This document shows positions 1 through 39,707 of a stretch of 39,707 bases of DNA, in pieces. Source of the DNA: Actinomycetota bacterium. Lineage in GTDB: Bacteria > Actinomycetota > Actinomycetes > JACCUZ01. Within the stretch, counting starts at the first letter, position 1. Each line of letters begins with the position of its first letter. The stretch spans positions 1-39,707 of the forward strand of contig JAVEDI010000074.1 in assembly GCA_030841035.1 (NCBI GenBank), read 5' to 3'. The position numbers and the translations under genes are program-made. The notes beneath the pieces were generated by a model. The model saw only the letters and a program-made list of their open reading frames with translations, made no database searches and was not told where the DNA came from.

Positions 1-358
1 CCAGCACCCGGTGCACCGTCGAGGCGTTCAACCCCAGGATCCCGGCGATCCGAGCCGGACCCAGCCGGCGGTCCCGGCGCAACGCCAGGATCGCCGCCTC
101 GGTGGCCGGATCGGTGCGAGACGGGCAGGTCCGCGGCCGCGACGAGCGGTCCAGCAGCCCCGCACTGCCCTCGGCCCGATAGCGGGCCAGCCACTTGTAG
201 GCGGTGGCCCGGGAGACCCCCATCTCCGCGGCCACATGAGCAGCCGGGCGACCAGCCAGAACACGTTCCACCAACTGCAGACGTGACCACGGCGACAACC
301 GCGGCTTAGCGTTGACCACGAGGACCTCCGGCCCGGAGCGACAGGCATCGACACCCAT
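1..358 (-). CDS. IS481-family transposase, N-terminal part (cut by window edge)
   Basis: The visible product is about 119 residues and starts with an N-terminal helix-turn-helix of the IS481/IS3-like type. It reads RLQLVERVLAGRPAAHVAAE, then GVSRATAYKWLARYRAEG, then LLDRSSRPR, then a second helix-turn-helix region ending in LGLNASTVHRVL at the edge. The DDE catalytic core (rve domain) would follow outside the window. The start is uncertain. ATG at 358 and GTG at 319 are in frame, and GTG 319 has a GGAGG box 5 bases upstream, while ATG 358 is also preceded by a GGAGGACC stretch. The frame was read directly from the minus strand; longer open frames on both strands here are shadows. The family call is confident, but activity cannot be judged from a fragment. 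Confidence 0.8.
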   Translation of the reverse strand, partial: MGVDACRSGPEVLVVNAKPRLSPWSRLQLVERVLAGRPAAHVAAEMGVSRATAYKWLARYRAEGSAGLLDRSSRPRTCPSRTDPATEAAILALRRDRRLGPARIAGILGLNASTVHRVL

Positions 359-423
359 CACTTCGCCCGGAGGTCCTCCCTCACGTCAACACCAGACCGT
401 CAACAAGGTCCGTGGGCACAACA
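1..423 (-). mobile_element. Left-truncated IS481-family insertion sequence (transposase 5' end and one terminus)
   Basis: The transposase start region lies just inside a terminus that reads, on the minus strand, TGTTGTGCCCACGGACC, beginning near position 423. This resembles the terminal inverted repeats of actinobacterial IS481 elements from memory. A CTAG tetranucleotide at 425-428 sits directly outside and could be part of a target duplication. The other end lies beyond the window, so the exact boundary, the duplication and intactness cannot be confirmed. The terminus is only about 30 bases from the promoter of the downstream ROK gene. Confidence 0.65.
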
Positions 424-453
424 CCTAGGCCCGGATCCCGGGGGCACCAGCCC

Positions 454-482
454 TTGACGGAGCGGCGCCGTCTTCCTACGAT
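454..482 (+). promoter_or_regulatory. Sigma70-like promoter of the ROK/sugar operon
   Basis: TTGACG (454-459) and TACGAT (477-482) are separated by exactly 17 bases, a near-consensus arrangement. Transcription would start around 489 and leave a short leader before the GTG at 519. The leader GTTCGTAAGACTACCTAACT is AT-richer than its surroundings and weakly palindromic, so it could hold the ROK operator, but that is only a guess. Confidence 0.65.
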
Positions 483-518
483 CCGTTCGTAAGACTACCT
501 AACTGATTGAGACGCCGC

Positions 519-1781
519 GTGACCGAGCCCGTCGGACGCCCGACCCACCTGCGTGGTCTCAACGAGCGACGGGTGCTCGAAGCGGTGCTGCGCGCGGGGG
601 CCATCTCCCGGGCACAGCTGTCCCGCGAGACCGGCCTGTCCAAGCCGACGATCTCCCTCGCCCTGGTCCGGCTCGAGGAGGCCGGGCTGCTGCGCGAGGT
701 CGGCCGCACCAGCGGCGGGCGCGGCGCGACGGCGCTGCTCTACGACCTCGACCCGCGCAGCGGGCACGTGCTGGCGATCGACGTCGGGCGCCGCTGGGTG
801 CGGGTGGTCCTCGCCGACATCGCGGGGCGGACGCTGGCCCGGCGCAACGAGCGCACCGGCCCCCGCAGCGCCTCGGCGCTGCCCGGCCAGCTCGGTGGCC
901 TCGTTCGTGAGCTGGTACGCCAGGCGGGCATCGGGTTGGGTGACCTCACCGCCGTCACCCTCGGCTCCCCCGGGGTCATGCAGGCCGACGGCGACCACCT
1001 CGCGCTCGCACCCAACATCCCGGGGCTGCAGCGACCCGGCATCCTCGATCTGCTGCGCGACGAGCTCGGTGGCGCGCCGCTGGCCGTGGAGAACGACGTG
1101 AACCTCGCGGCGCTGGCGGAGCTGGCCAACGGCCACGGCACCGAGAGCGACGACTTCGTCTTCGTGTCCGTGGGGACCGGTGTCGGCATGGCGCTGGTGC
1201 TCGGCGGTCGGCTGCGTCGCGGGGTCACCGGCACGGCCGGCGAGATCGGCTACCTCCCGTTCCCCCTCGAAGCAGCCGCGGGCCGCCGGGGCCGCGCGAC
1301 GTTCGAGGAGGCCGTCAACGCCGCAGCGTTCGTGCGCGCCGCCAAGCAACGTGGCCTGCCGGTCACCCGCGCCGAGCAGGTCGTCGCGATGGCCCGCGAG
1401 GGCGACCAGAGGGCACGTGCCGTCCTACGCCGAGAGGGCGAGCTGCTCGGACTGGGCGTGGCCGCCGTCACCGCGGTGCTGGACCCCGGACTCGTCGTGC
1501 TCGGCGGCGGCCTGGGCTCCGGCGCGGGCGACCTGCTCGTCGACCCGGTGGCCGACGTGCTCGAGGAGCGGGCACCGGCAACCCCTCGCGTGGTGACCAG
1601 CGCGTTGAGCGACGACGCCGTCCTGCGCGGCGCCCTGGCCGCCAGCCTGCTGGCGGCCCACGACCAGGTCTTCGGCGATGCCACCGGCCACGCCGGCACC
1701 ACGTCGGCGACCGAGCGCGCCCACCACACCGGCACTCGGATCACCGGCCCGCACCTCGCCGCTCTCCAGGAGGCACAGTGA
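519..1781 (+). CDS. ROK-family transcriptional regulator, first gene of the sugar operon
   Basis: About 420 residues. The N-terminal 70 form a winged helix-turn-helix (NERRVLEAVLRAGAISRAQL, then GLSKPTISLALVRLEEAGLL). It is followed by an actin-like ROK domain with DVGRRWVRVVLADIAG, VENDVNLAALAE and SVGTGVGMALVLGGRLRRG. Known ROK repressors bind a sugar or sugar phosphate and release the operon. Two family marks are changed: GEIGYL replaces the usual GEIGH, and the zinc-binding CxCGxxGCxE stretch is absent, replaced by an Arg/Ala-rich segment. Sugar sensing may therefore differ, and kinase activity is unlikely. GTG 519 was chosen; TTG 507 is an in-frame alternative, and neither has a clear ribosome-binding site. 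The stop overlaps the next start (GTGA), and an AGGAGG box for the next gene lies inside this one. Position suggests autoregulation. Confidence 0.85.
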   Translation: MTEPVGRPTHLRGLNERRVLEAVLRAGAISRAQLSRETGLSKPTISLALVRLEEAGLLREVGRTSGGRGATALLYDLDPRSGHVLAIDVGRRWVRVVLADIAGRTLARRNERTGPRSASALPGQLGGLVRELVRQAGIGLGDLTAVTLGSPGVMQADGDHLALAPNIPGLQRPGILDLLRDELGGAPLAVENDVNLAALAELANGHGTESDDFVFVSVGTGVGMALVLGGRLRRGVTGTAGEIGYLPFPLEAAAGRRGRATFEEAVNAAAFVRAAKQRGLPVTRAEQVVAMAREGDQRARAVLRREGELLGLGVAAVTAVLDPGLVVLGGGLGSGAGDLLVDPVADVLEERAPATPRVVTSALSDDAVLRGALAASLLAAHDQVFGDATGHAGTTSATERAHHTGTRITGPHLAALQEAQ

Positions 1782-3118
1782 CCATCCGACGCGCGATCCT
1801 CACCGCCACGACGGTCCTGAGCCTCGCGGCGTGCGGCGGTGGCGGCTCAGGAGGGAACGCCGCCAGCCCGGCCCCGACCGACCACAGGCCCGTGACCATC
1901 ACGCTGTGGAGCGGGTTCACCGACCGCGAGCTCGCCATCATCGGTCAGGCGGTCGACCGGTTCCACAGCGCCAAGCCGTGGATCACCGTGAAGAGCATCG
2001 GTGGCCAGGACGACGACAAGATCGTCAAAGCCATCCGCGGTGGCAACGCACCGGACGCAGCCCTGTCGTTCTCGGCGGACCGCCTCGGCAGCTACTGCTC
2101 GAGCGGTGCCTGGATCGACCTCGGTCCCTACATCAAGCGCGACAAGGTCGACGTCAACGCGTTCCCGGAGCCGTCGCAGGGCTACACGTCGTACCAGGCC
2201 AAGCGCTGCGCGCTGCCGGCGCTTGCGGACGTCTACGGCCTCTACTACAACACCGACCTGCTCAAGGCCGCGGGCTACTCCGAGCCACCCCGGACGGCCA
2301 GCGAGCTGATGGACATGGCGGTCAAGCTCACGACCTACAACAACGACGGATCGATCAAGGTCGCGGGGTTCGTGCCCCAGTGGGGCTTCTACGAGATGGC
2401 ACCGGCGCACGTCGCCCCGGCGTGGGGCGCAACCTGGCTCGACAAGGACGGCCGGTCCGGTCTCGCCAAGGACCCGCACTGGCAGGCGATGCTCCAGTGG
2501 CAGAAGAAGTTCGTCGACACGATCGGCTACGACAAGCTCAAGCGCTTCACCGCCAGCACCGGGTCCTCGGAGTTCAGCGCGTCGAACCTGTTCGAGACCG
2601 GCAGGCTGGCCATGAACATCGATGGGGAGTACCGCACGGCCTTCATCCACAGCGAGCACCCCGAGCTGCACTACGACACGGCCCCGTTCCCCGTCGACGA
2701 CAGCCAGCCGGACCTGTACGGCGCCGGCTACGTGACCGGCAACCTCATCGGCATCCCCAAGACGAGCACCGGTCGCAACCGCGAGGCGGCGTGGGAGCTG
2801 GTCAAGTTCCTGGCCACCGACACCGGTGCGCAGGTGCTGCTGTCCAACGGTCTGCGCAACGTGCCCACCACCGTCGACGCGTTGCAGTCCGGTGACCTGA
2901 CCCCCGACGCGCAGTTCGCCAAGTTCCTCGACATCTACCGGAACCCGCACACGACCAGCACACCCGTGACGGCATCGGGCAGCGCGGACCAGGACCTGCT
3001 CACGGCGTACGTCGACAAGTACCAGGCGGGACAGGGCGGTGACCTGGCCCGGGAGCTGGCCAAGGTCGACAAGCAGATCGACGACCAGCTCGCCCAGTCC
3101 GACGGCGGCGCCCCGTGA
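1778..3118 (+). CDS. Sugar ABC transporter substrate-binding lipoprotein
   Basis: 446 residues, family 1-type extracellular solute-binding protein. The N-terminus is a lipoprotein signal with lipobox LAAC, the acylated Cys being about residue 19, followed by a Gly/Ser linker. The mature part starts PVTITLWSGFTDRELAIIGQAVDRF, typical of carbohydrate binders, and has YGLYYNTDLLKAAG, the usual domain hinge. It should capture an oligosaccharide or amino sugar outside the membrane and pass it to the two permeases downstream. GTG start with AGGAGG about 6 bases upstream; overlaps both neighbours by 4 bases. No ATPase gene is present, so a shared MsiK-type ATPase encoded elsewhere is likely, as known for many actinobacterial sugar importers. 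The substrate is not readable directly; the kinase and deacetylase downstream favour an amino sugar or amino-disaccharide. Confidence 0.9.
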   Translation: MTIRRAILTATTVLSLAACGGGGSGGNAASPAPTDHRPVTITLWSGFTDRELAIIGQAVDRFHSAKPWITVKSIGGQDDDKIVKAIRGGNAPDAALSFSADRLGSYCSSGAWIDLGPYIKRDKVDVNAFPEPSQGYTSYQAKRCALPALADVYGLYYNTDLLKAAGYSEPPRTASELMDMAVKLTTYNNDGSIKVAGFVPQWGFYEMAPAHVAPAWGATWLDKDGRSGLAKDPHWQAMLQWQKKFVDTIGYDKLKRFTASTGSSEFSASNLFETGRLAMNIDGEYRTAFIHSEHPELHYDTAPFPVDDSQPDLYGAGYVTGNLIGIPKTSTGRNREAAWELVKFLATDTGAQVLLSNGLRNVPTTVDALQSGDLTPDAQFAKFLDIYRNPHTTSTPVTASGSADQDLLTAYVDKYQAGQGGDLARELAKVDKQIDDQLAQSDGGAP

Positions 3119-4122
3119 CGGCGCCGGCCACCACCGCGCGGGCCGCGCCGGGGGCACCGCGCCCACGCGCGAACGACGTACGGCGCACGAGGCGGCAGGC
3201 CGACCGGCGCCGCCGCCTGACCGTGCTCGCCTTCATGAGCCCGTGGGTCGTGGGGTTCTCGGTGTTCTTCGCCTACCCGCTGATCACGACGGCCTACCTG
3301 TCGCTGACCCACTACGACCTTCTGTCATCGCCGCGGTGGGTCGGCTTCGCCAACTACCGCTTCATGGCCCGCGATCCGAACTTCTGGCCCGGTGTCCGCA
3401 ACTCGCTGTGGATGATCCTGGTGGCCGTCCCCGCCACGGTGGTCTTCGCGTTCTGTGTCGCGTTGACCGTCAGCAAGGCACGGCGCGGAGCGAACGTGCT
3501 GAGGACCATCTTCTACCTCCCGGCGCTCGCACCGCCGGTCGCCGCCACGCTGGGCTTCCTCTACCTGTTCAACCCGCGCACCGGTCCGCTCGACCGCATC
3601 CTCGGCGTGCTGCACCTGCCCCAGCCGCTGTGGTTCGACGACCCGCACCTGGCCAAGCCGTCCCTGACGTTGCTCGGCATGTGGGGCGTCGGAGCAATCA
3701 TGATTATCTTCCTGGCCAGCCTGCTGGACGTCCCGCGACAGCTCTACGAGGCGGCCGAGCTCGACGGCGCAAACGCGTGGCAGCGGCTGGTGCACGTGAC
3801 GCTGCCGGCGATCAGCCCGGTCATCTTGTTCGCCGTCGTCACCGGCGTCATCGACGGCCTGCAGTACTTCACCCAGGGGTACGTCGCCGGGACGGTGGCC
3901 GGCGGCGGCGATGCGGGCGCCGGGTCGGGCAGCAGTCTCGGCTACCCGGAGGGCTCGACCCTGTTCTACCCGGTCTGGCTCTACCAGCAGGGCTTCCAGT
4001 ACTTCCACATGGGCTACGCGGCCGCCATGGCCGTCGCGCTGTTCGCCATCGCGCTGAGCGTCACCGCGGTGCTGCTGCGCACCGCACGGCACTGGGTGCA
4101 CGGAGGGGAGGGGCTGCAGTGA
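3115..4122 (+). CDS. Sugar ABC transporter permease (MalF/UgpA type)
   Basis: 335 residues with about six membrane segments: a first helix near VLAFMSPWVVGFSVFFAYPLI, and a core from SLWMILVAVPATVVFAFCVAL onward. The ABC-permease EAA loop is clear: LYEAAELDGANAWQRLVHVTLPAISPVI, where EAA, the DG pair and the final IxxP contact the ATPase. It is the first of the permease pair forming the channel for the sugar delivered by the upstream lipoprotein. A Gly/Ala-rich insertion (GTVAGGGDAGAGSGSSLG) lies in the loop after the EAA motif. It starts at GTG inside the upstream stop (GTGA overlap) and is joined to the next gene the same way, consistent with fixed-ratio translation. Confidence 0.92.
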   Translation: MTAPATTARAAPGAPRPRANDVRRTRRQADRRRRLTVLAFMSPWVVGFSVFFAYPLITTAYLSLTHYDLLSSPRWVGFANYRFMARDPNFWPGVRNSLWMILVAVPATVVFAFCVALTVSKARRGANVLRTIFYLPALAPPVAATLGFLYLFNPRTGPLDRILGVLHLPQPLWFDDPHLAKPSLTLLGMWGVGAIMIIFLASLLDVPRQLYEAAELDGANAWQRLVHVTLPAISPVILFAVVTGVIDGLQYFTQGYVAGTVAGGGDAGAGSGSSLGYPEGSTLFYPVWLYQQGFQYFHMGYAAAMAVALFAIALSVTAVLLRTARHWVHGGEGLQ

Positions 4123-5000
4123 CCGCTACCACCCTGCCCCGGGTCGAGCCGCGCACCGCCACGGCGCCGCCACCCTGGCGCGCCCGCCTGCTGGGCGCCG
4201 TCGCCCGGCACAGCATCACCCTCGTGCTGGCTTTGATGTTCCTGACGCCCTTCGTCTTCATCGTGCTCACGGCTCTGATGACCGACGCGCAGGCACTGTC
4301 CCCGCGGCTGTGGCCCAGCCCGTTGCGCTGGAGCAACTTCCACGACGTGTTCGTGCGGACCGACCTGCTGCGCTACGCCGGCAACACGATGACCTACGCC
4401 GTGCTGAGCACCCTCGGCGTCCTGCTCTCGAGCATCCCCGTGGCCTACGCCCTGGCCCGGCTGCGCTGGCGAGGCCGCCAGCTCGCCCTCATCGTCGTGC
4501 TCGCCGCGATGATGCTGCCGGCCCAGGTGACCGTCGTACCGCAGTACGTGATGTTCGCCAAGCTGCACTGGGTCGGCCACCTGGCACCGCTGATCGTGCC
4601 GAACTTCTTCGGCGACGCCTTCAGCATCTTCCTGCTGCGCCAGTTCTTCCTGACCATCCCGCAGGAGTACAGCGACTCCGCACGCGTCGACGGTGCGGGC
4701 GAGTGGCGCATCCTGCTGTCCGTGGTCATACCGCTCGCGCGACCCGCCATCGCCGCGGTCGCGCTGTTCAGCTTTCTCTACGCCTGGAACGACTTCTTCG
4801 GCCCGTTGCTGTACGTCGGCGAGAACAGCCACAGCTGGACGCTGTCCGTCGCGCTGGCCAACTTCCGTTCGCTCTACCACGTGCAGTGGAACCTCACGAT
4901 GGCTGCGACCGTGCTGTTCATGCTGCCCGTCGTGCTGCTGTTCTTCGCCGCCCAGAAGGCGTTCGTGGAGGGCGTGACGCTGACGGGGGTCAAGGGATGA
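4119..5000 (+). CDS. Sugar ABC transporter permease (MalG/UgpE type)
   Basis: 293 residues, six predicted membrane helices. It starts with ITLVLALMFLTPFVFIVLTALM. The region ALARLRWRGRQLALIVVLAAMMLPAQVTVVPQY is typical of MalG-like permeases, and the EAA loop reads EYSDSARVDGAGEWRILLSVVIPLARPAI. In this subfamily the first residues of the loop often vary (here YSDSARVDG), while DG and IPLxxPA are kept. It pairs with the upstream permease. The GTG start at 4119 was chosen because it overlaps the preceding stop by 4 bases and has a purine-rich GGAGGGGAGGGG stretch about 6 bases before it; the frame is open far upstream, but that extension has no permease features. Confidence 0.92.
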   Translation: MTATTLPRVEPRTATAPPPWRARLLGAVARHSITLVLALMFLTPFVFIVLTALMTDAQALSPRLWPSPLRWSNFHDVFVRTDLLRYAGNTMTYAVLSTLGVLLSSIPVAYALARLRWRGRQLALIVVLAAMMLPAQVTVVPQYVMFAKLHWVGHLAPLIVPNFFGDAFSIFLLRQFFLTIPQEYSDSARVDGAGEWRILLSVVIPLARPAIAAVALFSFLYAWNDFFGPLLYVGENSHSWTLSVALANFRSLYHVQWNLTMAATVLFMLPVVLLFFAAQKAFVEGVTLTGVKG

Positions 5001-6244
5001 AGGTCGCGGTCGTCGGCGGCGGGTCGACCTACACCCCCGAGCTGGTGTCCGGGCTCGCCGCGGAGTGCCAGCGGCTGCCGCTGACCGAGCTCGTGCTGAT
5101 GGACGTGGACGCCGACCGGCGCACGGTCGTGGGCGGGCTGGCCGAGCGGATGCTCGATGCGCAGGACTGGCCCGGCGACCTGCGCGTCACCGGCTCGCTC
5201 GAGGAGGCGGTGGAGGGCGCCGACGCGGTCCTGCTGCAGCTGCGGGTCGGTGGCCAGGCAACCCGGCTGCACGACGAGACGGCACCGCTGGCCTGCGGCT
5301 GCATCGGGCAGGAGACCACCGGTGCAGGCGGCTTCGCCAAGGCGATGCGCACCGTGCCGGTGGTGCTGGACATCGCCGAACAGGTGGCCGAGCGGGCGCA
5401 ACCCGGCGCCTGGCTGATCGACTTCACCAACCCTGTCGGCATCGTCACGCGGGCCTTGCTCGACGCCGGACACCGGGCGATCGGGCTCTGCAACGTCGCG
5501 ATCGGCTTGCAGCGGCGCTGCGCGGCACTGCTCGACGTCGAGCCGTCGCAGGTGCAGGTCGACCAGGTAGGGCTCAACCACCTCACCTGGGTGCGCGCCG
5601 TGTACGTCGACGGCGCCGACGCGCTGCCGGAGCTGCTGGCCCGCCACGGCCGCGAGCTGGCGGAGCTGCTCGACCTGCCGCAGGAGCTGCTGCAGGAGCT
5701 GGGCACGCTGCCGTCCTACTACCTTCGTTACTTCTACGCGCACGACCAGGTCCTGCGCGACCAGCTCGCCGGTGCCGAGCCGCGCGCGGCGGCGGTCGCC
5801 CGCATCGAGTCCCAGCTGCTCGAGGCCTACCGCGACCCTGCGCTGGTCACCAAGCCCCCGCTGCTCGAGCAGCGGGGCGGTGCCTTCTACAGCGAGGCCG
5901 CGGTCGCGCTGCTGGCCTCGCTGGCGGCGGGCACCGGCGACGTACAGGTCGTGGAGGTGCGCAACGACGGCGCCCTCCCGGGGCTGCGGGACGACGACGT
6001 CGTGGAGCTGCCCGCGCGCATCGACCGCGACGGCGCTCACCCGCTGCCGCAGGCACCGCTGGAGCCTGCCTTGCTCGGTCTGGTGCAGCACGTCGCGGCG
6101 TACGAGCGTCTCGCGGGGCGCGCCGCGAGGACCCGGGCCGCGACCGACGTACGGCGCGCGCTGCTCGCCCACCCGCTCGTCGGCCAGTGGGACATGGCCC
6201 GGGCGCTGCCGGACCTGCTCGACATCACCGTGGACGCGCCGTGA
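4997..6244 (+). CDS. GH4 family 6-phospho-glycosidase (6-phospho-beta-glucosidase type)
   Basis: 415 residues. GH4 enzymes cleave 6-phospho-glycosides by an NAD+- and Mn2+-dependent redox-elimination mechanism. Seen here: an N-terminal Rossmann motif GGGSTYTPELV (7-17), the motif CGCIGQETTGAGGF (100-113), NPVGIVT (145-151), Cys165 in GLCNVAIG and His195 in GLNHL. The last two match the metal ligands of characterised GH4 6-phospho-beta-glucosidases. PSYYLRYFYAHDQVL is also typical of that subgroup. ATG overlaps the upstream stop (ATGA). GH4 6-phospho-glycosidases usually serve PTS systems, yet here the importer is an ABC system that would deliver unphosphorylated sugar, so the phosphate may come from the kinase encoded next. 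The exact substrate (phospho-chitobiose, phospho-glucoside or other) is open. Confidence 0.9.
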   Translation: MKVAVVGGGSTYTPELVSGLAAECQRLPLTELVLMDVDADRRTVVGGLAERMLDAQDWPGDLRVTGSLEEAVEGADAVLLQLRVGGQATRLHDETAPLACGCIGQETTGAGGFAKAMRTVPVVLDIAEQVAERAQPGAWLIDFTNPVGIVTRALLDAGHRAIGLCNVAIGLQRRCAALLDVEPSQVQVDQVGLNHLTWVRAVYVDGADALPELLARHGRELAELLDLPQELLQELGTLPSYYLRYFYAHDQVLRDQLAGAEPRAAAVARIESQLLEAYRDPALVTKPPLLEQRGGAFYSEAAVALLASLAAGTGDVQVVEVRNDGALPGLRDDDVVELPARIDRDGAHPLPQAPLEPALLGLVQHVAAYERLAGRAARTRAATDVRRALLAHPLVGQWDMARALPDLLDITVDAP

Positions 6245-7281
6245 CCGAGGCCGTGCTCGCCGTCGACGGGGGCAACTCCAAGACCGACCTCGCGCTGGTC
6301 GGTCTCGACGGCACGGTGCTCGCGGCCGTGCGCGGACCGGGCAGCTCACCGCACCACGTCGGTCTGGATGGCGCGTTGGCGCGCATCGACGCGCTCTACC
6401 GGCAGGCGGCCGCGGTGGCCGGGCTGGAGGAGCCCGCGACGTACGGCGCGCTGACGCTCGCCGGGGCCGACCTGCCGGAGGAGGAGGCGGCGCTCCAGGC
6501 GGCGGTCGAGGAGCGGGTCTGGGCGAGGCAGGCCGTGGTGCGTAACGACACCTTCGCCGTGCTGCACACCGGCACCGACTCGGCGTACGGCGTCGCGGTG
6601 GTCTGCGGCGCCGGCATCAACTGCGTCGGGGTCGCCCCCGACGGCCGCGTCGCCCGTTTCCTGGCGCTGGGGTCGGTGACCGGCGACTGGGGCGGCGGCC
6701 ACGACATGGGCCTGGGCGCGCTCGGTGCCGCGGTCCGCGCCGACGACGGCCGTGGCGAGCCCACCGTGCTCAGCCGGCTGGTCCCCCGCCACTTCGGCTT
6801 GGCGAGCGCCGCGGAGGTGGCCATCGCCTTCCACGGCCATCGGCTCTCGGGCTGGCGGCTGACCGAGCTGACGCCGCTCGTGCTGGCCGCGGCGGCCGAC
6901 GGTGACAGCGCGTCGTGCGGGCTCACCGACCGGTTGGCCCAGGAGGTGACGTCCTTCGCCGTGGCGGCGCTGGAGCGACTCGACCTGGCCGGCGCGCAGG
7001 TCGACGTCGTGCTCGGTGGGGGCATCCTGCGGGCCGGATCGGCCCGGCTCGACGAGCGCGTCGACGCGGGCATCCGCGCCGCGGCCGCGCACGTCCGGGT
7101 GGTGCGCGCGCCGCACCCGCCGCTGGTCGGCTGTGCCCTGATGGCACTCGCCGGCGCCGGTGCGGACACCGCGGCACGGGACCGGCTGCGCGCCCAGTTC
7201 ACGGCCGGGCAGGTCACGCTGGCCGAGCCGGCCGGCCTGGTGCCCCCTGACGAGCCGATGCACCGGCTCGCGACGGGCTGA
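6241..7281 (+). CDS. BadF/BadG/BcrA/BcrD-type ATPase, probable N-acetylglucosamine-type sugar kinase
   Basis: 346 residues, ASKHA fold. The phosphate-1 motif is AVDGGNSKTDLALV near the N-terminus. Also seen are NDTFAVLHTGT, VVCGAGINCVGV, the phosphate-2-like segment GSVTGDWGGGHDMG, and the adenosine motif VDVVLGGGILRAG. This is the layout of eukaryotic-type N-acetylglucosamine kinases rather than of BcrA enzymes of anaerobic benzoate degradation. Likely role: ATP-dependent phosphorylation of an imported amino sugar or disaccharide in the cytoplasm, feeding GH4. GTG start overlaps the GH4 stop by 4 bases. Substrate assignment is inference from family and neighbours. Confidence 0.82.
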   Translation: MTEAVLAVDGGNSKTDLALVGLDGTVLAAVRGPGSSPHHVGLDGALARIDALYRQAAAVAGLEEPATYGALTLAGADLPEEEAALQAAVEERVWARQAVVRNDTFAVLHTGTDSAYGVAVVCGAGINCVGVAPDGRVARFLALGSVTGDWGGGHDMGLGALGAAVRADDGRGEPTVLSRLVPRHFGLASAAEVAIAFHGHRLSGWRLTELTPLVLAAAADGDSASCGLTDRLAQEVTSFAVAALERLDLAGAQVDVVLGGGILRAGSARLDERVDAGIRAAAAHVRVVRAPHPPLVGCALMALAGAGADTAARDRLRAQFTAGQVTLAEPAGLVPPDEPMHRLATG

Positions 7282-7289
7282 GGCGCACC

Positions 7290-8069
7290 GTGACCGGCTC
7301 CGGCGGTGCCCCGCGCGCCGTGATCGTCTCGCCGCACCTCGACGACGCGGTCCTCTCGTGCGGCGGCCTGCTCGCCGAGGTGACGGGCCACGTGATCACC
7401 GTGTTCTGCGGCGTCCCACCGGCGGGGACGACCGCGCCGATGTGGGACCTGCTGACCGGCGCGACCGACCCGGTGCGGCGCATGCACGAGCGGCTCGCCG
7501 AGGACGACTGCGCGCTCGCGGTGCTGGGCACCACCACCGAGCGGCTGGGCCTGCTGGACGGGCAGTACCGCTCGGGTCCGGTGGCCCACGGCGAGCTGGT
7601 CGCCCGGCTCCGGCCGCTGCTCGCGGGTGCCACCGAGGTGCACGTCCCGGCCGCGATCGGCAGCCACCCGGACCACGTCGCGACACGCGAGGCGGCGCTC
7701 GCGGCGGCCGACGCCGCCGCGGACGTGCTGCTGTACGCCGACCTGCCCTACGCGCTGTCCTTCGGCTGGCCCTCCTGGGTCGACGGGCGCCGGCCGGAGC
7801 CGCTGCTCGACCCCGGTCAGTGGCTCGCGGGCGAGCTCGCCGGGGCGGGAGTGGACCTCGCCACGCTGACCGCCGTCCCGCGGGCGCTGACAGAGGCGGC
7901 GACCGCGCGCAAGCGGGCCGCCGTGGCGGCGTACGCCTCGCAGCTGCCCGCGCTCGACGCGCTCGCCGGCGGGCGGCTCACCGAGGACCACGCGTCGCGC
8001 TTCGAGCTCGCCTGGCGCGTGGCGCGCGGCCCCGCGGCCACTGCCCCGGCGTCGCACGTCTGCGGGTAA
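7290..8069 (+). CDS. PIG-L (LmbE-like) family deacetylase
   Basis: 259 residues. The zinc motif near the N-terminus reads VSPHLDDAVLSCGG (His16, Asp18, Asp19), the Leu variant of the usual HPDD, and the second motif GSHPDH (His126, Asp128, His129) is intact. PIG-L enzymes remove N-acetyl groups from GlcNAc-containing compounds such as GlcNAc-inositol or chitobiose-like sugars. Lying 8 bases after the kinase stop, it most likely belongs to the same operon and de-acetylates the imported sugar or its phosphate. It is not an obvious MshB or Mca, since no mycothiol genes are nearby. GTG start chosen because the N-terminal strand begins soon after it; there is no strong ribosome-binding site, only GAGGCGCACC upstream. 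Confidence 0.85.
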   Translation: MTGSGGAPRAVIVSPHLDDAVLSCGGLLAEVTGHVITVFCGVPPAGTTAPMWDLLTGATDPVRRMHERLAEDDCALAVLGTTTERLGLLDGQYRSGPVAHGELVARLRPLLAGATEVHVPAAIGSHPDHVATREAALAAADAAADVLLYADLPYALSFGWPSWVDGRRPEPLLDPGQWLAGELAGAGVDLATLTAVPRALTEAATARKRAAVAAYASQLPALDALAGGRLTEDHASRFELAWRVARGPAATAPASHVCG

Positions 8070-8080
8070 CCCCGCCGGGG
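8070..8080 (+). terminator. Short GC hairpin after the sugar operon
   Basis: CCCC-GCC-GGGG immediately follows the TAA of the PIG-L gene. There is no T-run, so it is at best a weak terminator or a transcript end stabiliser. Confidence 0.3.
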
Positions 8081-8163
8081 GACGACGGACCGTCGCCGAC
8101 CCGGCTACGGTCGAGGGCGAACGGTGCGATCGCCTCGCAGCAAGCCGGAGAAGGGGCAGGGCC

Positions 8164-9519
8164 ATGCATCAGCAGCACAACGGCACGGCGACCGCTGCGC
8201 CCCTGCCCGAGATCCTGCACTGGGACGCCGATCCGGACGCCCGCGCGACCGTGCGCACCGAGCACGACGTGATCGGCTTCGTCACCCGCACCTGCTTCAA
8301 GACCGGCCCGCCCGGGCGCGTCGGCCTCGAGTCCGAGTGGTTCCTCGAGCCGCGAGCCGGCGGCACGCGCTTCCCCGACCTGCTGAGGCTGGCCGAGGAG
8401 GCCGCGCCGTTGCCGGGCGGCAGCCTCCTGAGCTTCGAACCCGGCGGCCAGCTCGAGCTCAGCACCCGGTGCGGTGACGACTTCCCGCACGCGCAGGACC
8501 TGCTGACCACCGACCTCGCCCGCATCGACAAGCTCCTCGCCGACCGCGGGCTGCGGCGCGTAGGCGTCGGCGTCCACCCGCAGCGCCGGCCCGAGCGGGT
8601 GCTGCGGACACCGCGCTACACCGCGATGGAGCGGTACTTCGACCGGCACGGCGGGCCCGCCGGCCGCCAGATGATGAGCACCACCGCCGCCGTGCAGGTG
8701 TGCCTGCAGGCCGGCGCCGACGAGCGCGACGTACGCCGTCGGTGGTCACTCGTGCACGCGCTCGCCCCCGTCCTCGTCGCGTCCTTCGCCCACTCCCCGT
8801 TGCGCGGGGGCCGGCCCACCGGCTGGGCCAGCACGCGCCAGCAGATCTGGGCGCAGCTCGATCCGACCCGTACCCGTCCGGTGCTCCCGGCAGGGCAGTC
8901 GGGCGAGGAGGTCGACCCCGCCGAGCAGTGGGCCCGCTACGCCCTGGACGCCCGGGTCATGCTGCGGCGCACGACCGGCGACAGCTGGCAGGTCGACCCG
9001 GGCATGACCCTGCGCGGGTGGGTGCGTGGCGAGACCACGGCACCACCACCGACGTACGACGACGTGGCCTACCACCTCTCGACGCTGTTCCCGCCGGTGC
9101 GCCCGCACGCCTGGCTCGAGCTGCGGATGATCGACGCACTGCCCGACCGGCTGTGGCCGGTCGCCGGGGCCGTGACCACCGCTCTCGTCGACGACCCGCG
9201 GGCCGCTGATGCCGCACGCGCCGCTCTCGAGCCCCTCGCGACGGCACCGGACCGACACGTCGGCGCCGGCCGCGAGGCGTTGCGTGACGACACCGTGCAC
9301 GCCGCGGCCGTGACCTGCTTCCGAGCGGCCACCGAGGCACTTCCGCGGGTGGGCGCCGACCGGGTGCTGTGCGACACGGTCGAGGCCTACGCAGAGCGCT
9401 ACGTCGACGCGCGCCGCACCCCCGCCGACGAGCTGCTCGACGACTGGCGCTCGCACGCCGACGACGACGCCGGGCACGACCCCGGACCGGGTCACCGGAC
9501 CCGGGAGGAGGACGCATGA
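8164..9519 (+). CDS. egtA: EgtA, glutamate-cysteine ligase of ergothioneine biosynthesis
   Basis: 451 residues, GCS2-family fold. It joins glutamate and cysteine to gamma-glutamylcysteine, the sulfur donor used by EgtB in the mycobacterial-type pathway. Supporting segments: GLESEWFLEP (the ATP-grasp-like start), SFEPGGQLELST, and VQVCLQAGADERD, all characteristic of actinobacterial EgtA. Start ATG 8164 has GGAGAAGGGG 9 bases upstream. A possible -10 TACGGT lies at 8106-8111, so the cluster probably has its own promoter. egtB starts inside the stop codon (ATGA overlap). The assignment rests on the order egtA-B-C-D as much as on sequence. Confidence 0.92.
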   Translation: MHQQHNGTATAAPLPEILHWDADPDARATVRTEHDVIGFVTRTCFKTGPPGRVGLESEWFLEPRAGGTRFPDLLRLAEEAAPLPGGSLLSFEPGGQLELSTRCGDDFPHAQDLLTTDLARIDKLLADRGLRRVGVGVHPQRRPERVLRTPRYTAMERYFDRHGGPAGRQMMSTTAAVQVCLQAGADERDVRRRWSLVHALAPVLVASFAHSPLRGGRPTGWASTRQQIWAQLDPTRTRPVLPAGQSGEEVDPAEQWARYALDARVMLRRTTGDSWQVDPGMTLRGWVRGETTAPPPTYDDVAYHLSTLFPPVRPHAWLELRMIDALPDRLWPVAGAVTTALVDDPRAADAARAALEPLATAPDRHVGAGREALRDDTVHAAAVTCFRAATEALPRVGADRVLCDTVEAYAERYVDARRTPADELLDDWRSHADDDAGHDPGPGHRTREEDA

Positions 9520-10859
9520 CGCTGCTCGACACCTCGCAGTCCGGTGACGATGCACTCAAGGCGGTGTTCGCCCGCGAGCTCGAACGGGTGAGGGACCGTA
9601 GCCACGGCCTGACCGTCGACGTCCTCGATGTCGACGAGCTGCTCGCGCAGCACTCGCGCCTGATGTCGCCGCTGGTCTGGGACCTCGCACATGTCGGCAA
9701 CTACGAGGAGCTGTGGCTGCTGCGGGCCGCCGCGGGCCTCGAGGCGATGCGGCCCGAGCTCGACGACATCTACGACGCGTTCGAGCATCCACGCTCCGAG
9801 CGCCCGACGCTGCCCTTGCTGCCTCCGTCCCAGGCGATGTCCTACCTCGGTCAGGTGCGAAGCAAGGTCCTCGACGCCCTCGACACGATGCCGCTCGATC
9901 CGGCGAATCCCTTGCTTGACAAGGGGTTCGTCTACGCGATGGTCGTGCAGCACGAGCACCAGCACGACGAGACGATGCTCGCGACACACCAGCTGCGCCG
10001 CGGCGCCACAGTGCTCGGCGACGTACCCCCTCCCGCCGCGCCCGCGCCGCCCTTGCCTCACGAGGTGCTGGTCCCGGGTGGACCCTTCACGATGGGCACC
10101 TCCGACGACGGGTGGGCCTACGACAACGAGCGCCCCGCGCACGAGGTGTTCGTGCCGGCGTTCCACCTCGACTCGGCGCCGGTCACCAACCGCGCGTACC
10201 TGTCGTTCGTGGAGTCCGGTGGCTACGACCAGCCGCGGTGGTGGAGCCACGCCGGCTGGGAGTGGCGCACCGCGTCAGGGAAACGGCGTCCGGCGTTCTG
10301 GCTGCGTGAGGGCGGCGAGCCGTTACGCCGCCGGTTCGGCCGGGTCGAGCCACTGCCGCTGGACCAGCCGGTGCAGCACGTCTGCTACCACGAGGCCGAC
10401 GCCTACGCCCGCTGGGCCGGCAAGCGGCTGCCGACGGAGGCGGAATGGGAGAAGGCGGCGTCGTGGGACCCCGTCACGCGGACCAAGCGCCGCTACCCGT
10501 GGGGCGACGCCGACCCGACGAGCGAGCACGCCAACCTCGGCCAGCGTCATCACCAGCCCGCCGAGGTCGGCGCCTACCCGGCGGGGGTGAGCGCCTACGG
10601 CGTGCACCAGCTGGTCGGCGACGTGTGGGAGTGGACCTCGAGCGGGTTCGAGGGCTACCCGGGCTTCCGCTCGTTCCCCTACAAGGAGTACTCCGAGGTC
10701 TTCTTCGGCGGCGACTACCGCATGCTGCGCGGCGGCTCCTGGGCGAGCGACCACACGGCGGTGCGCACGACGTTCCGCAACTGGGACCACCCGGTCCGGC
10801 GACAGATCTTCGCCGGTTTCCGCTGCGCCCGCGACGCCGCGCCGGGCGAGGGGCGCTGA
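9516..10859 (+). CDS. egtB: EgtB, ergothioneine sulfoxide synthase
   Basis: 447 residues. It is a non-haem iron enzyme that uses O2 to join hercynine to gamma-glutamylcysteine, giving the sulfoxide. The N-terminal DinB-like helical domain supplies three iron-binding histidines: His59 in DLAHVGNYEE, and His146 and His150 in QHEHQHDE, the HxxxH pair followed by the usual E. The C-terminal formylglycine-generating-enzyme/sulfatase-modifying domain runs from about residue 185, with GGPFTMGT, NERPAHEV, RLPTEAEWEKAA, GDVWEWTSS and MLRGGSW. ATG 9516 was chosen over a longer open frame because of GGGAGGAGG just upstream and the overlap with egtA. Confidence 0.95.
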   Translation: MTLLDTSQSGDDALKAVFARELERVRDRSHGLTVDVLDVDELLAQHSRLMSPLVWDLAHVGNYEELWLLRAAAGLEAMRPELDDIYDAFEHPRSERPTLPLLPPSQAMSYLGQVRSKVLDALDTMPLDPANPLLDKGFVYAMVVQHEHQHDETMLATHQLRRGATVLGDVPPPAAPAPPLPHEVLVPGGPFTMGTSDDGWAYDNERPAHEVFVPAFHLDSAPVTNRAYLSFVESGGYDQPRWWSHAGWEWRTASGKRRPAFWLREGGEPLRRRFGRVEPLPLDQPVQHVCYHEADAYARWAGKRLPTEAEWEKAASWDPVTRTKRRYPWGDADPTSEHANLGQRHHQPAEVGAYPAGVSAYGVHQLVGDVWEWTSSGFEGYPGFRSFPYKEYSEVFFGGDYRMLRGGSWASDHTAVRTTFRNWDHPVRRQIFAGFRCARDAAPGEGR

Positions 10860-10862
10860 GCC

Positions 10863-11663
10863 ATGTGCCGTCACCTCGCCTGGCTCGGCGCGCCCCGCAC
10901 CCTGGCCGCGGTCGTGCTCGACCCGCCGCACTCCCTGCTGCGCCAGTCCTACGCACCCCGCGAGCAGCGGCACGGCAGCATCAACGCCGACGGCTTCGGG
11001 GTGGGCTGGTACGCGCCCTCCGTGCGCCGCGAGCCGGCCAGGCTGCGACGCGGCCAGCCGATCTGGACCGACCTCTCGTTCGCGTCGATGGCTCCCCTCA
11101 TCTCCTCGGGATGCGTGCTGGCCGCCGTGCGGTCGGCGACCGCACCGTTCCCGGTCGACGAGGCGGGTGCGGCGCCGTTCACGGCCGGGCCCTGGCTGTT
11201 CAGTCACAACGGCAAGCTCGACGACTTCGCCGTGCACGCGGTCGCGTTGCGGACCCTCCTGCCGCCTGCCGCAGCAGCCGCGGTCGAGACGCCGTCCGAC
11301 GCCGCGCTGCTGTGGGCCCTGACCCGCCACCGGCTCGAGCAGGGGGCGACGCTGGGTGACGCGCTCGCGTCCGTCGTCGCCGAGGTCGCGGCGATCACCT
11401 CGGGCCGGATGAACCTGCTGCTCACCGACGGCACCGCGGTCGCCGCGACGACGTACGGCGACACGCTCGTGACCCGCCGCGAGGCCGACGGCGTGCTCGT
11501 CGCCTCCGAGCCGGTGGACGACGGGCCCGGCTGGGAGCGCGTCCCCGACGCCTCACTCGTCGTCGTCACCGCCGATGCGCACACCGTGGCCCCGCTGCCC
11601 GTGCCACCGCGGCCGACCGTAGCGACGGCGGCGCGGACCCCGCAGACCGGAGGCATCACGTGA
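10863..11663 (+). CDS. egtC: EgtC, class II glutamine amidotransferase-like hydrolase
   Basis: 266 residues. EgtC removes the gamma-glutamyl group from the EgtB product. Met-Cys at the N-terminus (MCRHLAWLG) exposes Cys2 as the Ntn nucleophile. The class II amidotransferase pattern follows: NADGFGVGWYAP, SVLAAVRSAT-type segment, and FSHNGKLDDF. Only 3 bases separate it from egtB. The stop overlaps the egtD GTG. Length and order match mycobacterial EgtC. Confidence 0.94.
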   Translation: MCRHLAWLGAPRTLAAVVLDPPHSLLRQSYAPREQRHGSINADGFGVGWYAPSVRREPARLRRGQPIWTDLSFASMAPLISSGCVLAAVRSATAPFPVDEAGAAPFTAGPWLFSHNGKLDDFAVHAVALRTLLPPAAAAAVETPSDAALLWALTRHRLEQGATLGDALASVVAEVAAITSGRMNLLLTDGTAVAATTYGDTLVTRREADGVLVASEPVDDGPGWERVPDASLVVVTADAHTVAPLPVPPRPTVATAARTPQTGGIT

Positions 11664-12652
11664 GCATCCAGAGCCCCAGCGGCCGCGTGCACATCGAGCG
11701 GCACCACACCGACGCGGTCAGCGGCGAGGCCCTCGCGGCCGACGTGCGGGCGGGCCTGACGGCCGAGCAGAAGACGTTGCCACCCAAGTGGTTCTACGAC
11801 ACCGTCGGCAGCGAGCTGTTCGAGGAGATCACCCGGCTCGAGGAGTACTACCCCACGCGACGCGAGCGCGAGGTGCTCCGCGCACACGGTGGCGACATCG
11901 CCGCCGCGACCCGGGCCCGGACCCTAGTCGAGCTCGGCTCCGGCTCGGCGGAGAAGACCCGGGTACTGCTCGACGCGCTCTCGGTCGAAGGCACCCTGGA
12001 GCGCTACGTACCCGTCGACGTCAGCGACAGCGCGCTGATCTCGGCCGCCGAGGCGGTCGCGGAGGAGTACCCCCGGCTCGAGGTGCACGGGGTCGTCGCC
12101 GACTTCGTCGAGCATCTCGACGTGCTGCCGACCGGCCCCTCGCGGCTTGTCGCCTTCCTGGGCGGCACGATCGGCAACTTCGAACCCGGCCCGCGCGCCG
12201 ACTACCTGCACCGCATCGCCGGGTCGCTGCGCCCGGGCGACGCGTTCCTGCTCGGCACCGACCTGGTCAAGGACCCTCAGCGGCTGGTGCGCGCCTACGA
12301 CGACGCGGCCGGTGTGACGGCGGCGTTCAACCTCAACGTCCTGGCCGTCCTCAACCGCGAGCTGGGCGCCGACTTCGACCTCGAGTCCTTCCGCCACGTG
12401 GCCCGCTGGGACGCCGAGCGCGCCTGGATCGAGATGCACCTCCAGTCGCGCCGCGACCAGACCGTGCACCTCAAGGCGCTCGAGTTCGACGTCCACTTCG
12501 CCGCGGGCGAGACGCTGCGCACGGAGGTCTCGGCCAAGTTCACCCGCGATCGCCTCGCCCAGGAGTACGCCGACGCCGGGCTGCGGCTGGCCGCCTGGTG
12601 GACCGACGCCGCCGGCGACTACGCCGTGTCCCTGGCCGTACCGCCCCTCTGA
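11660..12652 (+). CDS. egtD: EgtD, L-histidine N-alpha-methyltransferase
   Basis: 330 residues. It transfers three methyl groups from S-adenosylmethionine to histidine, making hercynine, the first ergothioneine intermediate. Seen: PKWFYDTVGSELFEEITRLEEYYPTR (43-67), which carries the substrate-loop Tyr pair; the SAM-binding stretch LVELGSGSAEKTRVLLDAL (about 89-107); FLGGTIGNFEP; and AWIEMHLQS. Start GTG 11660 overlaps the egtC stop. The usual fifth gene, egtE (PLP-dependent C-S lyase), does not follow; the next gene is on the other strand. Confidence 0.95.
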   Translation: MSIQSPSGRVHIERHHTDAVSGEALAADVRAGLTAEQKTLPPKWFYDTVGSELFEEITRLEEYYPTRREREVLRAHGGDIAAATRARTLVELGSGSAEKTRVLLDALSVEGTLERYVPVDVSDSALISAAEAVAEEYPRLEVHGVVADFVEHLDVLPTGPSRLVAFLGGTIGNFEPGPRADYLHRIAGSLRPGDAFLLGTDLVKDPQRLVRAYDDAAGVTAAFNLNVLAVLNRELGADFDLESFRHVARWDAERAWIEMHLQSRRDQTVHLKALEFDVHFAAGETLRTEVSAKFTRDRLAQEYADAGLRLAAWWTDAAGDYAVSLAVPPL

Positions 12653-12671
12653 CCGCCCGGACCGTGGGCGG
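12653..12671. terminator. Hairpin between convergent egtD and kaiC-like genes
   Basis: CCGCCC (12653-12658) and GGGCGG (12666-12671) form a 6-bp stem with a 7-base loop in the 24-base gap between two converging genes. There is no T-run; a bidirectional terminator role is plausible. Confidence 0.4.
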
Positions 12672-12676
12672 GGAGG

Positions 12677-14224
12677 TCAGGAAAGGAAGGGCGCGGGTAC
12701 GTCGTCGTCGGCGTCGCCGAGCGAGGCCAGGTTGACGATGTCGCCCGACAGGATGCCGGTGACCGTGCGGAACGGCTCGCCGATGTGCAGGCCGTGGCCG
12801 TCGATGGTGAACTCGCGGATGTCGTGGTCGTGGGCGGAGCCGCGCATCTTCAGCACGGTCATGCCGCGCTTGACGGTGCCGAACACCTCCACATAGCGCA
12901 GCAGCACGATGCTGTCGGTCAGCGTCGAGAGGTGGCTCTGCTTCATGGACCAGCCGCCGAGCAGCGTGTCGGTCGACACGGTGAACAGCCCCACGACCTG
13001 CCTGGCCTTGACGAAGGACGTCAGCCCGATGACGAACTCGCGGAACGACTTGTGGGTGCCGACGCGTTCGAGCGCCGAGAGGCTGTCGACGACGATGCGA
13101 CTCGGGCCGAACTCGTCGACGAGCCGCTTGATCTCCACCAGGTGGTCCTCGAGCGTCGCCACCTCGGGGTAGGTCGAGACCACGCGCAGGGCGCCGTCCT
13201 TCTCGGCCTGTTCTAGGTCGTGTCCCCACCCTCGGGCGTTGCGGTGCAGCTGGTTGCGGCTCTCCTCGAACGCCAGCATCAGCGCCCGCTCGCCCCGCGC
13301 GATGCCGCCGGCGAGGAACTCCGTCGCGATCAGTGTCTTGCCGGTGCCCGTCGCACCCGAGGCCAGGACGATCGAGTCGCGGAAGAAGCCGCCGCCGCAC
13401 AGCGCGTCGAGATCGGCGTTGCCCGAGGTGACGCGGGTGTCGGTGGAGCCCTGGTCGAGGGCCTGCGCCGAGATCGGCAGCACCATGACACCGTGGCCGG
13501 GCAGCACCGTGAACGGGAACTGTCCCCGACGGTGGGCGCCCCCGCGCACCTTGAGGATCTCGACGGTACGTCGCCGGGACTCACCGTCGAGGGTGTTGCG
13601 CAGCAGGACGACGGTGTCGCCGATGTACTGCTCGACGCCGCGCTCGGCCAGCGTGCTCGACCCGGTGTGGTCGGTCTCGACGGTCAGCAGCACCGTCATG
13701 CCGAGGCGGCGCAGCTCGGAGAGCAGCCCGCGCAGCCGCGCCCGTGCGGCGGCGGCGTCGCTGCCGGTGAACGCCAGGGCGGCGCCGAACGAGTCCAGCA
13801 CCACCCGCTCCGCCCCGGTGCGGTCGATGGCCTGCCCGATCTGCGCCAGGAGGGTGTCGAAGTGCACCGGCTCCTGCAGGTCGCGATGGGCGTCGTAGCG
13901 CGGCGAGCCGTCGACGAAGGCCCACTGGCCGGCCTGCTCCCACTCGTCGATCGCGAACCCGAGGGTCGCCAGGTTGAGGCGCAGGTCGGCGGCGGACTCC
14001 TCGAGGGTGACGAACACCCCGGGCTGGCCCGAGGCCGCGCCGCTCGCCAGGAAGTGTGCAGCCATGACGGTCTTGGCGCTACCCGCCGGTCCCGCGAGCA
14101 CCGCGACGCGCCCCAGGGGGAAGCCGCCCATGGTCACGTGGTCCAGGCCGGAGATGCCGGTGGGCAGGCGCGGCAGCGAGGGGACGGCATCCGATGCCGG
14201 GGCCCCCTGGTCGTCGATCATCAT
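12677..14224 (-). CDS. Two-domain KaiC-like ATPase with conserved Ser-Thr phosphosite pair
   Basis: 515 residues, about the length of cyanobacterial KaiC (519), with two RecA domains. CI: Walker A GPAGSAKT (45-52), Glu75-Glu76 in TLEES, and segment VEQYIGDTVVLLRNTLDGESRRRTVEILKVRG. CII: Walker A GATGTGKT (290-297), Glu320-Glu321 in AFEESRNQLHRNA, Walker B RIVVDSLSALERV. Near the C-terminus SHLSTLTDSIVLLRYVE aligns with the KaiC region holding the phosphorylated S431/T432; here Ser433-Thr434 are kept, while the KaiC T426 position is Lys428. Autophosphorylation is therefore possible. No kaiA or kaiB is nearby. ATG 14224 overlaps the stop of the upstream ATPase gene (ATGA), so the two are translationally coupled. 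Likely a signalling ATPase; a clock role is unsupported. Confidence 0.9.
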   Translation of the reverse strand: MMIDDQGAPASDAVPSLPRLPTGISGLDHVTMGGFPLGRVAVLAGPAGSAKTVMAAHFLASGAASGQPGVFVTLEESAADLRLNLATLGFAIDEWEQAGQWAFVDGSPRYDAHRDLQEPVHFDTLLAQIGQAIDRTGAERVVLDSFGAALAFTGSDAAAARARLRGLLSELRRLGMTVLLTVETDHTGSSTLAERGVEQYIGDTVVLLRNTLDGESRRRTVEILKVRGGAHRRGQFPFTVLPGHGVMVLPISAQALDQGSTDTRVTSGNADLDALCGGGFFRDSIVLASGATGTGKTLIATEFLAGGIARGERALMLAFEESRNQLHRNARGWGHDLEQAEKDGALRVVSTYPEVATLEDHLVEIKRLVDEFGPSRIVVDSLSALERVGTHKSFREFVIGLTSFVKARQVVGLFTVSTDTLLGGWSMKQSHLSTLTDSIVLLRYVEVFGTVKRGMTVLKMRGSAHDHDIREFTIDGHGLHIGEPFRTVTGILSGDIVNLASLGDADDDVPAPFLS

Positions 14225-14670
14225 CCGACCTGCAGCTGCACAACCTGCGTCACCGGCAGCACGAACCACACGGCCTTGCCGCCGGAGTGGGTGCGGGTGC
14301 CCCATGCGTCGCTCAGGTCGGCGACCAGCGCCAGCCCCCGCCCGCCCGGGCGGTCCTTGGACCAGTGGCGCGGCTCGAGTGACTGCTCGACGGGCGCCAG
14401 GTCACCGACCGCGACCATGACCTGCTCGTCACCCATCACCACGTCGAGGCGCACCGGCGTACGCGCGTGCAGGACGGCGTTGGTCACCAGCTCGCTGGTG
14501 AGCAGGACCAGCGTGTCCAGCGCGTCGGTCGTGAGCTCCGGCTCGGCAGCACGCACGAAGGCGCGGGCCAGCGAGACCGACGCGGGCACCGGGTCCAGAT
14601 GTGCATGGCGCTCGCTGGTGGGGCCGGTGAACGGCGACGGGTCGGGGTGCACGACGCGCTCATCGCACAC
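14221..14670 (-). CDS. RsbW/SpoIIAB-type ATP-binding protein (anti-sigma or serine kinase-like)
   Basis: 149 residues, a stand-alone HATPase_c domain. The N-box is SELVTNAVLHA, the G1-like segment is MVAVGDLAP (weak, where DxGxG is usual), and the G2-like part is GGRGLALVADLSDAWGTR, followed by KAVWFVLP. The length and layout are those of actinobacterial RsbW-like regulators, which bind or phosphorylate an anti-sigma antagonist. No sigma factor, STAS antagonist or PP2C gene is adjacent; the only partner in the operon is the KaiC homologue. GTG 14670 was chosen because AGGGGGTAGGA lies a few bases upstream. Confidence 0.82.
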   Translation of the reverse strand: MCDERVVHPDPSPFTGPTSERHAHLDPVPASVSLARAFVRAAEPELTTDALDTLVLLTSELVTNAVLHARTPVRLDVVMGDEQVMVAVGDLAPVEQSLEPRHWSKDRPGGRGLALVADLSDAWGTRTHSGGKAVWFVLPVTQVVQLQVG

Positions 14671-14816
14671 GTCCTACCCCCTGGTGGCCCCTCATGCTCG
14701 GCTCCTGCATCCCCAGCGCGCGCTTGACCATCGGGCCGTGGCAAGGGCCCCCGTCTCGGGGGAAAGCATAGACGTCGGCAGCTCGGAGCTCACCTGCGGC
14801 GGCACGCGGGCTCGTC

Positions 14817-15692
14817 CTAGTGGTCGGGCAGCAGCCCGGCGACCAGGTCGGGACGGCGCTCCACCAGCTCCGGCAACGTGGTCGGCGGGTGACCGGTCAG
14901 CCGCTCGACCGTGTCGCTGACGACCGCGAGCTCACCTGCGCCGACGGCCAGGTAGGTGGAGATCCAGCCTTCGACCTCCCAGTCCGGCGCACCGTAGGAC
15001 GCGCGCGACGCCCAGGCCTCCTCGAGCGTCTCCCGCCGGTAGGTGACCGGCCGTCCCGTGATCTCCGCGAGCTGCGCCGCGATCTCGTCGAAGGTCTGCA
15101 GGCTTCCGCCTGTGACGTCGTACGCCGCCCGCTCGTGGCCCTCGCCGAGCAGCACCTCCGCCGCAACCTCCGCCACGTCGTCGCGGGCCACCGCAGCCAG
15201 CCTGCCGTCACCGGCGGGTCCGCGGATCACGCCCTCGGCGCCCGCCATGAACGGCATGAAGTCGAGGTAGATGCTGTCGCGCAGAGCGGTGTAGGCCAGG
15301 TCTCGCTCCTGCAGCCGCTGCTCGGTCTTCCAGTGGTCGCGCACCAGGGTGAACGTCGCGTCGGGCGCGGGGGCGAGGAACGAGGTGTAGACGACCCGGT
15401 CGACGCCCGCGTCCGCCACGGCGTCGACCGCGGTGAGGTGCTGGCGCACGCGCTCGGGGTGCTCGGCGGCCGAGACGAGGAACACCGCGTCCACGCCGGT
15501 GAACGCCGCGCGCAGTGCGTCGGGGTCGTCGTACGTCGCCCGGACCGCCTCGGCCCCGGGCAGCTGCGGCGCCCGCGCCGGGTCGCGCACGACGAGGCGT
15601 TGTCGCACGCCGCGGTCCGCCAGCAGCCGCGCCACACGACCGCCCACCGCCCCCGTCGCCCCGGTCACGGCGACGAACCCGACGCTGCTCAC
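14817..15692 (-). CDS. NmrA-like/QorB-type NAD(P)-binding oxidoreductase
   Basis: 291 residues. An N-terminal Rossmann motif (VAVTGATGAVGGRVARLLADRG) is followed by RLVVRDPAR, VDAVFLVSAAEHPERVRQH, VVYTSFLAP and RDDVAEVAAEVLL. This is the atypical SDR/NmrA group that includes quinone oxidoreductase 2 and redox-sensing proteins; the catalytic YxxxK is not evident, as is usual in the group. The substrate is unknown. It starts at GTG 15692. Its likely -10 (TACACC on the minus strand) is back to back with the promoter of the thiamine transporter on the other strand, but there is no other sign of a thiamine link. Confidence 0.75.
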   Translation of the reverse strand: MSSVGFVAVTGATGAVGGRVARLLADRGVRQRLVVRDPARAPQLPGAEAVRATYDDPDALRAAFTGVDAVFLVSAAEHPERVRQHLTAVDAVADAGVDRVVYTSFLAPAPDATFTLVRDHWKTEQRLQERDLAYTALRDSIYLDFMPFMAGAEGVIRGPAGDGRLAAVARDDVAEVAAEVLLGEGHERAAYDVTGGSLQTFDEIAAQLAEITGRPVTYRRETLEEAWASRASYGAPDWEVEGWISTYLAVGAGELAVVSDTVERLTGHPPTTLPELVERRPDLVAGLLPDH

Positions 15693-15737
15693 CGCCGTCC
15701 CATGGGTGTAGCGTCGCAGAGGTCAACCAGCAAGCAC

Positions 15738-15822
<85 letters not shown>

Positions 15823-15929
15823 GGTTCCGCCACGCGTCACCAGTGCGCTCGCCGGGCCGGTCCGTCACCCACGTCGACGGGCCGTCCGGGTCGGGCGCGC
15901 CCGGGGCCGGGGCGCTCGCGAGGCTCGGC

Positions 15930-15954
15930 CTCCCGTCCCGCCCGAGGACAGGAG
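15930..15954 (+). promoter_or_regulatory. Ribosome-binding-site hairpin, probable expression platform of the TPP riboswitch
   Basis: CTCCCGTCC (15930-15938) can pair with GGACAGGAG (15946-15954) at 8 of 9 positions around a 7-base loop. The right arm contains the AGGAG ribosome-binding site 8 bases before ATG 15963. Hiding this site would block translation of ykoE. A second GC hairpin (GCGCCC/GGGCGC) lies just upstream and could be the competing structure. No T-run terminator was found, which favours translational control. Confidence 0.55.
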
Positions 15955-15962
15955 CACGACAC

Positions 15963-16601
15963 ATGGCAACACCGCACACCGGAGCAGCCGACACGTCGCC
16001 GAGCCAGGCGCACGCGGGCGGCCCGCGACCGTCGTCCTGGCGCACCGTCGACGTCGTCGTGGCGTCGGCCATCGCGGTGGCCTTCGGGGTGGTCTTCTGG
16101 GCCTGGGGCCAGCTCTGGAACACGGTGCAGCCGGCGTTCACCGGCTTCCCTCCCGCCCAGGGCTTCATGTACGGCGTCTGGCTGCTGCCCGGCGTGCTCG
16201 GCGCGCTGGTGATCCGCAAGCCCGGCGCAGCCCTCTACACCGAGCTGGTCGCCTCGATCGTGTCGGCGCTGCTCGGCACCGCCTGGGGACTGCAGGTGGT
16301 GCTCTACGGGCTGGTCGAGGGGGCGGCGCCGGAGCTGGTCTTCGCGTTCCTGCTCTACCGCTCGTGGCGGCTGCCCGCGGCTCTGCTCGCGGGTGCGGCG
16401 GCCGGCATCGCGGCGGCGCTGCTGGACCTGGCGTTCTACTACACCGACTGGTCGGGCGGCTGGCAGGTCAGCTACGTCGCCCTGCTGAGCGTCAGCTCGC
16501 TGGTGATCGCCGGCATCGGCTCGTGGCTGCTGGTCCGCGCCCTGGCCACCACCGGCGTCCTGGCGCCGTTCGCGTCGGGGCGTGACCAACGACTTGTCTG
16601 A
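15963..16601 (+). CDS. ykoE: YkoE, substrate-binding (S) subunit of a thiamine-related ECF transporter
   Basis: 212 residues with a short polar N-terminus then about six hydrophobic segments, starting VVVASAIAVAFGVVFWAWGQLW. Internal motifs QGFMYGVWLLPGVLGALVIRKPGAALYTELVAS and GLVEGAAPELVFAFL are characteristic of YkoE, the S component thought to bind thiamine or its hydroxymethylpyrimidine precursor. The TPP riboswitch upstream supports the substrate. ATG 15963 was chosen because AGGAG lies 8 bases before it and the open frame upstream runs through the riboswitch. It overlaps the ATPase gene by 20 bases. Confidence 0.9.
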   Translation: MATPHTGAADTSPSQAHAGGPRPSSWRTVDVVVASAIAVAFGVVFWAWGQLWNTVQPAFTGFPPAQGFMYGVWLLPGVLGALVIRKPGAALYTELVASIVSALLGTAWGLQVVLYGLVEGAAPELVFAFLLYRSWRLPAALLAGAAAGIAAALLDLAFYYTDWSGGWQVSYVALLSVSSLVIAGIGSWLLVRALATTGVLAPFASGRDQRLV

Positions 16602-18051
16602 GCCACGCCCGGTCCAGGTCGACGTCCGCGGGTGGGGCTGGCGGCACGCCGGGCGGCGGGCCTGGGCGCTGCGCGGCGTCGACCTGCACCTGGAGCCGGG
16701 TGAACGGGTGTTGCTGCTCGGGCCCTCCGGCGTCGGCAAGTCCACGCTGCTCGCGGCCCTGGCCGGCCTGCTGGACCCCTCCGACGCGGGGGAGCACGAG
16801 GGCACGGTGCTGCTCGACGGGCAGCCGGCCCGCTCGGTGCGGCACCGCGCCGGGCTCGTGCTGCAGGACCCGGAGGCCGCGTTGGTCATGGCCCGCGCCG
16901 GCGACGACGTCGCGTTCGGGCTGGAGAACCGCGGTGTGCCGACCGGCCAGATCTGGTCGCGGGTCGACGAGGCGCTGCGCGCGGTGGGCTTCCCCCACGG
17001 CCGGGCCGCCGCGACGAGCGCGCTCTCCGGTGGCGAGCAGCAGCGGCTGGCGCTGGCCGGGATCCTCGCCCTCAGACCGGGGCTGCTCCTGCTCGACGAG
17101 GTGACCGCGAACCTCGATCCGGCGGGCGCCGCGCTGGTGCGCCGGGCGCTCGCCGACGTGCTCGCGGCCTCGGATGCGACGCTGGTCATGGTCGAGCACC
17201 GCGTCGCGTCGGTGCTCGACCTGGTCGAGCGCGCCGTGGTGCTGGAACCGGGCGGCGGCCTGCTGGCCGACGGGTCGCCCGAGTCGGTGTTCGGCCGGCA
17301 CGGCGCGGCGTTGGCGGCGCGGGGCGTGTGGGTGCCCGGCCACGAGCCGGTCGTACGCCGACGCGCCCCCGCGGCTGCCGGACCGGTGCTGGTCTCGGCG
17401 GACGCCGCGTCGTTCCGCTACCCGGGCGCGGTGCGCGAGACGCCGGCGGCCACGTCCGTCTCGGTCGCGAGGGGGGAGGCCCTGGCCGTGACCGGCCCCA
17501 ACGGGGCCGGCAAGTCGACGCTCGCGCTGCTGCTCGCCGGGCTGCTGCGCCCGGGTGCGGGCACCGTGTCGGCCACCGCGCAGCTCGGCGGCCCGCGGGA
17601 CGAGCCGCGGCTGTGGCGGTGGCGCGGTCGCGACCTCGTGCGCACCGTCGGGACGGTGTTCCAGGACCCCGAGCACCAGTTCGTCACGGCCACCGTGCGC
17701 GCCGAGCTGGCCGTCGGTCCGCGCCGAGCCGGCGGGGCGGCGCCGGCCGTCGCCGCGCGTGTCGAGGAGCTGCTCGAACGGCTGCGGCTGGCGCCGCTGG
17801 CCGACGCCAACCCCTTCACGCTCTCCGGTGGGGAGAAGCGCCGGCTGTCCGTCGCCACCGCGATCGCGACCGCGCCGCGGGTGCTCGTCACCGACGAGCC
17901 GACCTTCGGCCAGGACGCGCGCACCTGGCGCGAGCTCGTCGAGCTGCTCGCCGACCTGCGTGACGAGGGCCGGGCGGTCGTGATGGTCACCCACGACGAC
18001 GCACTGGTCGCGGCGCTGGCCGACCGCGAGCTGGTCCTCGCCGGCCCGTGA
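16582..18051 (+). CDS. ykoD: YkoD, double ABC ATPase of the ECF thiamine transporter
   Basis: 489 residues holding two ATPase domains in one chain. Domain 1 has GPSGVGKST (47-55), signature LSGGEQQRLALAG and Walker B LLLLDEVTANLDP with the switch His in VEHR. Domain 2 has GPNGAGKST (about 305-313), a Q-loop FQDPEHQFVTATVRAEL typical of ECF ATPases, signature LSGGEKRRLSVATAIA, Walker B VLVTDEPTFGQD and switch His in VTHDD. It powers uptake together with YkoC (T subunit) and YkoE. GTG 16582 lies within the end of ykoE, and the stop overlaps the next start. Confidence 0.93.
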   Translation: MTNDLSEPRPVQVDVRGWGWRHAGRRAWALRGVDLHLEPGERVLLLGPSGVGKSTLLAALAGLLDPSDAGEHEGTVLLDGQPARSVRHRAGLVLQDPEAALVMARAGDDVAFGLENRGVPTGQIWSRVDEALRAVGFPHGRAAATSALSGGEQQRLALAGILALRPGLLLLDEVTANLDPAGAALVRRALADVLAASDATLVMVEHRVASVLDLVERAVVLEPGGGLLADGSPESVFGRHGAALAARGVWVPGHEPVVRRRAPAAAGPVLVSADAASFRYPGAVRETPAATSVSVARGEALAVTGPNGAGKSTLALLLAGLLRPGAGTVSATAQLGGPRDEPRLWRWRGRDLVRTVGTVFQDPEHQFVTATVRAELAVGPRRAGGAAPAVAARVEELLERLRLAPLADANPFTLSGGEKRRLSVATAIATAPRVLVTDEPTFGQDARTWRELVELLADLRDEGRAVVMVTHDDALVAALADRELVLAGP

Positions 18052-18848
18052 GCGTCCTGGCGCCGCTGGCCCCGGACACCGGCGCGCGGTTCGCCCGGCT
18101 CAACCCGGTGGCGAAGCTGACCGCGGCGATCGTCGTCCTCGCCGGGCTGGTGATCACCGGCGACCCGGTCACGCCCTCGCTGCTGCTCGCGATCGAGCTG
18201 GCCGTACTGCCGTTCACCGGCGTGCGCGCCGCGACCCTGCTGCGACGTACCTGGCCCCTGGTCCTGAGCGTCGCCGGCCTCGCGGTGACCAACATGATCG
18301 TCGTCAACGGCGGCAGCGTCCTGCTCGACCTCGGACCCGCCGACGTCACCAGCCGCGGCCTCGAGTCGGCGATCGCCGTGTGGCTGCGGCTGCTGGCCAT
18401 CACCCTGCCCGGCATCGTGGTGCTCGCGACGACCGACCCGATGGACATGGCCGACGCCCTCGTGCAGCGCTGGCACGCTCCCCCCCGGTTCGCCTACGGC
18501 GCGCTCGCCGCGCTTCGCCTGCTCCCGCTGCTCGCCGCCGACTGGCAGATGATCGGCCGGGCCCGCAGGGCGAGAGGTCTGGACGCCGGGCGCTCGCCGG
18601 TCGGGCGGCTACGGCTGTTCGGCTCGCAGGTGTTCGCCGTGCTGGTCGCGGCGATCCGCCGCGGCGTGCGGCTCGCGGCGGCGATGGAGGCGCGGGGCTT
18701 CGACACGTCGGGCGAGCGGTCGGTGGCCCGGCCGCAGCCGGTGCGCGCTGCCGACCGCTGGCTGGTGGCCAGCAGCCTCGCCGCCGTCGCGCTGGCCACC
18801 GCCGTCTCGGTCGCCCTCGGGTCGTGGGCGCCTGCGTTCGGCGGCTGA
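18048..18848 (+). CDS. ykoC: YkoC, membrane coupling (EcfT) subunit of the ECF thiamine transporter
   Basis: 266 residues. The N-terminal part reads RFARLNPVAKLTAAIVVLAGLVI, the usual EcfT opening, followed by several membrane helices. Two cytoplasmic coupling helices carry the Ala-Arg-Gly signatures: GRARRARGLDAG and AAMEARGFDTSG. These sit in grooves of the ATPase domains and link ATP hydrolysis to movement of the S subunit. GTG 18048 overlaps the ykoD stop by 4 bases. Confidence 0.92.
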   Translation: MSVLAPLAPDTGARFARLNPVAKLTAAIVVLAGLVITGDPVTPSLLLAIELAVLPFTGVRAATLLRRTWPLVLSVAGLAVTNMIVVNGGSVLLDLGPADVTSRGLESAIAVWLRLLAITLPGIVVLATTDPMDMADALVQRWHAPPRFAYGALAALRLLPLLAADWQMIGRARRARGLDAGRSPVGRLRLFGSQVFAVLVAAIRRGVRLAAAMEARGFDTSGERSVARPQPVRAADRWLVASSLAAVALATAVSVALGSWAPAFGG

Positions 18849-18849
18849 G

Positions 18850-18873
18850 CCCGCCCGCGGACCGCTCGGCGGG
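18850..18873 (+). terminator. GC hairpin after the thiamine transporter operon
   Basis: CCCGCC (18850-18855) pairs with GGCGGG (18868-18873), starting 2 bases after the ykoC stop. There is no T-run, so termination is plausible but unproven. Confidence 0.35.
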
Positions 18874-18901
18874 GTCAGGCCGCTGCGGGCGCCCACCTCC
18901 C

Positions 18902-18907
18902 TAGGGT
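18902..18907 (+). promoter_or_regulatory. -10 hexamer TAGGGT placed for a leaderless transcript
   Basis: TAGGGT ends 7 bases before ATG 18915, so transcription would begin at or next to the start codon. No ribosome-binding site is needed in this arrangement. It lies in an imperfect palindrome, CCCACC...GGTGGG. Confidence 0.5.
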
Positions 18908-18914
18908 GGGTCGC

Positions 18915-19907
18915 ATGAAGGCGATCGTCGTGCCCCAGCCGGGTGGACCCGAGGTGCTGAGCTGGGAGGAGGTGCCCGACCCGACGCCCGGCCCCGGCGA
19001 GGTGCTGGTCGACGTGGCGGCCTCGGCGGTCAACCGCGCGGACATCATGCAGCGGGAGGGTCACTACGACCCGCCGCCGGGCGCGCCGCCGTACCTCGGT
19101 CTCGAGGTCTCCGGCCGGATCGCCGAGCTCGGCGAGGGGGTGCAGGGCTGGCAGGTGGGCGACGAGGTGTGCGCGCTGCTCTCGGGGGGCGGCTACGCCG
19201 AGAAGGTCGCGGTGCCGGCGGGGCAGCTGCTCCCGGTGCCCGCCGGGCTCGACCTGGTGCAGGCGGCGGCGCTGCCGGAGGTGACGTGCACGGTCTGGTC
19301 GAACGTGTTCATGACCGCGGGCCTGCGTCCGGAGGAGACGTTCCTCGTCCATGGCGGCTCCTCCGGCATCGGGACCATGGCGATCCAGCTGGCCCGCAAC
19401 GTCGGTGCCCGGGTGGCGGTCACGGCGGGCTCCGAGGAGAAGCTCCGACGCTGCCGCGAGCTGGGCGCCCAGATCCTTATCAACTACAAGGACGAGGACT
19501 TCGTGGCCGCTCTGCACGAGGCCACCGAGGGCCGTGGGGCCGACGTCATCCTCGACAACATGGGCGCGAAGTACCTCGCCCGCAACATCGACGCCCTGGC
19601 CCCCAACGGCCGGCTCGTCGTCATCGGGCTGCAGGGCGGCGCCAAGGCCGAGCTCGACCTCGGCGTGCTGATGCGCAAGCGGGCGGCGGTGATCGCCACG
19701 ACGCTGCGCGCCAGGCCGGCGCAGGAGAAGGCCGCCATCGTCGCGTCGGTGCGCGAGCACGTGTGGCCGCTCATCGAGTCGGGACAGGTGCGCCCCGTCG
19801 TCGACCGCATCGTGCCGATGGAGCAGGCCGCCGAGGCCCACCGCCTGGTCGAGGCCAGCTCGCACGTCGGGAAGGTCGTGCTCACCCGGATGGCGTATCA
19901 GGGCTAG
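18915..19907 (+). CDS. NAD(P)H-quinone oxidoreductase, PIG3/QOR-like MDR family
   Basis: 330 residues. The N-terminal GroES-like domain (MKAIVVPQPGGPEVL, ASAVNRADIMQREGHY, YLGLEVSGRI) leads into a Rossmann domain with VHGGSSGIGTMAIQLAR and VTAGSEEKLRRCRELGA. DVILDNMGAKYLARNI and GLQGGAKAELDL match the PIG3 group of zinc-free quinone reductases that use NADPH. No zinc-binding Cys cluster is visible. ATG 18915 is preferred over GTG 18906 because of the -10 TAGGGT placed for a leaderless start. It stands alone, 55 bases before an unrelated-looking pair. Confidence 0.87.
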   Translation: MKAIVVPQPGGPEVLSWEEVPDPTPGPGEVLVDVAASAVNRADIMQREGHYDPPPGAPPYLGLEVSGRIAELGEGVQGWQVGDEVCALLSGGGYAEKVAVPAGQLLPVPAGLDLVQAAALPEVTCTVWSNVFMTAGLRPEETFLVHGGSSGIGTMAIQLARNVGARVAVTAGSEEKLRRCRELGAQILINYKDEDFVAALHEATEGRGADVILDNMGAKYLARNIDALAPNGRLVVIGLQGGAKAELDLGVLMRKRAAVIATTLRARPAQEKAAIVASVREHVWPLIESGQVRPVVDRIVPMEQAAEAHRLVEASSHVGKVVLTRMAYQG

Positions 19908-19962
19908 CCCGCCGGCGCTCCTGACCTCGTCGGCCGGCCCCCGGCCGCGGAGGGAGGGACCC

Positions 19963-20367
19963 GTGTCCACCACCGAGCTGATCACCTCCGTGCCCCTGGT
20001 GCGGACGCCGCAGTCCTGGCCGCTGGCCGCCACCGCAGGCAGCGCCATGGTCGTGCTGGCCGCGCTCGACTTCGCCGGTGCGATCGCGGCGAAGGAGTGG
20101 TCGACCAGCGGCTCCCCGCGCTGGCTGGCCGCCGGGATCGTGAGCTTCCTGCTGCTGTTCTACGTCTACGCCTCGAGCCTGCGCTACGCCGAGCTGGCCA
20201 TGGTGACGATGGGCTGGGTCGTCCTGCTGCAGGTCGGCCTGCTCGTGCTCGACCGGCTGCGCTACGACGTCGACCTGCCGACCGGCAAGTGGGTGGCCGT
20301 CGTGGCCATCCTCGCGCTGCAGGCCTACCTGCTGATGCCCTCCTCGACACGGGCGGGGGCCGCGTGA
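19963..20367 (+). CDS. Small four-helix membrane protein, SMR/EmrE-like
   Basis: 134 residues with four hydrophobic segments: about 22-42, 52-72, 76-97 and 106-126. Segment order, length and the run LLLFYVYASSLRYAELAMVTMGWVVLLQVGLLVLD resemble the second and third helices of small multidrug resistance exporters. The acidic residue of helix 1 is Asp36 (AALDFAGA), where SMR proteins have an essential Glu. GTG start with a strong GGAGGGAGGGA upstream. It overlaps the downstream decarboxylase by 4 bases, which suggests a joint role, for example moving the amine product or its precursor. The SMR match is by eye; an uncharacterised membrane family remains possible. Confidence 0.6.
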   Translation: MSTTELITSVPLVRTPQSWPLAATAGSAMVVLAALDFAGAIAAKEWSTSGSPRWLAAGIVSFLLLFYVYASSLRYAELAMVTMGWVVLLQVGLLVLDRLRYDVDLPTGKWVAVVAILALQAYLLMPSSTRAGAA

Positions 20368-21923
20368 ACGGCCGCCTGACCGGCGCCGGCGAGCAGCCAC
20401 TGCACGTCGTGCCGGCGCCGCGTGTGCCGCAGTCGCTGCGTACGTCGTCACCCGCGCCCGCCGCGGCCGGCGTACCCGGGCCGGGCCACGACCAGCGCCG
20501 CGCACCGCTCGCCGAGGCCGTCGAGCGCTACCGCCGCCGGTCGACGGTGTCGTTCCACTGCCCGGCGCACCGTGGCGGGCGCGCCGCCGACCATGTGCTG
20601 CGCGGGCTGGTCGGGCAGGAGATGCTCACGGCCGACGTGTGGCTCGACCCCGCCGAGCAGCACCGGGTACGCCGCGAGGCCGAGGACCTGGCCGCCGCCC
20701 TGTGGGGAGCCGACCGCGCGTTCTTCCTCGGCAACGGCTCGTCGGGGGGCAACCACGCCTTCCTGCTGGCCACGCTGCGCCCCGGCGACGAGGTGGTCGT
20801 GGCGCGCGACGCGCACGTGTCGACATTGATGGCGCTTGTTATGACCGGTGCCCGTCCCGTGTGGATCACACCGGACCTGCACCCCACGCTGGACACCGGC
20901 CTGGGGATCTCGCCGGCGGCCCTGGCCGCCACGCTGGAGGAGCACCCGCGCGCCAGGCTCGTGGTGCTCGTCAGCCCGGCGTACTCCGGGGTCTGCTCCG
21001 ACGTCTCCGCGCTGGCCGACGTCGCGCACGCGGCCGGCGTACCGCTGTTCGTCGACGAGGCCTGGGGCCCGCACCTGCCCTTCCACGCGTGGCTGCCCAC
21101 CGATGCGCTCGCCGCGGGCGCCGACGCCGTGGTCACCTCGACGCACAAGCTGGCCGGCAGCCTCAGCCAGAGCGCCCTGCTGCTGGTCCGCGGTGACCGC
21201 CTCGACGTCGAGGCGGTCGCAACGGCGGTCCGGATGACCGCGAGCACCAGTCCGTTGCTGCCGCTGCTGGCCTCCATCGACACCTGCCGTCGCCGGCTCG
21301 CCCTCGAGGGGCACGCCCTGCTCGACCGCGCCCTGGCCGGTGCCGGACGGCTGCGTGAGCGGCTCGCGCGCGTGCCCGGTGTGGTGCTCGTGGGCCCCGG
21401 CGACCTCGGGCTGCGCCCGACGCTGGTCGACCCGCTCAAGGTGGTGCTGGACGTGACGGCGCTCGGTCGCACTGGCGTGGAGGTCGACCGGCTGCTGCGG
21501 GAACGCTGCGCGGTCGCGGTCGAGGGCAGCGACCTGCGCCGCCTCTACCTCGTCGTCTCCCCGCAGGACGACGACGCGGGGCTCGACCGGCTGGCCGCGG
21601 GGCTCGAGGGGCTACGGCTGCGCGGCGCGCCCGCGGTGCGGGGTCCCGGCTCGGCCGCCGCGATGCTGCGGCCCCGCGAGCGGGCGGTGTCGCCGCGGAT
21701 CGCCTGGTTCGCCCGCTCCGAGACCGTCCCGCTGCGGGCGGCCGTCGGCCGGGTCGCCGCCGAGCTGGCCACGCCGTACCCGCCCGGCATCCCGGTGCTG
21801 GTGCCCGGAGAGGTCGTCGACGCGGCGCAGGTCGCCTACCTGGAGTCGGTCGTGTCGGCCGGCGGGCACGTGCACGGCGCCGCCGACGCGAGCCTGGCCA
21901 CCCTGCGGGTGATGACCGCGTAG
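20364..21923 (+). CDS. Orn/Lys/Arg decarboxylase-family PLP enzyme
   Basis: 519 residues, fold type I PLP enzyme of the group containing short SpeA-like decarboxylases (about 480-500 residues). Motifs: SFHCPAHRGG (family PGHxGG), LGNGSSGGNHAFLLATLRPGDEVVVARDAHVS, VDEAWGPHLPFH (family DEAHGxHLxFH) and the PLP lysine Lys262 in STHKLAGSLSQS. The C-terminal domain has the order of the family (ISPAIAWF-like SPRIAWFARSE, then YPPGIPVLVPGE). The substrate (arginine, lysine or ornithine) cannot be read from motifs. The N-terminus carries about 55 extra Pro/Ala-rich residues. GTG 20364 was chosen for its GTGA overlap with the SMR-like gene. Confidence 0.85.
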   Translation: MNGRLTGAGEQPLHVVPAPRVPQSLRTSSPAPAAAGVPGPGHDQRRAPLAEAVERYRRRSTVSFHCPAHRGGRAADHVLRGLVGQEMLTADVWLDPAEQHRVRREAEDLAAALWGADRAFFLGNGSSGGNHAFLLATLRPGDEVVVARDAHVSTLMALVMTGARPVWITPDLHPTLDTGLGISPAALAATLEEHPRARLVVLVSPAYSGVCSDVSALADVAHAAGVPLFVDEAWGPHLPFHAWLPTDALAAGADAVVTSTHKLAGSLSQSALLLVRGDRLDVEAVATAVRMTASTSPLLPLLASIDTCRRRLALEGHALLDRALAGAGRLRERLARVPGVVLVGPGDLGLRPTLVDPLKVVLDVTALGRTGVEVDRLLRERCAVAVEGSDLRRLYLVVSPQDDDAGLDRLAAGLEGLRLRGAPAVRGPGSAAAMLRPRERAVSPRIAWFARSETVPLRAAVGRVAAELATPYPPGIPVLVPGEVVDAAQVAYLESVVSAGGHVHGAADASLATLRVMTA

Positions 21924-22004
21924 CCCCCGCCCCGCCGCCCCCCCTCCCCCCCGCACCCGCCGCACCGCCCCGCCGCCCCGCCCCGCCGACCCGCCGCATT
22001 TTCC

Positions 22005-22057
22005 GTGATCGTGAGGCGAATCGGCACCGAATCCGTGCCGATTCGCCTCACGATCAC
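22005..22057. repeat. 53-base palindrome, family 1 copy A
   Basis: Left arm 22005-22027 and right arm 22035-22057 are perfect inverted repeats of 23 bases with a 7-base centre. The outer 12 bases (GTGATCGTGAGG and its complement) are identical in all four copies of the family. It sits between convergent genes, after a nearly G-free C-rich stretch (21924-22000). There is no T-run on either side, so a simple intrinsic terminator is not obvious. No gene is seen in 21924-22135. Confidence 0.9.
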
Positions 22058-22135
22058 AGCGGGCGGCACGGTGGCCGGGCGGCACGGCGGGGTCCGCCCA
22101 CCGGGGGGTTGTGGTCGGAGTGGGCAGCGGCAGGC

Positions 22136-23122
22136 TCAGGCGCCCGTGCGGGCGATCCGCTCGATGGTCGCGAGCGGCAGGTCGCCGGCACCCTTGATGT
22201 TGTTGTGGTGCACGGCGTAGCGGCTGGCGGCGCGGTTGGCGGCGGTCTTGGTCAGCCGCCAGTCCTCGTGGCGCAGCTCGTCGAAGTAGTTGACCGCCCG
22301 CACGCCGTAACGCGGCAGCGAGGCGAACATCGTCTTGATCCACAGCGGCTTGCGCCGGCCCTCGGCCGTGCCGACCTCGTTGAGCATCATCGGCTTGGCG
22401 TAGCCCGCGGCCTGGCGGAGCTGGCGGACCGAGGGCTTCATCATCGAGTCGAACGACAGCCAGCCCTTCTTGGCCGCTTCGTTGAAGTTGTAGACGTCCA
22501 GCCCGATCCAGTCGACGTACGCCGACCCGGGGTAGAGCGAGCGCATGGACGTGGCGCCCCGGTAGGCCCGGTTCGGGTTCCAGACGAAGATCGCGTTGGT
22601 CGCACCGTGCGCCCGGAAGACGTCGACGATGTGCCGCCACGCGAGGACGTACTCGCCGGGCTTGTTGCCGTTCTGGCCGGTCGACCAGGGCTCCCACGAG
22701 CCGTTCATCTCGGCCATCAGACGGATCATGACGGGGTGACCGTAGGCCTTGATGGCCTCGGCCCACTGACCTGTCCTCACGTCCTCGCCGCCGCTGATCA
22801 CGCGCGACAGCGGCGCGTAACCGGCCGGGCCCGTCGCGACGACCAGCGCGGCGCCCCGGCGGGTGACGTTCTTGTCCAGGTAGCTCAGAGCGGGCAGCCC
22901 GTTGTTCCAGTCGAAGAACTTGCCGACCAGCGCCGAGCGCTTGCCCAGCTCGCGCTCGGTGACCATCCGATCGGCATCGGTGTGGTCGTAGAGACCGAAC
23001 AGGATCGGGGCGCCGGCGCGGCGGGGTGCGGCCTGCGCGGTGCCGGGGGCCAGCAGGAGGCCCGCACCCAGGATGACCGCGAGCAGGGCAGCGGTGGAAG
23101 CACGGTGGCGGAGGAAAGTCAC
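22136..23122 (-). CDS. Secreted GH26-like glycoside hydrolase
   Basis: 328 residues from GTG 23122. The N-terminus is a Sec signal: basic FLRHR, hydrophobic AALLAVILGAGLLLAPG, likely cleavage after AQA. The mature part has RLMAEMNGSWEPWS, matching the GH26 acid/base motif (H/A-E-M-N-G-x-W), AIFVWNPN, YVDWIGLDVYNF, and PMMLNEVGT with the likely nucleophile Glu. GH26 members are mostly beta-mannanases, and others cut mixed-linkage glucan or xylan; which one applies here is unknown. The His usually before the acid/base Glu is Ala here. The start was chosen to give a normal signal peptide; GTG 23182 or ATG 23191 would add residues with no signal-like character. Confidence 0.75.
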   Translation of the reverse strand: MTFLRHRASTAALLAVILGAGLLLAPGTAQAAPRRAGAPILFGLYDHTDADRMVTERELGKRSALVGKFFDWNNGLPALSYLDKNVTRRGAALVVATGPAGYAPLSRVISGGEDVRTGQWAEAIKAYGHPVMIRLMAEMNGSWEPWSTGQNGNKPGEYVLAWRHIVDVFRAHGATNAIFVWNPNRAYRGATSMRSLYPGSAYVDWIGLDVYNFNEAAKKGWLSFDSMMKPSVRQLRQAAGYAKPMMLNEVGTAEGRRKPLWIKTMFASLPRYGVRAVNYFDELRHEDWRLTKTAANRAASRYAVHHNNIKGAGDLPLATIERIARTGA

Positions 23123-23462
23123 ATTTGTCCATCGACCGGGAGGCCGACCTCCTTGAGAGGGGCGCCCGATCGCCCGAGTGACTCCTGTCACGGTAGCGTC
23201 GACGTACAGCCTCCGGTGCGCTCAGTGCCTGCCGTGTTCGGCGCGGCGGGCGCGTTCCTGCCGGGCTGACGGTCCCGGACATCGTGGTGGGGCTGCCGTC
23301 CTCATGAGGGCGAGGACCCAGCCAGCGGCGGCCCGGCCGCCCACCGCGTCCAGGTCGTCGGTGGAGACGATGCGGCGGCGCGGCCCAGCGGCCACGATCG
23401 TCGAGTGTCGCAGCCGCGGGCTGCCGTCACCAGCGAGTTCCGGGTGAGTCAGGATGGGACCC
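23123..23462. other. Divergent intergenic region between GH26-like gene and bpa
   Basis: 340 bases with no convincing gene. It contains a hairpin GGAGG-CCGA-CCTCC (23139-23152) close to the GH26-like start and a dyad GTGAC-TCCT-GTCAC (23178-23191), which is a possible operator. CAGGAT at 23450-23455 may be the -10 of bpa. The long open frames here lack family features. Confidence 0.45.
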
Positions 23463-24056
23463 ATGACCGAGCAACAGCACAGCGCCAGCCCCCGTGACGA
23501 GCAGAACAGTGGCGACCCCCAGCGCGTGGTGGTGGTCAGTCCGGACGGCATGGCGGTCGAGGTGGCGCGGGGAAACGACTCGGTCGACGACGAGCGTTCG
23601 GTGACCGACCTCGTCGACCAGCCGGCGAAGGTGATGCGCATCGGCAGCATGATCAAGCAGCTGCTCGAGGAGGTGCGCGGGTCGGCGCTCGACGAGGCGT
23701 CCCGGGCGCGGCTGAAGGAGATCCACGAGCGCTCGATCAAGGAGCTGGAGGAGGGGCTCGCGCCGGAGCTGATCGAGGAGCTCGAGCGCATCTCGCTGCC
23801 GTTCGCCGAGGGCTCGGTGCCGTCGGAGAGCGAGCTGCGGGTTGCCCAGGCACAGCTCGTCGGCTGGCTCGAGGGACTCTTCCACGGCATCCAGACCGCG
23901 CTGTTCGCGCAGCAGATGGCCGCGCGGGCGCAGTTCGAGGAGATGCGCCGCCGTGCGCTCCCGGCCGGCATGACCCTCCCCGAGGCGCCCGGCGGCCAGC
24001 AGCAGCAACCGGGGCAGCCGCGACCGGGCCAGCAGGGCACCGGCCAGTACCTCTGA
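23463..24056 (+). CDS. bpa: Bpa (PafE), bacterial proteasome activator
   Basis: 197 residues. Bpa forms a ring that opens the 20S proteasome gate and lets it degrade unfolded proteins without ATP. The core closely follows the mycobacterial protein: TDLVDQPAKVMRIGSMIKQLLEEV, then RLKEIHERSIKELEEGLAPELIEELERI, then AQAQLVGWLEGLFHGIQTALFAQQMAARAQ. The chain ends in GQYL, the C-terminal tail that docks into the proteasome alpha-ring pockets. A Gln/Pro-rich flexible stretch precedes this tail. ATG 23463 is preferred because CAGGAT lies 7 bases before it; ATG 23454 is in frame. No proteasome or pup genes are adjacent. Confidence 0.95.
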   Translation: MTEQQHSASPRDEQNSGDPQRVVVVSPDGMAVEVARGNDSVDDERSVTDLVDQPAKVMRIGSMIKQLLEEVRGSALDEASRARLKEIHERSIKELEEGLAPELIEELERISLPFAEGSVPSESELRVAQAQLVGWLEGLFHGIQTALFAQQMAARAQFEEMRRRALPAGMTLPEAPGGQQQQPGQPRPGQQGTGQYL

Positions 24057-24061
24057 CCCTC

Positions 24062-24080
24062 CGGGCCGGCGACCGGCCCG
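24062..24080 (+). terminator. Strong GC hairpin after bpa
   Basis: CGGGCCGG (24062-24069) and CCGGCCCG (24073-24080) form a perfect 8-bp stem with loop CGA, 5 bases after the stop. There is no T-run. It is the likely transcript end of bpa. Confidence 0.5.
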
Positions 24081-24093
24081 CCCGGTCCCGCGC

Positions 24094-24230
24094 GTCCCGG
24101 TCCCGGGTGCCGGGTCCCGCCCGTCCCGGTCCCGCGTGCCGGGTCCCGCCCGTCCCGGTCCCGCGTGCCCCGCCCGGTCCCGCCCGGTCCCGCCCGTCCC
24201 GGTCCCGCCCCGTCCCGCCGCCGTACTTCG
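24094..24230 (+). repeat. C-rich tandem repeat, 29-base unit
   Basis: A 29-base unit at 24094-24122 is repeated at 24123-24151 with one change, and a third copy decays from 24152 into GTCCCGCCC runs. The strand is made of GTCCC and CCCGCCC steps. No gene is supported between 24057 and 24385. It leads directly into palindrome copy B. Confidence 0.8.
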
Positions 24231-24232
24231 CC

Positions 24233-24285
24233 GTGATCGTGAGGGGATCCGGCACCGATCCGGTGCCGATCCCCCTCACGATCAC
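24233..24285. repeat. 53-base palindrome, family 1 copy B
   Basis: Arms of 25 bases pair except for three internal mismatches (positions 15-17 of the unit), around a 3-base centre. Pairing continues two bases outward (CC/GG). It lies about 100 bases before the AbiEi/DUF559-type gene start. Confidence 0.9.
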
Positions 24286-24385
24286 GGGAAGGGGGCGGGC
24301 CCGGGCCGCAGCGCCCGCACCTGTGGATGACCGCGGGTGTGGAGGACGGCGGTGGCGGCCGCCGCGATGTGCGCGACGGTGCACT

Positions 24386-25267
24386 GTGCGCGAGCCGAAT
24401 CCTTGGTATGACGACGTGGCCTCCGTCGACGCTCTCGTCCGGGCCGGTCACCTCCGCACCACCGTGCGGCGCCGGGTCCAGCGCGGGACGTGGCGGGAGC
24501 CCGCGCCGGGCGTGATCTGTCGGACGACCGGGCCGCTCAGCGACGACCAACGCCTGCAGGCCGCGCTGCTGTACGGCGGTCCGGGCGCGGCACTCAGCCA
24601 CGCGACGGCCGGTCGGTTCTGGGGGCTCGGCCGTCCGATGGCGCGGGTGTTCGTGACGGTCCCGCACGGACGCAACGTCCGGTCCGCGCCACTGGTCAGC
24701 GTTCACCAGAGTCGACGGCCCTTCGACCCACAGCTGATCGACGGGCTCCTGCTGACGCCTCCCGCGCGGACGGCGATCGACGTCTGTCTCCGGCTGGACG
24801 ACCTCGATGCTGTGCGCGACGTGCTCGGCCGGGCGTTGCAGAGCCAACGGGCCACGGTCAGCCAGTTGCGCCACGAGCTCGACCTGGCCCCGAGTCGCGG
24901 TTCGCGGCTGCCGCGGCAGGCGCTCGACGAGATCGCCTACGACGCGCATGCCGCGTCCGAGGCCCGCTTCCTGCGACTGATCCGGGACGCGGGCCTGCCG
25001 CTGCCCGAGCTGAACGCCACGATCGTCACGCGCGGCGGCGTACGTCTGGTCGACGCCCTCTGGCGCAAGCTCGCTCGAGGCGTCGAGATCGACGGGCAGG
25101 CCTACCACCTGTCCCCCGCCGCGTGGGCCGCTGACCTGCGCCGGCAGAACGACATCCAGACCACCGGCATCACCCTGCTGCGCATCGCCGCCCAGCGGCT
25201 CTGGAGCGAGCCCGAGGTCGTGCTGGCCGAGGTCATCGCCTTCCTCGGGCTGCCCGCCGCCGCCTGA
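24386..25267 (+). CDS. AbiEi-like / DUF559 (Vsr-type nuclease fold) protein
   Basis: 293 residues from GTG 24386 (GTG 24323 also in frame; no clear ribosome-binding site). The N-terminal 60 residues look like the winged-helix domain of AbiEi-type antitoxins (VDALVRAGHLRTTVRRRVQRGTWREPAPGVI). The middle is the usual linker (ALSHATAGRFWGL, TPPARTAIDVC). The C-terminal 100 residues fit DUF559, a PD-(D/E)XK relative: Glu192, Asp223 in LVDALW, and Glu234/Asp236 in GVEIDGQAYH, followed by DLRRQND and LLRI. All candidate catalytic acids are kept. No toxin partner (AbiEii) is adjacent. It is bracketed by palindrome copies B and C, the latter only 7 bases after the stop. Function unknown. Confidence 0.75.
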   Translation: MREPNPWYDDVASVDALVRAGHLRTTVRRRVQRGTWREPAPGVICRTTGPLSDDQRLQAALLYGGPGAALSHATAGRFWGLGRPMARVFVTVPHGRNVRSAPLVSVHQSRRPFDPQLIDGLLLTPPARTAIDVCLRLDDLDAVRDVLGRALQSQRATVSQLRHELDLAPSRGSRLPRQALDEIAYDAHAASEARFLRLIRDAGLPLPELNATIVTRGGVRLVDALWRKLARGVEIDGQAYHLSPAAWAADLRRQNDIQTTGITLLRIAAQRLWSEPEVVLAEVIAFLGLPAAA

Positions 25268-25274
25268 CCTTCCC

Positions 25275-25327
25275 GTGATCGTGAGGGGTTCCGGCACCGA
25301 TTCGGTGCTGATTCCCCTCACGATCAC
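25275..25327. repeat. 53-base palindrome, family 1 copy C
   Basis: Same invariant 12-base ends and 53-base length. Internal positions 15-17 do not pair and one G-T pair occurs at 19/35, while the centre pairs to 26/28. It sits between convergent genes (the DUF559-type gene and the HAD phosphatase), 7 bases after the stop of the former. Confidence 0.9.
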
Positions 25328-25376
25328 CGAAATGCCGGGGGGGACCGACACGGGGGGCGACACCGGAGGGCGGGCC

Positions 25377-26210
25377 TCAGAGGTCGAAGGTCGCCTCGAG
25401 CACCCGCGCGACACCGTCCTGCTCGACTCCGGGCGCGTACCGGTCGACCGCGGCCAGCACCGCGGGATGCGCGCCGGCGACGGCGTACGCGTGCCCCGCC
25501 CAGGCGAGCATCGGCAGGTCGTTGGGCATGTCGCCGAACGCGAGTACGTCGGCTGCCCGCACGCCCTGCCGTTCGCACAGGCGGGCCAGCGTCGAGGCCT
25601 TGGACACGCCGGCCGCCGAGATCTCGACCAGCCCCGACGTCGAGGAGTGGGTCAGCTCGGCGAGGTCACCGACGGCTTCGCGCGCCGTCGCGAGCAGCTC
25701 GTCGGCGTCGAGTGACTCGTGGCGGGCCAGCAGCTTGGTCGCCGGCCCGGTGAAGATCTCCTCGACAGCCGCCACGGCGCTCTCCATGCCTACGTCGTAG
25801 CGCGGCCGGTAGGACGACTCGCGCGAGAAGCCCTGCGCGGTCTCCACGGCGAAGCCCACGTCCGGCAGCGCCGCACGCAGCAGCCGCGACACCTCGAGAC
25901 CGACCTCGACGGACAGCGGATAGGTGTCGACGACCTGCTCGGTGTGCAGGTCGTAGACCAGCGCGCCGTTCGCGCAGATGGCCAGCCCGCGGTGGCCGGT
26001 ACGCTCCGCGACCGGGGCCATCCAGCGCGGCGGGCGGCCGGTGACGAACACGACCGGCACCCCGAGGTCCGCCACCCCCTGCAGCGCGCGGACGGTGCGG
26101 TCACTGATCTCGCCGTCGGGCCGCACGATGGTGCCGTCGAGATCCGTCGCGACCAGCCGCGGTCGTCGCCCGCCCGCTCCCACGGCCGGTTCCGCCGTGT
26201 CCCTCGCCAC
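25377..26210 (-). CDS. HAD-superfamily Cof-type phosphatase
   Basis: 277 residues. Motif I is LVATDLDGTIVRPDG (nucleophile Asp, then DGT), motif II FVTGRPP, motif III Lys within SKASTLARLCERQG, and motif IV FGDMPNDLPMLAWAGHAYAV. The large cap between motifs II and III is of type C2b, as in Cof/YbjI sugar-phosphate and flavin phosphatases. The substrate is unknown. GTG 26210 lies 7 bases after the serS stop, so it is probably cotranscribed with serS. No strong ribosome-binding site; the start could be one of several, but motif I begins about 24 residues in, so it is not far off. Confidence 0.85.
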   Translation of the reverse strand: MARDTAEPAVGAGGRRPRLVATDLDGTIVRPDGEISDRTVRALQGVADLGVPVVFVTGRPPRWMAPVAERTGHRGLAICANGALVYDLHTEQVVDTYPLSVEVGLEVSRLLRAALPDVGFAVETAQGFSRESSYRPRYDVGMESAVAAVEEIFTGPATKLLARHESLDADELLATAREAVGDLAELTHSSTSGLVEISAAGVSKASTLARLCERQGVRAADVLAFGDMPNDLPMLAWAGHAYAVAGAHPAVLAAVDRYAPGVEQDGVARVLEATFDL

Positions 26211-26217
26211 CCCGCGG

Positions 26218-27483
26218 TCACTTCGCAACGGGCGCGAGCACCTCCCGGCCACCGAGGAACGGCCGCAGCGCCTGCGGCACGACGACCGAGCCGTCGGGCT
26301 GCTGGTGGTTCTCCAGGATGGGGACCAGCCACCGGGTGGTCGCCAAGGTGCCGTTCAGCGTGGCCAGCGGCGCAGTGCCGTCGGCGTCGCGCATCCGCAC
26401 CCGCAGCCGCCGGGCCTGGAAGGTCGTGCAGTTCGAGGCCGACGTCAGCTCGCGGTAGCGCCCCTGCGAGGGCACCCACGCCTCGCAGTCGAACTTGCGC
26501 ACCGCCGAGAGCCCGAGGTCGCCGGCCGCGACGTCGATGACGCGGTAGGGGATCTCCACCTTGTCCAGCATCTCCCGCTCCCACGCGAGGAGCCGGCGGT
26601 GCTCTGCCTGCGCGTCGTCGGGGTGCACGAAGGAGAACATCTCGACCTTGTCGAACTGGTGCACCCGGAAGATGCCGCGGGTGTCCTTGCCGTACGACCC
26701 GGCCTCGCGACGGAAGCAGGTCGACCAGCCGGCGTAGCGCAGCGGCAGCTGGTCGGCGTCGATGACCTCGTCCATGTGGTACGCCGCGAGCGGCACCTCC
26801 GACGTGCCGACCAGGTAGAGGTCGTCGTCGGGCAGCCGGTAGACGTCCTTCGCGGCCTGCCCGAGGAAGCCGGTGCCTTCCATCGCCTCCGGCTTCACCA
26901 GCACCGGCGTGATCATCGGTGTGAAGCCCGCGGCCGCCGCCTGCGTCATCGCCAGGTTCAGCAGGGCCAGCTGCAGCTGCGCGCCGACGCCCTTCAGGAA
27001 GTAGAAGCGGGCCCCCGACACCTTGGCGCCGCGCTCGGTGTCGATCGCGCCGAGCCGCTGGCCCAGCTCCAGGTGGTCCAGCGGAGTGGCGTCGAAGCGC
27101 CGCGGCTCGCCGACGTGCTCCAGCACCACGTAGTCGTCCTCGCCGCCCCTCGGCACCCCGTCCTCCACGAGGTTGGGCAGCCGGCCGAGCAGGTCGTCGT
27201 ACGTCGCGCCCGCCGCGCCCTGGGCCGCGTCGGCGGCGCGCACCTCGGCGGCGAGCTCCTTGGTGCGCACCAGCAGCGCGCCCTTCTCCTCGCCCTTCGC
27301 GCCGGCGATCTGCCGCCCGAGCTCCTTCTGCTCGGCGCGCAGGCCGTCGAAGCGGGCGATGGTCTCGCGACGCTCCCGGTCGGCCGCCAGCACGGCGTCG
27401 ACCAGGCTCTCGTCCTCGCCCCGGGCGCGCTGCGAGGCACGCACGGCGTCAGGGTCGTCACGGAGCAGTCGCGGGTCGAGCAT
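26218..27483 (-). CDS. serS: Seryl-tRNA synthetase
   Basis: 421 residues, class II synthetase that charges tRNA-Ser. It starts [22 protein letters not shown], the usual opening, followed by the long antiparallel coiled coil (about 30-100) that holds the tRNA long variable arm. [10 protein letters not shown] binds serine and ATP, motif 2 is [28 protein letters not shown], and motif 3 is [13 protein letters not shown] 27483 has TACCCT 6 bases upstream on its strand, suggesting a leaderless transcript. Length and motifs are normal. Confidence 0.98.
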
Positions 27484-27604
27484 GGGTCGAGGGTATCCAG
27501 CCCGCGCCGTCCGCTGGCCGGCCGTCCGCGCGTACGCCGGCTGCGGCCGGCCTCCGATGCGACGCGAGGGCGTGTCCCGCCGGTGAACGGGGTACGAAGC
27601 CCGC

Positions 27605-28384
27605 GTGTCGCGACCAGCGTTGTACAGCCCACCGGAGAAGCGCCGGCCAGGCAGCGAGCCACAGCGCGACCTGGCCGGTCGCCTCGCGCTGGGCGCCGTC
27701 GCCGCGCTCGTGGTCGCCGTGCCGTTCACCCTGCTGGCGGTGCTGGTGCGCGGCAAGTGGGAGCCACTCGCGCGCCTCGACGCCGAGGTCGCCAACCAGC
27801 TGCACGGGGTCGCCCTGGCCCGACCCTGGCTCGTGCACACGCTCGACGTACTCGCCGACGTGCTCGATCCATGGGTGTTCCGGGCCCTGGTGATCGGGGT
27901 CGCCGTCTGGCTGTGGCGCCGGGGGGCCAAGCGACTGGCGCTGTGGGCCGTCGTCACGACCGCGCTCGGTGGTGTGCTCGGTGTGCTGCTCAAGGTGATC
28001 GTCGCGCGGGCCCGGCCCACCTTCGACGAGTCGGTCGCCCACGCCAACGGCTCCAGCTTCCCCAGCGGGCACGCGCTCAACTCGTTCCTGTGCGTCGGGG
28101 TGCTGCTGCTGGTGTTCCTCCCGGTGCTGACCACCGCGGGACGGGCGCTCGCCTACGGCGTCGGCGGGTTCGTCGTGCTGCTGACGGGCTTCGACCGGGT
28201 CGCGCTCGGCGTGCACTACGTCAGCGACGTCGTGGCGGGCTGGATCGTCGCGCTGGCCTGCATCGTCGGCACGGCGGGCGCGTTCGAGATCTGGCGGCGC
28301 GAGCACGGCCGGCGGCCCTCCGACCTCAGCGACGGGGTCGAACCCGACTCGGCCCCCGAGCTCAGCGACCGGCGCCGGCCATGA
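27605..28384 (+). CDS. PAP2-family membrane phosphatase (first of two)
   Basis: 259 residues with about six membrane helices. The three-part PAP2 active site is complete: KVIVARARP (KxxxxxxRP), FPSGHALNS (PSGH), and [16 protein letters not shown] (RxxxxxHxxxD). These enzymes hydrolyse lipid phosphates such as phosphatidic acid, phosphatidylglycerol phosphate or undecaprenyl pyrophosphate at the outer membrane face. A charged Asp/Ser/Pro-rich tail follows the last helix. It is divergent from serS. GTG 27605 is preceded by TACGAA at 27593, a weak -10 candidate. Confidence 0.9.
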
Positions 28385-28494
28385 CGCCCGCGCTCCGACC
28401 CCCGCGCTCCCGCCCTTCGCGCTCCCGACCCCCGCCGACCCGCCCCCGCCGACCCGCCCTCCGCGCTCCCGACCCCCGCCGACCCGCCCTTTCC
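28385..28494 (+). repeat. C-rich stretch with a 28-base direct repeat before palindrome D
   Basis: The unit at 28418-28445 is repeated exactly at 28462-28489. The whole stretch is composed of CCCGACCC, CGCTCCC and CCGCCGACC steps with few G and almost no A or T. No gene is supported in 28385-28632. Confidence 0.75.
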
Positions 28495-28547
28495 GTGATC
28501 GTGAGGGGAACCGGCACCGATACGGTGCTGATTCCCCTCACGATCAC
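28495..28547. repeat. 53-base palindrome, family 1 copy D
   Basis: Invariant 12-base ends. Internal pairing is better than in copy C: positions 15/39 and 16/38 are A-T, one mismatch at 17/37 and a G-T pair at 19/35. It lies between two PAP2 genes transcribed in the same direction. Confidence 0.9.
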
Positions 28548-28632
28548 GAGAGGGGGGAGGTCGATTGACGGCGGGCCGCACCAGGCCCTCCACCCCTGCC
28601 ACGCCGGACCTTCCAGAGAGTGGGTACACCCC

Positions 28633-29340
28633 TTGGTCACCCGAGTCGCGCCAACCGCCGCACGGGTCCTGCTGTCGCTCGCGCTGCTGTGGGCCGCGCT
28701 GGTCGGCGTCGGGCTGCTGCTGACCCGCGTGCTCAACCACACCGGCTTCGTCAGCACGGAGGACGCGGTCGACCGTGCGTTCGCCAGCAACCGCACCCCG
28801 CAGCTGAACGACACCACCTTCCTGCTCTCCGGCCTGGGCAACACCGGCGCGATCGTCGGCGCGCTGATCGTCGTCGCGATCGCCATGCGGCTGGCCCTCA
28901 AGCGCTGGGGGGAGTCCATCTTCCTGATCGTGGCCGTCGCCGGACAGGCGCTCGTCTTCCTCTGCGTGCAGCTGGTCATCAGCCGCCCCCGTCCGCACGT
29001 GCGGCGACTGGACGCCTCCCCGCCGACCTCGAGCTTCCCCAGCGGCCACACCGGCGCCGCGACCGCGCTGTTCGCCGGGAGCGCGCTGCTCGTCGCGTGG
29101 TACGTCCGGCGCCGCTGGGTCAAGACCCTCGCCGTCACGCTGCTCCTGGCCGTACCACTGCTCGTGGCCTTCGGTCGCCTGTACCGCGGCATGCACCACC
29201 CCTCCGACGTGCTCGTGGCCTTCCTCAACGGGCTGGCCTGCGTCACGATCGCCAGCCTGTTCGTGCTGCACCGGCGAACGTGGGGTCAGCAACCGGACCC
29301 TTCCGCCGCCCCCGCGACGACGGACGCGGAGGCTCGGTGA
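28633..29340 (+). CDS. PAP2-family membrane phosphatase (second), coupled to a lipid kinase
   Basis: 235 residues with about six membrane segments. The active-site motifs are present: the first is shortened (VISRPRPHVRR), then FPSGHTGAATALFAG and RLYRGMHHPSDVLVAFLNG. It begins VTRVAPTAARVLLSLALLWAALVGVGLLL. TTG 28633 is the only start near the first helix in this frame; the open frame extends far upstream through palindrome D and serS antisense, which is a shadow. The stop overlaps the start of the DAG-kinase-family gene (GTGA), so the two probably act together on phosphatidic acid and diacylglycerol. Confidence 0.86.
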   Translation: MVTRVAPTAARVLLSLALLWAALVGVGLLLTRVLNHTGFVSTEDAVDRAFASNRTPQLNDTTFLLSGLGNTGAIVGALIVVAIAMRLALKRWGESIFLIVAVAGQALVFLCVQLVISRPRPHVRRLDASPPTSSFPSGHTGAATALFAGSALLVAWYVRRRWVKTLAVTLLLAVPLLVAFGRLYRGMHHPSDVLVAFLNGLACVTIASLFVLHRRTWGQQPDPSAAPATTDAEAR

Positions 29341-30230
29341 GGCGCGCGGCTGTCGTCTACAACCCGACCAAGGTGCCCGACGTGGCGGGCATGACCACGC
29401 GCGTCGAGACGTTCATGTCGCGGGCCGGCTGGGCGCAGCCGCTGTGGATGGAGACCACCCAGGACGACCCGGGGATCGGCATGTGCGAGCGCGCGATCCA
29501 CGAGGAGTGCGACGTGGTGTTCGTCTGCGGCGGCGACGGCACCGTCATGGCCGCCGTGACCGCGCTCGCCGGCTGCGGCGTACCCCTCGCCATCCTGCCC
29601 GCCGGCACCGGCAACCTGCTCGCCCGCAACCTGGACCTCCCCCTCGACGACGAGGACGCCGCGCTGCGCATCGGCATCGAGGGCCGCACCCGTCACATCG
29701 ACGTCGGCGCGGTCGAGGACCGCAAGTTCGCCGTCATGGCCGGGCTCGGGTTCGACGCGGCGATGATGCGCGACGCACCCGAGGGCCTCAAGAAGGTGGT
29801 GGGCTGGCCGGCGTACGTCGTCTCGGCGATGAAGCACCTGCGCGACAGGGGCATCCCGGTGACGATCACCGTCGACGACCACGAGCCGCTGGAGCGGCGG
29901 GTGCGCACCGTCGTCGTGGGCAACGTCGGCAAGCTGCAGGGCGGCATCCCGCTGCTGCCCGACGCCGAGCCGGACGACGGCCTGCTCGACGTGGTGGTGC
30001 TCGCGCCGCGTCACGCGTTCGACTGGGCGCGTCTGGCCGGCCGCGTGGTACGCCGCGCGCGGGTGCCCGACCGAGCCATGGAGCGCTTCCGGGTCAGGCA
30101 CGTGGTCATCGAGGCGGCCCAGCCGCAGCCGCGCCAGCTCGACGGCGACCTGATCGCCGACGCCACGACCATGGACATCCGTGTGGACCCGGGAGCCCTG
30201 CTGGTGCGGGTGCCGCCGGTCGGTGGCTGA
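29337..30230 (+). CDS. Diacylglycerol kinase-family lipid kinase (YegS/DgkB type)
   Basis: 297 residues. The DAGK catalytic domain opens AAVVYNPTKV, has the nucleotide motif VVFVCGGDGTVMAAV and PAGTGNLLARNLDLP, and GLGFDAAMM in the C-terminal beta-sandwich half, ending GLLDVVVLAPR and QLDGDLIADA. These enzymes phosphorylate diacylglycerol or a similar lipid with ATP at the inner membrane face. The preceding PAP2 protein would do the reverse reaction on the outer side. GTG 29337 overlaps the PAP2 stop by 4 bases. Confidence 0.88.
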   Translation: MRRAAVVYNPTKVPDVAGMTTRVETFMSRAGWAQPLWMETTQDDPGIGMCERAIHEECDVVFVCGGDGTVMAAVTALAGCGVPLAILPAGTGNLLARNLDLPLDDEDAALRIGIEGRTRHIDVGAVEDRKFAVMAGLGFDAAMMRDAPEGLKKVVGWPAYVVSAMKHLRDRGIPVTITVDDHEPLERRVRTVVVGNVGKLQGGIPLLPDAEPDDGLLDVVVLAPRHAFDWARLAGRVVRRARVPDRAMERFRVRHVVIEAAQPQPRQLDGDLIADATTMDIRVDPGALLVRVPPVGG

Positions 30231-30251
30231 GCTCGGGCGCGGTCGGCGAGG

Positions 30252-31190
30252 TCAGCCGCGCCCGTCGCGCACGCGGCCCAGCCAGGCCGCCGCGTCGCGG
30301 TACACGGCGTCGTCCACGGTGTGGTGCGGCTCGGGCCGCTCGTCGGCCCGCGGGTAGGACCCGAGGAACCGGACGTCGGGGCAGACCCGCCGCAGGCCCA
30401 TCAGCGCCTCGCCGACCCGGGCGTCGTCGACGTGACCCTCGATGTCGATGGAGAAGCAGTAGCGGCCCAGCCGCTGACCGGTGGGACGCGACTCGATGCG
30501 GGTCAGGTTGACCCCGCGCACCGCGAACTCGGTGAGCACCTCGAGCAGCGCGCCGGGATGGTCGTCGGCGATGAACGCGACGAGCGAGGTCTTGTCGTGG
30601 CCGCTGGGCAGCGGCGGCTGGGCCGGCCGGCTCACCAGCACGAAGCGGGTGACCGCGTCGGGGTTGTCCTCGATGTCCTGCGCCAGCACGGCCAGCCGGT
30701 AGCGGTCGGCGGCGATCGGCGCCGCGATCGCCGCGTCGTGGTGACCCGATCCGTCGGCGAGCGTCGCGGCCGCCTCGGCGGTCGAGAGCGCCGGCACCAC
30801 CGTCGCCTCGGGCAGCGTGCTGCTCAGCCAGCGCCGGCACTGGGCGGCGGCGTGCGGGTGGGTCGCGACGCGGCGGATGCTGTGCAGCTCGGTGCCGGGC
30901 TTGGCGAGCAGCGCGAAGGACACCGGCAGCAGCACCTCGCGCGTCACCATCAGCGGGTGACCGGCGGCCAGCTCGTCCAGGGTCGCCGCGACCGAGCCCT
31001 CGACAGAGTTCTCGATCGGCACCAGCGCGTGGTCGGCCTCGCCGAGGCGCACGGCGTCCAGGGCCGCCGTGACGGAGGGCTGCGGCTGCAGATCGGCGCG
31101 GGCGGCAGCCGGGATGGTGCGCAGCGCGGCCTGGGCGAACGTCCCTTCGGGACCCAGGTAGGCATAGCGGGCGGGCGGCACTCCAGGCAT
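30252..31190 (-). CDS. pheA: Prephenate dehydratase
   Basis: 312 residues, monofunctional enzyme converting prephenate to phenylpyruvate in phenylalanine synthesis. It begins YAYLGPEGTFAQAAL and has VPIENSVEGSV (catalytic region), DNPDAVTRFVLVSR (the TRF motif with the catalytic Thr) and a C-terminal ACT domain from about residue 200 containing NLTRIESRPTGQRLGRYCFSIDIEGH, where phenylalanine feedback is expected. ATG 31190 has GAGGAG about 8 bases before it, inside the end of the DUF4446 gene, so the two form one operon. Confidence 0.96.
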   Translation of the reverse strand: MPGVPPARYAYLGPEGTFAQAALRTIPAAARADLQPQPSVTAALDAVRLGEADHALVPIENSVEGSVAATLDELAAGHPLMVTREVLLPVSFALLAKPGTELHSIRRVATHPHAAAQCRRWLSSTLPEATVVPALSTAEAAATLADGSGHHDAAIAAPIAADRYRLAVLAQDIEDNPDAVTRFVLVSRPAQPPLPSGHDKTSLVAFIADDHPGALLEVLTEFAVRGVNLTRIESRPTGQRLGRYCFSIDIEGHVDDARVGEALMGLRRVCPDVRFLGSYPRADERPEPHHTVDDAVYRDAAAWLGRVRDGRG

Positions 31191-31194
31191 CGGG

Positions 31195-31605
31195 CTACTC
31201 CTCGCGCGCGTCTCGGATCGCCTGCAGCTCCTCGGGCGAAAGCGTGTGGTCGCTCTCGTAGCCCGTCAGCGCCTTGGCGTAGGTGCGGGTCTCCGACCGG
31301 CCGTTGATCGAGGAGATCACGAACCCGTCGCCCTGCGCGTCGAAGACCGCGGCCGAGAACGACAGCCGCCCGCCCATGTCGCCGAACGCGTCGTAGCGGA
31401 CCACGCTGACGTGCCGCAGCGCTCGCGGGTCGATGCCGCCTGCCGCGGTACGCGCGCCGGGGGTAGCCAGCCGGCGTACGCGCCGGCCCAGGGCGCGCAG
31501 CCGGGCGAGAGCCAGCAGCACCAGCAGGAAGGCCAGCGCCGCGAGCACGACGGCGCCAACGGCCACCCATTCGAGGGTGTCGCGGGTGAGCTGCAGGTCC
31601 GGCAC
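31195..31605 (-). CDS. DUF4446 family membrane-anchored protein
   Basis: 136 residues. One N-terminal membrane helix (WVAVGAVVLAALAFLLVLLALARL) is followed by a basic stretch (RRVRRL). The C-terminal domain carries the DUF4446 signature: IDPRALRHVSVVRYDAFGDMGGRLSFSAAVFDAQGDGFVISSINGRSETRTYAKAL. The function of the family is unknown. GTG 31605 was chosen because TAGGCT lies 8 bases upstream and a helix starts soon after. It ends 4 bases before pheA. Confidence 0.85.
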   Translation of the reverse strand: MPDLQLTRDTLEWVAVGAVVLAALAFLLVLLALARLRALGRRVRRLATPGARTAAGGIDPRALRHVSVVRYDAFGDMGGRLSFSAAVFDAQGDGFVISSINGRSETRTYAKALTGYESDHTLSPEELQAIRDAREE

Positions 31606-31651
31606 GGGGACGGAGCCTATCCGCCGGCGATCGCCCGTTAGCCTTCGCGGC
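31606..31651. promoter_or_regulatory. Compact divergent promoter between DUF4446 and larB
   Basis: Only 46 bases separate two divergent start codons. On the plus strand TAGCCT (31639-31644) ends 7 bases before larB ATG. On the minus strand TAGGCT (31614-31619) ends 8 bases before the DUF4446 GTG. Both fit leaderless starts, and the two -10 elements face away from each other. Confidence 0.55.
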
Positions 31652-32425
31652 ATGGACCGCACCGAGGTGGAGGCCCTCCTGCAGGACGTGGCCGCCGGCA
31701 GCGTCGCCGTCGACGACGCGGTCCACCGGCTGGCCAGCGGGCCGATGAGCGGCATCAGCGATCTGGGCTTCGCCCGGCTGGACACGCACCGCGGGTTGCG
31801 CACCGGTGACCCGGAGGTCGTCTACGGCGAGGGCAAGACCCCCGAGCAGGTGCTGGCGATCCTCGGCGAGCTCGCCAACCTCTCGTCCTCACGCCCGGCG
31901 CTGGCCACCCGGCTGCCCGAAGCGGTGCTCCCGCTGCTGCGCGAGACCTTCCCCGACGCGTTGGTCGACGAGGCGGCCCGGGCGGTCGCCGTCGGCCCGC
32001 TGCCCGTGCCGGTCGGCACGGTGTGCGTGGTGGCCGCCGGCACGTCCGACGGGCCGGTCGCGGCCGAGGCGGCGTTCGTGGCGCGCGCGTTCGGGGCGGA
32101 GGTGACGCGCGTCGACGACGTCGGCGTCGCCGGGCTGCACCGGGTCGTCGCCGCACGCCCCGTGCTCGAGTCGGCGGACTGCCTGGTCGTGGTCGCCGGC
32201 ATGGAGGGCGCGCTGCCCAGCGTGGTGGGCGGGCTGACCGGCGTACCGCTGGTCGCCGTGCCCACCTCCGTCGGCTACGGGGCGTCGTACGGCGGCGTCG
32301 CCGCCCTTCTCGCGATGCTCAACTCCTGCGCGCCCGGCGTCGTGGTGTGCAACATCGACAACGGGTTCGGTGCCGGCGTGTTCGCCGCACGGGTGGCCCG
32401 GCGCGCCCATCGGGCGGCCCCGTGA
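31652..32425 (+). CDS. larB: LarB, nickel-pincer cofactor biosynthesis (carboxylase/hydrolase)
   Basis: 257 residues. LarB carboxylates and hydrolyses nicotinic acid adenine dinucleotide in the first step of the nickel-pincer nucleotide cofactor of lactate racemase. Seen: FARLDTHRGLRTGDPEVVYGEGKTPEQVL, then the PurE-like domain with VVAAGTSDGPVAAEAAFVARAFGAEVTRVDDVGVAGLHR, VVAGMEGALPSVVGGL and VPTSVGYGASYGGVAALLAMLNSCAPG. ATG 31652 has a -10 TAGCCT 7 bases before it and no ribosome-binding site, so it is probably leaderless. It overlaps larC by 4 bases. Confidence 0.95.
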   Translation: MDRTEVEALLQDVAAGSVAVDDAVHRLASGPMSGISDLGFARLDTHRGLRTGDPEVVYGEGKTPEQVLAILGELANLSSSRPALATRLPEAVLPLLRETFPDALVDEAARAVAVGPLPVPVGTVCVVAAGTSDGPVAAEAAFVARAFGAEVTRVDDVGVAGLHRVVAARPVLESADCLVVVAGMEGALPSVVGGLTGVPLVAVPTSVGYGASYGGVAALLAMLNSCAPGVVVCNIDNGFGAGVFAARVARRAHRAAP

Positions 32426-33615
32426 CGCTGGCCTGGTTCGACTGCTCCTCGGGCGCGAGCGGTGACATGTTCCTCGGCGCGCTGGTCGACGCCGGGGCGC
32501 CCCTGGAGGGCATGCAGGCGGCCATCGACGCCGTCGGGGTGGAGGCGGTCACGCTGCGCTCGCGCGACGTGACGCGGGCCGGGCTCGCCGCCACGCAGGT
32601 GGAGGTCCGCACACCGCGCAGCGACGTGGTGCGCACCTGGGCCAACATCCGCGGGCTGCTGGAGCAGGCGCAGCTGCCCGAGCCGGTGCGCGGGCGGGCG
32701 CTGGACGTGTTCGCCCGGCTGGCCCGCGCCGAGGCCAAGGCGCACCGGGTGCGGCCGGAGCGGGTGCACTTCCACGAGGTCGGCGCGCTCGACGCGATCG
32801 CCGACGTGGTGGGCGCCAGTGCCGGGCTCGACGCGCTCGGCGTGACGCATGCCGAGGCCTCGGCCGTCGCGCTCGGCAGCGGCATGGTGCGCAGCGAGCA
32901 CGGCCTGCTGCCGGTGCCCGGGCCGGCGGTGCTGTCGCTGCTGGGCGAGGTCGACGCGCCGGTGCACTCGGGCCCGGTCGCGCGGGAGATGTGCACGCCG
33001 ACCGGGGCCGCGCTGCTCGCGTCGACGGTGAGCCGGTGGGGCGGCCTGCCCGCGATGCGGGTCGGCCGCTGCGGCACCGGTGCCGGTGGCCGCGACAACG
33101 ACGAGCTGCCCAACGTGCTGCGGGTCGTGCTCGGCGAGCCGGCCGACGACCGCTCGGCGCGCGTCGGGGACGCGCTGGTGATCGAGGCGAACGTCGACGA
33201 CCTCGACCCCCGGGTCTGGCCACGGGTCCTCACGTCGCTGCTGGAGGCCGGGGCGTCGGACGCGTGGCTGACGCCGATGCTGATGAAGAAGGGCCGTCCC
33301 GCGCACACGCTGTCCGTGCTGACCTCGTCGGAGCACGCCGACGCGGTACGCCGCACGGTGTTCCGGGAGAGCTCGACGATCGGTCTGCGCGAGCACCGCG
33401 TCGCCAAGCACGCGCTGGAGCGTCAGACGCGCACCGTGTCGGTGGACGGCATCGACGTACGCGTGAAGGTGGCACTGCTCGACGGCGAGGTCACCAACGT
33501 CTCACCGGAGTACGACGACGTTGCCGCGGCCGCCGCCCGCCTCGGCCGGTCGGTCAAGGCCGTCCTCGCCGCCACCGTCGCCGCCGCCCATCTGCCGCCA
33601 GGTCGACCGGGTTAG
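32422..33615 (+). CDS. larC: LarC, nickel insertion protein for the pincer cofactor
   Basis: 397 residues. LarC inserts nickel into the dithio-pincer nucleotide in a CTP-dependent reaction. It starts LAWFDCSSGASGDMFLGALVDAGAP and has HFHEVGALDAIADVVGA, VPGPAVLSLLGEV, EMCTPTGAALLA, EANVDDLDPRVWP, DAWLTPMLMKKGRPAHTL and RESSTIGLREH. In Lactiplantibacillus plantarum LarC is made by programmed frameshift; here it is one uninterrupted frame. GTG 32422 overlaps the larB stop. LarE and LarA are not in the window. Confidence 0.95.
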   Translation: MTLAWFDCSSGASGDMFLGALVDAGAPLEGMQAAIDAVGVEAVTLRSRDVTRAGLAATQVEVRTPRSDVVRTWANIRGLLEQAQLPEPVRGRALDVFARLARAEAKAHRVRPERVHFHEVGALDAIADVVGASAGLDALGVTHAEASAVALGSGMVRSEHGLLPVPGPAVLSLLGEVDAPVHSGPVAREMCTPTGAALLASTVSRWGGLPAMRVGRCGTGAGGRDNDELPNVLRVVLGEPADDRSARVGDALVIEANVDDLDPRVWPRVLTSLLEAGASDAWLTPMLMKKGRPAHTLSVLTSSEHADAVRRTVFRESSTIGLREHRVAKHALERQTRTVSVDGIDVRVKVALLDGEVTNVSPEYDDVAAAAARLGRSVKAVLAATVAAAHLPPGRPG

Positions 33616-33627
33616 CGAGGGCGGCGA

Positions 33628-34542
33628 TCAGATCGTCGAACGGTCGGTCATGCTGAAACGCAGCTTGCCCATCATGTTCTCGACCTCCGCCACGATGCCG
33701 CTCTCGTCGAACAGCTCGTGCACCCGGGCCGCGATGCCTTCCGGTGTCCACCGGGTGTCGTGGTTCTGGATCGCCGCGGCGGAGGTGAACGGCTGGTACA
33801 GCTCGACCGCGTCGCCCTGCACGCCGAACACCTTGCCGCTGATGTCGCCGGCCAGCTCGCTGCACAGGTAGGCGACGAGCGGCGCGACGTTGTCGGGGTG
33901 CCAGAAGTCGAACGCCTCCCCCTCCTCGCTGTCGCGGTCCTGGAGCGAGCCGTAGGCGCCCTCGGTCATCCGGGTCCGGGCGGCCGGCGCGATGGCGTTG
34001 CACCGCACGCCGTAGCGCGCCATCTCCATCGCCACGATCGTGGAGAACGCCGCGATCCCCGCCTTGGCCGCCCCGTAGTTGGCCTGCCCGAAGTTGCCGA
34101 GCAGTCCCGAGGTCGACGCCGTGCAGACGATGCGCCCCGGCTGGCCGGAGTCCTTCCAGTGCGCACACGCGTAGTGGGTGGGCAGGAAGTGTCCGCGCAG
34201 GTGCACCTTGACGACGGCGTCCCACTCGTCGGGCGTCATCTTCGCGACGGTGCGGTCGCGCAGGATCCCGGCGTTGTTGACCAACGCGTCGAGCCGGCCC
34301 CACGTGTCGAGCGCGGTCCGGACCAGCCCGCGGGCCGTCTCGTCCTCGGAGCAGTCGCCCGTGTCGAGCGCCGCCTCGCCGCCGGCCGACTCGATCTCGT
34401 CGACGACGGCCTTGCCGATCTCGGGGTCGAGCTCGTTGACCACCACGCGCGCACCCTGCCGGGCGAGCTCGATGGCCTCCCCGCGGCCCAGGCCCCGCCC
34501 GGCGCCGGTGACGATCGCGACTTTCCCGTCCAGCAGACCCAT
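33628..34542 (-). CDS. SDR-family dehydrogenase, 3-hydroxyacyl-CoA-type
   Basis: 304 residues, classical short-chain dehydrogenase. NAD(P) motif VTGAGRGLGRGEAIELARQGARVVVNE, then NNAGIL, catalytic Ser in CTASTSG and YGAAKAG (YxxxK). The longer than usual C-terminus (TPEGIAARVHELFDESG) and the sequence after TGAGRGLG resemble the dehydrogenase part of peroxisomal-type multifunctional enzymes acting on (3R)-hydroxyacyl-CoA; the exact substrate is uncertain. The -10 TAGGGT (34550-34555) lies 7 bases upstream of ATG 34542, so the mRNA is probably leaderless. It converges on larC with a 12-base gap. Confidence 0.88.
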   Translation of the reverse strand: MGLLDGKVAIVTGAGRGLGRGEAIELARQGARVVVNELDPEIGKAVVDEIESAGGEAALDTGDCSEDETARGLVRTALDTWGRLDALVNNAGILRDRTVAKMTPDEWDAVVKVHLRGHFLPTHYACAHWKDSGQPGRIVCTASTSGLLGNFGQANYGAAKAGIAAFSTIVAMEMARYGVRCNAIAPAARTRMTEGAYGSLQDRDSEEGEAFDFWHPDNVAPLVAYLCSELAGDISGKVFGVQGDAVELYQPFTSAAAIQNHDTRWTPEGIAARVHELFDESGIVAEVENMMGKLRFSMTDRSTI

Positions 34543-34549
34543 GCGCGCG

Positions 34550-34555
34550 ACCCTA
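34550..34555 (-). promoter_or_regulatory. -10 hexamer TAGGGT for a leaderless SDR transcript
   Basis: On the minus strand TAGGGT is followed by 7 bases and ATG 34542. Same hexamer and spacing as in front of the quinone oxidoreductase at 18915. Confidence 0.5.
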
Positions 34556-34591
34556 CCCAGCCGGCCTCGGCGTCACGCCGACACCGTCCCG

Positions 34592-34633
34592 CGGGCAGCA
34601 TCACCCGGGCACCGTCACCCGGGCAGCATCACG
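34592..34633. repeat. 14-base unit repeated three times at the 3' end of the FAD oxidase gene
   Basis: CGGGCAGCATCACC, CGGGCACCGTCACC and CGGGCAGCATCACG follow one another without gap. The third copy encodes the last residues of the oxidase (VMLPG), and the second holds its stop codon. Slipped-strand duplication is the simplest explanation. Confidence 0.8.
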
Positions 34634-35913
34634 CCGGGGTTGAGCAGTCCGTGCGGGTCGAACGCCGCCTTCACGGCGCGCAGCAGGTCGATCTCGGCGG
34701 CCGAGCGGGTCAGCGGCAGCCAGCGGGCCTTCGCGATCCCGATGCCGTGCTCCGCGGCGATGCTGCCGCCGTGCTGCGCGACGAGGGTCAGCACCCGGCC
34801 GTCGACCTCGTCGTCGGTGGCGCCCAGCACGTTCACGTGCAGGTTGCCCATCGCGATGTGGCCGAAGACGAAGACGTCGTACGGCGTCGTGGCCGCGGCG
34901 AGCGCGTCGACGAACGCCCCGAGCCGCTCCAGCGGCACGCTGACGTCGAGCTTGTGCACGACGGTGCCGCGCGCCCCCGCCTCGGTCGCGATCGCCTCGG
35001 TGTGCTGCTCGCGGTAGGCCCACAGCGCCGGGTCGACCGCCGCGTCGATGTCGTCGGGCAGGTCGGGCAGCTCGTCTGTCTCCAGCAGCAGGTAGACCGG
35101 GTGCTCACGCTCCAGCGGCTGCGCCAGTCCGCCCACCCGCCGTACCAAGGACAGCCCCGACGCGAGCATGACCTCCGCGGCGCGTACCCCCCTCGGCGGG
35201 ATCAGCGACAGCGCCTCCGTCATGTCGCGGCAGCCGATCAGGGTGACCTCCCCGGCCGTCGTCTCGGGCGGCACGAGGCGCAGCCGCGCGGCCGTCACGA
35301 TGGCCAGCGTGCCCTCGCTGCCGACCAGCAGGCCGGTCAGGTCGAGCCCGGCGTTGTCCTGCGGGGGCGCCGCGAGCCGGTCGACCACCCGGCCGTCGGC
35401 GAGGACGTACTGCAGGCCGCGCACCTGCGCGCGCGTGGTGCCGTGCCGTACGACGCGCAGCCCGCCGGCGTTGGTGGCCACGGTCCCGCCGATCGTCGCC
35501 GAGTCACGGCTGGCCAGGTCCACCCCGTAGCGCAGCCCCGCCGCCTTGGCCGCTCGCTGCACCGAGGACACCGGCACACCCGCCCCGGCCGTCACCTCCC
35601 GCGCGACAGTGTCGACCTCCCCCAGGTCGGTCAGCCGGCGGGTCGACAGCACGACCTGCAGGCCCTCGTCGACGCGCGGCGTCGAGCCGCCGACCAGGCC
35701 CGTGTTCCCGCCCTGCGCGACCATCGCGACGCCGTGGGCGGCGCACACCCGCACGACCGCGGCGAGCTGCTCCGTCGTGCCCGGTCGTACGACGGCGCCC
35801 GGATCGGCGTGGAAGCGCCCGGTCCAGTCGGTGGTGTAGGACGCCGTCACCGACGGGTCGGTCAGCACGTGGTCGTCTCCGACGATGTCAGCCAGTTCGC
35901 GCTCGAGGTTCAC
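34615..35913 (-). CDS. FAD-binding oxidase, GlcD/D-lactate dehydrogenase type
   Basis: 432 residues. The N-terminal FAD_binding_4 (PCMH/VAO) domain has VVRPGTTEQLAAVVRVCAAHGVAMVAQGGNTGLVGGSTP, ASRDSATIGGTVATNAGGLRVVRHGTTRAQVRGLQYVLADG and GSEGTLAIVTAA. The C-terminal FAD-oxidase_C domain has FGHIAMGNLHVNV and the ending AAEHGIGIAKARWL, FDPHGLLNPG, seen in D-2-hydroxyacid dehydrogenases (D-lactate, glycolate, 2-hydroxyglutarate). GTG 35913 is chosen. The longer open frame (to 36162) only translates the repeat array. CAGGGT lies 7 bases before GTG, a possible leaderless -10. It may consume D-lactate, see the larBC genes. Confidence 0.88.
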   Translation of the reverse strand: MNLERELADIVGDDHVLTDPSVTASYTTDWTGRFHADPGAVVRPGTTEQLAAVVRVCAAHGVAMVAQGGNTGLVGGSTPRVDEGLQVVLSTRRLTDLGEVDTVAREVTAGAGVPVSSVQRAAKAAGLRYGVDLASRDSATIGGTVATNAGGLRVVRHGTTRAQVRGLQYVLADGRVVDRLAAPPQDNAGLDLTGLLVGSEGTLAIVTAARLRLVPPETTAGEVTLIGCRDMTEALSLIPPRGVRAAEVMLASGLSLVRRVGGLAQPLEREHPVYLLLETDELPDLPDDIDAAVDPALWAYREQHTEAIATEAGARGTVVHKLDVSVPLERLGAFVDALAAATTPYDVFVFGHIAMGNLHVNVLGATDDEVDGRVLTLVAQHGGSIAAEHGIGIAKARWLPLTRSAAEIDLLRAVKAAFDPHGLLNPGVMLPG

Positions 35914-35945
35914 GGCCAGAACCCTGCCACGCTCGCCCGCACCGA

Positions 35946-36401
35946 CGTTCGATAGGCCCACGGTCGCCGGCACCGACATTCGATAGGCCCAGGGTCGCCC
36001 GCACCACCCCCGCGCGACCACCCACCAATCGACCGGTCCGCTCGCACCCCAACCATCAGCCAGCCGGTCGCCCGCGCCGCCCGCACCGACGCACCGACGC
36101 ACCGACGCACCGACGTTCGATAGGCCCACGGTCACCCGCACCGCCCCCGCGCGACCACCCACCTATCGAACGGTCCGCTCGCACCCCAACCAGCAGCCGG
36201 TCGCACGCACCGCCCGCACCGACGTTCGACAGGCCCACGTTCGCCCGCACCGACGTTCGATAGGCCCACGGTCGCCCGCACCGCCCCCGCGCGACCACCC
36301 ACCTATCGAACGGTCCGCTCGCACCCCAACCATCAGCCAGCCGGTCAGCTGGTCAGCCGGTCGCCCGCACCACCCCGGCGCGACCACCCACCTATCGAAC
36401 G
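35946..36401. repeat. Tandem array of family 2 palindromic units (about 138-base period)
   Basis: Forward half-sites CGTTCGATAGG start at 35946, 35977 (CATTCGATAGG), 36114, 36223 (CGTTCGACAGG) and 36254. Reverse half-sites CCTATCGAACG start at 36025 (degenerate), 36162, 36302 and 36391. Three full units pair a forward with a reverse site over exactly 59 bases: 35977-36035, 36114-36172 and 36254-36312. Units are joined by GGTCCGCTCGCACCCCAACC and CAGCCGGTCGCCCGC spacers, and GCACCGAC is repeated four times at 36083-36114. The 550 bases 35914-36465 hold no supported gene. Confidence 0.9.
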
Positions 36402-36465
36402 GTCCGCTCGCACGCCAACTGCCAACGGTCAGCCGGTCGGCCGGGCGGCCGGTCGCGACGAGCGG

Positions 36466-37551
36466 TCAGCCGTCCCACAGCCTGCTCAGCTGCGTGGGAT
36501 CCCACAGCCACCACGCAATCCCGGCGAACGGGGGCGCGTCCGCGGGACGGACGCCGGGTTTCCACCCGGGCGGGTCCGGCCAGAAACGGCCGCGTCCCGG
36601 CCGCGCCCGCGCGAAGGCGCGACGGAAGCGATCGCCGAGCTCGCCCGGCCGCTGCGTGCCCGCATGGTCGAAGCGGACGACGGCGAAACCCAGGTCGTGC
36701 AACCGCTCCTCGCGGCGGGCCTGCTTCCACAGCACGTCGGCGCTGGTGTACTTGACCCGCCCGTCCGCCTCGCCGACCGTGTTCTGCGCTTCCCAGCCGT
36801 AGTCGGTGCGCACCTCGGGCCGGAACTCCCCGACCCAGCACTGGGTGCGCGGCGGCGGCAACCCGTCGCGACGCATGGCCAGCCGGCCCAACGTCTCCAA
36901 CGCCGACTCCGAGCGCGGGTCCGCATCAGCCAGGACGCCGGCGACTCGCCGCCCGCCACCGGGCCAATGGCTGCAGGCCGCAGCCACCGCATGCATCTGG
37001 TGCAGCTGGTCGCCACCATGGATCCGCAGTGCCGAGTCCGCGGCGATGAGCGCCTCGGGGTGCGGCCAGGTCCGCGCCAGGTCGACGACGGTGCGCGCGA
37101 GGTCGGTCGTGGCGACGCCGGACACGGTCGCCAACCGCCAGCCCGGTGGCCCCGCACGCAGCACCCGCACGCTGCGCTCCGTGCGCCCGCCGGTCCGGGA
37201 CCCTGCCGGACGTACGACGAGTGGGCACGCCGGGACCGCACGAGTCAGGTCCAGCTGCCACACACATGCGGCAGAGATCTTCACCGCCGCGGCGTCCCGG
37301 CGCAGCGACAGCAACGCAGCGGCGAGCTGGAGGGCATGGGTGGCCCGCGGGTCGCGTCCGGCGAGCTCGACGACCGGGCGCTCGGCCAGCGCATCTCGCG
37401 CCAGTCGTACCCAGTCGCGCGATTGCAGCAGCGTGCGCATCCGGGCGCGGGTGATGCCGCAGCCCGCCGCGTCAGCAGCGGAGAACACGCCGCCCTGCCG
37501 GGCCGCGACCATCCTCAGCCGGTCGCGACGTACGGACTCGGGCTCGATCAC
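36466..37551 (-). CDS. AbiEi-like / DUF559-type nuclease-fold protein, second copy
   Basis: 361 residues. The N-terminal winged-helix-like part reads [47 protein letters not shown], the usual start of AbiEi-type antitoxin-domain proteins. The C-terminal part has a PD-(D/E)XK layout: Glu219 in [10 protein letters not shown], Asp250 in VRTDYGW, Glu261, Asp263 and Lys267 in GEADGRVKY, then [21 protein letters not shown]. No toxin gene is adjacent. It is only distantly similar to the DUF559-type protein at 24386-25267. Family 2 palindromes lie on both sides: the array after its stop and one copy 87 bases before its start. GTG 37551 was chosen; ATG 37512 is a shorter option. Function unknown. Confidence 0.78.
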
Positions 37552-37637
37552 CCCACGACGGTGCCTCGCCGGCCCCCGCACCGTGGCCGCCACGAGCGGT
37601 CTGTGGACAACGGAGCGCCCTGGCCCGCTGTGGACCA

Positions 37638-37698
37638 CCGTTCGATAGGCCCATGGTCGCGCGGACCGCCCTGGCACGACCACCCGCCTATCGAACGG
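37638..37698. repeat. Single family 2 palindromic unit
   Basis: CCGTTCGATAGGC (37638-37650) pairs perfectly with GCCTATCGAACGG (37686-37698); inside, TGGTCG (37654-37659) pairs with CGACCA (37677-37682), leaving a 17-base loop. It lies between divergent genes, 87 bases from the DUF559-like start and 54 bases from the arginine deiminase start, so it could also affect either promoter. Confidence 0.9.
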
Positions 37699-37739
37699 GT
37701 CGGAGCAACGGCGGCCGGGTCGGAGCGGCGGGGGCGCAC

Positions 37740-37745
37740 TACGCT
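37740..37745 (+). promoter_or_regulatory. -10 hexamer TACGCT for a leaderless arcA transcript
   Basis: TACGCT ends 7 bases before ATG 37753. No ribosome-binding site is visible in the intervening TCCCGGC. Confidence 0.5.
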
Positions 37746-37752
37746 TCCCGGC

Positions 37753-38970
37753 ATGGCTCCCGCGCCCGGCATGCCCCCCGCGCACGGCGTCGACAGCGAG
37801 GTCGGCCGGCTGCGCTCGGTGCTGCTGCACCGCCCTGGACCGGAGCTCAAGCGGCTGACGCCGCGCAACAACGACAAGCTGCTCTTCGACGGCATCCCGT
37901 GGGTCGGTCGGGCGCAGGAGGAGCACGACACCTTCGCCCAGGCCCTGCGCGACCGTGGTGTCGAGGTGCTCTACCTGGCCGACCTGCTGGCCGAGGCGCT
38001 GCACGTCGAGCAGGCCCGCCTCGACACGATCGCCGCGGTGCTGACCGACCCCCGCCTCGGCGACACGCTGCGGGCGGCGACTCGGGTCTACCTGCAGGGC
38101 CTGCACCCCGAGGACCTGGCGAACGTCCTGATGGCCGGGCTCGCGCACGAGGAGATCACCCCGGTCGGCGGCCTGGCCTACCGCTTCATGGACCGCCATG
38201 ACTTCGTGGTCGACCCGCTGCCCAACCTGCTGTTCACGCGCGACTCCAGCGTCTGGGTGCGCGACCACGTCGCGGTCACCAGCCTGGCCATGCCGGCCCG
38301 GATGCGCGAGACCACGTTGACCCGCGCCGTCTACACCCACCACCCGCGCTTCGCCGGCACGCCCGCGCTCTACGGGCCCGAGCACGAGCCGGTCGAGGGC
38401 GGTGACGTGCTGCTGCTCGCACCGGGCGTGGTCGCCGTAGGAGTAGGGGAACGTACGACGCCTGCCGGTGTCGAGCGGCTGGCCCGCGCGGCTTTCGACC
38501 GAGGCCTGGCCAGCACCGTGCTGGCGGTGCCGATCGCGCAGGAACGCGCCACGATGCACCTGGACACCGTGTGCACGATGGTCGACGTCGACGCTGTCGT
38601 GATGTACCCGAACGTCGCGGACGCCCTGTGCGCCTACACCGTGACCGACGGGGACGGCGACCTGCACGTCAGCGGGCCCGAGCCGTTCCTCACGGCGGCA
38701 TCCAAGGCGATGGGCATCGACACGCTGCGCATCATCGACACCGGCCTCGACCCGGTCACCGCCGAGCGCGAGCAGTGGGACGACGGCAACAACACCTTGG
38801 CCATCGCGCCGCGGCTGGCCGTTGCCTACGAGCGCAACACCGAGACCAACGCGCGTCTCGAAGAGGCCGGCATCGAGGTCGTCGCGATCCCCGGCAGCGA
38901 GCTGGGCAGCGGTCGCGGCGGGCCGCGCTGCATGTCGTGCCCGATCAGCCGCGAGCCGCTGGCCGGCTGA
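37753..38970 (+). CDS. arcA: Arginine deiminase
   Basis: 405 residues. It converts arginine to citrulline and ammonia. Seen: [28 protein letters not shown] at the N-terminus, [12 protein letters not shown] (substrate-binding Asp), [11 protein letters not shown] (Glu-Gly-Gly-Asp), [13 protein letters not shown] (catalytic His), [14 protein letters not shown] and the nucleophile Cys393 in [11 protein letters not shown]. All catalytic residues are kept and the length is normal. arcB, arcC and arcD are not adjacent, so ATP formation from citrulline cannot be inferred here. ATG 37753 fits the leaderless -10 just upstream. Confidence 0.97.
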
Positions 38971-39010
38971 CGGCCGCCACGCCTGCCCACGGTCAGCCAG
39001 ACGGACACGC

Positions 39011-39050
39011 ACGACGGATCGGGCGGGCCGCGGCCCGCCCGATCCGTCGT
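39011..39050. terminator. Perfect 40-base palindrome between converging genes
   Basis: Arms of 18 bases (39011-39028 and 39033-39050) with centre CGCG make an uninterrupted palindrome. It sits between arcA (stop 38970) and the Ig-like gene on the other strand (stop 39062), so it likely ends transcription in both directions. It is unrelated to either repeat family. Confidence 0.75.
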
Positions 39051-39061
39051 ACCTCAGACGT

Positions 39062-39707
39062 CTACGCCCGGGTCGTGAACGACCATGACATCGGGGCGAG
39101 AGCGTTGCCCGTGGCGTCCTTGATCCTGGTGGTCACCCGGACCGTGTACTTCGTCCGCGGCTTGAGCTTGAAGGAGCCCGGGCCACCCGGGTCGAGGACA
39201 GCGGTCCGGGTCGCCGCGTTGTAGCGCACGGTGGCCTTCACGACCGCTCCCTTGACGGTGGTGAGGGTGAAGCTGGCGGTGCTGACTCCCGTCACCTTCT
39301 CGCTGAACCTCACCGTGACGTTCGCCTTGCGGTTCACCCGCTTGGCGGCCGCCGACGGCGACTTGGACTGCACGGCGGGCCGTGGGTCGGTGGTGAACGC
39401 CCAGCTGGTCGGGGCCAGCGCCTGACCAGCCGCGTCCCGGATGCCGCTCGTGAGCACCGCGGTGTACATCGTCCCCGGGGCCAGCTTGGCCGCCGGGTGG
39501 AAGGTGGCCAGCCGGGCCGCCGAGTCGTAGCCGACCGAGGCCGCCCCGACCGCGGGACCGGCTGCGGTGCCCGCGTGGAGGGTGAACGTGGCCGCGCTGA
39601 CACCGGTGACCGGCTTGTCGAACGTCGCCGTCAGGTTGCCCGTCTGGCTGACCGCGGTGGCGCCGGTCGCGGGCACGTGCGCCGAGACGGTGGGCGCCGG
39701 GCCGGTG
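39062..39707 (-). CDS. Ig-like (SbsA/Big_5-type) domain protein, C-terminal part
   Basis: At least 214 residues; the frame stays open to the window edge. Two tandem Big_5-like units are visible. The first: PATGATAVSQTGNLTATFDKPVTGVSAATFTLHAG...SWAFTTDPRPAV. The second: SPSAAAKRVNRKANVTVRFSEKVTGVSTASFTLTT...MSWSFTTRA, ending the protein. Each has the family pattern of a V-x-F-S/D-x-x-V core strand, a Y-T-V segment (MYTAVLTSGIRDAAGQALAP, KYTVRVTTRIKDATGNALAP) and an SWxFTT end. Such units occur in large secreted surface proteins or enzymes. The N-terminal function is outside the window. No cell-wall anchor is seen at the C-terminus. Confidence 0.85.
   Translation of the reverse strand, partial: TGPAPTVSAHVPATGATAVSQTGNLTATFDKPVTGVSAATFTLHAGTAAGPAVGAASVGYDSAARLATFHPAAKLAPGTMYTAVLTSGIRDAAGQALAPTSWAFTTDPRPAVQSKSPSAAAKRVNRKANVTVRFSEKVTGVSTASFTLTTVKGAVVKATVRYNAATRTAVLDPGGPGSFKLKPRTKYTVRVTTRIKDATGNALAPMSWSFTTRA

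Follow-up and report, generated by a model that had tools for sequence, protein, structure and literature searches.

KaiC is thought to have acquired KaiB, and then KaiA, en route to the circadian clock (PMC10076222). KaiB and SasA bind KaiC at its B-loop, comprising residues 116-123 in cyanobacteria (PMC12084410, PMC6378743). The closest described systems to the locus analyzed here are KaiBC systems without KaiA, represented by Rhodobacter sphaeroides, Rhodopseudomonas palustris and actinobacterial kaiBC loci, with which it shares a two-domain KaiC, the lack of KaiA, and a small partner gene that usually lies directly ahead of kaiC. The locus is situated in a 39,707-nucleotide stretch of actinobacterial DNA (contig JAVEDI010000074.1), hereafter the window. 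Its small partner is a HATPase, which fills the slot where related KaiCs have KaiB, and this main point was missed by the first-pass annotation of the window. No description of a KaiC-HATPase pairing was found in the literature, of which our coverage was partial, making its novelty provisional; a survey of minimal clocks (PMC5520375) mentions neither actinobacteria nor a HATPase.

A two-domain KaiC overlaps a HATPase gene

The two genes are arranged on the minus strand with the HATPase (149 codons) first and kaiC (515 codons) second, joined by a four-base overlap.

14221-14670, minus strand: stand-alone HATPase of RsbW/SpoIIAB fold (HATPase_c_2), 149 aa, GTG start, N-terminus like that of its relatives (M-C/S-C...)
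14221-14224, minus strand: ATGA overlap of the HATPase stop and the kaiC start, a -4 overlap found in 17 of 18 loci
12677-14224, minus strand: kaiC-like gene, 515 aa, with CI and CII RecA domains and without a KaiA-binding tail

The window KaiC scores 555 bits against NCBIfam NF006799 "circadian clock protein KaiC" (cut-off 408) and matches Pfam KaiC twice, forming two tandem domains that span its full length, which bears out its first-pass identification as a full-length KaiC homologue. It lies under the stricter equivalog threshold of TIGR02655 (457 vs 546). The closest solved structures are KaiC chains, with PDB 8zn5 at 535 bits. This is the sole KaiC-like gene with two full domains in its genome, the two other matches being weak and partial.

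The motifs of the two RecA domains are located as follows.

14069-14092, minus strand: CI Walker A, residues 45-52, GPAGSAKT, with Ala replacing the last Gly
13997-14002, minus strand: CI catalytic Glu pair, E75-E76, EE in 18/18 clade members
13334-13357, minus strand: CII Walker A, residues 290-297, GATGTGKT
13262-13267, minus strand: CII catalytic Glu pair, E320-E321
12923-12943, minus strand: phosphosite region, residues 428-434, KQSHLST, with K428 at the T426 position and S433-T434 at S431-T432

Alignment agrees with the first-pass placement of S433-T434 on cyanobacterial S431-T432 and of K428 on the T426 position, and the Glu-Glu pairs it had named are present in both domains (75-76 and 320-321). 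Its claim of complete Walker A motifs in both domains holds for CII and fails for CI, where G45-PAGSA-K51-T52 carries Ala in place of the Gly preceding Lys, one residue off GxxxxGK[ST]. The same Ala occurs in 14/18 KaiCs of the HATPase clade and in 4/14 KaiB-linked KaiCs. Being usual in the clade and found in KaiB-linked KaiCs, it is by itself no sign of a dead domain; as a mark of KaiB loss it was rejected on account of those four KaiB-linked KaiCs.

The gene pair is a conserved unit

Loci came from whole genomes as well as from named genomes that were scanned (Frankiales, Frankiaceae and Mycobacteriales bins and Motilibacter deserti), giving 18 distinct genomes, most of them metagenome bins, whose KaiCs form one clade. 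KaiC at E < 1e-90 is rare, being found in 8/394 genomes of the class sample and 10/396 of the phylum sample. The HATPase lies immediately upstream of kaiC in all 18 clade genomes, a count drawn in part from the named-genome scan, which used a five-member alignment of HATPase-linked KaiCs and would have found HATPase-less members only if they shared its patterns. The class and phylum whole-genome searches, which used the window KaiC alone, gave the same either-KaiB-or-HATPase picture. The first-pass annotation had pointed to the ATGA overlap and had raised conservation of the pair across actinobacteria; the pair is kept in every genome of the clade, and a reading-frame check places an in-frame KaiC start exactly 4 bases within the HATPase stop in 17/18. 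Reading-frame searches also served to read loci L039, L040, L051, L054 and L058. The exception is Motilibacter deserti, a species with a cultured strain (E257), where an apparent 67-base gap separates the HATPase stop from the KaiC start; at this locus (L019/L060, ~2822-2947), the overlapping GTG start of G068 is out of frame.

Outer neighbors vary: one Frankiales group has UvrD, methyltransferase and ThiF genes, the window and its nearest relative (G002) have ABC_cobalt, the Motilibacter-family (f28) genomes have sigma-70 and DUF456 genes, and the remaining loci have still other neighbors. The pair itself is the conserved unit, since its outer neighbors differ among loci. Both the KaiC identity (535 bits to 8zn5) and the pairing (18/18) are well beyond chance.

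Several neighbors deserve mention in their own right. An ergothioneine-type egtABCD cluster, encoding a GCS2 ligase and EgtB-like (DinB/FGE), EgtC-like (GATase) and EgtD-like (Methyltransf_33) proteins, occupies positions 8164-12652 of the window on the plus strand, convergent with kaiC. In G002, the strand of the pair carries, 76 bases ahead of the HATPase, a gene for a B12-binding-domain protein (L014, 3195-4247, minus strand); in the window, an NmrA-like gene is located at that place. Input to the pair from a cobalamin-based sensor of light or redox state is conceivable.

The HATPase occupies the slot of KaiB

The comparison set consists of 14 other actinobacterial KaiC loci with a KaiB-like gene within ~1 kb (L015, L017, L018, L034-L038 and L040-L045), excluding L007 and L068, beside neither of which a KaiB was seen. 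In these loci, the KaiB-like gene is mostly directly upstream of kaiC, often overlapping it, with PAS and REC proteins near. KaiB (PF07689) exceeds the cut-off in 11/12 other actinobacterial genomes with KaiC and in 0/18 HATPase-type genomes; completeness is known for five of the latter, at 93-99.8%. KaiA (PF07688) was found in neither the window's genome (G000) nor G002, and the absence of kaiA and kaiB noted at first pass thus extends to the whole genome of the window. One genome (G440, L026/L039) presents a third state, an actinobacterial KaiC without the HATPase and without KaiB over the cut-off, so that outside the clade the rule of either KaiB or HATPase does have exceptions.

With non-actinobacterial KaiCs as the outgroup, the tree unites all 18 HATPase-linked KaiCs in a single clade (support 100/100) nested inside the actinobacterial KaiB-linked KaiCs. 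By parsimony, KaiB was lost once and the HATPase gained once. The HATPases of the pairs likewise cluster separately from 16 paralogues drawn from two of the genomes, at a modest support of 77/83. A single partner exchange in the ancestor of a Frankiales/Motilibacter-like actinobacterial clade appears to be the best reading of these trees. One KaiC from a "Melainabacteria" bin (L055) is nested among Frankiales in the actinobacterial clade, and this bin is probably mislabelled.

The CI domain is remodeled at the KaiB-docking loop

13859-13882, minus strand: KaiC B-loop position, residues 115-122, DLQEPVHF, without the GxFD motif of KaiB-linked KaiCs

All 14 KaiB-linked actinobacterial KaiCs carry [GP]x[FYW]D in the B-loop. 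The key Asp is kept in 1/18 KaiCs of the HATPase clade, and the window reads EPVH vs GxFD. The clade has 14 diagnostic substitutions, conserved within it and different in the KaiB-linked set, all of them in CI and none in CII (Fisher p=0.001; the two f28 members were excluded as divergent). Because it sets a single clade against the comparison set, this test describes one evolutionary branch. Among the 14 CI positions are Q128, G130 and D134, just past the B-loop. Mean pairwise identity in CI and CII is 0.66 and 0.49 in the clade vs 0.52 and 0.51 in the KaiB-linked set, and in disjoint pairs CI identity exceeds CII identity in 7/9 of the clade (p=0.016) vs 3/9 of the KaiB-linked set. The pair formed by the window and G002 is exceptional, with identities of 0.74 (CI) and 0.77 (CII).

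Taken with the gene order, these patterns suggest that KaiB was exchanged once for a HATPase of RsbW/SpoIIAB type in the same upstream-overlapping slot, and that this HATPase may dock on the remodeled CI, a reading to which we give an even chance. The B-loop could instead have simply drifted following KaiB loss, with the HATPase not replacing KaiB there. A further alternative is that the two genes are merely co-transcribed, KaiC and HATPase having no interaction and KaiB having been lost as the system decayed. It would account for the degenerate CII of some members, and HATPase_c_2 matches are frequent, at 25-31 per genome; yet the pair has outlasted both altered gene neighborhoods and the divergence of KaiC to about 42-50% identity, CI is more strongly constrained than in the KaiB-linked KaiCs and keeps its EE in every member, and decay would not preserve the -4 overlap in 17/18. 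We consider this alternative very unlikely.

Phosphosites are variable across the clade

The cyanobacterial S431 is kept in 13/18 members of the HATPase clade and T432 in 7/18, with both present in 5/18 and Gly at T432 in six. Variation extends to the KaiB-linked KaiCs, of which 7/14 have both sites. The Glu pair is retained in CII in 15/18 members vs 18/18 in CI, and the two Motilibacter-family (f28) members have lost the CII pair together with both phosphosites while keeping the HATPase. The subclade of the window and G002 retains S-T with EE (window) and T-S-T with EE (G002) in a CII conserved as well as CI, so that CII function is not lost there.

The first-pass annotation had proposed a switch made by S433/T434 autophosphorylation in CII, with the HATPase reading it out as an anti-sigma type regulator. 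Intact S433, T434, CII Walker A and EE in the window and G002, the even conservation of CII and CI in these two, and the presence of STAS and SigB/F/G genes are all consistent with that model, which nevertheless has to accommodate a clade in which few members carry both sites and a Motilibacter-family pair that retains the HATPase after losing the sites and the CII EE. As the general mechanism we regard it as quite unlikely; within the subclade of the window and G002, a Ser-Thr phospho-switch is possible. Judged from the sequences, the conserved tie between KaiC and HATPase lies elsewhere than in the phospho-switch.

A HATPase of RsbW/SpoIIAB fold

14479-14493, minus strand: HATPase N box, E60-LVT-N64, with E60, T63 and N64 invariant
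14332-14343, minus strand: HATPase G2 box, residues 110-113, GRGL, with G110 and G112 invariant

A PDB search with a profile of the 18 HATPases retrieved SpoIIAB (4e-7), the RsbW domain of Rv1364c (5e-6) and RsbW, and the AlphaFold2 model (pLDDT 82) has SpoIIAB and RsbW as its top Foldseek matches. Profile and predicted structure thus agree with the first-pass description of the protein as RsbW-like. The residues invariant among the linked HATPases are E60, T63, N64, D90, G110, G112 and K132. The glycines of the G1 box DxGxG are missing clade-wide, the window having D90 followed by L-A-P, and kinase activity is uncertain on account of a G1 box without its usual glycines. Most linked HATPases, including that of the window (14670), open with M-[SC]-C or similar, placing a conserved Cys directly after the start.

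The window HATPase scores below curated cut-offs (spIIAB, 21 bits vs 135; RsbA_anti_sig, 50 vs 210), and a separate, RsbW-like HATPase gene of >100 bits adjoins a STAS gene on contig C94 of the same genome. For these two reasons, the kaiC-linked HATPase is not the RsbW-RsbV pair of the genome.

Candidate sigma or STAS partners, which the first-pass annotation had suggested seeking by co-occurrence, occur at the level of genomes and not of loci: SigB/F/G-type sigma genes and STAS_2 genes are present in 18/18 clade genomes, and the pair has no conserved neighbor of STAS, PP2C or sigma type. The genome counts cannot discriminate for or against an anti-sigma model, since both kinds of gene occur in all 18. 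Among the 25 commonest neighbor families (shared by at least 2 of 56 neighbors), no STAS, SpoIIE or sigma partner lies near the pair except the f28 sigma-70 gene, although a STAS or SpoIIE gene at one single locus could still fall outside these families. The f28 gene, encoding a sigma-70 factor with regions 1.2-4, lies near the pair in both f28 Motilibacter genomes (L019, 4938-5900; L020, 6200-7240). This gene is located near the kaiC end and is convergent with kaiC, and it does not belong to the operon.

The HATPase may alternatively be an enzyme acting on KaiC, as a protein kinase or nucleotide-exchange regulator in a KaiB-like role, with no sigma or STAS output. Its location in the gene slot of KaiB, which accelerates the ATPase of Rhodobacter KaiC (PMC10076222), the invariance of E60, N64, D90 and G110/G112, and the lack of a STAS or sigma gene as conserved neighbor argue for such a role, while the closest structures solved in the family are of proteins made to engage STAS and sigma partners, and such partners are available in trans in every genome. 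This alternative seems to us unlikely.

A proposed CI-based switch

In the preferred reading, KaiC and the HATPase would be produced together and bind each other, the HATPase docking on the remodeled CI face that formerly served KaiB and SasA. Through its slow ATPase cycle, CI would report the ATP/ADP state or elapsed time, and its state would then govern either the capture and release of the HATPase or the activity of the HATPase as a kinase. That the HATPase binds the CI ring in place of KaiB, with the CI ATPase state setting whether it is held or active, is a proposal we judge evenly balanced. CII autophosphorylation would be an auxiliary input at most, possible in the window's own subclade. 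In the least certain step, the freed HATPase would act on a sigma factor of SigB/F/G type or on a STAS antagonist, with genes at other sites; output through a STAS/sigma partner switch in trans is speculative and rather doubtful. The complete scheme is a KaiB-free KaiC timer or energy sensor whose CI ring would directly capture and release an RsbW-type kinase and so wire a clock-type ATPase to a sigma pathway of the partner-switching kind, KaiB having been exchanged a single time for an unrelated protein in its operon slot. We offer it as tentative and less likely than not.

These features suggest that, in this branch of soil actinobacteria, KaiC has been rewired from a timer to another kind of switch. 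The clade looks like a natural experiment in reverse, with KaiB lost and an unrelated ATPase recruited to its slot. If true, it would show how KaiC behaves without KaiB and would provide a direct link from a clock-type ATPase to the actinobacterial anti-sigma network, in a system testable with two small soluble proteins.

Comparison with known systems

The window system differs from KaiBC systems in having a HATPase as partner, in missing KaiB genome-wide, and in the loss of the B-loop GxFD; the window KaiC also has no coiled-coil tail, unlike that of Rhodobacter. It is no KaiBC member, because neither KaiB nor the KaiB-docking loop was found, although it is plausible that it works like one. 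Cyanobacterial KaiABC with SasA offers a likeness in that SasA, which bears a HATPase domain, reads KaiC at the CI B-loop. SasA, however, is a histidine kinase with a KaiB-like docking domain, whereas the single-domain window HATPase is neither a histidine kinase nor equipped with such a domain, and KaiA and KaiB are missing.

The anti-sigma serine kinases RsbW and SpoIIAB and the mycobacterial UsfX share with the window HATPase the fold, the N-box Glu and Asn, the Asp, and the G2 residues. They differ from it in that the window HATPase is coupled with kaiC and not with a gene for a STAS protein or sigma factor, has a degenerate G1 box, and lies below the family cut-offs. Archaeal KaiC-like signaling hubs resemble the locus in joining KaiC with other signaling domains; the hubs described so far combine KaiC with REC or HalOD1 domains in archaea (PMC5847659) and involve no exchange of KaiB for an RsbW-type partner.
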